Assembly (NCBI GenBank): GCA_903922605.1
Contig: CAIXUG010000025.1
Span: 1 to 45,290 of the forward strand
Direction: 5' to 3'
From: an uncultured Verrucomicrobiota bacterium
GTDB taxonomy: Bacteria; Verrucomicrobiota; Verrucomicrobiia; Limisphaerales; UBA9464
Length of the DNA stretch: 45,290 nucleotides
Part shown: positions 1-45,290 of the stretch, in pieces
Numbering within the stretch: the stretch's first letter is position 1
How the letters are laid out: each line of letters begins with the position of its first letter
Position numbers and translations under genes: made by a program
The notes under the pieces: generated by a model
Databases searched by the model: none
Seen by the model: only the letters and a program-made list of their open reading frames with translations
Told to the model about the DNA's origin: nothing

Positions 1-292
1 GGCATTCGTTCCGTCGCCTGACGCTGCCCTCGGCGACGGGGACGGCGCAGCGCACCGTCCCTACCCATTCGTCCGATTATCATCGGGAAATGGTATAATA
101 CCAGTTCCCGGAAAGAATCGGTGCAATGGTAGGGATGGCGCGCTGCTGCGCCGGCCCCGCCCAGAAGGGGCGGCAGAGGCGTGCGGAGACCGCCGGCATT
201 CGTTCCGTCGCCTGACGCTGCCCTCGGCGACGGGGACGGCGCAGCGCACCGTCCCTACCCATTCGTCCGATTATCATCGGGAAATGGTATAA
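1..292. repeat. Imperfect palindromic repeat with duplicated left arm
   Basis: A 98-bp sequence at 1-98 is repeated exactly at 195-292 (period 194). Between the copies, 99-194 is largely the reverse complement of the same arm. The centre at 84-110 folds as CGGGAA-TGGTATAATACCA-TTCCCG. Further out, GGCGCAGCGC..CCGTCCCTACC at about 46-66 matches GGTAGGGATGGCGCGCTGCTGCGCC at 127-151. The order is therefore arm, reversed arm, arm. It looks like a MITE or REP-type non-coding element that gained an extra arm. No convincing gene lies in this stretch. The element may start before the window. Confidence 0.75.
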
Positions 293-340
293 GTCGCTTC
301 CCCGAAGGCCGGATTGGAGACCGAAGCTCTGACCCTTGAA

Positions 341-374
341 GAAAACAAAAAGGGCCGGGCTTGCGCCCGGCCCT
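341..374 (-). terminator. Intrinsic terminator of ilvB
   Basis: On the minus strand, after the ilvB stop, a perfect 10-bp GC stem (AGGGCCGGGC / GCCCGGCCCT, 351-374, loop TTGC) is followed by a T-rich run (341-350). It closes the ilvB transcript with no further gene, so ilvB appears to be the last gene of its unit and no ilvN follows it here. Confidence 0.85.
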
Positions 375-405
375 GAAGGAGTCGTCGTGGCAACCTTGTC
401 GCAGT

Positions 406-2289
406 TCAGTACTTCATGTCGGCCACGGTGCGGCCGGCGGGGATGAACGGGAGCACGTGCTCGGCGTAGGGCGTCATCACGTTCAGCACGTAGGCCGTCT
501 TCGAGTCGAGCATGCGCTGGAGCGCGGCCCGAAGGTCGCGGCGGAAGATGACCTGCTCGGCCGGCACATTGAAGCTGTTGCAGACGCGCACGTAGTCGGG
601 ATAGACCTGCGCCCGATGCTCAGGGTCGCCGAGGTAGGTGTGACCACGGTTGCCGGCGAAGAAGTTGTCCTCCCACTGCACCACCATGCCGAGGTGCTGG
701 TTGTTCAGGATGATGGCCTTCGCGGCGATCTTCTCGACGTGCGCGGTGGCCAGCTCCTGCACGTTCATGAGGAACGAGCCGTCGCCGTCGATGTCCACGA
801 CCTGCTTGTCGGGACGGGCCACCTTCGCGCCGAGCGCGGCGGGATAGCCGTAGCCCATCGAGCCGAGGCCGCCCGAGGTGATGAAGGTGCGGGGCTCGCC
901 GTACTTGAACCACTGGCCGGACCACATCTGGTGCTGGCCGACGCCCGTCGTGATGATCGCGTCGCCGCCGGTCATCTCGTAGAGCATCTCGATCACCATC
1001 TGCGGCAGGATGACCTGGTCTTCCTGGCCCTTCAGATGATCCTTCATGTGATCGCTGTTCGAAATCTCAGGGGTGACCTCATAGTGGAAGGAACCCTTCT
1101 TCTTCCACTCCGCGATCTGCGCGTGCCAGGCCGGATAGGTCTTCTGGGTGCCCGTGCGCTTCGCGAGCAGCGCGTTCAGGCGCGTGAGCGCATCCCGGAT
1201 GTCGCCGTGGATGGCGAGCTGCACACGCTTGTTCTTGTTGTGCTCGGAGGCGTCGAGGTCGATGTGGACGATCGTCGCGTGCTTCGCGAACTCGCTGAAC
1301 GCACCGGTGACGCGGTCATCGAAGCGCACGCCGAACGCGAGCAGCAGGTCGGCACCGTCCTTGAGGCGCACCATCGGCTGCGTGGGATCCTTGCGCGGCT
1401 CGAACTCGCCGCTGACGGCCCAGTTGGCCACGGCCGAACCGTGCATGCCGAGCCAGCGCATCGAGAGCGGATGCGTCTCCGGGAAACCGCCGATGCCCAT
1501 GAGCGTCGTGGTCACCGGGATCTGCGTCGCCTCGGCGAACTTCTTCAGCTCGGCCGCCGCGCCGCTGGTGATGATGCCGCCGCCGCAGTAGAGCACGGGG
1601 CGCTCGGCCTTCTCGATGAGGCCGATAATCTCGTTCAGCTCGAGGTCGCCCGCCACCACGTCGGGATTGTAGCCGCGCAACCCCTTCTTGATCTCGTCGA
1701 GCGTGGGCCAGACGGGCTGGGCCTTGGCCTGCTGGATGTTCTTGGGGAAATCGAGCACCACGGGACCGGGCCGGCCGGATTCGGCGATGTAGAACGCCTC
1801 CGCGACGATGCGGGGGATGTCCTTGATGTCCGTGATGAGATAGCTGTGCTTCACGATCGGCAGCGTGACGCCGACCATGTCCGTCTCCTGGAAGGCGCCG
1901 CGGCCGATCATCGCCTGGGTCACCTGGCCGGTGATGGCGATGAGCGGGCAGGAATCCATGTAGGCGTCGGCGATGGCGGTGACGAGGTTCGTCGCGCCGG
2001 GGCCGCTGGTGCCCATGCACACACCGGCCTTGCCGGTCGCGCGGGCGTAACCCTCGGCGGCGAAGCTGCCGCCCTGCTCATGGCGGGGCAGGATCGTGCG
2101 GATCTTGGACTTCGTGAGCGACTGGTGGATCTCCATGCTCGCGCCGCCCGGGTAGGCGAAGATGACCTCGACGCCGGCGCGTTCGAGGGCCTCGACAAAG
2201 ATGTCGCGCCCCAGCATCACGGGGCCGACTTCCTTGCCCGGCTGGGCGGAGGCGGCGGTTTTCTTGTCGTTTGATGTCGCGTTGCTCAT
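406..2289 (-). CDS. ilvB: Acetolactate synthase large subunit
   Basis: Thiamine-diphosphate enzyme that condenses two pyruvates to acetolactate, or pyruvate and 2-ketobutyrate to acetohydroxybutyrate; first common step of valine, leucine and isoleucine synthesis, cytosolic. The 627-residue product has the full three-domain layout. An N-terminal PYR domain has [13 protein letters not shown] with the catalytic Glu region HEQGG. A middle domain follows. The C-terminal PP domain has the ThDP/Mg motif [12 protein letters not shown] and the family motif [15 protein letters not shown]. The first ~25 residues are a low-complexity extension. The ATG is preceded by a weak A-rich site (AGAAAAAGACAC). 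Upstream lies an attenuator with a Val/Leu leader peptide, so expression probably answers branched-chain aminoacyl-tRNA supply. No regulatory subunit gene (ilvN) is adjacent within the window. Confidence 0.96.
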
Positions 2290-2337
2290 GTGTCTTTTTC
2301 TAGGTGTGGGCCGGGACGGCGTCGGTCTTTTGGCGAC

Positions 2338-2370
2338 AAAAAACCCACGGCCGTTGCCAGCCGTGGGTTT
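2338..2370 (-). terminator. Attenuator terminator in the ilvB leader
   Basis: Read on the minus strand, AAACCCACGGC (2370-2360), an 8-nt loop and GCCGTGGGTTT (2351-2341) form a perfect 11-bp stem followed by six U (2343-2338). It sits 15 nt after the leader-peptide stop codon and about 48 nt before the ilvB start. An upstream segment GG-A-CCGTTG (2401-2393) can pair with CAACGGCC (2356-2349), which includes part of the terminator 3' arm, giving a mutually exclusive antiterminator of 8 pairs with one bulged A. This is the standard layout of ribosome-mediated attenuation. The alternative pairing was drawn by eye and not computed. Confidence 0.85.
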
Positions 2371-2384
2371 GGTTGAAAGCGTTG

Positions 2385-2459
2385 TTACGCACCAACGGTC
2401 CCCGCGGCGGCATCGCCACCGGCTACGAGGACTACTACAAGTTGTGCGCCAAACTGCAT
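2385..2459 (-). CDS. ilvB leader peptide (attenuation, ivbL-like)
   Basis: A 24-codon ORF, ATG at 2459 and TAA ending at 2385, reads [15 protein letters not shown] then DAAAGTVGA. Codons 7-12 are CTT GTA GTA GTC CTC GTA (Leu-Val-Val-Val-Leu-Val). A Val/Leu codon block upstream of a terminator and ilvB is the signature of branched-chain amino-acid attenuation, as in the E. coli ilvBN leader peptide (Val-rich with Leu). A ribosome stalled at these codons would leave 2401-2393 free to pair with 2356-2349 and break the terminator. No Shine-Dalgarno precedes the ATG; the promoter spacing suggests a leaderless message. Function is inferred from arrangement, not homology. Confidence 0.85.
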
Positions 2460-2467
2460 TTGAAAGG

Positions 2468-2497
2468 AGTAAACAGAGGGGATGGCCCGTGGGTCAA
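2468..2497 (-). promoter_or_regulatory. Candidate sigma70-type promoter of the ilvB leader
   Basis: On the minus strand TTGACC (2497-2492) and TTTACT (2473-2468) are separated by 18 nt. They match TTGACA at 5/6 and TATAAT at 4/6. A start about 7 nt downstream falls at 2459-2462, on or next to the leader-peptide ATG, which would explain the missing ribosome binding site. The assignment is by eye, and a 17-nt spacer reading is also possible. Confidence 0.5.
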
Positions 2498-2525
2498 GTC
2501 CGCAATGCGGCTCGGTTGAGTGAGA

Positions 2526-2609
2526 CAGTGATCAGTAGGTCAGTAATCAGTAAATGCTGTTTCCCGTCTTCACCGACTGATCACTGATCACTGGCCTACT
2601 GGTTCACTG
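2526..2609. repeat. Heptamer-type repeat, inverted (CAGTGAT family)
   Basis: Left arm 2526-2551 and right arm 2576-2609 carry repeated CAGT words spaced 7-8 bp in opposite orientations (GATCAGT units on the left, ACTGATC units on the right), so the locus is also an imperfect inverted repeat. The right arm includes the last codons and stop (2596) of the haloperoxidase gene. It belongs to the set of short-period intergenic repeats seen throughout this window. Confidence 0.65.
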
Positions 2610-3960
2610 GCTCCGGTTCCGGCCGGCGGCGCGGACGGAACGCAATCCACAGCAGGACGACCATCATCGCGATCCGCACGGTGATCCACACCCAGTCCAT
2701 CCCACGGCGGGGAGGGTCCACCGGATGCAAGGCATGCTCAAACGCCCAGTCGCCCACTTTCTTGCCCAGCGCCTGCCCGTCCAGATCGGCGGAGGCAAAG
2801 TGAATGCCCCCCCAGATGCGGCTCCGGCCAATCTCCGTCACCACGCTGCTCAGCGAAGTGTAGCTGCGGGTCACTCCCGGTACGGTGTCGCTGCTGATGC
2901 TGAAGGCCAGGTCGTCACGGCCGAACCACCGGCGCAACACTTCCGCACCCGCCGCCGTGTAGGTGCTGTGCCCGCTCACGTAATCCGGAAAGGCCGGCGC
3001 GGGCAGCAGCGATTCCCAGTTGGGATCGGGTACCGTTAGGGGATTGCCATTGTCCGCGCGGATGGCCGCCGTGACCGGCCGCCAGAAATTATAGGCGTAC
3101 TTCGTGTCCCAGCAGGCAATGCCGGCATCCGACAGGGCGATGTGGACGAGTGCCAGCAGGCGCGCCTTGTCGGGCAGGCTGAGCCGGTTGCTCTGCGCGA
3201 GGGCGAGAGTGATCTGCGTCCAATGGCCCGGCGGCGTCACCGTGCCGGAAAAATCGCTCCAGAACCGCGCCGCCAGGGTCTGGTCGGCGGTGCGGGTGGT
3301 GCTGTTTTTCGCCCCAAGGCTCTTCACCTCGTTGTAATCGGCCACGTAACGGTCGCTCGTCAGGGCCGGTGGACCCGGTGGACGGAACTGGGCGGCATTC
3401 GTCAGCGCGAACGGCTTCACCAGCCCCCAGTGCGGGAGGTCCGGGGGCCGAAACCACGGAGGCGTGCGCCGCCAGGCCCCGGGGGTGTTCGTCGGGATGT
3501 AGGGCACCTGCGTGTTGCTGCCGTCGGCGGCCCGCGCCTCGACGATGGCGTCGGCGCTGGCGAACCCGAGCTGAAAGCCGGCCGTCCGGGCGGCGGTATC
3601 CGGCAGATTGGTCTGCGTGGCCGTCCAGAGCGCCTCAAAGTCCGCCCGCCGCGACGGAAACAGCACGAGCGCGGTGCGATAGGCGGCGGCGGCCACGGCG
3701 GCCTCCATACTGGCATCCGGGCTGGCGTTGGTCGGGACGAAAAGATAGGGCCGCCAGCGGTGCTGGATGGCGTTCACCGCGTCCGCGACGGCGATGCTGT
3801 ACATCGCCATGCTGCGCGCACCCAGGGGGGGCGTGTTGTTCTCGGCCTTCAGCGCCCGCAAATAGGCGGCGGACCAGTCGTCCAGGGCATCGGCCCCGGC
3901 CGAAAAAACAAGGCCCGCCGCGAAGAGTGTCGCAGCGAGCCATTGGAAGGACGATTTCAC
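2596..3960 (-). CDS. Vanadium haloperoxidase / PAP2-type phosphatase, exported
   Basis: Member of the vanadium-dependent haloperoxidase/acid phosphatase superfamily, which oxidises halide with H2O2 or hydrolyses phosphoesters at one shared anion site. With the GTG start at 3960 the product has 454 residues. Residues 1-25 form a signal peptide (SSFQWLAATLFAAGLVFSAGADA). Anion-site motifs are present: K-x6-RP (K287, R294), SGH (S329-H331) and SR-x5-H (R381, H387). A membrane segment near 422-441 followed by FRPRRRP suggests C-terminal anchoring. The reading frame stays open far upstream without a good start, and the GTG was chosen because it begins a textbook signal peptide. Haloperoxidase versus phosphatase activity cannot be decided by eye. 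The stop lies inside a heptamer repeat. Confidence 0.85.
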   Translation of the reverse strand: MKSSFQWLAATLFAAGLVFSAGADALDDWSAAYLRALKAENNTPPLGARSMAMYSIAVADAVNAIQHRWRPYLFVPTNASPDASMEAAVAAAAYRTALVLFPSRRADFEALWTATQTNLPDTAARTAGFQLGFASADAIVEARAADGSNTQVPYIPTNTPGAWRRTPPWFRPPDLPHWGLVKPFALTNAAQFRPPGPPALTSDRYVADYNEVKSLGAKNSTTRTADQTLAARFWSDFSGTVTPPGHWTQITLALAQSNRLSLPDKARLLALVHIALSDAGIACWDTKYAYNFWRPVTAAIRADNGNPLTVPDPNWESLLPAPAFPDYVSGHSTYTAAGAEVLRRWFGRDDLAFSISSDTVPGVTRSYTSLSSVVTEIGRSRIWGGIHFASADLDGQALGKKVGDWAFEHALHPVDPPRRGMDWVWITVRIAMMVVLLWIAFRPRRRPEPEPVNQ

Positions 3961-4055
3961 ACCGCAAGCAAAACGAAGCGCCCCGCCCACGGCAAGCCTG
4001 ATGCCAGCCACACGGCCCTGCGTGGATCGAAACCGCAGGAGTTTTGGCACAGGTC

Positions 4056-4544
4056 CTAAGTGGCGGGTTTGTCCGTCGGCGCCTCGGCTTTCAGATGGGT
4101 GAAGTTGCCCTGCTCGCAGCAGGCCACGAAGTTTTCCGTCACCGTCTTCAGCTCCTCCCAGCGCTTGCGGATGTCCCTGGCCTCGGTGGCGTTGATCTGG
4201 TTGTCGGCCGCCGCCACGGCGATCACCGACAGGAGATCGGCGAATTCCTGCACAATCTCGTTGGTCGCCGGGATGAGAAACTCCGGATGGGCGAGATGCG
4301 TCTTGGGGTTCTTGATGAAAAAGCCGCCGGCGCGCTGGCAGATCCAGTGGACGATCCGGGGATCCTTCGTGCACTGGATCAGCTGGTCCACGCGGTCGAG
4401 CGGGTTGGTACCGCCCGTGCCCAGTTCCTCGTTCGGCGTCTCCGCCCACTTGTAGATGAGCGAGAGCGACAGGTTGAGGTCGGCCGCGATCTGTTTCGCG
4501 CTGGTGGTCTGAAGCACTTCGCGTAGGACTTCGTGGGACTGCAT
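4056..4544 (-). CDS. CII-like (Phage_CP76-type) helix-turn-helix regulator
   Basis: A 162-residue cytosolic protein. Residues ~5-35 look like a DNA-binding helix-turn-helix (LREVLQTTSAKQIAADLNLS then LSLIYKWAE). The middle (NPLDRVDQLIQCTKDPRIV, HWICQRAGGFFI) resembles the phage regulatory CII/CP76 family, with long helices at the C-terminus. It ends about 95 bp upstream of the haloperoxidase start on the same strand and is divergent from the gene at 4719. No other phage gene lies nearby, so it is probably a resident chromosomal regulator of the kind common in this phylum. Its target is unknown; the family call is from memory. Confidence 0.7.
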   Translation of the reverse strand: MQSHEVLREVLQTTSAKQIAADLNLSLSLIYKWAETPNEELGTGGTNPLDRVDQLIQCTKDPRIVHWICQRAGGFFIKNPKTHLAHPEFLIPATNEIVQEFADLLSVIAVAAADNQINATEARDIRKRWEELKTVTENFVACCEQGNFTHLKAEAPTDKPAT

Positions 4545-4573
4545 GACCCGGTTCTAGCGTCCCCGCCTCGCGG

Positions 4574-4608
4574 GGAGAAGGATGAAGTAGGAAGGATGAA
4601 TGATGAAG
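4574..4608. repeat. Heptamer tandem repeat (GATGAAG family)
   Basis: Five degenerate 7-bp units in register: GGAGAAG, GATGAAG, TAGGAAG, GATGAAT, GATGAAG. It lies in the 174-bp gap between two divergently transcribed genes. No promoter could be assigned with confidence in the rest of that gap. Confidence 0.7.
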
Positions 4609-4718
4609 CGGGCAAGGGGCGGACAGAGAGCGCAAGGGGGCGCGAGAGGGCCAATCCGTGAGTATTTGTCACCGAGGCTTTCTTTGCGCTCCGCGACCGG
4701 CGCTGGCATAACGCGCAC

Positions 4719-7286
4719 ATGTTACGCCGTGCCCTTTGCCTCCTCACCCTGTGCGGCTGGCCCCTGCAGGCGAAACCCAGCGGCCCGGCGGTCGCGCCGA
4801 TCCTTCCCGGGGCCAAGGTGGACGGTTCGGTGCTGCTGCCGAACCAGTGGTCGCTGCGGCCCGTCGGCAAACAGGTCGTGCTGGGGGATTTCCCGGTCAA
4901 CATCGCGGTGCATCCCTCGGGAGATTATTGCGTGGTGCTGCATTCCGGATACAGCGCGCATGAGCTGACCGTCGTCGCGCTGCCGGCTGGCAAGGTGGTT
5001 TCCCGCGTGGAGATCGCGGAGTCCTTTTACGGCCTGGCGTTTTCACCCGACGGCACGCGGGTCTATTGCAGCGGGGCGGGCGACGAGGTGATCCACATGT
5101 TCAGCTTCAAGGGCGGCTACCTTGCCGATCCGCAGGACCTCAGGCTCCGGGCGGTGACCGAGCGCGGCGTGCCCGGCGGCATCTCCCTGAGCGCCGATGG
5201 CCGGCGGCTCTTTGCAGCCAACGTCTTCGGCCAGGATATCGTCACCGCCGACCTGGAGCGGCGCCAGGCGACCGGTCTCTTTCCCCTGCGGCCCGGAATG
5301 CCCGCAGTGGACCTGAGCCAGACGAAGCTTCCCGACGATCTCGAGTCCGCCGCCGCCATAAAGCGCGAAATGGCGCTGAAGGACACCCTTCCGGCCGATG
5401 CGCCGTTTCCCTATTCATGCGTATACGACGAGGCACGGGACCGGCTGTACGTGAGCCTTTGGGCACTGGCCGAGGTGGCCGTGTTGGACGCAAAGACCGG
5501 CACGGTGCAGGCCCGCTGGAAAACGGAGGAACATCCGTGCGAAATGCTGCTCTCCAAGTCCGGCAAGATTCTTTACGTCGCCAACGCCGCCCGCAATTCC
5601 GTCTCCGTGATTGACGTGGAATCCGGCCATGCCCTGGAGACGCTGACGGCCGCGATGTCGGCGGACGCCCTGCCCGGCTCGACGCCCAACTCGCTCGCGC
5701 TCACTCCGGACGGGGAGTTCCTGTTCGTTGCCAATGCGGGCAACAACAACGTCGCGGTGTTTGACGTGGAAACGCCCGGCAAGAGCCGGTCGCTCGGGTT
5801 CATCCCGGTCGGCTGGTATCCCACCTCGGTGCGCGTCACGCCAGATGGCAAGAACCTGCTCGTGGCCAACGGCAAGGGCCTGCTCTCCCACGCCAACCGC
5901 AACGGCCCGCAGCCGGGACGCGAACCCGCCTCCAGCGTCCGCGAATACATCGGCAGCCTGTTTGCGGGCACGCTCAGCATCATTCCGCTGCCGAAGAAGG
6001 GGGCGGATTTCGAGGAGAAGATGCGCGAGTTCACGGCGCGCGCCTTCAAGTGCAGCCCGCCGGTCGCGGCCGCGCCGGCGACCAGGCCCGGACGCGAGAA
6101 CCCGATCCCGGCAAGAGTCGGCGGCAAAAGCCCGATCCGCTATGTGATCTATGTGATCAAGGAGAACCGCACCTACGACCAGGTACTGGGCGATCTGGCC
6201 GGCGGCAACGGCGACGCGTCGCTGTGCCTCTTCGATGAGAGCATCACGCCGAACCATCACGCGCTCGCGCGTGAGTTTGTGCTGCTCGACAACTTCTACG
6301 TGGACAGCGAAGTCAGTGCCGACGGCCACGAATGGAGCGTCGGCGGCTACGCGACCGACTTCGTGGAAAAGACCTGGCCGCTCAACTACGGCCATGGCGC
6401 CAAGGGCAAGATCCCCTACCCCAGCGAAGGGACACTGCCCGTCGCCTACCCCGCCAGCGGCTACCTTTGGGACCGCGCGCGGCAGGCGGGCGTGAGCTTC
6501 CGCAGCTATGGTGAATTCTGCGTGGTGGGCACGACGACCAATGAACCGGCGCACACGCGCATCGCCTCGCTCGAAGGCCACTTCGACCCCGGCTATCGCC
6601 CGTGGGACCTGACCTATCCCGACGTGAAGCGGGCGGAGCATTTTGCCGAGGAGCTGAAACGCTTCGAGCGCGAGGGTGATATGCCCCGCCTGCAAATCAT
6701 GCGCCTGCCCAACGATCACACCTACGGCACCTCGGTCGGCAAGCTCACCCCGCGCGCAATGGTCGCCGACAACGACCTCGCCTTCGGCCGTCTCGTCGAA
6801 GCGGTGTCGCATTCGAAGTTCTGGCCGCAGACCGCCATCTTCGTGCTGGAGGACGATGCGCAGAACGGTCCCGACCACGTGGACGCCCACCGTTCCATCG
6901 CCTTCGTCATCAGCCCCTATGTCAAACGGCATTCCCACGACACGGCGATGTATTCCACCTGCTCGATGCTGCACACGATGGAGCTGATCCTCGGCCTGAA
7001 GCCGATGACGCAGTTCGACGAGGCCGCAGCCCCGATGTTCGGCACGTTTCAGGCGCAACCTGACCTGCACCCGTTCCGCGCCGTGCCCGTCACGTTGGAC
7101 CGCAACGAAAAGAACGTCGCGTCCGCCTGGGGCAGCCGGGAATCCGCCGCGATGGACTTCACGAAGGAGGATGCCGTGGACGATCTGCTGCTGAATCGCG
7201 TGATCTGGCACGCCATTAAAGGTGCCGAAAGCCTCATGCCCGGCCCCGTGCGGGCGGCCTTCGTGCTCGGCGGCGACGACGACTGA
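4719..7286 (+). CDS. Bifunctional YncE-type beta-propeller / phosphoesterase, exported
   Basis: 855 residues. A signal peptide (MLRRALCLLTLCGWPLQA) is followed by a seven-bladed-type propeller of YVTN/YncE repeats to about residue 430 (for example FLFVANAGNNNVAVFDVE and GWYPTSVRVTPDGKNLLVAN). A phosphoesterase/phospholipase C-like domain follows from about 475: IKENRTYDQVLGD with the metal/nucleophile region, DNFYVDSEVSADGHEWS, LPNDHTYGT, and the late metal motif FVLEDDAQNGPDHVDAHR. The alkaline-phosphatase-like domain would hydrolyse a periplasmic or outer-surface phosphoester; the substrate is unknown. This fusion is a recognised architecture in several phyla. It is divergent from the CII-like regulator. 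No clear Shine-Dalgarno is visible; the start was chosen because the signal peptide begins there. Confidence 0.88.
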   Translation: MLRRALCLLTLCGWPLQAKPSGPAVAPILPGAKVDGSVLLPNQWSLRPVGKQVVLGDFPVNIAVHPSGDYCVVLHSGYSAHELTVVALPAGKVVSRVEIAESFYGLAFSPDGTRVYCSGAGDEVIHMFSFKGGYLADPQDLRLRAVTERGVPGGISLSADGRRLFAANVFGQDIVTADLERRQATGLFPLRPGMPAVDLSQTKLPDDLESAAAIKREMALKDTLPADAPFPYSCVYDEARDRLYVSLWALAEVAVLDAKTGTVQARWKTEEHPCEMLLSKSGKILYVANAARNSVSVIDVESGHALETLTAAMSADALPGSTPNSLALTPDGEFLFVANAGNNNVAVFDVETPGKSRSLGFIPVGWYPTSVRVTPDGKNLLVANGKGLLSHANRNGPQPGREPASSVREYIGSLFAGTLSIIPLPKKGADFEEKMREFTARAFKCSPPVAAAPATRPGRENPIPARVGGKSPIRYVIYVIKENRTYDQVLGDLAGGNGDASLCLFDESITPNHHALAREFVLLDNFYVDSEVSADGHEWSVGGYATDFVEKTWPLNYGHGAKGKIPYPSEGTLPVAYPASGYLWDRARQAGVSFRSYGEFCVVGTTTNEPAHTRIASLEGHFDPGYRPWDLTYPDVKRAEHFAEELKRFEREGDMPRLQIMRLPNDHTYGTSVGKLTPRAMVADNDLAFGRLVEAVSHSKFWPQTAIFVLEDDAQNGPDHVDAHRSIAFVISPYVKRHSHDTAMYSTCSMLHTMELILGLKPMTQFDEAAAPMFGTFQAQPDLHPFRAVPVTLDRNEKNVASAWGSRESAAMDFTKEDAVDDLLLNRVIWHAIKGAESLMPGPVRAAFVLGGDDD

Positions 7287-7358
7287 AGCCTCCCGCTGAT
7301 GTCGGGACCGTTCCAGACTCACATACCGTCGCACGCGTGGGTGCCGAATAATCGGAGA

Positions 7359-7571
7359 TCAGATCGCCGTGGCGTTTCTCAATTCGCTCCATTCCCGAAG
7401 ATGCTGATGCGAACCGTCGTCATCCTTCCTGAGTACCGCACCGCGCAGAACCCAGCGTTCGACCCGCCATACCGTCTTGTCACCGTAGAATCGGACCCGG
7501 TGCATCGATCTGAACTCGCGCGGAAGCCAGGCCAGCATTCGCTCGGAACAATTTGTGTTTGCAGTGGTCAT
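7359..7571 (-). CDS. Small protein of unknown function
   Basis: Possible 70-residue ORF, last gene of the minus-strand stress block, starting 50 bp beyond the stop of the preceding small gene. It reads as a plausible compact basic protein (LAWLPREFRSMHRVRFYGDK, then VWRVERWVLRGAVL) with several Trp/Arg pairs, and third codon positions are often G or C. No recognised domain and no clear ribosome site; an internal ATG ten codons later is an alternative. The rest of 7287-7621 holds nothing else I can support. Confidence 0.45.
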   Translation of the reverse strand: MTTANTNCSERMLAWLPREFRSMHRVRFYGDKTVWRVERWVLRGAVLRKDDDGSHQHLREWSELRNATAI

Positions 7572-7621
7572 TTTATGCCGTTTGTAACCTGTCGAGCACA
7601 TCTCGATGGTTGAGAGAGGAC

Positions 7622-7861
7622 TCAGCGCTTCCTCCGGGCGCGACCGCCCAAGCGACCTCCCTTGCGGGCGGGCTCGTGATTCTCCGTCTGTCCGCGGCCG
7701 GAGCCGCTCTTCTTTCCCCCGCCGGTCATCTTGTTCACGGTCGCCCACGCCCGTCGTTCGGACTCTTTGACACTGAGGCCACGGGCCTCATAGCCCGCCT
7801 CAATGTCTCCGGCCTGGCGCTTCTGCTTGTCCGTATAGCTCGATTTATCACCTTGTGGCAT
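7622..7861 (-). CDS. KGG/ChaB-like small stress protein (plasmid-stabilisation annotated family)
   Basis: 79 residues: MPQGDKSSYTDKQKRQAGDI, then YEARGLSVKESERRAWATVN, GGGKKSGSGRG and a basic Arg/Lys tail. The same pattern (GDKS.YT.KQKR.A..I..GYE.RG.....AERRAWATVNK..GGG..SGSGRG) is common in small proteins of rhizobia and other bacteria, often labelled 'plasmid stabilisation', with no proven role. The start at 7861 is firmly set by GAGGAGG nine bases upstream; the frame's earlier ATG lies before this site. It follows sodC by 26 bp and so is probably co-transcribed. Confidence 0.8.
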   Translation of the reverse strand: MPQGDKSSYTDKQKRQAGDIEAGYEARGLSVKESERRAWATVNKMTGGGKKSGSGRGQTENHEPARKGGRLGGRARRKR

Positions 7862-7887
7862 ATGAGATCCTCCTCGAAGGATGGGAG

Positions 7888-8433
7888 TTACGGTTGCGGT
7901 ACCGGCCATTGTCTCACAATGACTCCGCAGGCGATGCGGTCTCCCGAATCGCCGGCCGGCTGTGTTTTCAGATCGTCGGCCTTGGCGTGGACCACGATAG
8001 ATTTCCCGATGATGGAATACTCTCCGTCAATGGTCAGATCAGCGAAGATTCTCGAATAACTCGCGTTCCCGGAAGCGTCGGCCTGCAGATTGCCCAGATC
8101 GCCCAGATGGCGGTTGGGGTCATCGGGGCCGGCGTGATGTCCGGCCATGGGGTTGAAGTGTCCCCCGGCCGACTTGGCATCCGGGGCCGAGCAGTCCCCA
8201 TTCTCGTGGATGTGGAAACCATGCAGACCTGGACTCAGCCCGCCGAAGTTCGCCACGACCCAGACCCCTTGCCGGGCCCGGATGAACTTCACGGTACCGC
8301 CGACCACGCTGCCTGAGGAAGCCGACAACACCGCAGTCGCCAGCACCTTATGGTGCGGCCGGTCGGTGGCACAACCCGAACCGAGGAGGAGGACCCCCAA
8401 GGTGCTTACGGATAAACGCAGATTTTTAAACAT
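7888..8433 (-). CDS. sodC: Cu/Zn superoxide dismutase, lipoprotein
   Basis: Converts superoxide to H2O2 and O2 in the periplasm. 181 residues with a lipobox LLGSGC (C21), so it is membrane-anchored. The metal site is complete: HGFHIHENGDC gives H74 and H76, GGHFNP gives the bridging H92, then H100 or H109, D112, and VVHA gives H149. C81 and C169 (RIACGV) can form the conserved disulfide. The active-site Arg is R166. Its leader shares two words with the leader of the PRC-barrel gene at the other end of the stress block. It precedes the small KGG-like gene by 26 bp. Confidence 0.94.
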   Translation of the reverse strand: MFKNLRLSVSTLGVLLLGSGCATDRPHHKVLATAVLSASSGSVVGGTVKFIRARQGVWVVANFGGLSPGLHGFHIHENGDCSAPDAKSAGGHFNPMAGHHAGPDDPNRHLGDLGNLQADASGNASYSRIFADLTIDGEYSIIGKSIVVHAKADDLKTQPAGDSGDRIACGVIVRQWPVPQP

Positions 8434-8449
8434 AGTGTTTCAGCAAAAA

Positions 8450-8468
8450 TGTTCACCTAGCTTGGAAC
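8450..8468 (-). promoter_or_regulatory. Putative shared regulatory site upstream of sodC
   Basis: On the plus strand TGTTCACCTA (8450-8459) and CTTGGAAC (8461-8468) occur just before sodC. The same two words, in the same order, occur before the PRC-barrel gene (14729-14738 and 14754-14761), there 15 bp apart. On the minus strand the site is GTTC-N10-GAAC. It could be a stress promoter or operator, or chance. Confidence 0.3.
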
Positions 8469-8488
8469 CGCTCCGCGACCACGAGAGG

Positions 8489-9052
8489 CTAGTTGGTACG
8501 ACGGATTATCCGTCCTGATCGCGAATCCAATCCGGAGCGGTCGGGACCGGCTGCCGGGCGGTTCGTCCATTCGGGCGGCAGGTTCATCTGCCAATCGGCC
8601 GGCACATCGTTCCATTGCTGTACCGGAACCGAGTTCCACCATTGGGGCGGAACATTGGTCAGCCATGCCGGTGGAATATTGGTCCACGAGTTCATCGGCA
8701 CGTTCGTCCACCAGTTCGGAGGCAGATTGGTGTAGCCTGGTGAAACCCGGTTCCACCACTCGGGCGAAGTGTTGGTCCACCACTGGGTGCGCGGGCGGAA
8801 ATCATAGACGGGCAGAACTTGCACGGGTGTCGGCTCCTGGTTCGGAGCGAGGGGAGCCGGCGGCGCCAGGGGAGCCAACGGGGCTGGCGGGGCCTGGGGA
8901 TTTTGCGGCTGAGATGCCACGCCCGGATTTGGCAGCGGGACCGGATTGGGTCGCGCGACCGGTGCCTGCGCCTGCACGGGGGATTGCTGAACGGTCACGA
9001 GCGTGACCAGGCCAACGGTCGCAAGCAGCATCAGGAGGCGTAAGTCTTTCAT
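8489..9052 (-). CDS. Secreted Trp-rich octapeptide-repeat protein
   Basis: 187 residues, family not recognised. Residues 1-29 form a signal peptide (DLRLLMLLATVGLVTLVTVQ ending at AQA). Then comes a Pro/Ala/Leu-rich linker to about residue 72, and then tandem units of eight residues with consensus PPxWWTNV: SPEWWNRV, SPGYTNL, PPNWWTNV, PMNSWTNI, PPAWLTNV, PPQWWNSV, PVQQWNDV, PADWQMNL, PPEWTNRP. The tail is basic (RSGLDSRSGRIIRRTN). Regular Trp and Asn spacing suggests a solenoid-like or surface-binding fold; this is inference. It lies in the stress/envelope block between sodC and an 88-residue unknown. Confidence 0.8.
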   Translation of the reverse strand: MKDLRLLMLLATVGLVTLVTVQQSPVQAQAPVARPNPVPLPNPGVASQPQNPQAPPAPLAPLAPPAPLAPNQEPTPVQVLPVYDFRPRTQWWTNTSPEWWNRVSPGYTNLPPNWWTNVPMNSWTNIPPAWLTNVPPQWWNSVPVQQWNDVPADWQMNLPPEWTNRPAAGPDRSGLDSRSGRIIRRTN

Positions 9053-9138
9053 GGAGTCTGTGAGTATGTGTCCGCGCTGCAGAATGGATTCTCAAAGACA
9101 CGTTGCGATCGTTGCTGCGGGGGGTTTGCCCGTGACCA

Positions 9139-9405
9139 TCAACCGAGATTATTAGCCCGGCCCGGCGGTTTCCGCCTGGTTCCGGAGGCTTTCCGCGGTC
9201 CGGCTCGCCAAGCCGGTTCGGCGCGTTCCTCATAGTCGTCAAAGGCCTTGACCAGGCCCGTAAGCACCTCGGCCGAGGTTTCAAACATGGCCTGGGCTTT
9301 GGAATCGGTGATCTTTCCGATATCTTCGCGAAGATGCCCAATGAGCTGTCGGAACAGGACTTTGATCTTCTGAGTGTGGTGCACTGGGTTGTGTTCGGTG
9401 GTCAT
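9139..9405 (-). CDS. Small helical protein of unknown function
   Basis: 88 residues. Residues 1-60 are predicted helical by eye (TQKIKVLFRQLIGHLREDIG, then AMFETSAEVLTGLVKAFDDYEE), and the C-terminus is Arg/Pro-rich and probably disordered (GPRKASGTRRKPPGR). No signal peptide or membrane segment, so cytosolic; no family recognised. It sits between two secreted-protein genes of the minus-strand stress block, with gaps of 69 and 86 bp. Confidence 0.65.
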   Translation of the reverse strand: MTTEHNPVHHTQKIKVLFRQLIGHLREDIGKITDSKAQAMFETSAEVLTGLVKAFDDYEERAEPAWRAGPRKASGTRRKPPGRANNLG

Positions 9406-9474
9406 AATGGCTTTCCTAGAGAATGCCTCTTGTACGAATAGAAGCGTTCAAGGTTGGCGCATGTTCAAGCGGCA

Positions 9475-10269
9475 TCAGGGCAGGAAGGTCTGGTATTGCG
9501 TCACGCCGTCCACGAATACCGGCCGGTAATAGATGCCGTTGAACTGGTAGGCGGCCACGCCACCTACGGATACCGTTGCCGCCCCCGGCGGCAATTCCGG
9601 GACGATCACGCCCATCGGGGGCGCCGCAATGACATAAGTATCGCCCTGGGCCACGTAGAACGCGCCGCCGGCATAGTAATACGTTAGATTTCCGGCCATG
9701 ATGACCACGGCCCCGTCGGGCAACTGCGGGATGCCGATACCGACGGGCGGGTAAATCTCCTGATAATCCGAGCCGACCTGCTGGTAATAGATGCCGTCGT
9801 CGTAAAAGTAAGGCAGACCGCCGAAAACGATCTGCACGTGTCCTGGACGTAGGGCATGCACATGCTCGCCGTAGTGGAAATCGTGCCAGAAGTGGCGACG
9901 GCCAAAATCGACTTCGGCATCGTGATGCACAAAGACACGATGATCCGCCTCCACCTCACGGTGGACGTCCGCCTCGTGGTGCACTTCAACCTCATGGTGG
10001 ACTTCCGCCTCGTGGTGCTCCTCAACCGCACGGGGCTCCGCGTGGCGGATGGTGCCGTGATTACCCCGGTCCACAATGACCGGACGGGAAGGCACCGGTG
10101 CCCGGGGGGCAACATGGACCGGAGCGGGAGGCGGGGACACGTGCGGAGGCACGCCACGGTCGCGCTCGTGTTCAGACCGGCTTTGCGCGAAGGCTGGCAG
10201 GAGGAGGGCGCCGGCCGCCACGACTCCGAGGACAGTCTTTCCGAAGGGAATTGAGGACGGAATGTTCAT
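9475..10269 (-). CDS. DUF6515-type exported protein with His/Glu hexapeptide repeats
   Basis: 264 residues, exported by an N-terminal signal sequence (FGKTVLGVVAAGALLLPAFA). A Pro-rich stretch (residues ~35-60) leads to six hexapeptides: HHEAEV, HHEVEV, HHEADV, HREVEA, DHRVFV, HHDAEV. The C-terminal half (~125-264) has YYQQVGSDYQ, VGIGIPQLPDGAV, YYYAGGAFY and PPMGVIVPELPPGA, typical of DUF6515. The His/Glu repeats could bind divalent metal (inference). The ATG at 10269 overlaps the DUF2092 stop by 4 bp (ATGA) and has GGGAGG upstream, so the two genes are translationally coupled. The longer open frame above this ATG is the shadow of DUF2092. Confidence 0.8.
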   Translation of the reverse strand: MNIPSSIPFGKTVLGVVAAGALLLPAFAQSRSEHERDRGVPPHVSPPPAPVHVAPRAPVPSRPVIVDRGNHGTIRHAEPRAVEEHHEAEVHHEVEVHHEADVHREVEADHRVFVHHDAEVDFGRRHFWHDFHYGEHVHALRPGHVQIVFGGLPYFYDDGIYYQQVGSDYQEIYPPVGIGIPQLPDGAVVIMAGNLTYYYAGGAFYVAQGDTYVIAAPPMGVIVPELPPGAATVSVGGVAAYQFNGIYYRPVFVDGVTQYQTFLP

Positions 10270-11135
10270 GGCTTTTTGGCCTCCCCATGTTGGGTTTCGA
10301 GTTTCGCCTTGATTTCGGCCACGTCGATCTTCCTCGCGGTCGTTGGCACCTCCAGATGAAACACGGTGTCCGGCAGCGCCGTCGTGAAATCCCAATGCGA
10401 GAGGATGGCCGTGTACTGCGGTGAGCCGGGCTCGTTCTTGTAGGTGATGACGACCTTGCGGGGCAGCGGGTTGGTTCCCAGTTCGATCCAAATCTGCCAG
10501 TCGATCGTGGCCTGCGAGAAGGCAAGGTGCTCGCATTGGGTTCCCAGGACCGTCACCGGCCCCAGATCGGTGCCGGAAAGCACCTTGTCCAAGGCGCTAT
10601 GGTAGGGGTCGCTGACGACCAGGTCCTCCAGCGGAAAGGCTATTCCGAAGCGTTCGGTGGCGGTGTCCAGCGCCTCATCCAGCGAGGCCGGTGCCGGCAC
10701 GCTGCCATAGTAGTTCTGCGCCCGGTCAAAGAGGCTCAAGGTCTGGCCGTCATAGTACAGGCCCCGATTGCGGCGGGTCGAACGCACCTCCGCCCGAAAG
10801 CGATCCGGACGACGCACCTGGAGCTCGACGGTCCGGCCCGCCTGCACGCGCTGGCCTGAAGACAGGTCCAGGTCCTGCCAGATTTCGGCGTTCACGGAGA
10901 AAAATGCCGACTTGGCGAGCGCGTCGCTCATCCGATGCATCAGGGTGTCGGCCCCCGAATCAAGGATGGCGGCAGAAGCCGCAACCGGAGGCGTTGCGCC
11001 AGCGGGAGCCGGCGCTTCCGACTCGACCGTGGCGGCGAGTCCGGCCAGCGCACCAACGGCGGAGATCATAAGCCGGCGAACCCATCGGGAGGTCCATAAG
11101 GACTTCGCCATCAATCTGGTTGGAGGAATGTTCAT
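10266..11135 (-). CDS. DUF2092 exported protein (LolA-like fold)
   Basis: 289 residues with an N-terminal Arg-rich and hydrophobic export signal (RWVRRLMISAVGALAGLAAT). The rest matches the DUF2092 pattern: MSDALAKSAFFSVNAEI, VQAGRTVELQVRRPDRFRAE, LYYDGQTLSLFDRAQNYYGS, and GTQCEHLAFSQATIDWQIWI followed by LPRKVVITY. The order resembles lipoprotein-carrier (LolA/RseB-like) beta-sheets, so binding of a hydrophobic ligand in the periplasm is possible. Upstream of the coupled DUF6515 gene (4-bp overlap). DUF2092 and DUF6515 genes are often neighbours in other genomes as I recall; function is unproven. Confidence 0.82.
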   Translation of the reverse strand: MNIPPTRLMAKSLWTSRWVRRLMISAVGALAGLAATVESEAPAPAGATPPVAASAAILDSGADTLMHRMSDALAKSAFFSVNAEIWQDLDLSSGQRVQAGRTVELQVRRPDRFRAEVRSTRRNRGLYYDGQTLSLFDRAQNYYGSVPAPASLDEALDTATERFGIAFPLEDLVVSDPYHSALDKVLSGTDLGPVTVLGTQCEHLAFSQATIDWQIWIELGTNPLPRKVVITYKNEPGSPQYTAILSHWDFTTALPDTVFHLEVPTTARKIDVAEIKAKLETQHGEAKKP

Positions 11136-11244
11136 GAACGGCTTTTGGTTTATTTGTCTTCGTGGGTCAGATTAGTCCCGGGGAGGGATAAACAACATGG
11201 GGGGAAACCCTACCACCGGATCGGCGGCACCCACTTTCCGGTGG

Positions 11245-11658
11245 CTAATCGACCACCAGTTTCACCTCGTCATCACCCCGCAGGGCCTTCGAGTAGGGAC
11301 AGGTGCGATGCGCTTCCTCCATGATCTTTTGGGCCTGGGCGCGATCAGTTCCGGGCAGCTGCGCATGCAGCTCCACGGCCAGCCGGTAGCCGCCCTGGTC
11401 ATCCTCGATCAGGCTGACCAGCGCGCGTACCGTGACAGTGCCGGCCGGGGTGCCGAGCTTTTTGGCCGCATTGCCAACGGCTCCGTTGTAACAGGCCGAA
11501 TAGGCACCCGCAAAGAGCAGCTCGGGACTGGGCCCCCTCCGCTCGATCCCCTTCTCCAATGGATTTCCCAGCGTGATATTCAGGATTTGGTCCGGCGAGC
11601 GAACCGATCCTGAACGCCCCCCTTTGGAAATCGCCTCCGCTGTGAACAAGGTTTTCAT
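11245..11658 (-). CDS. ohr: Ohr-family organic hydroperoxide reductase
   Basis: 137 residues, the normal size for Ohr. It reduces organic and lipid hydroperoxides using lipoylated protein as electron donor. Both redox cysteines are present: C56 in SACYNGA and C120 in TCPYSKA, with the conserved PSPELLFAGAYSAC entry. Cytosolic. It stands alone in the block (190 bp before it, 109 bp after). A 14-bp palindrome ten bases before its ATG may be a MarR/OhrR-type operator, but no ohrR gene is in the window. An 8-bp inverted repeat (CCACCGGA/TCCGGTGG, 11213-11244) right after the stop may end the transcript, though without a U-run. Confidence 0.9.
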   Translation of the reverse strand: MKTLFTAEAISKGGRSGSVRSPDQILNITLGNPLEKGIERRGPSPELLFAGAYSACYNGAVGNAAKKLGTPAGTVTVRALVSLIEDDQGGYRLAVELHAQLPGTDRAQAQKIMEEAHRTCPYSKALRGDDEVKLVVD

Positions 11659-11667
11659 GATCCGATC

Positions 11668-11681
11668 ATTCCATATGGAAT
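11668..11681. promoter_or_regulatory. 14-bp perfect palindrome upstream of ohr
   Basis: ATTCCATATGGAAT is a perfect palindrome nine bases before the ohr start codon. Position and symmetry fit an operator for a dimeric winged-helix repressor such as OhrR. No regulator gene is adjacent and the sequence is not the known B. subtilis OhrR box, so this is only a candidate. Confidence 0.4.
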
Positions 11682-11848
11682 TCTGAATGTCAGAAATGGG
11701 GTATTACCCTACCTACCCATGCGACCGGCCGGCGTGCAGCTGACGACCTCACACGCCCACCAGTCAGGGCATGAGAAGCGTAGATGGTAATCAGAGCACG
11801 ACCGACCGGTTTCCTGAAGCGCGTGCCGGATCGTGCGATGGACTCTCG

Positions 11849-12259
11849 CTAGCGCTCCGAACGGGACGCCTGAACCATCTGGTCGTGCTCCGCCCCGGCG
11901 ATGCCTTCCTCGACCAGTCGTTCCTGATCGCTGCGCCCCTCGCCATCCTCGTCCTCGCCGGCCGCCACCGGAATCTTCCGGCCTTCCGTGGCGGCCACCG
12001 CGTCCCAGCGCACGGATTCCGGGGCGTCTTCGAGCATGGCCTCCTTGGGGTCCATCTCCGGCTCGCCGCTCAGTTCCCGCCTCGCCTGGTCCCAATCGGT
12101 CTTGGAGGTTTCATGCGAAAGACGGCCGTCGATGGCCGCCAGCTCCACGGCACGCTTGCGGACCATGCCGCGGGTCACCGTGCCAATGCCGGCGGAGTTC
12201 TCTGTCAGAACCCCCGTCTTCAACGGATTGGAATTCACCGGAGAAAGATCAGTGTCCAT
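11849..12259 (-). CDS. Acidic protein of unknown function
   Basis: 136 residues. Two parts are visible: residues ~15-75 (GIGTVTRGMVRKRAVELAAI, then SKTDWDQARRELSGEPEMDP) recall the short DUF2934-like motif of helical stress proteins with 'RAVELA...DW.QARREL'. The C-terminal ~50 residues are Asp/Glu-rich and likely disordered (AGEDEDGEGRSDQERLVEEG). No signal or membrane segment. The start overlaps the end of the preceding small ORF by 11 bp. The downstream 190 bp before ohr hold only the palindrome noted separately. Confidence 0.65.
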   Translation of the reverse strand: MDTDLSPVNSNPLKTGVLTENSAGIGTVTRGMVRKRAVELAAIDGRLSHETSKTDWDQARRELSGEPEMDPKEAMLEDAPESVRWDAVAATEGRKIPVAAGEDEDGEGRSDQERLVEEGIAGAEHDQMVQASRSER

Positions 12260-12467
12260 GGGGAAGGGTCTGGGGGTTGTGCGAAGTCTTGATCTGCCTC
12301 TCCCCACGGTCCTCGCGCAAATCCCGGGACTGGGAGAAGATGTTGTCGCGCTTCGGGGCCTTCGCGCCGGGCCTGGCCTCAGGGACGGGCGGGCGAAACA
12401 CGTGCGAGACCTTGGGGAATACGGGTGGCAAGGCGGCTTTCTTGGTTTTTGGGGAGTTGGTTTTCAT
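12249..12467 (-). CDS. Small basic protein of unknown function
   Basis: 72 residues, Lys/Pro/Arg-rich (MKTNSPKTKKAALPPVFPKV, then RPGAKAPKRDNIFSQSRDL), probably disordered, no family recognised. It lies between DUF5069 (51 bp) and the acidic protein (11-bp overlap) in a run of same-strand genes, which is its main support. No clear ribosome site. Confidence 0.45.
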   Translation of the reverse strand: MKTNSPKTKKAALPPVFPKVSHVFRPPVPEARPGAKAPKRDNIFSQSRDLREDRGERQIKTSHNPQTLPHGH

Positions 12468-12518
12468 CAGCTTGGTAAAGAACGGATCTGCGTTGGATTA
12501 ATTTGCCCCTCCCGCCCG

Positions 12519-12974
12519 CTAAACGGACTTGCGGGGGAAACTCGCCCGGTCATCCGCCTCCAACCAGTCAAACGTGCTGTTGGTGATGGGATTGAGTCCG
12601 AGCTTGTGGCAGTTCTCGATGAAACGGGTGCTCTTCTCCGGATTCTTTATCGGACTGCTCGCTTCCACCTCATCCGACCACGCCTTGATCTCGGCCGTGG
12701 TCTTGGGCGTGCCATTGGCCACCAGCCAGGCGCCCAGTGCCTCATTGGTGGCGGAGGCCTGAACTGCGGATTTGAACTGTTCGCCGCTGATTCCCTTGAA
12801 GGTGAACAGCTGGTTGTCCAACGGACAGTCGTAATGATATTCCCCGAGCGCACCCGCCAGGCTGGCCCGGCATTTGTCGGCGGTGCGGGCGGCGATCACA
12901 AAGCCCGAGAGGCGGACTCGTGGGCTGTTCGGAGCCCGTTTGGTGAGATCAAGGGACGTGATGATGGGATCCAT
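12519..12974 (-). CDS. DUF5069 protein
   Basis: 151 residues. DUF5069 pattern: LDLTKRAPNSPRVRLSGFVI with AARTADKCRASLAGALGEYH, YDCPLDNQLFTFKGISGEQF and the C-terminal DDRASF. Members are small cytosolic proteins of unknown function, frequent in Verrucomicrobia and Planctomycetes. It begins 22 bp after the dps stop, so the two are probably co-transcribed. A second, diverged DUF5069 gene is at 24691-25128. Confidence 0.8.
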   Translation of the reverse strand: MDPIITSLDLTKRAPNSPRVRLSGFVIAARTADKCRASLAGALGEYHYDCPLDNQLFTFKGISGEQFKSAVQASATNEALGAWLVANGTPKTTAEIKAWSDEVEASSPIKNPEKSTRFIENCHKLGLNPITNSTFDWLEADDRASFPRKSV

Positions 12975-12996
12975 GCGGAAATGATTTCAGGGACGA

Positions 12997-13518
12997 TTAC
13001 TTCTTGGCCTGGGAGTGGGCCTCGACGAACCACAGCCACTTGTCGATGCCGCGCGAGACCTCCGTGAATAGGTCCGCCGTGTCGGCGTCGTCCAGGGCGT
13101 TCGCCTCGTCGATCGTGCTGCGGGCCGCCTGGCCAAAGGTGGAAAGCGCGCGCGCGACGGCTTCGACGTGCGCCATGCCCTCCGAAATCTCGGTCGAATA
13201 CTCCGGCAGCCGCGTGCGCGACGCGGCCATGCGCACCGTGCCTTCCGCGACCCCACCCAGTTGCACAATGCGTTCGGCGATCAGGTCCACGTAGTCCTCC
13301 ACGGCTTCGGCCACCTTGTCAAAGAGCTCGTGCAGGCCGATGAAGCTCGGCCCCTTCACGTTCCAGTGCGCCTGCTTCATCTGCATCTGCAGGTCCACGG
13401 CGTCCGCGAGGCGCTGGTTCATGAGCTCGTTCAGCGCCAGCCGCCGGTTCGGGGCGATGTCGTTCTCGGTTTCGTACGTCTGGGGGGCCTCGTCGGTTTT
13501 GGTAATGGCGTTGGTCAT
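12997..13518 (-). CDS. dps: Dps-family ferritin-like DNA-protection protein
   Basis: Forms a dodecameric shell that oxidises and stores iron with H2O2 and shields DNA. 173 residues. The inter-subunit ferroxidase ligands are all present and even fall at the E. coli Dps positions: H51 (AHWNVKG), H63 and D67 (GLHELFDKV), D78 and E82 (VDLIAER). The N-terminal tail is polar rather than Lys-rich, so DNA binding is uncertain. The longer open frame upstream is a shadow across the DUF2934 gene; ATG 13518 gives the expected family length. Neighbours are DUF2934 (46 bp before) and DUF5069 (22 bp after). Confidence 0.94.
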   Translation of the reverse strand: MTNAITKTDEAPQTYETENDIAPNRRLALNELMNQRLADAVDLQMQMKQAHWNVKGPSFIGLHELFDKVAEAVEDYVDLIAERIVQLGGVAEGTVRMAASRTRLPEYSTEISEGMAHVEAVARALSTFGQAARSTIDEANALDDADTADLFTEVSRGIDKWLWFVEAHSQAKK

Positions 13519-13564
13519 AAATTGCTTTCTGTCAGCTGCGAAACGGGATGTGTTCGGAGCCGGA

Positions 13565-13822
13565 CTACGTTTTGTTGTGATACCCATGCACCCGCGTGAG
13601 ATTGCGTTCCGCGATGAGGTCGGCCTCGGCCTGCAGCCAGTGCTGGACTTCGTGCCCGGGCAGGGAGCCCTGATTCTCATAGCAAAAATAGGCTCTCCGG
13701 GCCACCTCGTCGGGGGGTGGCGAATAGGCCGCCTCGGCCTCAACGAGCCGGGCCGCAGCCGCCAGAGAAGCGGCATCAGCCGGCTTCGTGACGGGTTCAT
13801 GGGGATGTTTGTCGTGCTTCAT
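13565..13822 (-). CDS. DUF2934 protein
   Basis: 85 residues. The core PDEVARRAYFCYENQGSLPG with HEVQHWLQAEADLIAER matches the short helical DUF2934 domain (RAY..YE.RG...GH...DW..AE..L), a small cytosolic family of unknown function frequent near stress genes. The N-terminal half is an Ala-rich helix. It lies 22 bp after the PRC-barrel gene and 46 bp before dps on the same strand, fitting one operon. Confidence 0.82.
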   Translation of the reverse strand: MKHDKHPHEPVTKPADAASLAAAARLVEAEAAYSPPPDEVARRAYFCYENQGSLPGHEVQHWLQAEADLIAERNLTRVHGYHNKT

Positions 13823-13844
13823 AATGGAAGAATGGGTTCGGAGT

Positions 13845-14561
13845 TCACTCGTCCAGGGCGACGGGTGTCAAAACGTACTCAGGGCTATGCTCGACCGAAT
13901 CCTCACTCAGGCTGACGAACACCGTTGATTCCTCGTAACTGATCCGGCTGACACTGCCGGTCGGAATCAGAACCTCTTTCCCGGAAAAGCGGTGGCCGAT
14001 CTTCACGACCAGCTGGGCGATCACCCAACTCCGCCCGTCCATCAGAAAATCACAGACATACCCGCTCATCTGATCGTCTGCCTGGACATGATAACCGCTC
14101 ACGGCCTGGGCACTGCGCAGATGGGCATCCTTGCGCGCTCCTTCCGGCCGCTCGGGTTCACCCGATTTGCCCGGCAACGGCTCGTCGAGCACTCCCAGCA
14201 ACGGCACGTCGCTCAGGCCGCAGAGCCCGTCACCCTGCCAATAGCCGGGCCAGCCGTAATGGCGATGGTAATCCTCCTCATATTGGCGCGAGACCGGCTT
14301 ATGCAGATCAATCGAGGGGCAGCGTTCGATCTGCTGGCACGTCAGATTGACGACAGGCAGTTTCTCCGAGAACTCAAGGGCACCAAACGCATGCGGCGCG
14401 ATCAACACCGCCCGGGGTACCAGCCAGTTGCCAGTATCGACCACCAGATACCGGATCGCCCACTGCTTCTGATCCTCGAAATAAATGTCCTTCACCTGGC
14501 CAATCTCGCCATCCAGCGCGGCGAGCTTCCGTCCGTATAATTGCTTAAGGCTGAGTAACAT
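13845..14561 (-). CDS. Double PRC-barrel domain protein
   Basis: 238 residues with two PRC-barrel-like halves. Residues 1-75: LYGRKLAALDGEIGQVKDIY, FEDQKQWAIRYLVVDTGNWL. Residues ~150-225: VSGYHVQADDQMSGYVCDFL, DGRSWVIAQLVVKIGHRFSG. PRC barrels are small beta-barrels used as scaffolds in photosynthetic reaction centres, RimM and many stress-related proteins. The linker (EEDYHRHYGWPGYW) is typical of the duplicated form. First gene of the minus-strand stress block; the 343-bp region upstream should hold its promoter. ATG 14561 was chosen because the barrel starts there; the frame above it is unstructured. Confidence 0.85.
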   Translation of the reverse strand: MLLSLKQLYGRKLAALDGEIGQVKDIYFEDQKQWAIRYLVVDTGNWLVPRAVLIAPHAFGALEFSEKLPVVNLTCQQIERCPSIDLHKPVSRQYEEDYHRHYGWPGYWQGDGLCGLSDVPLLGVLDEPLPGKSGEPERPEGARKDAHLRSAQAVSGYHVQADDQMSGYVCDFLMDGRSWVIAQLVVKIGHRFSGKEVLIPTGSVSRISYEESTVFVSLSEDSVEHSPEYVLTPVALDE

Positions 14562-14904
14562 GGCGTTCGTCCGATTGGTGAATGAGTTCCCCGAGGTAAA
14601 CCGCACTTCCGGCCTGCCACCGCGGTCCCTTGCGTTACGGACTGCACAGGCTTCGCTTTCCAAGCCGATGGGCATCGGGCAACTCACTCTCAAGAGTCTT
14701 CGACGAAGGGGCGGCCACCGCCATGGGGTGTTCACCTACCCTCTCGCCATCACCTTGGAACACCGTCAACCCCCGCCATAATGGCGGCGCTGGTCCAGGC
14801 TGAGCCTGCGTGCCCGGAACCGGCCAAGTTCGCCCCGCCTCCACCAGCGACATCCCAAAAATCGTTTTCTTCGCCGAGCCCTAGGGCAATGATTCGCCCA
14901 CGCG
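14562..14904. other. 343-bp divergent intergenic region
   Basis: Lies between the first gene of the stress block (minus) and the ECF sigma gene (plus), so it should hold both promoters. No supportable gene. Visible elements: the TGTTCACCTA / CTTGGAAC pair shared with the sodC leader (14729-14761), part of an inverted GGTGTTC/GAACACC (14727-14733, 14758-14764), and a perfect palindrome CCGCCAT-A-ATGGCGG (14773-14787). No sigma70 promoter stands out; an ECF-type promoter could be hidden here. Confidence 0.5.
14729..14761 (-). promoter_or_regulatory. Putative shared regulatory site upstream of the PRC-barrel gene
   Basis: TGTTCACCTA (14729-14738) and CTTGGAAC (14754-14761) repeat, in the same order, the two words found directly before sodC. 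Here they are 15 bp apart instead of 1 bp. They are flanked by an inverted GGTGTTC/GAACACC. It is about 170 bp from the PRC-barrel ATG. Confidence 0.3.
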
Positions 14905-15666
14905 ATGAGTGCCCCCGTTCCACCAGATCGCACGGCCTGCAGCCCGTCCCTGCCCCGGACGGAGTTTCCGACCACGCACTGGACCCTGGTGACGCGCGTG
15001 CGGCACGGAGGCGAGGTGCGGCAGGCGGCGCTGGAGGAGCTATGTGGCCTCTACTGGTATCCGATCTACGCGTTCCTCCGGCGGCGCGGATATCCCCAGC
15101 ATGACGCGGAGGACCTGACGCAGGGCTTCTTCCTCAAGCTGATCGACGATGAAAGCCTAGCGGCGGCCGACGCTGAGAAGGGCCGGCTGCGCACGCATCT
15201 GCTCCATCACCTTCAGCGACACCTGGCCGATCACAAGCGCCACGCGGGCGCCCTGAAGCGCGGGGGCGGGCTGCCTGCGATCTCTTTCGAGGCAATGCAC
15301 GCCGAGCAACGCTATGCGCACGAGCCGCAGGATTCACGCGACCCGGAATGGCTCTTCACCCGCGCCTGGGCCCACGGGCTGCTGGACGGGGTACGCGAGC
15401 GGCTGCGCGAGGATTTCGCCGACGCGAAGCGGCCGGAGGCGTTTGACACCCTGCTGCCCTTCCTGCTGCTTGACGAGGACCCGCCGTCGTACCGCCAAGC
15501 GGCGGCGAAACTGCGCGCCACCGAGGTTTCGGTGCGTCTGATGGTCAGCCGGCTGCGGGCAAAGTTCCGCAGCCTCTTGCGCGACGAGGTGGCGCGGACG
15601 GTGGCCACACCCGAGGAGGCCGCCGCGGAATTTGAATGGCTCCGGTCGGTGCTCTCCCCGCCGTGA
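14905..15666 (+). CDS. ECF-type RNA polymerase sigma factor, kinase-associated
   Basis: 253 residues. N-terminal FPTTHWTLVTRV is the hallmark of the sigma factors paired with Ser/Thr kinases in Verrucomicrobia, Planctomycetes and Acidobacteria. Sigma2 region ~40-75 (YWYPIYAFLRRRGYPQHDAE, DLTQGFFLKLI); a linker of ~80 residues; sigma4 region ~190-235 (SYRQAAAKLRATEVSVRLMV, SRLRAKFRSLLRDEV) with the helix-turn-helix. There is no anti-sigma gene; the next gene overlaps it and encodes a transmembrane Ser/Thr kinase, so control by phosphorylation is likely (known for this ECF type, inferred here). Regulon unknown; the secreted proteins downstream or the divergent stress block are candidates. Confidence 0.9.
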   Translation: MSAPVPPDRTACSPSLPRTEFPTTHWTLVTRVRHGGEVRQAALEELCGLYWYPIYAFLRRRGYPQHDAEDLTQGFFLKLIDDESLAAADAEKGRLRTHLLHHLQRHLADHKRHAGALKRGGGLPAISFEAMHAEQRYAHEPQDSRDPEWLFTRAWAHGLLDGVRERLREDFADAKRPEAFDTLLPFLLLDEDPPSYRQAAAKLRATEVSVRLMVSRLRAKFRSLLRDEVARTVATPEEAAAEFEWLRSVLSPP

Positions 15667-18260
15667 GTTCATCCCCGACTCCCGCAACCCATGGTTCCTG
15701 GATCCCGCCGGCCTTGGAGGCGCTGCAGGCCCTGCTGCCCCAATACCGATTCCTTGCGCTGATCGGGCAGGGCGGCATGGGCGCGGTGTACCAGGCCATC
15801 CAGCTTTCGCTGAACCGGCCGGTCGCGGTCAAGGTGCTGCCCGCTGATCTGCTGACCGACGCCGAGGCGAACTTCATGGCGCGCTTCCGGCAGGAGGCGC
15901 TAACGATGGCCAAACTCACCCACCCCGGCATCGTGAGCGTGTACGAATCCGGTGAGGCGGGCGACCTGCTCTACATCGTCATGGAGTATGTGGACGGCAC
16001 GGATGTTGCCGGAATGATCCGCAGCGAGGGCCGGCTCGCCCCCGAACTCGTGGCGAACCTCCTGGGCCAGGTATGCGATGCGCTGGCCTACGCGCACCAA
16101 CAGGGCGTGGTCCACCGCGACCTGAAGCCGGCGAACTTGCTCGTGACCCGGGACGGTCGGGTGAAGATCGCCGACTTCGGCCTCGCCAAGCACGACGACG
16201 ACACCCTGCTGCAACTCACGCGCACCAATGTGGCCATCGGCACAATGGACTTTCTCGCCCCCGAGGCGTGGACGCCCGGCACGCCGCTCGACCTGCGGGC
16301 GGACCTCTACTCGCTCGGCGTCACGCTCTATCAGATGCTCACCGGGGACGTGCCCCGGGGGCTCTGGGAAATGCCCAGCGCCCGGGTGGGCACCGATCCC
16401 CGTTTCGACGCCATCATCGAGCGGGCCATGCAGCCCAAGCCGGCCGCGCGCTACCAGGCCTCCGCCGACCTGAGCCACGATCTGGCCCAAATCCGGTCCG
16501 GACCGCCGGTTTCGCCGCAACCAGCCGACCCGCCGTCACACCGGCCCGCCGCCTGGCGCTTTGCCTGGGGATTCGCCGCTTTGGCATTGGTCGCCGGCTT
16601 AGGACTCTTGCTGCAGAGAGTATTCCATCCCCGGCCCCGGCTGCGTCCGGTCCTGGGCTTTGATGGGAACGGACAGTACGTCTCGGTGGCTAACTTCGGC
16701 GCCATCGCCCCGACGAATGAAATCACGGTGGAGTTTTGGGCCTATGATCCGCACGGCGGCAAACAGGCGGTGTTCGCGCTGCAGCCAGATGAGGGTGGAA
16801 ATCGCCTGGGCGCCCACCTCCACTATCCGGACGGCGGCACCGTGTGGGACTTTGGCGTTCTCGGAAAAGCCGGACGCCTGAACGCGGAGCAGCCGCCCAA
16901 TTCGCTCAGCAATTGGGTCCATTACGCCCTGGTCGCCAGCGAGAGAGACCAGGCCATGAGCATCTACCGAGATGGTGTGATGTTCGCGAGCAAACTCCAC
17001 GCCGGCACGTTCAAGCGGGGCGCGTATGAGCTGCGCATCGGCGGCAACAGTGAAGCCTTTGAGGGTCGCCTGGCGGAATTCCGGGTCTGGAACACCGCCC
17101 GCTCGGCGGCGGAAATCCAGGCCGCCTACCGTCAGCCGCTTTCCGGCAGTGAACCCGGCCTGCTTCTTTACTACCCTTTCGACGAAGGCGGCGGCAGCGT
17201 GGCCACCAATCACGCGATGGCCACCGGGACCGGCTACAATGGCCGACTCGTGAACGCGCCGGCCTGGGTGCAATCGCCCGCGCCCGCCGAGGCATCCGTC
17301 CCCGCGCCGCCCATGGCCGGGCACGAACGCCTGGTCACGACGCTCTGGGACGATGTGCCGGGCTGCCTGCGCCGCGCGGTGGAAGGCGCCGGGCCGAACG
17401 ATGTCATCCGCTTCGCACCGGAACTGGCGGGAAAAACCATCCTGCTGACCGGGGGCGAAATCCCGGTGGCGCAGGACATCACCGTCGATGCCTCGGGGCT
17501 GCCCGGAGGCATCCGGATCGATGCCAATCACAACTACCGGCCCTACGATGGCAATGGCCGCATCTTTGCCCTCCGCTATCGCCGGACACTGCGGCTGGAC
17601 TCGCTGACGCTGACCAACGGCTTCGGCGACCGGGGCGGAGCCATCTTCACCATCGGCTTTGTCGAGCTGCGCAACTGCACGTTGGCCGGCAACCGCGCCA
17701 CCATCTCCGGCGGGGCCATCTACGCCTATTCAGGCGGCTCGGCCACCCTGACCGGCTGCACGCTGTACGGCAACGAGGCCGAAACCGGCGGCGCCATCTA
17801 TGCCGGGGTTTATTCGCCCTGCACGCTGACAAACTGCACGCTGAGCGGAAACCGGGCTGACAAGCAGGGCGGTGCCCTCATGGTGTACGATTCGCAGGCG
17901 GACTTGGTCGCCTGCACCATCTCTGACAACGTGTCGGCAAAGGGTGAGAGTGGCGGCCTGCTCGCCGACAGCGCGATAGTCACGCTGCACAACACCATCA
18001 TCGCGGGAAACACCGCCCCCACCAATCCCGACCTGGGCTATCAGGGGCTGAACACGTTAACCGCCATCGGCAACAACCTCACCAACGGAATGCCGCGGCT
18101 GGCTCCGCTGGGCGATCATGGTGGCCCCACCTGGACCATGCCGCCGCTGCCGGATTCGCCCGCCCTCGGCGCAGCCGGAGCCGGGAGCCCGGCGACCGAC
18201 CAGCGCGGCGTGGACCGGCCCGCCAACGGGGCCGACCTGGGGGCGGTGCAGGGGCGGTGA
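15663..18260 (+). CDS. Transmembrane Ser/Thr kinase with LamG and beta-helix ectodomain
   Basis: 865 residues from the GTG whose bases overlap the sigma-factor stop (GTGA); an in-frame ATG at 15636 is the alternative. Cytosolic Hanks-type kinase: glycine loop GQGGMG (35-40), VAVKVL lysine, HRDLKPANLL catalytic loop (~151), DFGLAK, and GTMDFLAPEAW. One membrane span at ~298-321 (FAWGFAALALVAGLGLLLQ). Outside: a LamG/concanavalin-like domain (~331-530; VLGFDGNGQYVSVANFG, GRLAEFRVWNTARSAAEIQA) and a right-handed beta-helix (~558-865) with repeated GGAIY / LTGCTLYGNEAETGGAIY / LTNCTLSGNRA coils, ending in the DQRGVDRPANGADLGAVQ signature. The ectodomain suggests sensing of glycan or surface polymer. 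Coupled to the ECF gene. Confidence 0.9.
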   Translation: MSSSPTPATHGSWIPPALEALQALLPQYRFLALIGQGGMGAVYQAIQLSLNRPVAVKVLPADLLTDAEANFMARFRQEALTMAKLTHPGIVSVYESGEAGDLLYIVMEYVDGTDVAGMIRSEGRLAPELVANLLGQVCDALAYAHQQGVVHRDLKPANLLVTRDGRVKIADFGLAKHDDDTLLQLTRTNVAIGTMDFLAPEAWTPGTPLDLRADLYSLGVTLYQMLTGDVPRGLWEMPSARVGTDPRFDAIIERAMQPKPAARYQASADLSHDLAQIRSGPPVSPQPADPPSHRPAAWRFAWGFAALALVAGLGLLLQRVFHPRPRLRPVLGFDGNGQYVSVANFGAIAPTNEITVEFWAYDPHGGKQAVFALQPDEGGNRLGAHLHYPDGGTVWDFGVLGKAGRLNAEQPPNSLSNWVHYALVASERDQAMSIYRDGVMFASKLHAGTFKRGAYELRIGGNSEAFEGRLAEFRVWNTARSAAEIQAAYRQPLSGSEPGLLLYYPFDEGGGSVATNHAMATGTGYNGRLVNAPAWVQSPAPAEASVPAPPMAGHERLVTTLWDDVPGCLRRAVEGAGPNDVIRFAPELAGKTILLTGGEIPVAQDITVDASGLPGGIRIDANHNYRPYDGNGRIFALRYRRTLRLDSLTLTNGFGDRGGAIFTIGFVELRNCTLAGNRATISGGAIYAYSGGSATLTGCTLYGNEAETGGAIYAGVYSPCTLTNCTLSGNRADKQGGALMVYDSQADLVACTISDNVSAKGESGGLLADSAIVTLHNTIIAGNTAPTNPDLGYQGLNTLTAIGNNLTNGMPRLAPLGDHGGPTWTMPPLPDSPALGAAGAGSPATDQRGVDRPANGADLGAVQGR

Positions 18261-18266
18261 GCGAAG

Positions 18267-18308
18267 GAAGATGGGAGAAAGGAGACGGGAGTTGGGAGTT
18301 GGGAAACA
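18267..18308. repeat. Heptamer tandem repeat (GGAGTTG family)
   Basis: Six 7-bp units in register, starting 6 bp after the kinase stop codon: GAAGATG, GGAGAAA, GGAGACG, GGAGTTG, GGAGTTG, GGAAACA. The rest of the gap to 18433 shows no gene. Confidence 0.75.
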
Positions 18309-18433
18309 TTGCCGGGCAGCTTCGGAGGTAAGCCGAGCTTTTGAGGTCCGAAAAATTCTTTCACTTTTTCTGACACAACGGGCGGCGGATTTCGAAAGGG
18401 GGCAGTGAACAGACCACCACCTTGCCGAAACTC

Positions 18434-20560
18434 ATGAAGCTATCCCGACTGCTCCTCACGGCCGCCGTCCTCGGCGGCCCCCTCACCACGGAGGCCCTCG
18501 CGCAGGGCACAGCCTTCACCTATCAGGGACGCCTCGATGATGGCGGCACCCCCGCCACCGGCCTTTATGACCTGAGCTTCACGGTCTTCAACGCCGCTGC
18601 GGGAGGCACCTCGGCCGGAGTCCGGACGCTCGACAATGTCGGCGTCACCAACGGCCTGTTCACCGTCACGCTCGACTTCGGGGCCGGCGTGTTCGCGGGC
18701 GCGCCGGAATGGCTGGAGATCGCGGTGCGGCCGGGCGCGAGCACGGGCGCCTACACCGGCCTGGCTCCGCGGCAGGCGATCACGCCCACGCCTTACGCGC
18801 TCTACGCCGGAGGCGCGAGCGCCACAGGCTTGACCGGGACGCTGCCCTCGACAGCGCTCGGCGGCACTTACGCGGGCGCGGTGAACTTCAGCAACAAGGG
18901 CAACACCTTCGCCGGCAACGCCGTCGGCCTCACCAACCTCAACGCCGCCAATCTCACCGGCACCGTGGCCGACGCCCGGCTGTCCGCCAACGTGGCCCTC
19001 CGGAACGGTGGGAACGCGTTCTCCGGCACGCAAACCTTCAACAACGGCAGCGTCGGCATCGGTACGAGCTCGCCGAGCGGGCAATTGCAGGTGAGCGATG
19101 GGACGGCGAACGGGAATATGGTGCTGCAGGCGCTGACTGGAGCGAACAGCGGATATGAATTCCTCGGCTTCAACGGGTATTTCAATGCGGGTCCAGTCCG
19201 CATCAATCCTGCGAAGGCGCGCTATCGCGTTCTCGCAGATCAACGGGGCTCGACCGACGCCTTTGTCATCGACACCTTCGACACGAGTAATGTCGGACAT
19301 AATGCCATTGGAATCAGTCCAAGCGGTAACGTCGGCATCGGCACGACTACGCCGATTGCACCGCTCGAAGTCTCCGGGGTGGATGCTGCGCCGTCGGTGA
19401 GTGCGAACAATCAGGTGTTGTCGGTGCGTAGCAGTCCGACTTTGATCGGATTGAATTTCGGACATTATCCCAACGGCTCGTATGCTTCGTGGATTCAATC
19501 GCAGCGGACTTCGGACAATTCCACTTGGGGACTGGCCCTGAACCCGCTGGGCGGCAGCGTCGGCATCGGCACAGCCACGCCGAGGGCAAAACTGGAAGTG
19601 GCAGGTGAAGCCTGGTTGACCAGTGCCGGGGACAACTATCTGAGCATCATTGGAAACGGCGGCGCCTCCGGTCTGGACCTGGCGACCGTGAGCGTCCCCG
19701 GCAACTGGAGCTCCAGTGCGGCGGTCAAGGACGCGGTCATTCGCAGCGTGAACGGGAAGCTGCATCTGCAATCGGGAGGTGGTGCTGCGGCCATCACCAT
19801 CGATCCGGGGAACAACGTCGGCATCGGCACGGCCACGCCGGGGGCCAAACTGGAATTGTATGACATGGGCACCTATGGATTGCGGGTTCAATCTCAGGCC
19901 GGAGGCACGCTCGCGTCTTTCGGGGCTGGCGGAGACTTCAGCATTGATGCTCCCTTTTTTGCCGGAGGGCGGCTCATGGTGAAAGAGTCGGGCAACGTCG
20001 GCATCGGGACGGCCGCTCCCGCCGCGAAGCTGGATGTGGTCAATGGCGCGGCAGGCGTGAACGCCATTGTCGTGACCCAGAGCGGGGACGGGGCGAGTGC
20101 CATCTTCGCGGAAAACACGACCGCAAACGGCTATGCCGGGTATTTCAAGGGGGCGGTCGGCGTGAGCAGCGAGATCACCTGTGTCGCTGTCAACCTGACC
20201 AGCGACCGGAACGCGAAGGAGAAGTTCAAGGCGGTCAATCCCCGCGAGGTGCTGGCCAAGGTCGTGGACCTGCCCATCACCGAGTGGCAATATAAGTCCA
20301 GGGATCAGCAACCGGCCGACGAGGCCCGCCACCTCGGGCCGATGGCACAGGACTTCCACGCGGCCTTCGCCCTCGGCCACGACGAGAAGCACATCACCAG
20401 CATCGACGAGGACGGCGTGGCGCTCGCCGCCATCCAGGGTCTGAACGAGAAGGTCGAGGAGACCCGCGCCGAGAACGTGGAACTGCGGCAGACGGTGCGG
20501 GAACTGAAGAGTCTCGTCGAACAGCTCAAGCGCAGCCTGCCCGCCCCCAAGGGCGAATGA
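18434..20560 (+). CDS. Secreted fibre protein with C-terminal S74 self-cleaving chaperone domain
   Basis: 708 residues. Signal peptide (LSRLLLTAAVLGGPLTTEAL AQG). N-terminal beta domain to ~130 (FTYQGRLDDGGTPATGLYDL, TPTPYALYAGGA). Then a long stalk of collagen-like/tail-fibre repeats with recurrent GxVGIGTxTPxAKLEL (at least five copies). C-terminal peptidase S74 domain from ~587: TSDRNAKEKF carries the Ser/Lys dyad (S and K five residues later), LPITEWQYKS, HLGPMAQDF, and a final coiled coil (NEKVEETRAENVELRQTVRE). S74 domains trimerise beta-helical fibres and cut themselves off; here the host protein is chromosomal, not phage. ATG 18434 is preferred over an in-frame TTG at 18422. The following protease gene begins 30 bp on. 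Confidence 0.88.
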   Translation: MKLSRLLLTAAVLGGPLTTEALAQGTAFTYQGRLDDGGTPATGLYDLSFTVFNAAAGGTSAGVRTLDNVGVTNGLFTVTLDFGAGVFAGAPEWLEIAVRPGASTGAYTGLAPRQAITPTPYALYAGGASATGLTGTLPSTALGGTYAGAVNFSNKGNTFAGNAVGLTNLNAANLTGTVADARLSANVALRNGGNAFSGTQTFNNGSVGIGTSSPSGQLQVSDGTANGNMVLQALTGANSGYEFLGFNGYFNAGPVRINPAKARYRVLADQRGSTDAFVIDTFDTSNVGHNAIGISPSGNVGIGTTTPIAPLEVSGVDAAPSVSANNQVLSVRSSPTLIGLNFGHYPNGSYASWIQSQRTSDNSTWGLALNPLGGSVGIGTATPRAKLEVAGEAWLTSAGDNYLSIIGNGGASGLDLATVSVPGNWSSSAAVKDAVIRSVNGKLHLQSGGGAAAITIDPGNNVGIGTATPGAKLELYDMGTYGLRVQSQAGGTLASFGAGGDFSIDAPFFAGGRLMVKESGNVGIGTAAPAAKLDVVNGAAGVNAIVVTQSGDGASAIFAENTTANGYAGYFKGAVGVSSEITCVAVNLTSDRNAKEKFKAVNPREVLAKVVDLPITEWQYKSRDQQPADEARHLGPMAQDFHAAFALGHDEKHITSIDEDGVALAAIQGLNEKVEETRAENVELRQTVRELKSLVEQLKRSLPAPKGE

Positions 20561-20590
20561 GCGAAATCCCGAGTCCGCAAGGAACCGCCC

Positions 20591-22594
20591 ATGAAGACAC
20601 CCATGAAAACCCCATCGGGGCCGGCCACCGCCCGGCAAGCGTCCAAACTGGCAGCGACCACGCTGGTCCTGCTGCTGCATTCGCTGCTGACCATTCCCGG
20701 CCTGGCTGCGGTCCCGCAAAAGCTGGGTGCCCACGTGCCGGCGGCGGTGGCGCGGGTGCTCCCCGGCGGGCGTCTGCCCGCGACGCAACGGCTGCAGCTC
20801 GCCATCAGCCTGCCTCTGCGCAATCAGGCCGCGCTTAAGCAACTCACCCATGACCTATATGATCCGAAGAGCCCCAGCTATCACCGCTATCTGACGCCGG
20901 AACAGTTCGCCCGGAACTTCGGCCCAACCGGGGAGGATTACCAGAAGGTCATGGATTTTGCGGGGGCCCACAGCCTGCGGGTGACCGCCACTTACACCAA
21001 CCGCGTGGTGGTGGATGTGGAAGGCACCGTCGCCGATGTGGAGAAGGCCCTGCACACGACCCTGCGGACGTATCCGCACCCGACGGAAGCCCGGCAGTTT
21101 TACGCGCCTGACGTGGACCCGTCGCTGGATTTGGATGTGCCCATCCTGCGCATTGACGGGCTGAGCGACTACGACCTGCCGCACCCGGCGTCCGGCGCCG
21201 GCTGCTGTGGTTCCGGGCCGTTGTCAGGAAGCAGTTTTCTTCCCACCTATGGCGGAACGGATTTTCGCGATGCCTACTGCCGGGCGCCCTTTGTGGGCAA
21301 TGCCACGCCGCTGACTGGCGCGGGGCAGAGCGTCGGGCTGTTCCAGTTCGCCGACTATAATGACAGCGATATCGCCGCCTACGAAAAGCAGTTTGGGCTG
21401 CCTAGCGTCAATGTCGTCCGGACACCCATCAATGGAGGGCATACAAATGACGACGGTGACGGCAACCTGGAATGCAGCCTGGATATCGAAATGGTGATCG
21501 CCATGGCCCCCGGCGTGTCGGCGATCTATGTGTATGAGGGAACCCATGCCGTTGATATCCTCTCGGCCATGGTCTCCAACCCGGCTGTGAAGCAATTTGG
21601 ATCCTCCTGGTCTTGGGGCGGCGACGGCACCGCCGAAGAACAGCTCTTCATCCAAATGCAGGCGCAGGGCCAGTCGTTTTTCAATGCCACGGGTGATACG
21701 GACGCCTACACCGGCGACATTCCCTATCCCAGTGACAGTCCAAGTATCACGGAGGTCGGCGGCACGGTTCTCGACATGACTTTATCAGGCACCTTTTGGG
21801 CGAGCGAAGTGGTGTGGAATCCGGGCAATTACGACACCAACAAGATGGGCTATGTCGGCAGCAGCGGCGGCAGCAGCACCCGCTTTGGGATACCGTCCTA
21901 TCAGGTGGCCAGCATCACGCCGGCCTTTAACAAGGGATCGCTGACCATGCGGAACATCCCGGATGTCGCCATGGTCGCCCAGGATGTGTGGATCGCTTAC
22001 GGCAACGGCAAAACCACTTCAGAGGGTGGAACCAGTGTGGCGGCGCCCCTGTGGGCGGGCTACATGGCGCTCGTGAACGAGCTGGGCGCCTCGATCGGCC
22101 GGTCCAGCGCCGGCTTTATCAATCCGGCCATCTATGCCATCGGCCAGGGCGCGGGGCAGGATACCTATGCCAACTGTTTCAACGACATCACTTCGGGGGA
22201 CAACAAATCACCCAACAGCCCGAACCTTTTCCCGGCCGTGAAAGGTTATGACCTGTGCACGGGTTGGGGCACCCCTTCCTACCCCTTGCTGAACGCGCTG
22301 TCCGGGGCGGAAAACGTCTATTGGGTGGACTTGACCGTGACTGACGCCCAAGACCCTTTTCCAAACGGGGACAAAGCCTCCCCCTTCTGGTATCTGATTG
22401 ACAATTATGTCGTGGACAAGCCCGGAGCGCTGGGCCGGGTTCCCGACGGCGCGCAGCTTGTTTTTGAATCAACGGGTTCGGGGTCGGACACCACGGAGTC
22501 GGACAGTGTCGTCAGCGGCACCGGCGTCACCCGAATTTCAAAAAGAGTGCGGATCAGCGCGGTTCCGGGCTTGACCGTCAAAATCAAGCCCTAG
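20591..22594 (+). CDS. S53 family serine-carboxyl protease (sedolisin / pro-kumamolisin)
   Basis: 667 residues. N-terminal hydrophobic export segment (AATTLVLLLHSLLTIPGLAA). Pro-kumamolisin activation domain ~50-195 (LTHDLYDPKSPSYHRYLTPE, QFARNFGPT, VVDVEGTVADVEKALHT). Catalytic domain ~220-580: Glu/Asp pair E294 and D298 in LECSLDIEM, oxyanion Asp D369 in ATGDTDAY, and Ser482 in EGGTSVAAPLWAG; the C-terminal Ca-binding part has GYDLCTGWGTPS. A ~90-residue tail of unknown function follows. Secreted endopeptidases of this family usually act at acid pH. Co-directional with the S74 fibre gene (30-bp gap, AAGGA before the ATG), so co-expression is likely. Confidence 0.92.
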   Translation: MKTPMKTPSGPATARQASKLAATTLVLLLHSLLTIPGLAAVPQKLGAHVPAAVARVLPGGRLPATQRLQLAISLPLRNQAALKQLTHDLYDPKSPSYHRYLTPEQFARNFGPTGEDYQKVMDFAGAHSLRVTATYTNRVVVDVEGTVADVEKALHTTLRTYPHPTEARQFYAPDVDPSLDLDVPILRIDGLSDYDLPHPASGAGCCGSGPLSGSSFLPTYGGTDFRDAYCRAPFVGNATPLTGAGQSVGLFQFADYNDSDIAAYEKQFGLPSVNVVRTPINGGHTNDDGDGNLECSLDIEMVIAMAPGVSAIYVYEGTHAVDILSAMVSNPAVKQFGSSWSWGGDGTAEEQLFIQMQAQGQSFFNATGDTDAYTGDIPYPSDSPSITEVGGTVLDMTLSGTFWASEVVWNPGNYDTNKMGYVGSSGGSSTRFGIPSYQVASITPAFNKGSLTMRNIPDVAMVAQDVWIAYGNGKTTSEGGTSVAAPLWAGYMALVNELGASIGRSSAGFINPAIYAIGQGAGQDTYANCFNDITSGDNKSPNSPNLFPAVKGYDLCTGWGTPSYPLLNALSGAENVYWVDLTVTDAQDPFPNGDKASPFWYLIDNYVVDKPGALGRVPDGAQLVFESTGSGSDTTESDSVVSGTGVTRISKRVRISAVPGLTVKIKP

Positions 22595-22628
22595 CGAGCG
22601 GTCCACGGAAAGCAATCCCCAGCTCATC

Positions 22629-23066
22629 ATGAAAACACTCATCTCTCGGAACCTGTTACTGCTCATATTCGTCGCGACGGTTGCCCACGCCCAGCCCTAC
22701 GCGCTGAACCCGGGCCGGGTCACCGCCGGCGGCGGCACGAGCGCCGGCGGCAGTTACGCCGTGATCGGGGCCATCGCCCAGTCCGAGGCCGGGGGCGCGT
22801 TGGTCGGCGGCACCTACGCCGTGACCGGCGGCCTGCTGGCTTTGCCCATCGCCGTGCAGACGCCCGGCGGCCCGATCCTCACCATCCGGCCTCGCACACC
22901 CGGCTTCGTCACCGTTTCCTGGCAACCCGCGACGGCGGGCTACGTCCTGCAGGAAAGTGCCAGCCTCAGCCCGGCCGCGTGGCAGAACTCGGCGAGCGGG
23001 GCCCAGAATCCCACCGTCATTGCTACCGGCCTGGCGCGTAAGTATTACCGCCTGAACAAACCGTAA
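22629..23066 (+). CDS. Small secreted protein of Verrucomicrobial type
   Basis: 145 residues. Signal peptide (LISRNLLLLIFVATVAHA). Gly-rich middle with two related segments (VTAGGGTSAGGSYAVIGAIA and GGALVGGTYAVTGGLLAL). C-terminal beta-sandwich-like repeat VTVSWQPATAGYVLQESASL with WQNSA and KYYRLNKP, a motif common at the ends of secreted proteins in this phylum. Function unknown. It follows the protease by 34 bp and is closed by a strong terminator, so it is probably the last gene of the sigma-kinase-fibre-protease run. Confidence 0.75.
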   Translation: MKTLISRNLLLLIFVATVAHAQPYALNPGRVTAGGGTSAGGSYAVIGAIAQSEAGGALVGGTYAVTGGLLALPIAVQTPGGPILTIRPRTPGFVTVSWQPATAGYVLQESASLSPAAWQNSASGAQNPTVIATGLARKYYRLNKP

Positions 23067-23097
23067 GCGCTGCCGCCTGCCCCCGACAACCAACGCA

Positions 23098-23130
23098 ACG
23101 GCCCCCGGCAACGGGGGCCGTTTACTTTTC
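23098..23130 (+). terminator. Intrinsic terminator
   Basis: A perfect 10-bp stem ACGGCCCCCG / CGGGGGCCGT with loop GCAA, followed by TTACTTTTC. It ends plus-strand transcription after the small secreted protein. Confidence 0.85.
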
Positions 23131-23150
23131 AGCTCCAGCTCATGAAGTCA

Positions 23151-23301
23151 GAGCGCGGACCGCCTGGTCCGCCAGCCGGGCCAGCGGCTCGAGCCACGTC
23201 GGGGGCTTCGCCCGGCCATTTCACCGTTGGGTGAGACCCCTAGGCGAACAGAAAATCGGTTCAGATAGGCACAGTTCACGCGGACCAGGCGGTCCGCGCT
23301 C
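23151..23301. repeat. MITE-like element with 22-bp perfect inverted ends
   Basis: GAGCGCGGACCGCCTGGTCC-GC at 23151-23172 is exactly inverted at 23280-23301, giving a 151-bp element. Each end is itself a hairpin (GCGGACC-GCCT-GGTCCGC). The interior has no ORF. It lies between the convergent terminator of 22629-23066 and the end of the GH-A gene. No target-site duplication is obvious. Confidence 0.75.
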
Positions 23302-23323
23302 CGTTTAACTGAATCGTTCCAGC

Positions 23324-24661
23324 TCAGGGCAGATGCAGGAAAAGATAGAGCGGCGACTCGGTCAGCGGAACGGTGGATGTGCCGGCGGCGAGGGTGACCA
23401 CCGGGTCTTCGTCGGCGCGCAGGGGCATGCGTTCGGCGCGCTCGATGCGGCCGGGGGGCGTTGGCAGTTCCAGCGAGGCGGTGCGGCCGCTGCCGGTGGG
23501 CGACCAGGCGACCCAGATGCGCCGCTTCGGATCGGTCGCGTGGGTGTACTCGTGAACCAAAGCTTCCCCGGCCCGGTCGAGCACCACGCGGGCGAAACGG
23601 AAATCCCCGAGCGTGCGCTGCAGGTGCGCGACGGCGTGGAAGGACGGCTTGGGCTGGAACTTCCGCGTCAACCCCGCCGAACCGTGCAGTTGCGGCGTGT
23701 CGTCGTCGTTGAAGAAGTAGAGGTAGGCCCGCTGGATCGGCATCGTCGCAAAGACGAGCCACGAGCGGACGATCCACTGGGCCTGCTGCTCATCGGTGAC
23801 CCCGACCCAGTCCTTGAAGTCGCCCGTGGGTTTCGGCTTTTGCGTGGAGGAGTCGTAGCCGAATTCGGTGAGCCACACCTCCTTGCCCGGCGCATGGGCG
23901 TCGCGCCATTCGCACATGTGCCGGATGTCGGGCAGGTACTCCTTGAGCCGTGTGTCCTCGGGAAAGCTGCGATGCCACGTCGGCCAGTTGTCGAGCTGCG
24001 CATAGCTGTGGACGTTCAGCACGTCGTAGAGATCTTCGAGCCCCGAAATGCAGGTCACGGACTTTGCATAGTCGTGACTCTTGCCGGTTGTGAGGTTGCC
24101 AGTGACGACCTTCAGCTTCGGGTCGCCGGCGCGCAGGCCGCGCGCCATGGCCTCGAAAATCGTGCGGTAGTCGGTGTCGTTGTATTTTCCCGGCTCATTG
24201 CCGATCTCGGCGGACTCGACCAGGGCGTTGGTGGAGCTGGGCCCGAGGGCGCGGGCAAAACGTTCGGCATAGGCGCGCGAGTCGGCGGCCAGATCCTTCC
24301 ACTGCGCGCGCGGCAGGGTCTCGATCATGAGGCTCACATCCGTGCGCCAGCCTTCACGCTGCCAGCCGCCGTACACCTGCCGCCAGTCCACCCCGTTGCG
24401 GGCAGAGGGAAACGGCGTCACGAAATCGGTGTCCTTGCCCAGATCCCACTCGACCGGGTGGTAATCGCGCACCAACGAGGCCACCGGCTGATACAGCTTG
24501 GGCTTGAACTGGACAGTGTGCCCGTTGATCCCGATGAAGTCGCGCATGAGCGGGCGGACCGGCTCGGCCGCGCGCAGGGCTATGGCACCGGCACAACCGG
24601 CGGCCAAGGCTATGGCAACGGTTCGTATGGCGGCGGCCCGCAGCAGGGAGGGGTTGGACAT
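23324..24661 (-). CDS. Secreted clan GH-A TIM-barrel glycoside hydrolase-like protein
   Basis: 445 residues with a signal peptide (AAAIRTVAIALAAGCAGAIA LRAA). A TIM-barrel of clan GH-A type (GH39/GH5-like) is suggested by an NEP acid/base motif (ESAEIGNEPGKYND) and a later strand-end nucleophile motif (EVWLTEFGYDSS), the usual paired Glu residues, with VVTGNLTTG, LNVHSYAQLDN and RAYLYFFNDDD between and after. The last ~90 residues look like an accessory beta domain. Start set at ATG 24661 because the signal peptide begins there. Substrate and exact family are unknown. The DUF5069 gene ends 29 bp upstream on the same strand. Confidence 0.8.
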   Translation of the reverse strand: MSNPSLLRAAAIRTVAIALAAGCAGAIALRAAEPVRPLMRDFIGINGHTVQFKPKLYQPVASLVRDYHPVEWDLGKDTDFVTPFPSARNGVDWRQVYGGWQREGWRTDVSLMIETLPRAQWKDLAADSRAYAERFARALGPSSTNALVESAEIGNEPGKYNDTDYRTIFEAMARGLRAGDPKLKVVTGNLTTGKSHDYAKSVTCISGLEDLYDVLNVHSYAQLDNWPTWHRSFPEDTRLKEYLPDIRHMCEWRDAHAPGKEVWLTEFGYDSSTQKPKPTGDFKDWVGVTDEQQAQWIVRSWLVFATMPIQRAYLYFFNDDDTPQLHGSAGLTRKFQPKPSFHAVAHLQRTLGDFRFARVVLDRAGEALVHEYTHATDPKRRIWVAWSPTGSGRTASLELPTPPGRIERAERMPLRADEDPVVTLAAGTSTVPLTESPLYLFLHLP

Positions 24662-24690
24662 GGGCAACGGTTCGTGAATTTTCGCCGGTC

Positions 24691-25128
24691 TCAAAGACGC
24701 TTTTCGTCGGCGTCGATGAAATCCACAAAGGTGCGAATGTCGTCGCGGTGGGCCAGACCGGCCGATTCCTTGCGCTGCTTCAGGCGTTCCCGGAGTGCGT
24801 CGCCTTCGGGTCCGGGTTCGGTGCCATGCCCCAGCAGCGCCTGCTGGAAGGCCCACTTTTCGGCGGGAGTTTTCTTCACGTTCACCCGCACCCAGTCGCA
24901 CACCTCACCATCCGTGACGGTGCCTTTCACCATGCCGATGAAGTCCTCGGCCTTCAGCCCGGCGGCGGCGAGCCACTTCGAATCGAAACCCTTGAAGGCG
25001 AAATTGCCCTGATAGTCCGCGTGGAGTTTTCCCGCGAGGTGCAGGCGGATCTTGTCGATGAACCGGGGGAGATAGGCCCAGCCGTCCATGACTTCGCGCG
25101 GCGAGCGGGGATAGATGAGTTCAGCCAT
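24691..25128 (-). CDS. DUF5069 protein (second copy)
   Basis: 145 residues: LIYPRSPREVMDGWAYLPRF with IDKIRLHLAGKLHADYQGNF and WVRVNVKKTPAEKW, then a charged C-terminal helix. This is the DUF5069 layout, but in the form that binds the family motif as LPRFIDKIRLHLAGKL and is longer at the end; it is clearly diverged from the copy at 12519-12974. Cytosolic, function unknown. Upstream of the GH-A gene on the same strand (29 bp). Confidence 0.8.
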   Translation of the reverse strand: MAELIYPRSPREVMDGWAYLPRFIDKIRLHLAGKLHADYQGNFAFKGFDSKWLAAAGLKAEDFIGMVKGTVTDGEVCDWVRVNVKKTPAEKWAFQQALLGHGTEPGPEGDALRERLKQRKESAGLAHRDDIRTFVDFIDADEKRL

Positions 25129-25153
25129 GGTGGAAGTTTGACGTGAAAGGGGG

Positions 25154-25195
25154 GAATGTGAATGACGAATTCGGGGTTGCGAATTCCGAACTGGG
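25154..25195. repeat. Degenerate heptamer repeat (AATTCCG family)
   Basis: Six degenerate 7-bp units: GAATGTG, AATGACG, AATTCGG, GGTTGCG, AATTCCG, AACTGGG, in the divergent gap between the DUF5069 gene and the flavoprotein gene. Less regular than the other heptamer loci. Confidence 0.5.
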
Positions 25196-25240
25196 GCGCG
25201 GCAGTTGCCTTCGTGACGGGGGACCGCGAGAGTCCGTCGC

Positions 25241-26635
25241 ATGATTTCGGAGCAATTCGATGCCGTGGTGATCGGTGCCGGCAGTGCCGGCTATGCGGCC
25301 GCCCGCGGCCTCGCGGGCGGCGGGGCCAGGGTGGCGGTGCTGGAAGACGGGCGTGAGGTGGGCGGGCTCTGCATCCTGCGCGGGTGCATGCCGACCAAGG
25401 CATTGCTGCACGCGGCCGAGCTCCGCCAGGCGATCCGACAGGCGGAGGATTGGGGCATCACCACCGGCGAGGTGAAGACCGACCTGGCCGAGCTCTATGC
25501 GAAGAAAGACACGTTGATCGCGGAGTTTGCCGGCTATCGCCGGCAGCAACTGGCGCGGGGCAAGTTCACCTTCATCCGTCAATCGGGACACTTCACGGAC
25601 GCACACACATTGGCTTTGGGCGATGGCCGTCAGTTGAGCGCGAAGCACTTTGTCATCGCGACGGGTTCTGTCATCGCACCACCCACCGTACCCGGCCTGG
25701 CCGAAGCCGGTTTTCTCACCAGTGACGACGCCCTGACACTTCGGCAGCTTCCCAAATCGCTGATCGTGCTGGGCGGCGGCGCGGTGGCGGTGGAGTTCGC
25801 CCAGTTTTTCCAGCGGCTCGGCACCCAGGTGACGCTGATCCAGCGGGGGCCTCACCTGTTGCGGGACATGGACGAAGACGCGGCGCGGGAGTTGGAAAAG
25901 GCGCTCCGACGCGAAGGAATGACCATCTACACGGGAACCCGGATCGTCCGAACCGAGGCAATCGCGACCGGCAAGCGGCTTTGCTTCGAACACGCGAACG
26001 TGAACGTGACGGTGGAAGCGGAGGAAATCTTTTACGGCCTCGGCCGCACCCCGAACACCGCCAACCTCGGTCTCGCCGCCGCCGGAGTGGCCACCGATGG
26101 AAACCGCATCATCACCGACCGGCAGCAGCGCACCTCGGCACCACATATTTTTGCCGCCGGCGACTGCTGCGGGCCGCACGAGATCGTCCACATCGCCATT
26201 CAGCAGGCCGAACTGCTTGCGCGGAACATCCTTCACCCCGACCGCGTGGAGGAGATGGATTACCGCCTGCTCACGACCGTGGTGTTCAGCGACCCCGCCG
26301 TGGCCCAGACGGGACTGACCGAGCGGGAAGCCCGTGCCCGGGGAATTGACCCGCTGGTTGCAACCCACCCGTTCAACGACCACGGCAAGTCCATGATCCT
26401 GGGGGCCCAGGAAGGCTTCGTGAAACTTTTGGCCGATCGGCGGACGGGCGAACTGCTGGGCGGCATCTGTGCCGGCCCGCAGGGAGGCGAGCTGATCCAC
26501 GAGATCACCGTGGCCCTCAGCCGGCGGATGACGGCGGCGGAACTGGCCGCCGTGCCGCACTATCATCCGACCCTGGCCGAAATCTGGACGTATCCGGCGG
26601 AGGAACTGGCCGACGCCGTGACGGCGGCAAAGTGA
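25241..26635 (+). CDS. Class I pyridine nucleotide-disulfide oxidoreductase (dihydrolipoyl dehydrogenase/mercuric reductase-like)
   Basis: 464 residues, cytosolic flavoenzyme. FAD Rossmann motif VVIGAGSAGYAAARG (~10-24). Redox pair in GGLCILRGCMPTKALL (CX4C). NAD(P)H Rossmann motif IVLGGGAVAVEFAQFF (~172-187). FAD-closing motif HIFAAGDCCG. Dimerisation domain with the C-terminal catalytic His/Glu in HYHPTLAEIWTYP. This set moves electrons from NAD(P)H through a disulfide, or the reverse, as in lipoamide dehydrogenase, glutathione and mercuric reductases. There are no 2-oxo acid dehydrogenase genes beside it and no N-terminal HMA domain or C-terminal Cys pair of MerA, so the substrate is open. 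It could serve the lipoyl-dependent Ohr system (inference). Confidence 0.9.
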   Translation: MISEQFDAVVIGAGSAGYAAARGLAGGGARVAVLEDGREVGGLCILRGCMPTKALLHAAELRQAIRQAEDWGITTGEVKTDLAELYAKKDTLIAEFAGYRRQQLARGKFTFIRQSGHFTDAHTLALGDGRQLSAKHFVIATGSVIAPPTVPGLAEAGFLTSDDALTLRQLPKSLIVLGGGAVAVEFAQFFQRLGTQVTLIQRGPHLLRDMDEDAARELEKALRREGMTIYTGTRIVRTEAIATGKRLCFEHANVNVTVEAEEIFYGLGRTPNTANLGLAAAGVATDGNRIITDRQQRTSAPHIFAAGDCCGPHEIVHIAIQQAELLARNILHPDRVEEMDYRLLTTVVFSDPAVAQTGLTEREARARGIDPLVATHPFNDHGKSMILGAQEGFVKLLADRRTGELLGGICAGPQGGELIHEITVALSRRMTAAELAAVPHYHPTLAEIWTYPAEELADAVTAAK

Positions 26636-26639
26636 CGCC

Positions 26640-26686
26640 TGAAAAATGAAAAGACCGCCCACCTTGACTCCCATCAAGGCGGGCGG
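26640..26686 (-). terminator. Intrinsic terminator of the prepilin-like gene
   Basis: A 13-bp stem with one mismatch (CCGCCCACCTTGA / TCAAGGCGGGCGG, 26655-26686). On the minus strand it is followed by CTTTTCATTTTTC. It may also stop the plus-strand flavoprotein transcript, but has no U-run on that side. The 100 bp from here to 26790 hold no recognisable feature. Confidence 0.75.
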
Positions 26687-26790
26687 CCCAACCCAGAACC
26701 AACCAACAGTGCCTCACGCAACCCGCGTAGGCATTTGTGACATTCGCAGCCCGGATGCCAGCCTGCGGTCTTCGCAAATTTAAGAGCCCC

Positions 26791-27597
26791 TCAGTTGCTG
26801 CCCGAATGACCCGAGTTCAGCGCGTTGGTACGCCAACGGTCCACAATCGCCCACAGGTTCAACGGGTAGAAGGAGCGCCCATTTTTCAGGAAACGGGTGC
26901 TGCCATCCGCAAACGCATAATCGGAACCGCCACCCAGCCCTCCATTGTCGGTGCGCATCGTCGTGGCGTGGACACCCTGGTTCAGAATCTCCACGTCGTT
27001 GCCCAGAGGACCTTCCAAGAAATCCATGTAGAAATGACCCGTATTGTAGAGCTTTTCTCCAAAAGTGACTGTGTCCGCCGTCTCGCGAATGTTGGATTCG
27101 TTGATGGTCTTCCCCTGGATCGCGGACATGCTGAACTCAGCCCCCATCTGCTCCTGGAAGAAGTCGTTCCATCCGTTCATGATGTAGGTACGGGGCGTGG
27201 AGTCGCCAATGTGGTTGGTATCGTTATCCCCCACGGCGCGGCTGCCGGAAACCGGCGTGTTCTTGTTGCCGGGACCGAGATCGGCCGGGCAGACGAGAAT
27301 CTTGGGCGAGCGATAATAGGAATAGAGGCGCTGCCCCCAACGGTCGACGCTGGCATTCAGCGGCCGCTCCGCGAAATCCCCGTGGTTGTCACCGGCGTAC
27401 ATGGTGCTGGCGAGCCCGAGCTGATGCAGCTGGTTCACGCAGCCGATGCGCTTGGCGGCATCCTTCGCGCGGCCCAGCGAGGGCAGCAGCATGCCCGCGA
27501 GAATTGCGATGATCGCGATGACCACCAGCAGCTCAATGAGGGTGAAGGCCCGCTCCGTGGAGCTTTTCAAGCCGGCTTTGTTCTGATCAGATCCCAT
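26791..27597 (-). CDS. Prepilin-like secretion protein, DUF1559-type, H-X9-DG
   Basis: 268 residues. Type IV prepilin cleavage/methylation signal at [20 protein letters not shown], then a long helix ([20 protein letters not shown]) and a globular domain ending in [11 protein letters not shown], the DG motif of the pseudopilin-like proteins that Verrucomicrobia and Planctomycetes carry in large numbers. They are thought to be processed by prepilin peptidase and to sit in the envelope; individual functions are unknown. ATG 27597 has AAGGGA nine bases upstream; a longer frame begins only at a TTG. A second, unrelated copy of this family is at 38440. Confidence 0.9.
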
Positions 27598-27709
27598 GGC
27601 AGTTCCCTTCGTGTTCAATGGATTTTCCGTCTTCTACCACCGCCGTGCCCGTTCCGACAAGATTGCTCGAATGGTTTTTCATCCGGGCCGTCTGCCCACA
27701 TTGAACAAG

Positions 27710-28153
27710 ATGACCAAGCAATCCTGGACCCTGCTCACACTGGCGATCGTACTGGGCGCTCTCTATGTCGCCCGCTTTACCGACTTGGGCCGCCAGCAGC
27801 GCATTCAAATCAATGTCGCCATTCGGCCGGTGCGCATGAATGCCGGACCCGATGACGTGCTGCCCGTGATCTTCGGCCTCGACCGTGAATGGCCGCTGAC
27901 CAGCGTGCGCCTTGCTCCCCTGTCCGAAGCGACGAATGCCAGGCCCAAGTGCATCTGGCAGCTCACCGCCAAAAAAACCTCCAACCCCGTGCGCGGCTTT
28001 GCCTACGGCGAGAAGATCAGCGGGATGGAATTCGTGGCCGGCGTGGCTCCGTCCCGGCTCGAAGCCGGCGTGACCTACCGCCTGGAAGTCGAGGCCGGCC
28101 ACGCCAAGGGGCAGGCCGATTTCACCGCCCAGTCCGCCGCCCCGGCAAACTGA
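27710..28153 (+). CDS. Single-pass membrane or exported protein of unknown function
   Basis: 147 residues. One N-terminal hydrophobic segment (WTLLTLAIVLGALYVARF, ~6-23), then a beta-rich domain (IQINVAIRPVRMNAGPDDVL, VIFGLDREWPLTSVRL, FVAGVAPSRLEAGVTYRLEV). Not recognised as a family. ATG 27710 preferred: it starts directly before the hydrophobic segment. Divergent from the prepilin gene, 51 bp before the exported cyclophilin. Confidence 0.7.
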   Translation: MTKQSWTLLTLAIVLGALYVARFTDLGRQQRIQINVAIRPVRMNAGPDDVLPVIFGLDREWPLTSVRLAPLSEATNARPKCIWQLTAKKTSNPVRGFAYGEKISGMEFVAGVAPSRLEAGVTYRLEVEAGHAKGQADFTAQSAAPAN

Positions 28154-28204
28154 CGAAACTCCGGACGTGACACACTGCAACCGGTGTGGCTATTTGCGCG
28201 CTTC

Positions 28205-28882
28205 ATGAAACGATTCCTCGCAGCCCTGTCTGTGTGCGCCAATCTGGCCGTGTTCACGGCCATCCAGGCGGAAGATAAGCCGGCAGAGAAAACCGATGCG
28301 GCCAAACCCGGCCCCGGCTTCGCCGATCCGTCGAAACTCACGGAAAAGGCTCCGGACACGTTCAAGGCGAAGTTCGAGACCACCAAGGGATCGTTCACGG
28401 TCGAAGTCACCCGGTCGCTGGCCCCGAACGGTGCCGACCGGTTCTACAACCTCGTGAAATCAGGCTATTTCAAGGATATCGAATTTTTCCGCGTGATCCC
28501 CGGATTCATGGCCCAGTTCGGCGTTCACGGCGACCCTGCGGTCTCTGCAGCCTGGCGGCCGGCCCGGATTCCTGATGATGCGGTGAAAGGCAGCAACGCC
28601 CGGGGCGCCCTCACCTTCGCCACAGCCGGACCGGGCACGCGCACGACCCAGCTCTTCATCAATCTCGTTGACAATTCCCGGCTCGACGGCATGGGCTTCT
28701 CCCCGTTCGGCAAGATCATCGAAGGCATGGACGTGGTGGACAAGCTCAACGGCGAATATGGCGAAGGCGCGCCCCGGGGCAGCGGGCCCAATCAGGGCCG
28801 CATCCAGACCGAGGGCAACGCCTACCTGAAAAAGGAATTCCCGAACCTCGACTCGATCAAGTCGGCCGTCGTTCTCCCCTGA
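28205..28882 (+). CDS. Exported cyclophilin-type peptidyl-prolyl isomerase
   Basis: 225 residues. Catalyses cis/trans isomerisation of Xaa-Pro bonds during folding. Signal peptide (MKRFLAALSVCANLAVFTAI QA). Cyclophilin domain from ~58: FETTKGSFTVEVTRSLAPNG, FFRVIPGFMAQFG (active-site Arg in the FxRVIPGF motif), GALTFATAGPGTRTTQLFIN and GFSPFGKIIEGMDVVD. Lacks a Trp in the canonical cyclosporin position. Periplasmic. ATG 28205 was chosen over an in-frame GTG at 28184 because the signal peptide starts there. Followed 23 bp later by a second cyclophilin without signal. Confidence 0.92.
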   Translation: MKRFLAALSVCANLAVFTAIQAEDKPAEKTDAAKPGPGFADPSKLTEKAPDTFKAKFETTKGSFTVEVTRSLAPNGADRFYNLVKSGYFKDIEFFRVIPGFMAQFGVHGDPAVSAAWRPARIPDDAVKGSNARGALTFATAGPGTRTTQLFINLVDNSRLDGMGFSPFGKIIEGMDVVDKLNGEYGEGAPRGSGPNQGRIQTEGNAYLKKEFPNLDSIKSAVVLP

Positions 28883-28905
28883 TTGATCCCAGCCCAGTTT
28901 TTCCC

Positions 28906-29433
28906 ATGAGCACTACTGCAACCAACGAAGTCGCCGTCATCAAGACCACCAAGGGCGACCTGGTCCTCGAGTTCTGGTCCGACGTGGCCCCGAAGACGGT
29001 GGAAAACTTCAAGAAACTGGCCCGCGAGGGTTTCTACAACGGCACCGCCTTTCACCGCATCGTGAAGGGCTTCATGGTCCAGGGCGGCGACCCGCTCACC
29101 AAGGACGCGAGCATGGAAAGCCGCTGGGGCACGGGCGATCCCGGCTACAAGATCAAGGCCGAGTTCAACGCAAAATCACACCAGATCGGCGTCATCTCGA
29201 TGGCCCGCTCCGCCAGCCCCGATTCGGCCGGCTGCCAGTTCTTCATCTGCCTTGGCGATGCGTCGTTCCTCGACCGGCAGTACACCGCCTTCGGCAAGCT
29301 CATCAAGGGCGAGGACGTGCTCAAGGCACTCGGCTCGGTGGAGACCAAGAGCAATGGCGGCGAGAAGAGCCGTCCCATCCAGCGCCAGGGCGTCGAGACC
29401 GTCACCATCGTGGATCGCGCGACGGTCGCCTGA
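28906..29433 (+). CDS. Cytosolic cyclophilin-type peptidyl-prolyl isomerase
   Basis: 175 residues. Compact bacterial cyclophilin: IKTTKGDLVLEFWSDVAPKT, VENFKKL, FHRIVKGFMVQGGDPL (active-site Arg), GVISMARSASPDSAGCQFFI and YTAFGKLIKGEDVLKAL. No signal peptide, so it acts in the cytosol. The tandem arrangement with the exported isomerase at 28205-28882 (23-bp gap) suggests one operon providing the activity to both compartments. A terminator follows. Confidence 0.93.
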   Translation: MSTTATNEVAVIKTTKGDLVLEFWSDVAPKTVENFKKLAREGFYNGTAFHRIVKGFMVQGGDPLTKDASMESRWGTGDPGYKIKAEFNAKSHQIGVISMARSASPDSAGCQFFICLGDASFLDRQYTAFGKLIKGEDVLKALGSVETKSNGGEKSRPIQRQGVETVTIVDRATVA

Positions 29434-29455
29434 GGCTTCACCGCCGATTCAATCG

Positions 29456-29488
29456 ACGGGCCGGATTGCCTCCGTCCCGTTTTTCTTT
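29456..29488 (+). terminator. Intrinsic terminator of the cyclophilin operon
   Basis: ACGGGCCGGA / TCCGTCCCGT stem with one mismatch (29456-29480) and a T-rich run TTTTCTTTAT. It sits 23 bp after the stop of the second cyclophilin. Confidence 0.75.
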
Positions 29489-29499
29489 ATCACCAGCCC

Positions 29500-29706
29500 A
29501 TGATTGACCTCGATCAGCTTGCCGAGTTGCTCACCGCGGTCGGCTGCCCCGCCGCCAAGTCGCGGGAGATGGCCGAACAGCTCGACAAACGGGCCCATCA
29601 GCTCGCCGAAGCCAAGGGCAAAACTCACGAGGAGGCTCTGACGCACCTGATCAAGCTGATGGCCGGCGGCTGGGCCGCGCAGGCAAAGGGAAGCGTTGAA
29701 CGTTGA
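29500..29706 (+). CDS. Small helical protein of unknown function
   Basis: 68 residues, all helical by eye: MIDLDQLAELLTAVGCPAAK, MAEQLDKRAHQLAEAKGKTH, LTHLIKLMAGGW. No signal or membrane segment. Short charged proteins of this kind are conserved in some Verrucomicrobia as I recall, with unknown role. The stop codon (TGA, 29704-29706) lies inside a palindromic heptamer repeat, so the end may have been altered by repeat insertion: the last residues SVER are repeat-encoded. Confidence 0.6.
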   Translation: MIDLDQLAELLTAVGCPAAKSREMAEQLDKRAHQLAEAKGKTHEEALTHLIKLMAGGWAAQAKGSVER

Positions 29707-29723
29707 ACGTTCAACGTTCAACG
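29694..29723. repeat. Palindromic heptamer repeat
   Basis: A perfect 30-bp palindrome made of two GTTGAAC units followed by two GTTCAAC units. It overlaps the end of the 68-residue gene and lies 77 bp before bioD. It could fold as a 15-bp hairpin in RNA. Confidence 0.8.
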
Positions 29724-29799
29724 TTCAGAGAGTGGAACTTCAATCCTTCCGTTTCCCGGCAAGTCTGCAGGTTAACAGGGCGGTGGTTTCATTGGTTGA

Positions 29800-30474
29800 A
29801 TGGCAAAGACCCTCTGGTTCATTACCGGCTCCGACACCGGCGTGGGCAAGACCGTGCTCACGACGCTGCTGACGCGTTACCTGCTGGCGCAGGGCGTCCG
29901 CGTGCGAGCGGTGAAGCCCTTCTGCTCCGGTGGACGCGAAGATGCGGAAGCTCTGTTTGCGGCGCAGCTCGACCAGGTTCCCTTGGACGCCATCAACCCG
30001 TGGCACTTTCGGGTCCCGTTAACTCCCCTGCTCGCCGCCCGGCGGGAACGGAAGAAGGTCACTCTCGCAGAAACCGTGCAGTTCCTGAAAGACGCCGCCC
30101 AACAGTGCGACGTGCTGCTCATCGAAGGTGCCGGCGGCGTGCTGAGCCCGCTGGGTGAAGGCTTTTCCGCGCGCGACCTGATCGCGCAGACCCGCGCCCT
30201 TCCACTCGTGGTCTGTGCGGATCGTCTGGGCGTGATCAATCAGGGGCTGATGGCTTTGGCCGCCCTGCCGCCCCAAGCCGCGGCCTCAGCCCGGTTGGTT
30301 TTGTCCGGCGGATCACCGCGTGACCTGTCGCAGACCACCAATTCCAAGATGCTGATGGAATTGCTCGGGCCGGATCGGGTTCACACGCTGCCCTGGGTGA
30401 AACCAGAGGAATTGGCGGGCAAGCTTTCTGCCAAACTTCGGCAACAGCTCGCGGCCATCGTAGCCCTTCCATAG
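29800..30474 (+). CDS. bioD: Dethiobiotin synthase
   Basis: ATP-dependent ring closure of 7,8-diaminononanoate with CO2 to dethiobiotin, the penultimate step of biotin synthesis; cytosolic. 224 residues: P-loop GSDTGVGKT (10-18), VKPFCSGG with the substrate Lys, IEGAGGVLSPLGEG (Mg/phosphate motif), and a C-terminal nucleotide-binding part (VCADRLGVINQ). No other bio genes in the window. ATG 29800 gives the family length. The stop codon starts a 9-bp inverted repeat shared with the convergent MBL gene. Confidence 0.94.
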   Translation: MAKTLWFITGSDTGVGKTVLTTLLTRYLLAQGVRVRAVKPFCSGGREDAEALFAAQLDQVPLDAINPWHFRVPLTPLLAARRERKKVTLAETVQFLKDAAQQCDVLLIEGAGGVLSPLGEGFSARDLIAQTRALPLVVCADRLGVINQGLMALAALPPQAAASARLVLSGGSPRDLSQTTNSKMLMELLGPDRVHTLPWVKPEELAGKLSAKLRQQLAAIVALP

Positions 30475-30501
30475 TAGGACGTGCGGGCCGCCCGTCCTAC
30501 T
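30473..30501. terminator. Candidate bidirectional hairpin between bioD and the MBL gene
   Basis: AGTAGGACG (30473-30481) and CGTCCTACT (30493-30501) form a 9-bp stem between two convergent genes whose stops are 33 bp apart. No U-run on either side, so termination is only likely from position. Confidence 0.45.
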
Positions 30502-30507
30502 TGGACT

Positions 30508-31452
30508 CTAAAACTTCTCCGGCACGCCCTCTTCCAGCACGCGCAGGTGCTTGGTCAGCTTCTCGGTTTCGGTAAGCTCGCGCAGCCAGCGCTCGGGTTC
30601 GTCCATCTCCTCGAAGCTGAGCTTGAACGTGCCGTAGTGCATTGGCACGAGCCAGTCGGCGCGCAGGTCCCGGAATGCCTTCACCGCCTCGTCCGGCCCC
30701 ATGTGCGTGTGCCGGAACGAATCCGGGAAATAAGCCCCGATGGGCAGCAGGGCGACCTCGGGCTTCAGCCGGGTGCCGATCTCCTTGAAACCGTCGAAAT
30801 AGGCGGAGTCCCCCGCGTGATAGATGCGGCGTCCGCGGTGCTCAAGGACGTAGCCGCCCCAGCCCCGGTGCCCGTCACGCAACGTGCGGGCGCCCCAGTG
30901 CTTGCCGGGCACGAGCGTCACCTTCCAGTCGCCGTGACCGAAACTCTCCCACCATTGGAGTTCCACCACGCGTTCAAAGCCGAGGCTCTTGGCCAGTGAA
31001 CCACAGCCCCAGGGGAGCACGGCAATCTTCGTGGAAGGCAGTTTGCGAAGGCTCGGTTTGTGGAAATGGTCGAAGTGCGCGTGCGTGAGCAGCACCAGGT
31101 CGATAGGCGGCAGATCGCGGGCGTGCAGCCCCGGCCGCTTGAGGCGCTTCAGGAGGAAGAGCCAGTTGGCGAAGTTGGGGTCGATGATGACGTTCAGGTC
31201 GGTGAACTGCAGGAGAAACGAAGCGTGCCCAATCCAGGTCAGCGCGAGCTCTGAATCTTTCAGCGTGGGAAAGCGGGGTACCTTGGTCGAACCGCTGCGT
31301 GGGGTGAAAAACGCCTTCCACACCATTTCGCGGAAAAAGGTGCGCGGATTGAAATGGTTGCTGGGAGTGAGGTCCTTGAACGAACGCGGGATTCGTCGCG
31401 GCCGGCGCGGGGTCGCGTCGGCGGCGGCTGGACTGCCAGGAGGGTGGCTCAC
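30508..31452 (-). CDS. MBL-fold metallo-hydrolase (NAPE-PLD/UlaG-like)
   Basis: 314 residues from GTG 31452. Beta-lactamase-fold hydrolase: TWIGHASFLLQ, binuclear metal motif THAHFDHFH, GKHWGAR, YHAGDSAYFDGF and the late metal His in VPMHYGTFKLS. The N-terminal ~60 residues (SNHFNPRTFFREMVWKAFF) and the order GxHxxxR..HAGDS resemble bacterial proteins similar to N-acyl-phosphatidylethanolamine phospholipase D; the substrate is unproven. Cytosolic or peripheral, with no signal peptide. The start is uncertain: AGGAG directly touches the GTG, and no ATG is available before residue ~40. Divergent from the small exported protein at 31595. Confidence 0.88.
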   Translation of the reverse strand: MSHPPGSPAAADATPRRPRRIPRSFKDLTPSNHFNPRTFFREMVWKAFFTPRSGSTKVPRFPTLKDSELALTWIGHASFLLQFTDLNVIIDPNFANWLFLLKRLKRPGLHARDLPPIDLVLLTHAHFDHFHKPSLRKLPSTKIAVLPWGCGSLAKSLGFERVVELQWWESFGHGDWKVTLVPGKHWGARTLRDGHRGWGGYVLEHRGRRIYHAGDSAYFDGFKEIGTRLKPEVALLPIGAYFPDSFRHTHMGPDEAVKAFRDLRADWLVPMHYGTFKLSFEEMDEPERWLRELTETEKLTKHLRVLEEGVPEKF

Positions 31453-31594
31453 TCCTTGAATATGGCGACAATCGAAACCGAAGCAATGCCGGTGGTTACA
31501 TCGCTGGCCAGGTCTCACCCTCCCCGCCCCTGATGAATAAAACGACGACGTGCCAGTCGGATCGGGCGTTGGTCGAAGAAAGGAAACCAAAAAT

Positions 31595-31933
31595 ATGAAG
31601 ACCGCAGTATTAGTCGTCACGATTCTGAGTTTGGGTGCCGCCTCGCTGACTTCCGTGCAGGCCGGCGACCGGGAATGGGCCACCGCCGGCAAGGTGCTCA
31701 CCGGCGTGGTTGCCGCCGGGGTGATTGCCAACGCGTTCCAGCCTCATTACGAGCGCACCGTGGTTTATCAGACGCCCCCATCGACCGTGGTTTACGCCCC
31801 GGCCCCGGTGTGCGCCCCCACGCCGACCACGGTGGTGTACTACTCTGCGCCCGCACCACATCGGGTTGTGTACGTTGAGGCCCCGCGTTACCTGTACCAT
31901 CACCCGTACGCCCATTTTGGTGTCTGCCGTTGA
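31595..31933 (+). CDS. Small secreted Tyr/Pro/Val-rich protein
   Basis: 112 residues. Signal peptide (TAVLVVTILSLGAASLTSVQ A), a Gly/Ala helix (AGKVLTGVVAAGVIANAF), then irregular repeats built on VVYxxPP/VVYxAPAP (TVVYQTPPSTVVYAPAP, TTVVYYSAPAPHRVVYVEAP) and a Tyr/His end (YLYHHPYAHFGVCR). A likely envelope or outer-surface protein, no family recognised. AAGGAAA lies 12 bases before the ATG. A hairpin with short T-run follows. Confidence 0.75.
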   Translation: MKTAVLVVTILSLGAASLTSVQAGDREWATAGKVLTGVVAAGVIANAFQPHYERTVVYQTPPSTVVYAPAPVCAPTPTTVVYYSAPAPHRVVYVEAPRYLYHHPYAHFGVCR

Positions 31934-31965
31934 GTTGCGGCTTACATCGGCATAGGAGAACCGAG

Positions 31966-31999
31966 GCCCGCTGGCGGAAACGCTGGCGGGCTTCATGCT
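31966..31999 (+). terminator. Weak intrinsic terminator
   Basis: GCCCGCTGGCG / CGCTGGCGGGC with G-U pairs and loop GAAA, followed by TTCATGCTTTTG. Located 33 bp after the small secreted protein. Confidence 0.5.
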
Positions 32000-32144
32000 T
32001 TTGCCGGCCGCGCATTTCAGATGCCTGCCCATTGCGAATTTTTTCACGGGACACGAATCGCAATGAAGAACTGGACAAACGCTTCCGTCTCTGTTCCCGC
32101 GCCGCACGACTGCTGCTTGTAGTCCGCGCCGGGCGCCGTTAACC

Positions 32145-34844
32145 ATGCCCGCCGATGCGATTGATCTCAGACGCGTTTCGCCCGCGAATTCCGCGGGGCG
32201 CTTCGCCCGGGCCATTGGATTGCCAGAACGGAAGCCTGCCGGCTCCCTTTCGGTGCGCCGCCGCCTGCCCACGGCTTACGAACCCCCGGTCCGGCCACAG
32301 GCTTCCCCGCTTCCAAGCGTGAGCGTTCCCACCGCCAACCCGCGCGGACGCGTCACGGTGGACGGCAAGTTCTTCCGCCTGGAGTCCCGCAAATTTTTCC
32401 CGAAGGGCGTCACTTATGGGCCGTTCGCCCCGAATGACGCGGGCGAGTTCTTCGCCTCGCGCGAGCAAACCGTCCGCGATTTCGAGCTGGTGAAAGAACT
32501 GGGGGCGAACCTCCTCCGGGTCTATTACGTGCCCCCGCGCTGGTTCCTCGACCTGGTACAAGAGCACGGCCTGAAGCTGCTGGTGGACGTGCCGTGGAAC
32601 AAGCATCTGTGCTTCCTCGACAGCGAGAAAATGCGGCAGGCTGGCAAGGACGCGGTCCGGGCCGCCGCCAAGGCCTGCGCGGCGCATCCGGCGGTCTTCG
32701 CCCTCTCGGTCGCCAACGAATTCCCGGCCGACATCGTCCGCTGGAGCGGCCATGAGGCGGTCTGCGACTACGTCGACGAGCTGGTGGCCGTGGCGAAGGG
32801 CGAGGATCCCGAGTGCCTCTGCACGTTCGGCAATTTCCCGCCAACCGAGTTCCTCCGGCCCCGGACCGTGGATTTCTTCTGTTGGAACGTCTACCTGCAC
32901 CAGCAGCGGCCGTTTGAAAACTACCTCTCCCGCCTGCAAATGCTGGCCGACACCAAGCCGGTGATGCTGGGTGAGTTTGGCATCGACTCGCTCCGGGAGG
33001 GGGAGGAAAAGCAGGCCGAGATCCTCTCGTGGAAGATCGAGACCTCCTTCCGCTGCGGCATGGCCGGGGCGGTCGTCTATGCCTTCACCGACGACTGGTA
33101 CAAGGACAACCGGCAGGTCAACGACTGGCAGTTCGGCGTCACCACCCGGGCGCGCCAGCCCAAGGCCGCATTCGCGGCCGTGCAGCGGCAGTTCCGGATC
33201 GCACCTTACTTCCCCCTGCCGCAGACGCCCCGCGTCTCCATCGTCGTCGCCAGTTACAACGGCGCCAGCACGCTCAAGGCCTGCCTCCAGTCGCTGGAGC
33301 AGCTGAACTACCCGAACTACGAGGTCATCCTCGTGGATGACGGCTCCAAGGACACCACGCAGGAGATCGCGGCACAGTTCCCCGGCATCCGTAACATCCG
33401 GCACCCGAAGAACCAGGGCCTTTCCGTCGCGCGCAACACGGGCATCCACGCCGCCACGGGCGACATCGTCGCCTTCACCGACAGCGACTGCCGGGCGGAT
33501 GAGGACTGGCTGTATTACCTCGTTGGTGACCTGCTGAACTCGCGCTTCGCCGGCATCGGCGGCCACAATTTCCTGCCGCCCGACGATTCGCCCGTCGCCG
33601 CCGCCGTCATGGTCTCGCCCGGCGGCCCCGCGCACGTGATGCTCACGGACCGCCTCGCCGAGCACATCCCTGGGTGCAACATGGCCTTCTACAAGTGGGC
33701 GCTGGTCGAGATCGGCGGCTTTGACCCGATCTACTGGAAGGCCGGCGATGATGTGGACGTCTGCTGGCGGCTCCAGCAACGCGGCTACAAGATCGGCTTC
33801 AGCTCCGCCGGCTTTGTCTGGCACTACCGCCGCAACACCGTGCGGGCCTATCTGAAGCAGCAGGCCGGCTACGGCGAGGCCGAATCGCTTCTGGAACGGC
33901 GGCACCCGGAGAATTTCAACCAGTTCGGCGGCTCCCGCTGGTCGGGGCGCATCTACACCCCCGCCAAGATCGGCGTCGAGACGCGCGCCCCGATCATCTA
34001 CCACGGGCTGTTTGGCAGCGCCTTTTTCCAGAGCATTTACGCAGCGAACCCGAGCCTCCTGCTCGTGATCGTCACCAGCATCGAGTACTACGCCATCATC
34101 TCCCTGCCGCTCCTGGTGCTTGGCACCGTCGTGCGTCCGCTCGAATCCATCGGCCTGGCCAGTGTACTCTTCAGCTTCATCCTGTGCGGCATCGCCGGCG
34201 CCCAGGCCGACATCACCCCCAACAAGCGCCGGTGGTGGTCGCGCCCGCTCGTCGCCCTGCTCTTCCTGCTGCAGCCGGTCGTCCGGGGCTGGGCCCGCCA
34301 CCGCTCCAACCTGCGCGACCAGCAGACGCCACTGAGCGCACGGGAAAATCTTGATTCGCTCAGCCTGGAGAACAGCGCCGCCAACCTCGAACAGCTCCTG
34401 TTCTGGAACGACGGCGGCACGACCGATCGTCTGCAGTTCCTCTCGCGCGTGATCCAGCGGCTCGATGAACGCGGCTGGCAGAACAAGCCCGACACCGGCT
34501 GGAGCACGTTTGATGTCGAGGTTTACGGCTCCCGCTGGGCCCGGCTGGAACTGACCACCGCCGCCGAATTCCACGAGGGCGGCGGCCAGGTGATCCGCTG
34601 CCGGATGAAGAGTTCCTGGACGTTCCTGTCTCGCGTCGTGTTCTGGTCCGTCGCCGGCGTGGAAATCCTGATCGTCGCCGCCATCGACCACTGGTGGGCC
34701 TGGCTCAACTTGGCGACGCTGCTGCTGCTGATCTATCTGCTCAATGCCTCCAAGCGCGACCTGGTCCGGGTGTTCGCCACCTTCCTCAGCGAGCAGGCGA
34801 AAGATCTGGGCCTGACCCTGATGGACCCGTCGAAGCTGAAATGA
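32145..34844 (+). CDS. Glycoside hydrolase-glycosyltransferase 2 fusion, membrane-bound
   Basis: 899 residues in three parts. (1) ~75-350: TIM-barrel of clan GH-A/GH2 type (KGVTYGPFAPND, GANLLRVYY) with SVANEFPADIV (acid/base Glu) and VMLGEFGID (nucleophile Glu). (2) ~361-620: GT-A family 2 glycosyltransferase: SIVVASYNGASTLKACLQSL, VILVDDGSKDTT, FTDSDCRADEDW (DXD-type), GGFDPIYWKAGDDVDVCWR with the ED/DD acceptor motif. (3) membrane spans near 637-662, 666-687 and 700-716, a soluble segment, then 829-866. No signal peptide precedes the GH part and no span separates it from GT2, so both should be cytosolic (inference). Probably exopolysaccharide or glucan synthesis with trimming. Start without a clear ribosome site. 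Confidence 0.88.
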   Translation: MPADAIDLRRVSPANSAGRFARAIGLPERKPAGSLSVRRRLPTAYEPPVRPQASPLPSVSVPTANPRGRVTVDGKFFRLESRKFFPKGVTYGPFAPNDAGEFFASREQTVRDFELVKELGANLLRVYYVPPRWFLDLVQEHGLKLLVDVPWNKHLCFLDSEKMRQAGKDAVRAAAKACAAHPAVFALSVANEFPADIVRWSGHEAVCDYVDELVAVAKGEDPECLCTFGNFPPTEFLRPRTVDFFCWNVYLHQQRPFENYLSRLQMLADTKPVMLGEFGIDSLREGEEKQAEILSWKIETSFRCGMAGAVVYAFTDDWYKDNRQVNDWQFGVTTRARQPKAAFAAVQRQFRIAPYFPLPQTPRVSIVVASYNGASTLKACLQSLEQLNYPNYEVILVDDGSKDTTQEIAAQFPGIRNIRHPKNQGLSVARNTGIHAATGDIVAFTDSDCRADEDWLYYLVGDLLNSRFAGIGGHNFLPPDDSPVAAAVMVSPGGPAHVMLTDRLAEHIPGCNMAFYKWALVEIGGFDPIYWKAGDDVDVCWRLQQRGYKIGFSSAGFVWHYRRNTVRAYLKQQAGYGEAESLLERRHPENFNQFGGSRWSGRIYTPAKIGVETRAPIIYHGLFGSAFFQSIYAANPSLLLVIVTSIEYYAIISLPLLVLGTVVRPLESIGLASVLFSFILCGIAGAQADITPNKRRWWSRPLVALLFLLQPVVRGWARHRSNLRDQQTPLSARENLDSLSLENSAANLEQLLFWNDGGTTDRLQFLSRVIQRLDERGWQNKPDTGWSTFDVEVYGSRWARLELTTAAEFHEGGGQVIRCRMKSSWTFLSRVVFWSVAGVEILIVAAIDHWWAWLNLATLLLLIYLLNASKRDLVRVFATFLSEQAKDLGLTLMDPSKLK

Positions 34845-34846
34845 GG

Positions 34847-34881
34847 GGAATTTCGAGTTACGAGTTTCGAATTTCGAGTTC
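34847..34881. repeat. Heptamer tandem repeat (CGAGTTT family)
   Basis: Five 7-bp units in register, starting 3 bp after the fusion gene's stop codon: GGAATTT, CGAGTTA, CGAGTTT, CGAATTT, CGAGTTC. About 20 bp further on, 34903-34937 has a separate period-9 run (ACAGGATTT, ACCGGATGG, ACCGGATGA, ACGGGTGG). Confidence 0.75.
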
Positions 34882-34980
34882 CAGACGGTGAAGTTCCGGT
34901 TTTTGACAGGATTTACCGGATGGACCGGATGAACGGGTGGAAACTTGCCCGAATATGACCGCCGGCGCATTCTCGCCCCC

Positions 34981-35400
34981 ATGGCAAAGCAACACTGGCT
35001 GGTGAAGTCGGAACCCGAGTCTTACTCGTGGACGAAGTTTGTCGCCGACGGTCGCACCGCGTGGACGGGCGTCCGGAATTTCACGGCACGGCTCAATCTG
35101 CGGGCGATGAAGGTCGGCGATCTCGTACTGTTTTACCACAGCGTCACCGGCAAGGACGTCGTCGGCATCGCCAAAGTGGCCCGCGAGGCCTATCCCGATG
35201 CAACGGCCAAGGAGGGCGACTGGTCCTGCGTGGATCTGGTGCCCTACAAGCCGTTCAAACAGCCGGTCACGCTCGATACGATGAAGACCGACGAGGTGAC
35301 CAAGGACATGGTATTCATCCGCCAATCCCGCCTCAGCGTCAGCCCGCTGACGGATAAGCAGTTCGCCCGCATCCTCGAACTGGGTGGCACGAAGGCATAG
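34981..35400 (+). CDS. EVE domain protein (THYN1-like)
   Basis: 139 residues. EVE domain, a PUA/YTH-related fold that binds modified bases: HWLVKSEPESYSWTKF, W-G-VRNFTARLNLRAMKVGDL, FYHSVTGKDVVGIAKVAREA, WSCVDLVPYKPF, FIRQSRLSVSPLTDKQF. Full-length stand-alone copy, cytosolic. In some genomes EVE proteins accompany modification-dependent restriction; nothing of that kind is nearby, so a housekeeping role is as likely. ATG 34981 is chosen because the domain begins there. Confidence 0.92.
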   Translation: MAKQHWLVKSEPESYSWTKFVADGRTAWTGVRNFTARLNLRAMKVGDLVLFYHSVTGKDVVGIAKVAREAYPDATAKEGDWSCVDLVPYKPFKQPVTLDTMKTDEVTKDMVFIRQSRLSVSPLTDKQFARILELGGTKA

Positions 35401-35429
35401 CAGCCCCATCCACGATTCCTGCATAAGGG

Positions 35430-35544
35430 GCAGCCGACGTAAGGAGGCTCTATCTTTCCGTTCGGCCCGTGTTCACAGCGCCCCGACGCACCAAAGAAGC
35501 GCGCGAGTGGCAAAGAGGATTCTGAGCCTCCTCACGTCGGCTGC
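35430..35544. repeat. Palindromic element with 21-bp inverted ends
   Basis: GCAGCCGACGTAAGGAGGCT-C (35430-35450) is inverted with one mismatch at 35524-35544, enclosing 73 bp without an ORF. It fills the gap between the convergent EVE and RNA-methyltransferase genes and touches the latter's stop codon. MITE/REP-like; possibly also a bidirectional terminator. Confidence 0.75.
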
Positions 35545-36359
35545 TACGAGTTGCAGCGTCGCTGCCGCTGTACCTCGGCGAAGCAGACTGCCGAGGCCGC
35601 CGCCACGTTGAGCGAATCCACGCCGGCGTGCATCGGGATCACCGCCGCCGTGTCACAGGCGGCCAGCACTTCGGGCCGGATACCGTTGCCCTCGGAGCCC
35701 AGCACCAGACAAAGATCCCCGGTCAGGTCCAGGTCCCACAGGGTCGCCTGGTCCGTGTGCGGATGCGCCGCGATGCAGCGGATGCCCCCTGCGCGCAGTT
35801 GACGCAGCGTTTCCGGCAGGTCAGTCGCGAGCAGGTACGGCAGCTTAAAGACGGTGCCCATGGAACCCCGCACCGCCCGGCGCAGATAGGGATGCGAGGA
35901 CATCTCGCCCACGATCAGCGCCTGGCTGTCAAAGGCCACGGCGTTACGGACCACCGCGCCCGCGTTCTCCGCACCGCTGAGGCCGTCCAACGCCACGAAC
36001 AGGCGCGGCCCGGGCAGCGCGAGCATTTGCTCCAGTGTCGCGATCTTCGGCACGCGGCCAAGACCAAGCACGCCCTGATACATGGAGAAACCAGTGAGCT
36101 GCTCCAACACCTCCTTCGGTGCGACGAAGAGGTCCACGCGCTCGGGCCGCGCGGCCAGCAGGGCTTCGTATTCCGGCTGCCACTTAGGCGGCAGCAGGAC
36201 CGACACGATCTCCAGCGAGGATTCAACCAGCCGACGGACGACCTTTTCCCCCTCCGCCACAAACACGCCGTCGTTCAGGTGGTCGATCTGTACCCGCATG
36301 TTGCGGAAGGAGGCCAGTCGCGGATCGGCGAAGTCGGTAATGGACAGGACGGTGAACAT
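35544..36359 (-). CDS. SpoU/TrmH-family RNA 2'-O-methyltransferase
   Basis: 271 residues. SPOUT methyltransferase transferring methyl from SAM to a ribose 2'-OH of rRNA or tRNA. N-terminal RNA-binding part (VFVAEGEKVVRRLVESSLEI). Knotted domain with ALDGLSGAENAGAVVRNAVA (motif 1), LCLVLGSEGNGI (motif 2) and SLNVAAASAV (motif 3). Target site unknown. ATG 36359 preferred; the frame above runs into the YcxB gene. Third gene of a cysS-ycxB-spoU run (14-bp gap). Stop codon abuts a palindromic element. Confidence 0.92.
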   Translation of the reverse strand: MFTVLSITDFADPRLASFRNMRVQIDHLNDGVFVAEGEKVVRRLVESSLEIVSVLLPPKWQPEYEALLAARPERVDLFVAPKEVLEQLTGFSMYQGVLGLGRVPKIATLEQMLALPGPRLFVALDGLSGAENAGAVVRNAVAFDSQALIVGEMSSHPYLRRAVRGSMGTVFKLPYLLATDLPETLRQLRAGGIRCIAAHPHTDQATLWDLDLTGDLCLVLGSEGNGIRPEVLAACDTAAVIPMHAGVDSLNVAAASAVCFAEVQRQRRCNS

Positions 36360-36373
36360 CGAACTGCCAGAAA

Positions 36374-36874
36374 TCAGGCGGTCGCAAACTTGGCGCATTC
36401 GGCGCAGAACAGATCCCAATCCGCCTGATTGTTAAAGGCACGGCGCGGGACTATGTGGGCCTGGTTCGAACCGATGTAGATCATCAAATACTTTTGCCGC
36501 TTCACCACCTTTTGAACTCCGGCCCATTTGTGCTCGGTACGATTGACCGAGGTCTCTTCGACAAACCCACCTGGTGCAATGGTCAGACTATGCTGGGTGT
36601 GAAAACCGGGGCTCCGGTTGCAGAGGACAAACAAAACTCCCACTACGAGGGCAATAGTCCACTGAACCGTGAAATAGATCAGGAAAAAACTTGTCGCCAA
36701 AAACATCTTTTCAAAATTGGAGCCGACCACCTTGGGCGGCCATCCGCGTGAAGAAAGCCACGTATAAATGGCCGTCATGGCGATGATCAGGCACCAATAG
36801 AGGCGGTTCCGGCAGATGCGATAGAGGAACCACTTGACCGAATCCAAACGTGTATTTGTGTAGGTGATGCTCAT
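36374..36874 (-). CDS. YcxB-like membrane protein
   Basis: 166 residues. Two membrane spans (~22-42 LYRICRNRLYWCLIIAMTAI and ~58-85 MFLATSFFLIYFTVQWTIAL VVGVLFVL), then a cytosolic YcxB-like C-terminal domain (LTIAPGGFVEETSVNRTEHK, WAGVQKVVKRQKYLMIYIGS, AHIVPRRAF). Function unknown in this family. Its start overlaps the cysS stop by 4 bp (ATGA), so it is translationally coupled. Confidence 0.82.
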   Translation of the reverse strand: MSITYTNTRLDSVKWFLYRICRNRLYWCLIIAMTAIYTWLSSRGWPPKVVGSNFEKMFLATSFFLIYFTVQWTIALVVGVLFVLCNRSPGFHTQHSLTIAPGGFVEETSVNRTEHKWAGVQKVVKRQKYLMIYIGSNQAHIVPRRAFNNQADWDLFCAECAKFATA

Positions 36875-38316
36875 GCTGCCAAGGCTTTCAGTTTCGGTCC
36901 CTTCGGGGTGTCTTCAACAACCCAGCCTTTGGCTTTCAACTCAGCGCGGATGGCGTCGGCACGCGCGAAATCCTTCGCCTTCTTGGCGGCGACGCGCTCG
37001 TTGGCCAGAGCGACGATATCGGCGGGCGCTTCCCCAGCGGGTTTCGCACCCAGGCCCAGCACGGTGTCCAACCGCTCCCAGGCGGCCAGCGCGCCGGCGG
37101 CCTGCGCCGGGGTCAGTTCGTTCGCGGCGAACGAGCGGTTCGTGTCCCGCACCCAGTCAAACACCACGCCCCACGCGGCGGACACATTCAGATCGGAATC
37201 CAGCGCGGCGGTGAACCCGACCACGAGCGCCGGCACGGACGGTGAAGCCTGGGCGCCCGCGCTCCCGGCCAGTTCGCGCAGTTTGCCGACGCACTCATCG
37301 ATCCGCGCCAGTTGCGCCCGCGCGCCTTCCAGCCCGGCGACTGTGAAATTGAACGTCTCGCGGTAGGACGCGCTGAGCAGCAGGCAGCGGATTTCGCGGC
37401 CGGTAAAACCCTTTGCCAGCAGGTCACGCACGGTGAAGTAGTTGCCCAGCGACTTGCTCATCTTCTTGCCCTCGACGAGCAGGTGCGCGCCGTGGAGCCA
37501 GTGCTTCACAAACGGCCGGCAGGCGGGCTGCACGCCTGCACCCTCGCTCTGGGCGATCTCGTCCTCGTGATGCGGGAAGGCAAGATCCTCACCGCCGAGA
37601 TGCAGGTCGAAGCTTGGCCCCAAGAGCGCCATGCTCATCGCGGAACACTCGATGTGCCATCCGGGGCGGCCTTCGCCCCACGAGCTGGGCCAGAACACAT
37701 CGCCATCATCGGGAACGCGCGCCTTCCAGAGCGCGAAGTCGGCTACGGATTCCTTGTCGTACTCGTCGCTCGCGACGCGTTCGCCCACGCGCATGGCCTC
37801 AAAGTTCAGGTTCACGAGCTGGCCGTAGCGGCAGCCGCACCCGCGATACTTCTCGATGCTGAAATAGACCGAGCCGTCGGTTGCCCGGTAGGCGATGCCA
37901 CGCGCCACCAGCTTCTCGATGAGGTCAATGATCTGGGGGATATGCTCGGTCGCGCGCGGCAGGTTCTTATCCTCCGGTACGAGGCAGTTCAGCTCTTTCA
38001 GGTCCTGCAGAAAGACGTCGGTATAGGTCGCGGTGAACTCCTTCAGCGTTTTCCCCGTCTCGCGCACGCGGCGGATGATCTTGTCCTCCACGTCGGTGAT
38101 GTTCATGACGTGGTTCACCTTGAACCCGCGAAACTCCAGGTAGCGCCGCACCAGGTCGGCGAAGACGAAGGTGCGGAAGTTCCCGATGTGGCCGAAGTCG
38201 TACACGGTCGGGCCGCAGCAATACATGCCGACGGTTTTGCCCGCCTCGTCGAACGGGCGGAACTCCTCCACTTGACGGGTGAGGGTATTGAACAGGTGCA
38301 GGCGCGTTTCTTCCAT
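36871..38316 (-). CDS. cysS: Cysteinyl-tRNA synthetase
   Basis: Charges tRNA-Cys; class I synthetase, cytosolic. 481 residues, the normal length. Cys33-34 and later ligands of the Zn site (MYCCGPTVYDFGHIGNFRTF) carry the HIGH-type signature GHIGN; the metal/cysteine pocket has WHIECSAMS and FPHHEDEIAQSEG; KMSKS loop is GKKMSKSLGNYF. C-terminal DALR and anticodon-binding parts follow. First gene of the cysS-ycxB-spoU operon. Divergent from the second prepilin gene. Confidence 0.97.
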   Translation of the reverse strand: MEETRLHLFNTLTRQVEEFRPFDEAGKTVGMYCCGPTVYDFGHIGNFRTFVFADLVRRYLEFRGFKVNHVMNITDVEDKIIRRVRETGKTLKEFTATYTDVFLQDLKELNCLVPEDKNLPRATEHIPQIIDLIEKLVARGIAYRATDGSVYFSIEKYRGCGCRYGQLVNLNFEAMRVGERVASDEYDKESVADFALWKARVPDDGDVFWPSSWGEGRPGWHIECSAMSMALLGPSFDLHLGGEDLAFPHHEDEIAQSEGAGVQPACRPFVKHWLHGAHLLVEGKKMSKSLGNYFTVRDLLAKGFTGREIRCLLLSASYRETFNFTVAGLEGARAQLARIDECVGKLRELAGSAGAQASPSVPALVVGFTAALDSDLNVSAAWGVVFDWVRDTNRSFAANELTPAQAAGALAAWERLDTVLGLGAKPAGEAPADIVALANERVAAKKAKDFARADAIRAELKAKGWVVEDTPKGPKLKALAA

Positions 38317-38439
38317 GCGTTGGAGGCGGGAAGCTAAGGTTCATCCCAGCGGAGGAAAGGCGAAATCCATCGGTGAACTCCGCCAAAAAGCGCTTTACAA
38401 TCGTAAACCGCATCGCAGCTTGGCTCAGACAGTCACGCC

Positions 38440-39270
38440 ATGCAGGTCATTCCCCATTGTAATAGCCGCCGTTCGCGCCACGCGTTCACGCTCATCGAGC
38501 TTCTCGTGGTCATCGCGATCATCAGCATCCTCGCGAGCATGCTGCTGCCCGCGCTCGGCGGCGCAAAACAGCAGGCCCGGATGATCCTGTGCGTGAACAA
38601 CCTCCGGCAGATGGGCATCGCGGTGCAGCTCTACAATGACGACAACGAGCAACGGTACCCGGAGGCCAGCTACGCCGATGTCGATGCGATCACGGGACAG
38701 GCCAACGGCCAGGTCCATCTGGTCACGCAAACCCTCGGCGGACGCGATCCGGTGCCGCCCTACAACGCACTTTACAACAGCGCCCGGGCGCGCCCGCTGT
38801 GGAATTACGTGAAGCCTTCGGATGTGTTCAAGTGTCCCGACGATCGCGGGCAGCCTTACTTCGGCATCGCGCCATCCAATTACAAGGCGATCGGCTGCAG
38901 CTACCAGTACAACGCCGCCAAGCTGACGCTGGTGTCGGGCGGCAGCTACCTGGGCCGGCCGAGCGGCACCTGGGATACGATTGCCGGCAAGCGGGAAGGC
39001 TGGGTGACCGACCCGTCACGCTTCATCCTCATGCACGAGCCGCCCGCGCGCATCTACGCCGGGGAAACGCCGCTCTGGACGCAGTGGCATGGCCATCCGG
39101 TCGGCCCGGTCGAGTTTGTCGATCCGCGCAGTGCGCCGGGCCGTTTCATCTCCCCCGTGCTGTTCACGGACGGCCACGTGCAGCGCCAAAATTTCACCCG
39201 GGCCTTGACCGTCGATCCCTATCATCCCTACGAGCCCACGCCGGAGTGGATGTGGTACCAGCCGGAATAG
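38440..39270 (+). CDS. Prepilin-like secretion protein, DUF1559-type (second)
   Basis: 276 residues. Short basic leader (SRRSRH) and prepilin signal [20 protein letters not shown], helix [20 protein letters not shown], globular domain with KCPDDRG, and [11 protein letters not shown] near the end (DG motif). Same family as 26791-27597 but only the N-terminal helix is similar. Probably processed by a prepilin peptidase encoded elsewhere. Function unknown. Confidence 0.9.
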
Positions 39271-39312
39271 TCCGGTGACAGCGGCCTTCAGATTCGCTAA
39301 GCGTCCTCCCGG

Positions 39313-39945
39313 ATGTCTGACACCCCGCCCAGCCCGGCCCCTGCCCCGTCTATCGCCATCCCGGCCTCCAATGCGCCGGGAACGCTGCGCGTCAGCCTGC
39401 AGCAGCTGCCCGCCTGCCACGGTTCGGTCGCCCGCGCGCTCGGTGAGGCCGGGTTCAGCGGCCAGGAGATCGGCGTGCTCTTCGCCAGCGGATTGCGCGC
39501 CACCTGCGTGGGTTGTGGCATGGTGCTCACCGGCGAGGAGCTGGGCCGCCTTGCCGTGGTGGAAAGCGACACGGGCGAATCCGTCGGATCATTGCCGCCG
39601 AAACTGGAGCGCCTCCGCCTCGGCTTCTGCCCTCGCAATGGCTGCGAGGCCCGCTTTTACCAGTTGCAGCTCGATCCCCTGCCCCGCGATGACGCGGCCA
39701 AGATCATCGCCCAGGCCGGGGCGATCCTGCGCGGCGAAGTGTCCGCCAAGCCGCTCATCACCATCGACCTCCCGAAATCGCGCCGGCAGATCCAACGGCT
39801 GGCGATGATTGCTGCCGCCACCCTGCTGGTGTGGTTGGTGGTCTATCGGCTGGTGTTCTACCGCAGCCAGATTATCCCGTTCGTGAAACCATCGTCCCCC
39901 TTCCAGGTGGACCCGAAAACCGTCGAACAGCCAGTCCGGCGGTGA
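39313..39945 (+). CDS. C-terminally anchored protein with Cys pairs
   Basis: 210 residues, not recognised. N-terminus Pro-rich; central domain ~40-160 with two Cys pairs, CVGC (in RATCVGCGMVLTGEELG) and CPRNGC, which may bind zinc or form disulfides; membrane span ~163-180 (LAMIAAATLLVWLVVYRLVF) near the end followed by ~30 residues. A single C-terminal anchor places the domain in the cytosol. 42 bp after the prepilin gene, so perhaps co-transcribed. Confidence 0.7.
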   Translation: MSDTPPSPAPAPSIAIPASNAPGTLRVSLQQLPACHGSVARALGEAGFSGQEIGVLFASGLRATCVGCGMVLTGEELGRLAVVESDTGESVGSLPPKLERLRLGFCPRNGCEARFYQLQLDPLPRDDAAKIIAQAGAILRGEVSAKPLITIDLPKSRRQIQRLAMIAAATLLVWLVVYRLVFYRSQIIPFVKPSSPFQVDPKTVEQPVRR

Positions 39946-39952
39946 AGGGAGG

Positions 39953-40030
39953 CGATTTACGATTTTCGAGTTCCCGACTTGCCGGGCAGCACCTTCGCAG
40001 CTCGTAAATCGTAAATCGTAAATCGTAAAT
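39953..40030. repeat. Inverted heptamer repeat between convergent genes
   Basis: Left units CGATTTA, CGATTTT, CGAGTTC (39953-39973) and right units four exact CGTAAAT (40003-40030). CGATTTACGATTTTCGAG pairs with CTCGTAAATCGTAAATCG with one mismatch (18-bp arms, 30-nt loop). It begins 8 bp after one stop codon and touches the other (40030), so it could act as a two-way terminator. Confidence 0.75.
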
Positions 40031-41241
40031 TATTCACCCAGCAGCTTCGCGAGCGCCGTTTTCGGATCGTCCACCAACTCGCGGGTCACGGAGAAGCGGC
40101 GTACCTCGGTCGAGGGCAGCTCGAACTTGAAATCCCGCAGCGCCCGCTCACACACGGTCATCAGGCCGCGCGCCCCGGTGCCTTCGGTCGCGGCCAGGCG
40201 GGCGATGCGGCGCAGGCCGTCGGCGCGCCATTTCACCTCGATGCCGTAGGCGGCAAAGGCGCGTTCGTATTGGCGCAACAGGCTGCTCTCGCTGCGGCGC
40301 ATCACGTCGTAAAGGTCGTTTTCGCCCAGCGGCTGGCAGGCCACGCGCACAGGCAGGCGGCCAATGAATTCCGGCTCGAAGCCGTAGGCGATGAAGTCCG
40401 ACGTCACGGCGAGATCCAGCAGGTCCGCATCGCGGCCACCGGGGATTTCCTTGCCCGCCAGGGCAAGCCGCTGGCGGATGTGGCTGGTGAGCCCGGCAAA
40501 CGCGCCGCTCACGATGAACAGGATGTGTCGCGTGTTGATGGTCGCGCCCGCCTCGCGAGGCGGCTGGCCGGGACGCGGCATGATGGACTGCATCTGCCCC
40601 ATGATGTCGTTGGGCGAAACCACGGGCACATCGGCGTCCTCCATGAGCTTGAGCAGGTTGATCTGCACGCCCTTGCCGCTCACGTCGCGACCGCCGGTGT
40701 CGGAGCCGGCCAGCTTGTCCACCTCGTCGAGGTAGATGATGCCGTGCTCGGCCTTCGACACGTCGCCACCGACTCGCCGGATGAGGTCGCGCACGAGGTC
40801 CTCGACATCGCCACCGACGTAGCCGGTCTCGCTGAACTTCGTGGCGTCGGCCTTCACAAAGGGCACCCCGATCAGTTCCGCCGCCGAGCGGATGAGGTGC
40901 GTCTTGCCCACGCCGGTCGGGCCGAGCAGGAGCACGTTTTGCTTGGTGTAAAACGGTGCTTTCTGCCCCGCCAAGGTCAATCGCACGTGTTGAAAATGAT
41001 CGCACAGCGCGACACTCAGGACCTTTTTCGCCTCGTCCTGCTGGATCACGAAGCGGTCCAGGTGCGTCTTCACATCGCGCGGCTTCAGTTCGAAGTGAAA
41101 GCCGGGGGCCGCGCTGGCCGAACCCACCTCCGCCGCCGGCGGCGTGGACCGGTCCGGGCGGGACTTCCTGAACCGGGCCGAATCGAGGCCACGGGAGACC
41201 GGACCGAGATCAGCGGACGAGACGAGGGTGGAGGCGGCCAT
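40030..41241 (-). CDS. ClpX-like AAA+ unfoldase lacking zinc domain and IGF loop
   Basis: 403 residues. AAA+ core of ClpX type: GPTGVGKTHLIRSAAELIGV (Walker A 107-114), pore loop GYVG (140-143), Walker B IIYLDEVDK (168-176), FIVSGAFAG, Arg finger region PEFIGRLPV (R295) and sensor 2 GTGARGL. The C4 zinc-binding N-domain of ClpX is missing, replaced by ~45 low-complexity residues. The IGF loop that docks ClpP is absent (LALAGKEIPGGRDAD instead), and the RKH loop region is different (SPNDIMGQMQSIMPRPG). It therefore probably works without ClpP. The start at ATG 41241 was chosen because the frame above is non-conserved; no clpP or tig is nearby. Confidence 0.88.
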   Translation of the reverse strand: MAASTLVSSADLGPVSRGLDSARFRKSRPDRSTPPAAEVGSASAAPGFHFELKPRDVKTHLDRFVIQQDEAKKVLSVALCDHFQHVRLTLAGQKAPFYTKQNVLLLGPTGVGKTHLIRSAAELIGVPFVKADATKFSETGYVGGDVEDLVRDLIRRVGGDVSKAEHGIIYLDEVDKLAGSDTGGRDVSGKGVQINLLKLMEDADVPVVSPNDIMGQMQSIMPRPGQPPREAGATINTRHILFIVSGAFAGLTSHIRQRLALAGKEIPGGRDADLLDLAVTSDFIAYGFEPEFIGRLPVRVACQPLGENDLYDVMRRSESSLLRQYERAFAAYGIEVKWRADGLRRIARLAATEGTGARGLMTVCERALRDFKFELPSTEVRRFSVTRELVDDPKTALAKLLGE

Positions 41242-41487
41242 GTCGCGCAACGGTAGGCGGAGCGGCGGCCACGGCAAGCCACGGAATGGTCCGGCCTCGG
41301 GCCCAAAGGGCCCGCAGATGGATGACCGGAGCACAGGAGCACCCTGCTTCTCATTCCCACGAGGTTTCAACCCGGTACCGGCCAGCCTTCCCTGAAAAAA
41401 AGTTTCCACCGGTTTTGGCCGCGGAGCGAAGCGCAGCTGCCGCTTTCAGACGCCAGCGATGGTGCGCGCAGACCTTCCAGCACCAGT

Positions 41488-42156
41488 CTAGCGGCGGATT
41501 CGACGCCACGCGGAGAAGGAGATCAGTGCCAACCCGGCCACAGCGGCGTATTCGGTGGGTTCGGGCACCGTGGTATAGACGAAGGTGCCGGCGGCAAACG
41601 CAGGACTTCCCCCGTTCGCATATTCGGAACTGGGATAGGCCATGGTGGGACTGAGGCTGAATCGCCCGTCGCTTCCCAAAGTGAGCTGCCCACCGCCGTC
41701 GTTAAAGCTCCACTGCGACGCTTGCGAAACCACATTCCCATCGGGCTCACCTCCCGGCCCACCATAGTTGGCACCCACGACCGAGCCATGGAAGCCCGCC
41801 GGCAAAGTGATCGCTACGCCCAGATACTTGAAGCGTGAGCCACCGGCGGCGGTGCCGGGCGAAGCCGTGCTGAAACTGACCACCGGGCTCACCAGCTGTT
41901 GCGTGTCGGCATTGTAAATGGCCACGGACACCGGACTGCTGAAAATACCGTCGGAACCGCTGTCGAAAGCCCCCAGCTCGGTGATGATGATCGGGGAATT
42001 GACCGTGAAGTCATTGCCCAAGGCCCAAGGCCCGTCACCGGACTGTGCGCCCACCGTGCCCGCATCATTTTGAAAGGCGGTGATAAGCTGGCCGTATGCC
42101 GCAGAGGCCCCGGCAAAGCAGGAAAGGATCAGCCAGAATTTGATGTGATTCTTCAT
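41488..42156 (-). CDS. PEP-CTERM surface protein
   Basis: 222 residues. Signal peptide (FWLILSCFAGASAAYG), a beta-sandwich-like domain, and the sorting tail VPEPTEYAAVAGLALISFSA with WRRIRR. The PEP-CTERM tail is cleaved by exosortase, exporting the protein to the surface or matrix, usually in exopolysaccharide producers; this fits the GH-GT2 fusion nearby. ATG 42156 starts the signal peptide. Between this gene and the ClpX-like gene, 41242-41487 holds only a short hairpin (CGGGCCCAAAGGGCCCG at about 41300). Confidence 0.88.
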   Translation of the reverse strand: MKNHIKFWLILSCFAGASAAYGQLITAFQNDAGTVGAQSGDGPWALGNDFTVNSPIIITELGAFDSGSDGIFSSPVSVAIYNADTQQLVSPVVSFSTASPGTAAGGSRFKYLGVAITLPAGFHGSVVGANYGGPGGEPDGNVVSQASQWSFNDGGGQLTLGSDGRFSLSPTMAYPSSEYANGGSPAFAAGTFVYTTVPEPTEYAAVAGLALISFSAWRRIRR

Positions 42157-42466
42157 AAGTTGTGGGAGCAGGCGTTGGGCCGGGGAAACCAGATTATTTT
42201 TCAAAAACACACCACCGCGTCAAGGCTAAGGAGAAAACACCTCCCATCTGCCTGAAAATAAGCCGGATGCGGCGGCGCCAGAGTCAGCAGAAATCCCCAT
42301 GGAACGCCTGGCGGTTCACCGTAACGTGTGACCGGCGTCCCGTTAGCACGACGGACATTCGTCCTCCCCGCAAACGGCACAAACCAGGCAGGGTAGGAAA
42401 TGTCCTTGCGGCAGGCCCGGTGAAAACTCCAGATGGAACCCTGTTGAAAGGTAATTTTTAAAGCCT
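42157..42466. other. 310-bp divergent intergenic region without supportable gene
   Basis: Lies between the PEP-CTERM gene (minus) and the zinc-ribbon gene (plus), so it should hold two promoters. Open frames here have no codon pattern or domain that I trust. No repeat or clear -35/-10 pair found. Confidence 0.5.
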
Positions 42467-42949
42467 ATGGCCCTGATCCAATGTCCCGATTGTGGCAAGC
42501 AAGTCAGCGACCTGGCACCCGTCTGCATCCATTGCGGCCGCCCCCTGCCAGACCGGCCCGCTACCACCGAGCAGGACATCAAGGAAGACGGGGCCACCGC
42601 CCTCCAGTCCAAGCGGGAGCCCGCCCCGGCGGAAGTTGCGCCCACAGAGCCTCCCCGCGGCACCGACCCGATTGCGCCTGAATCGCGGATCACCAATTCG
42701 AATGCCATTGCCGCCTTCTGCGGTGTGCTCATTCCCGGCCTCGGCCACCTAGTGCAAGGGCGTGCCACCGCCGCCCTGGTGATCTTTGGAAGCTCCGCCA
42801 TTTGCTGGGGAATTGCGGTGGCGAACTTTGGGGATCGCCTGGCCGGCAAACTGGTGGCACAGCCCGCGGTTTACGTGGCGCTGGCGATCCAGCTTCTGGG
42901 CGTACTCAGCGCCGCCCTCTGGCATGGGCCAAAGAAGCAAAAGGACTAG
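42467..42949 (+). CDS. Zinc-ribbon membrane protein
   Basis: 160 residues. N-terminal zinc ribbon CPDCGKQVSDLAPVCIHCGR (two CxxC pairs), a Pro/Glu-rich linker, then two or three membrane spans (~84-103 AIAAFCGVLIPGLGHLVQGR, ~104-120 and ~130-150). Layout is like the small zinc-ribbon/TM2-type proteins; function unknown. No adjacent partner is obvious: proC begins 77 bp later. Confidence 0.8.
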   Translation: MALIQCPDCGKQVSDLAPVCIHCGRPLPDRPATTEQDIKEDGATALQSKREPAPAEVAPTEPPRGTDPIAPESRITNSNAIAAFCGVLIPGLGHLVQGRATAALVIFGSSAICWGIAVANFGDRLAGKLVAQPAVYVALAIQLLGVLSAALWHGPKKQKD

Positions 42950-43026
42950 CGAACCCGGGTCCGGAGGAAAATGCCGCGAAAAATCCCGTTCGCCGCGCCG
43001 GGTCCCCGCTGATACACACCAGCGCG

Positions 43027-43839
43027 ATGTCTGCCTCCACCATCGGCTTTCTCGGCGCGGGCAAGATGGCCACCGCGCTGGCCAAGGGTTTTCTGCGTGC
43101 CGGACTCGTCACCGCCGACCGCCTCGTCGCCAGCGACGTGCATCCGGGCGCGAGAGACGCCTTTGCCAAGGAGACCGGTGGCAAGGTCAGCGCCTCCAAT
43201 TCCGAGATCGCCGCCGCGGCGGATGTGCTGTTCCTCGCTGTGAAGCCCGACCAGGTGTGCGCTTTGCTCACCGAGTTGCAGCCCCACCTCGACCCCAAGC
43301 GCCATCTGCTCATCTCCATCGCTGCCGGCGTGCCCCTCGCCAAGTTGGAGGCTGCCGCGCCCGGCAACCGCTTCATCCGGGTGATGCCCAACACGCCCGC
43401 ACTCGTCAGCGCCAGCGCCAGCGCCTATTCGCCCGGCAGCCACGCGACGAAGGCCGACGGCGAACTGGCGCAGAAACTTCTCGGCAGCGTCGGTATCGCG
43501 CTCGAACTGAAGGAGAAGCTGCTGGACGCAGTGACCGGCCTGAGCGGCAGCGGTCCGGCCTATGCGTTCATCATGATCGAGGCGCTCGCCGATGGGGGCG
43601 TGGCTTCCGGCCTGCCGCGTGACATCGCGCAGAAGCTGGCGGCACAGACACTGCTGGGTGCGGCCAAGATGGTACTCGAAACCGGCCAGCATCCCGCCGC
43701 CCTGAAAGACGCCGTGTGCAGTCCCGGTGGCACCACCATCGAGGCGGTGCACGAGCTGGAGAAGGCGGGCGTCCGGGCCGGCCTCATCAACGCCGTACGC
43801 GCCTCGACTGAAAAGTCGAAGAAACTGGGACAGGCCTGA
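43027..43839 (+). CDS. proC: Pyrroline-5-carboxylate reductase
   Basis: Reduces pyrroline-5-carboxylate to proline with NAD(P)H; last step of proline synthesis, cytosolic. 270 residues: N-terminal dinucleotide fold GFLGAGKMATALAKGF, VLFLAVKPDQV, RVMPNTPALVSASASAY, and the C-terminal signature VTGLSGSGPAYAFIMIEALA followed by VCSPGGTTIEAVHELE. ATG 43027 gives the family start. The stop is separated from the next ATG by one base, so the permease gene is likely co-transcribed. Confidence 0.96.
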   Translation: MSASTIGFLGAGKMATALAKGFLRAGLVTADRLVASDVHPGARDAFAKETGGKVSASNSEIAAAADVLFLAVKPDQVCALLTELQPHLDPKRHLLISIAAGVPLAKLEAAAPGNRFIRVMPNTPALVSASASAYSPGSHATKADGELAQKLLGSVGIALELKEKLLDAVTGLSGSGPAYAFIMIEALADGGVASGLPRDIAQKLAAQTLLGAAKMVLETGQHPAALKDAVCSPGGTTIEAVHELEKAGVRAGLINAVRASTEKSKKLGQA

Positions 43840-43840
43840 C

Positions 43841-45064
43841 ATGGACACCCACGGACCCACGCGGAAGCAGGCGCACATCATCTGGTTTGCGCTCACGACG
43901 CTGGCCGTGACCCTGACCCTGATCATCATTGGCGCGGTGCTGTGGGGACTGGGCCAGGTGCTCAATCTCCTTTCGCCCGTGCTCCTGCCGCTGGCCGTGG
44001 CCGCCGTGCTGGCCTATCTGCTGGACCCGGTCGTGGACTGGCTGGGGTCCCGGCGCATATCGCGGGCCCGGGCCATCGTCTGTGTTTTTGCCCTCGGTCT
44101 GGTCCTGATCGTGGCCGTGTTGGGCACCATCATCCCACGGGTGGTCGTCGAATCCCGCGAACTGGCAGGTCGCATTCCCAGCTATGCCCAGCGGTTGCAG
44201 GGGCGGGTGGAGCACTGGCTCGACAATCCCCCCGCCCCGCTGGTGCGGTTTCTGCCCCCGGCCTGGCAGCATCGGCTGAATCCTTCGCAACCGCCGGAAG
44301 GCAGCACGGTTCCCCTGCCAGAATCGCCGCCCAAGCCCATCCCCGCGGACGCCCCGTGGTGGCTCAAGGCGCTGGACCCGGCGACCATCAAATCCGCCGG
44401 TGGTTCACTCGGCGCGGTGCTCCCGGCGCTCGGCGAATGGCTGTTCGGCCAGGCCTCGAAGGTCGCCTCGTGGTTCGGCCTGCTGGTAGGTCTCGCCCTG
44501 GTGCCGGTGTACACCTTCTACTTCCTGCTGGAAAAGCGGGGCATCAAGCAGCAGTGGACCGACTACCTGCCGGTGCAGGATTCCCGCTTCAAGGACGAGA
44601 TGGTCTTCGTGATCACCAACATCAACGAGTGCCTGATCGTCTTTTTCCGGGGACAGGTGCTGGTGGCCCTGTGCGATGGCGTGCTTTACACCATCGGCTT
44701 CCTGATCATTGGCATGCCCTATGCCATGCTGCTCGGTCTGATGGCGACGATGCTCACCATGATCCCCTTCCTCGGGGCCATCACCACCTGCGCCACCGCC
44801 TCGGTGATTGCGCTGGTCCAGTTCGGCGACTGGAAACATCTGCTGCTCGTGCTGGGCGTCTTCGGTGTGGTGCAGGTCACGGAAGGCCTGGTGTTCCAGC
44901 CCAAGATCATCGGCAACCGGGTCGGTCTCCACCCGATGACCATCATCGTCGGGCTGATGGTCGGTACCACGCTGCTGGGTGGCGTCCTGGGTGGCATTCT
45001 GGCCATTCCGCTCACGGCGGCCCTGCGTGTGCTGATGCTGCGCTACGTGTGGAAGCGTAAGTGA
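43841..45064 (+). CDS. AI-2E family transporter
   Basis: 407 residues, inner membrane. Up to eight spans: ~12-35 (WFALTTLAVTLTLIIIGAVL), ~42-62, ~75-100 (AIVCVFALGLVLIVAVLG), a long extracytoplasmic/amphipathic segment, ~215-235, then four in the C-terminal half, with the family motif around YAMLLGLMATMLTMIPFLGA and FQPKIIGNRVGLHPMTIIVG. Named after E. coli TqsA (autoinducer-2 export) but the family includes Na+/H+ antiporters and other exporters, so the substrate is unknown. Begins one base after the proC stop. Confidence 0.92.
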   Translation: MDTHGPTRKQAHIIWFALTTLAVTLTLIIIGAVLWGLGQVLNLLSPVLLPLAVAAVLAYLLDPVVDWLGSRRISRARAIVCVFALGLVLIVAVLGTIIPRVVVESRELAGRIPSYAQRLQGRVEHWLDNPPAPLVRFLPPAWQHRLNPSQPPEGSTVPLPESPPKPIPADAPWWLKALDPATIKSAGGSLGAVLPALGEWLFGQASKVASWFGLLVGLALVPVYTFYFLLEKRGIKQQWTDYLPVQDSRFKDEMVFVITNINECLIVFFRGQVLVALCDGVLYTIGFLIIGMPYAMLLGLMATMLTMIPFLGAITTCATASVIALVQFGDWKHLLLVLGVFGVVQVTEGLVFQPKIIGNRVGLHPMTIIVGLMVGTTLLGGVLGGILAIPLTAALRVLMLRYVWKRK

Positions 45065-45167
45065 TTCGGGATTTGCGATTTACGATTTACGACCGAGCGG
45101 GACACGCAGTTCGCAGTTCGCAGTTCGCAGTTCGCAGTTCCCCACTCCCCACTCCCCGCTCCGGGTG
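45063..45167. repeat. In-register heptamer array, fifteen units
   Basis: Fifteen contiguous 7-bp units starting at the stop codon of the AI-2E gene: GATTCGG, GATTTGC, GATTTAC x2, GACCGAG, CGGGACA, CGCAGTT x5, CCCCACT x2, CCCCGCT, CCGGGTG. The sequence family changes three times while the 7-bp phase is kept. It is followed directly by the IS481-like end. Confidence 0.8.
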
Positions 45168-45290
45168 CAGGTTCAATACATGGGTGACAGGTATGGGTCA
45201 GAACATGGGTGACGCCGTGGCGAAGGCGATTCGCGGTCGCGAATCTGCCCGATGCCCTGGCAGGAGACCCGCGCAATGGACCAACGGACC
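45168..45290 (+). mobile_element. Left end of an IS481-like insertion sequence (partial)
   Basis: Directly after the heptamer array come three ATGGGT(G/C)A words at 45180, 45193 and 45205, spaced 13 and 12 bp, which look like transposase binding sites in the terminal region of IS481-type elements. The transposase start follows and the element runs out of the window. The exact outer boundary is not certain. Confidence 0.6.
45252..45290 (+). CDS. IS481-family transposase, N-terminus only
   Basis: Thirteen codons, MPWQETRAMDQRT, cut by the window edge. MPWxETxxMDxRxxF is the usual beginning of IS481-family transposases (N-terminal helix-turn-helix, then DDE integrase core), recognised from memory. 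Frame and context (ATGGGTGA sites upstream) agree. Whether the gene is intact cannot be seen. Confidence 0.65.
   Translation, partial: MPWQETRAMDQRT

Follow-up and report, generated by a model that had tools for sequence, protein, structure and literature searches.

The ilvB gene of this uncultured member of the Verrucomicrobiota is very probably governed by a ribosome-mediated transcription attenuator, which would tie its expression to the supply of charged Val-tRNA (and of Leu- and Ile-tRNA). The gene is located on the minus strand of the window, i.e. the entire stretch of 45,290 nt that was analysed, and the features of the element are listed in Table 1. Codons for the products of the pathway in a short ORF, a terminator between this ORF and the gene, a conserved antiterminator that excludes the terminator and a fitting ribosome geometry are all present. 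The ORF, its codon block, the position of its stop codon, both helices with their mutual exclusion, the conservation and a Leu-coded counterpart before leuA can be read from the sequences themselves. An attenuator had already been proposed by a sequence-only reading for positions 2338–2497, a span that extends from the U run to the -35-like TTGACC (2497–2492). The comparison with relatives supports this proposal through the conserved ORF, the codon block and the exclusive helices, and adds the leucine-coded twin before leuA, which was new to that reading, as were the probably leaderless transcript and the prevalence of the rare GTA among the Val codons.

Table 1 Features of the ilvB locus in the window
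Feature	Position	Strand	Basis or remark
-35-like box TTGACC	2492..2497	-	TTGAC/TTGAA at similar distance in relatives
-10-like box TTTACT	2468..2473	-	18-nt spacer; alternative GTTTAC 2474-2469 with 17-nt spacer
Predicted transcription start	2459..2461	-	inferred from promoter-to-start distance; 0-2 nt before leader AUG
Leader peptide ORF, 24 codons, ATG at 2459, TAA 2387-2385	2385..2459	-	sequence and relatives
Regulatory codon block CTT GTA GTA GTC CTC GTA (L-V-V-V-L-V)	2424..2441	-	direct reading
Antiterminator 5' arm GCCG-C-GGG-GACC-GUUGG, formed by the last leader codons	2392..2408	-	fold and aligned relatives
Antiterminator 3' arm UCAAC-CAAA-CCC-A-CGGC, sharing sequence with the 5' arm of the terminator	2360..2376	-	fold and aligned relatives
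Intrinsic terminator hairpin AAACCCACGGCUG-GCAA-CGGCCGUGGGUUU	2341..2370	-	fold and aligned relatives
Terminator U run, six U	2338..2343	-	direct reading
ilvB, acetolactate synthase large subunit, 627 aa, regulated gene	406..2289	-	TIGR00118
GC-rich hairpin followed by a U-rich stretch, directly 3' of ilvB	352..373	-	direct reading

The product of ilvB was assigned to the biosynthetic type of the acetolactate synthase large subunit (TIGR00118, 651.6 bits with a cut-off of 538.35). The distance between the terminator and the gene is 48 nt in the window. The hairpin directly behind ilvB is the probable terminator of the gene, so that ilvB probably stands alone; in L034, a near relative, the long ORF that comes next runs towards ilvB. 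A generic pattern scan of the window reported neither the leader promoter nor the leader terminator, and the case therefore rests on comparison. Two kinds of repeats were observed around the locus. A 98-nt perfect direct repeat (window 1–98 and 195–292) is located downstream of ilvB at the contig end, and TGATCAGT-type repeats with inverted arms that are 83% complementary were found at 2519–2600, just upstream of the leader promoter. The latter were not seen in the upstream stretch of L034.

Relatives of ilvB were obtained from 50 genomes of the family, 47 of which had a match and yielded the 30 loci taken, and from a scan of named GTDB genomes, which contributed the best 80 of 304 relatives. 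After removal of duplicates, 84 distinct ilvB upstream regions were available; the order referred to in the counts is taken to be Limisphaerales (NCBI lineage). A terminator is present in each of the 84 regions (83 by script, L088 by direct reading) and a complete leader ORF rich in branched-chain amino acids (BCAA) in 82 of them (81 by script, L088 by eye), while the remaining two, L040 and L084, begin inside the element at a contig start. The 24-codon ORF with Leu-Val-Val-Val-Leu-Val codons that had been noticed in the window was confirmed by direct reading of the minus strand (2459–2385). Relatives with the hairpin but without the ORF or the codon block, which the earlier reading had named as the pattern that would speak against it, were not found: ORF and terminator occur together in 82 of 84, and the two others are truncated at a contig end.

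The number of Ile, Leu and Val codons per leader has a median of 8 and ranges from 3 to 12 in 81 relatives. These three residues account for 34% of all residues in the leader frame, compared to 21% and 8% in the other frames, and the third bases are mixed. Such an in-frame BCAA excess with mixed third bases points to a constraint on the ORF at the protein level. The peptides vary between MFGQIRQVIAVVVVVVGDAVGTGRG and reduced forms, MSAKRNRVPVSVGGPKAADGTCRNA among them; the block is reduced to 3 BCAA codons in L098, L104, L107 and L108, in which two or three Val codons are GTA. The C-termini GACR, GTCRA and AAVGF are recurrent among the leaders. The first in-frame ATG of ilvB follows at least 37 nt past the terminator stem, at 37–60 nt in 76 of 83 regions, leaving little space for a separate promoter.

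In 78 of 81 ilvB leaders, TTGAC or TTGAA is located 35–41 nt before the leader start, a distance that was partly selected, as the script preferred, among in-frame starts, the one with a box 34–46 nt upstream. The three exceptions are L078 and L080, which have no box at that distance, and L099, which is cut by the contig end. A -10-like hexamer (loose TA...T-like consensus) ends 6–12 nt before the start in 78 relatives, but was chosen by score, so that its distance is no independent test. Shine-Dalgarno-like 4-mers at -16 to -4 were observed in none of the 81 ilvB leaders versus 7 of 45 ilvB starts examined. We consider it likely that the ilvB leader transcript is leaderless or nearly so.

The terminator of the window is composed of a 5' arm (2370–2358), a GCAA loop (2357–2354) and a 3' arm (2353–2341). 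Its 13 pairs include A-U pairs that overlap the U run, and when these are counted the structure agrees with the 11-bp terminator with six U described previously. The gap between the leader stop and the arm of the 13-pair terminator is 14 nt. Terminator pairing was found in 97.9% of cells of the alignment (79 distinct of 81 aligned leaders), with three pairs showing double changes. The 151-nt leader folds better than its dinucleotide shuffles (z -4.2), none of 200 shuffles being as good.

The lower stem of the window's antiterminator is formed by GCCG (2408–2405) and GGG (2403–2401) with CCC (2367–2365) and CGGC (2363–2360), and its upper part by GUUGG (2396–2392) with UCAAC (2376–2372) above a 4 × 4 internal loop. 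A small apical stem contains the leader stop codon. Compared to dinucleotide shuffles, this segment has a z of -2.3. An alternative helix of eight pairs using terminator sequence had been part of the sequence-only reading. A helix of that kind is indeed conserved in relatives, while the proposed one came without coordinates by which it could be matched to the helix at 2408–2360.

The typical antiterminator of the relatives is GCCG-N-N-GG-N-N-CUUGUC with GACAAG-A-ACCC-A-CGGC. Pairing occurs in 74.7% of cells (81 aligned leaders, 79 distinct), counted in a fixed 16-column register that includes four mostly mismatched positions. Double changes were found in 8 pairs, a number reached by 15 of 500 shuffles, and the covariation score of 0.078 was reached by 0 of 500. 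Sliding the partner by 1–3 columns lowers the pairing to 21–54%; at a slide of +1, about 50% of the cells are paired and the covariation score is still 0.070. Antiterminator covariation alone therefore gives modest support, because of this +1 score and because related sequences can beat shuffles without structure. Hardly any variation occurs in the pairs that adjoin the terminator. Different upper stems occur at the same place, i.e. GUUGG/UCAAC in the window, AUUCGUU/AACGAAU in L043 and GUUGCG/CGCAAC in L109. When folded alone, the antiterminator segments of the 81 sequences yielded a mean z of -2.5, with 69 values below -1.5 and 2 above 0. The lineage of L041, L106 and L109 lacks the z signal for this segment (-0.4, 0.6 and -0.2). 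A protector (1:2) helix of the codon block with the antiterminator arm was not convincingly conserved (mean z -1.2; 27 of 81 below -1.5).

Ribosome positions were simulated on the third BCAA codon (stalled) or on the stop codon, and the terminator arm CCACGGC was scored as paired upstream if at least 5 of its 7 nt were so paired. In the stalled position, upstream pairing of the arm was obtained for 74 of 81 leaders. When the ribosome was placed at the stop codon, none of the 81 leaders showed it and all 81 formed the terminator. For the leader of the window itself, the stalled position gave 4 of 7 paired arm bases, which is just below the cut and weaker than in most relatives.

In the mechanism that we propose, the promoter, the leaderless start, translation, stalling, the efficiency of termination and the direction of the response are all predicted. 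RNA polymerase would start on the leader AUG or no more than about 2 nt away from it, and the leaderless RNA end would be bound by a ribosome that then follows the polymerase. If Val-tRNA is short, the ribosome would stall in the Val/Leu block, leaving the last leader codons free to pair with the terminator 5' arm once this has been made. The antiterminator formed in this way would prevent the terminator, and ilvB would be transcribed. If Val-tRNA is plentiful, the ribosome would reach the stop codon near the antiterminator apex and cover the antiterminator 5' arm, upon which the terminator would form and transcription would end 48 nt before ilvB.

Part of the conservation might have a different origin if the released leader transcript or peptide also acted in trans, like rnTrpL and peTrpL of Sinorhizobium meliloti. 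A transcript start at or near the AUG, as given for rnTrpL in the available part of PMC7298713, and the recurring C-termini GACR, GTCRA and AAVGF are in line with such a role, but the conserved C-terminal codons coincide with the antiterminator arm and are explained without any function of the peptide. We regard an additional trans action as improbable.

The attenuator reading is strengthened by the leaders of leuA. The first of these was encountered as a weak match (L169), within the order, of R1, a covariance model of the ilvB leader element that was used with a threshold of E 0.001, and turned out to be a Leu-rich leader before leuA. A search of 96 genomes of the order for leuA gave matches in 50 (E 1e-80), of which the best 30 loci were read. 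All 30 loci have a Leu-rich leader such as VNRNLNLLLSKALLLAGAAVGF with a terminator (AACCCCACUGCC...GGCGGUGGGGUU) behind it, the leader of L197 having been recognised by the later scripts. The window's own genome has such a leader as well (L199, VIRILSLRLIALALLLSRATVGA). Leu makes up 30% of the residues in the 30 leuA leaders. Their terminator covaries: it is paired in 97.2% of cells, and double changes occur in five of its pairs (0 of 500 shuffles). For the antiterminator, in which GGCAGU-N-GGGUU pairs with AACCCCACUGCC, 85.3% of cells are paired; its covariation was not above that of shuffles (44 of 500). The mean z of this segment is -2.0, with 18 of 30 values below -1.5 and a value of -0.3 for the window's genome.

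For the distance of the -10-like hexamer, 26 of the 30 leuA leaders could be scored; it is 6–7 nt in 19 of these and up to 15 nt in the rest. The start codon is GTG in 22 of 30. The leuA leader of the window's genome scored poorly, but by eye the arrangement TTGCCC, 17 nt, TATACA, 6 nt, GTG was recognised. Fifteen secondary R1 matches from 20 genomes of the order were also read, yielding seven Leu leaders before leuA and eight loci that are not leaders. Four of the seven precede a leuA of the query type and three (L380, L384 and L389) another type; the first 110 residues of the L384 protein, the sole one tested of the three, had NF002086 and TIGR00973 among the best matches. This other type may account for some of the 46 genomes in which leuA was not matched. 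Judged from the leaders read, the codons follow the downstream gene, Val with ilvB and Leu with leuA, and the layout is unchanged.

This correspondence bears on the possibility that the leader is translated and the terminator regulated, but by some general signal (ppGpp, the arrival of a ribosome, a ligand or a binding protein) instead of the Val and Leu codons, as has been suspected for ilvB of Streptomyces. Attenuator-like ilvB and leuA leaders of Streptomyces show non-classical behaviour upon codon mutation, and codon changes in the ilvB leader of Streptomyces coelicolor were without effect, according to the accessible portion of PMC1262725. Some of the relatives studied here have three BCAA codons only (L098, L104, L107 and L108). 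These reduced leaders nevertheless retain two or three GTA codons, the codon content tracks the downstream gene in the same layout, and no Rfam aptamer matched in positions 1–6000 of the window or in ten other loci. A general signal appears improbable, and stalling at the Val and Leu codons remains the preferred explanation.

Scans of trpE and hisG in the order (30 loci each from 38 genomes each), which served as negative controls, revealed no cognate leader followed by a terminator within 350 nt upstream of the open frame's first start codon, a range from which leaders at a distant operon promoter would escape. Upstream of trpE, short frames with four Trp but without a following terminator were seen at L204, L213, L217 and L231, which may be due to chance or to readings in another frame. 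A conserved ORF of 33 residues rich in Lys/Arg, MGSLKKRRKxKINKHKRRKxLRxxRHKKRTWQK, was found upstream of hisG at 8 of 30 loci (L233, L236, L239, L242, L244, L247 with MGSI, L254 and L255), the script listing one ORF per locus. Short ORFs of the form MSxWQRxS... were observed directly before terminators at L382 and L391 and also at L385 and L392, partly upstream of a transporter-like ORF; they may constitute another leader family.

The valine codons of the leaders differ from those of the genes. In 81 ilvB leaders we counted GTA 220, GTC 137, GTT 78 and GTG 19 times (GTA 48%), compared to GTG 1946, GTC 1556, GTT 242 and GTA 43 times in the corresponding ilvB genes (GTA 1.1%). GTA is also rare in 30 leuA genes (2.1%) and in 30 trpE open frames (3.2%). 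At least one GTA is present in all 81 scripted leaders and two or more are present in 70. The 21 leaders with at most four Val codons have GTA in 59 of 76 cases, although many of these leaders are closely related and not independent. A comparable shift to A was not observed for Ala and Gly codons in the leaders, while A-ending Leu codons are mildly raised as well. The bias may have an RNA-level or structural cause.

In a genome of the order that consists of a single contig, tRNA-Val genes were found for the anticodons CAC, UAC and GAC, one for each. No tRNA-Val(UAC) was found in the draft genome of the window, from which the Ile-GAU and Cys tRNAs are missing, too, so that no conclusion was drawn from this absence. 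According to the theory of selective charging, as far as it is set out in the accessible part of PMC1183508, attenuators rely on the codon at which translation responds most strongly to shortage, and an isoacceptor with a high concentration and a low codon usage stays charged. GTA would therefore fit only if tRNA-Val(UAC) is in short supply or GUG drains it. Whether GTA is a selected sensor codon is, in our view, an evenly balanced question. Doubtful, albeit possible, is the wider proposal of an order-wide family of leaderless attenuators in which the ribosome loads on the emerging 5' end of the RNA and hence keeps in step with the polymerase, and in which the valine sensor is the nearly unused GUA, read by a single isoacceptor. 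Should tRNA-Val(UAC) be used almost only for GUA, the theory would predict that it stays charged under starvation; the GUA leaders would then either contradict the theory or indicate that this tRNA is present in small amounts or depleted through the abundant GUG. The notion that leaders choose by a general 'rare codon' rule was considered as well and is unsupported, as the Leu codons of leuA leaders do not track rarity: CTG and CTT are favoured and CTC is avoided (5 of 195 in the leaders versus 476 of 1344 in leuA; L172–L201).

Within the order, the covariance model R1 has matches in 289 of the 320 genomes and, among those of good quality, in 149 of 154; 112 of 118 genera are represented, and the neighbouring ilvB was checked for part of the matches. 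In the window's genome there is one strong match (E 6.7e-28), and a second one (1.9e-6) is the same terminator on the other strand. Two further candidates in this genome, C38 and C6 (E 0.01 and 0.02), were read and rejected as additional copies, being ordinary terminators.

In a sample of 387 genomes of the phylum, 25 match R1 at E ≤ 0.001, mostly weakly, and two of these belong to the order itself. We read 17 of the outside loci (from 16 of 23 genomes) and found three ilvB leaders, the locus L152 and 13 ordinary terminators or unrelated sequences. The three leaders (L154, L163 and L164, family f99) are BCAA leaders before ilvB. The region upstream of ilvB was also read at 30 loci from other orders and classes, three of which have leaders: L289, from the genome of L154, L290, from the genome of L163, and L291, a BCAA leader (MTQFFTVVLVNVVVVLVTSIGSART) before a second ilvB of G358. 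Since the outside matches are mostly terminators and few are leaders, the modelled element is essentially confined to one order.

Two of the outside loci have a particular arrangement. At L289/L154 (G510:C79), in another class, two complete units of BCAA leader and terminator stand in tandem before one ilvB. L152 (G631:C11:395-548), from a different order within the window's class, combines a leader-like ORF (VLKHMSILVAVSAVVAKRDHAAGQLRLE) with a TTGACA box and a CCCACGGC terminator; a methyltransferase-like ORF, a homoserine dehydrogenase and, as judged by eye, a probable threonine synthase follow downstream. L152 is perhaps an Ile/BCAA leader that has moved to the threonine branch.

It is barely credible that the hairpin does no more than terminate transcription from upstream and that the ORF is open by chance: intrinsic terminators are common, several weak R1 matches elsewhere are just that and generic scans flagged neither promoter nor terminator, but ORF, codon block and both helices are kept in 82 of 84 relatives and the box in 78 of 81, R1 matches most of the order, and the terminator stem ends 37–60 nt before the first in-frame ilvB ATG in 76 of 83 regions. 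On these comparative grounds, conservation excludes a chance origin of the leader-terminator arrangement.

In the ilvBN, ilvGMEDA and leu leaders of Escherichia coli and Salmonella, an ORF with regulatory codons ends near a terminator for which an alternative antiterminator exists. The element described here shares the regulatory-codon ORF, the stop codon close to the terminator, the antiterminator and the BCAA genes downstream. It differs in phylum and sequences, in a probably leaderless mRNA with a very close promoter, in an antiterminator 5' arm that consists of the last ORF codons, in GTA as the main Val codon and in the separate Val- and Leu-coded leaders for ilvB and leuA. The three enterobacterial operons are listed as attenuated in the part of PMC1183508 available to us.

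The ilvBNC leader of Corynebacterium (ilvB-II motif) likewise has a Val/Leu/Ile-rich uORF and a terminator/antiterminator before ilvB, as described in the accessible sections of PMC10272879 and PMC11857589. It belongs to an ilvBNC operon of Actinobacteria, for which the sections of the 2025 paper at hand (PMC11857589) give three hairpins, whereas two exclusive helices are well supported here. The ilvB-OMG and Leptospira ilvB motifs are ilvB-associated RNA motifs that their authors re-read as uORF attenuators; in the available parts of the two reports (PMC10272879 and PMC8632094) no Verrucomicrobiota are named, and no Rfam ilvB family matches here. The 5' end of an attenuator transcript coincides with the leader start codon in trpL/rnTrpL of S. 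meliloti, too. That case, in the portion of PMC7298713 available, concerns Trp in Alphaproteobacteria and is experimental, whereas the leaders of the present study concern Val and Leu and their leaderless end is predicted.

No Rfam leader family was detected in positions 1–6000 of the window up to E 10 or in ten other loci up to E 1, ilvB-OMG and Leu_leader included. In the open-access literature, no description of ilvB attenuation, of leader peptides, of ilvB RNA motifs or of leaderless transcription starts in Verrucomicrobia was found, in agreement with the earlier reading, which knew of none for the phylum. The kind of mechanism is known, and its Verrucomicrobiota branch appears to be undescribed in the literature searched.

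Taken together, BCAA attenuation, which is well studied in Proteobacteria and Actinobacteria, would be extended to an order of Verrucomicrobiota known mostly from environmental genomes, whose leader ORFs are too short for routine annotation. The order offers many natural variants of two paired systems, Val/ilvB and Leu/leuA, and its extreme GTA preference provides a broad comparative case for the old question of codon choice in attenuators. The probable leaderless starts bear on the synchronisation of ribosome and polymerase. Based on the conserved leaders, we conclude that members of this order probably sense amino-acid shortage via a stalled ribosome, as E. coli does.
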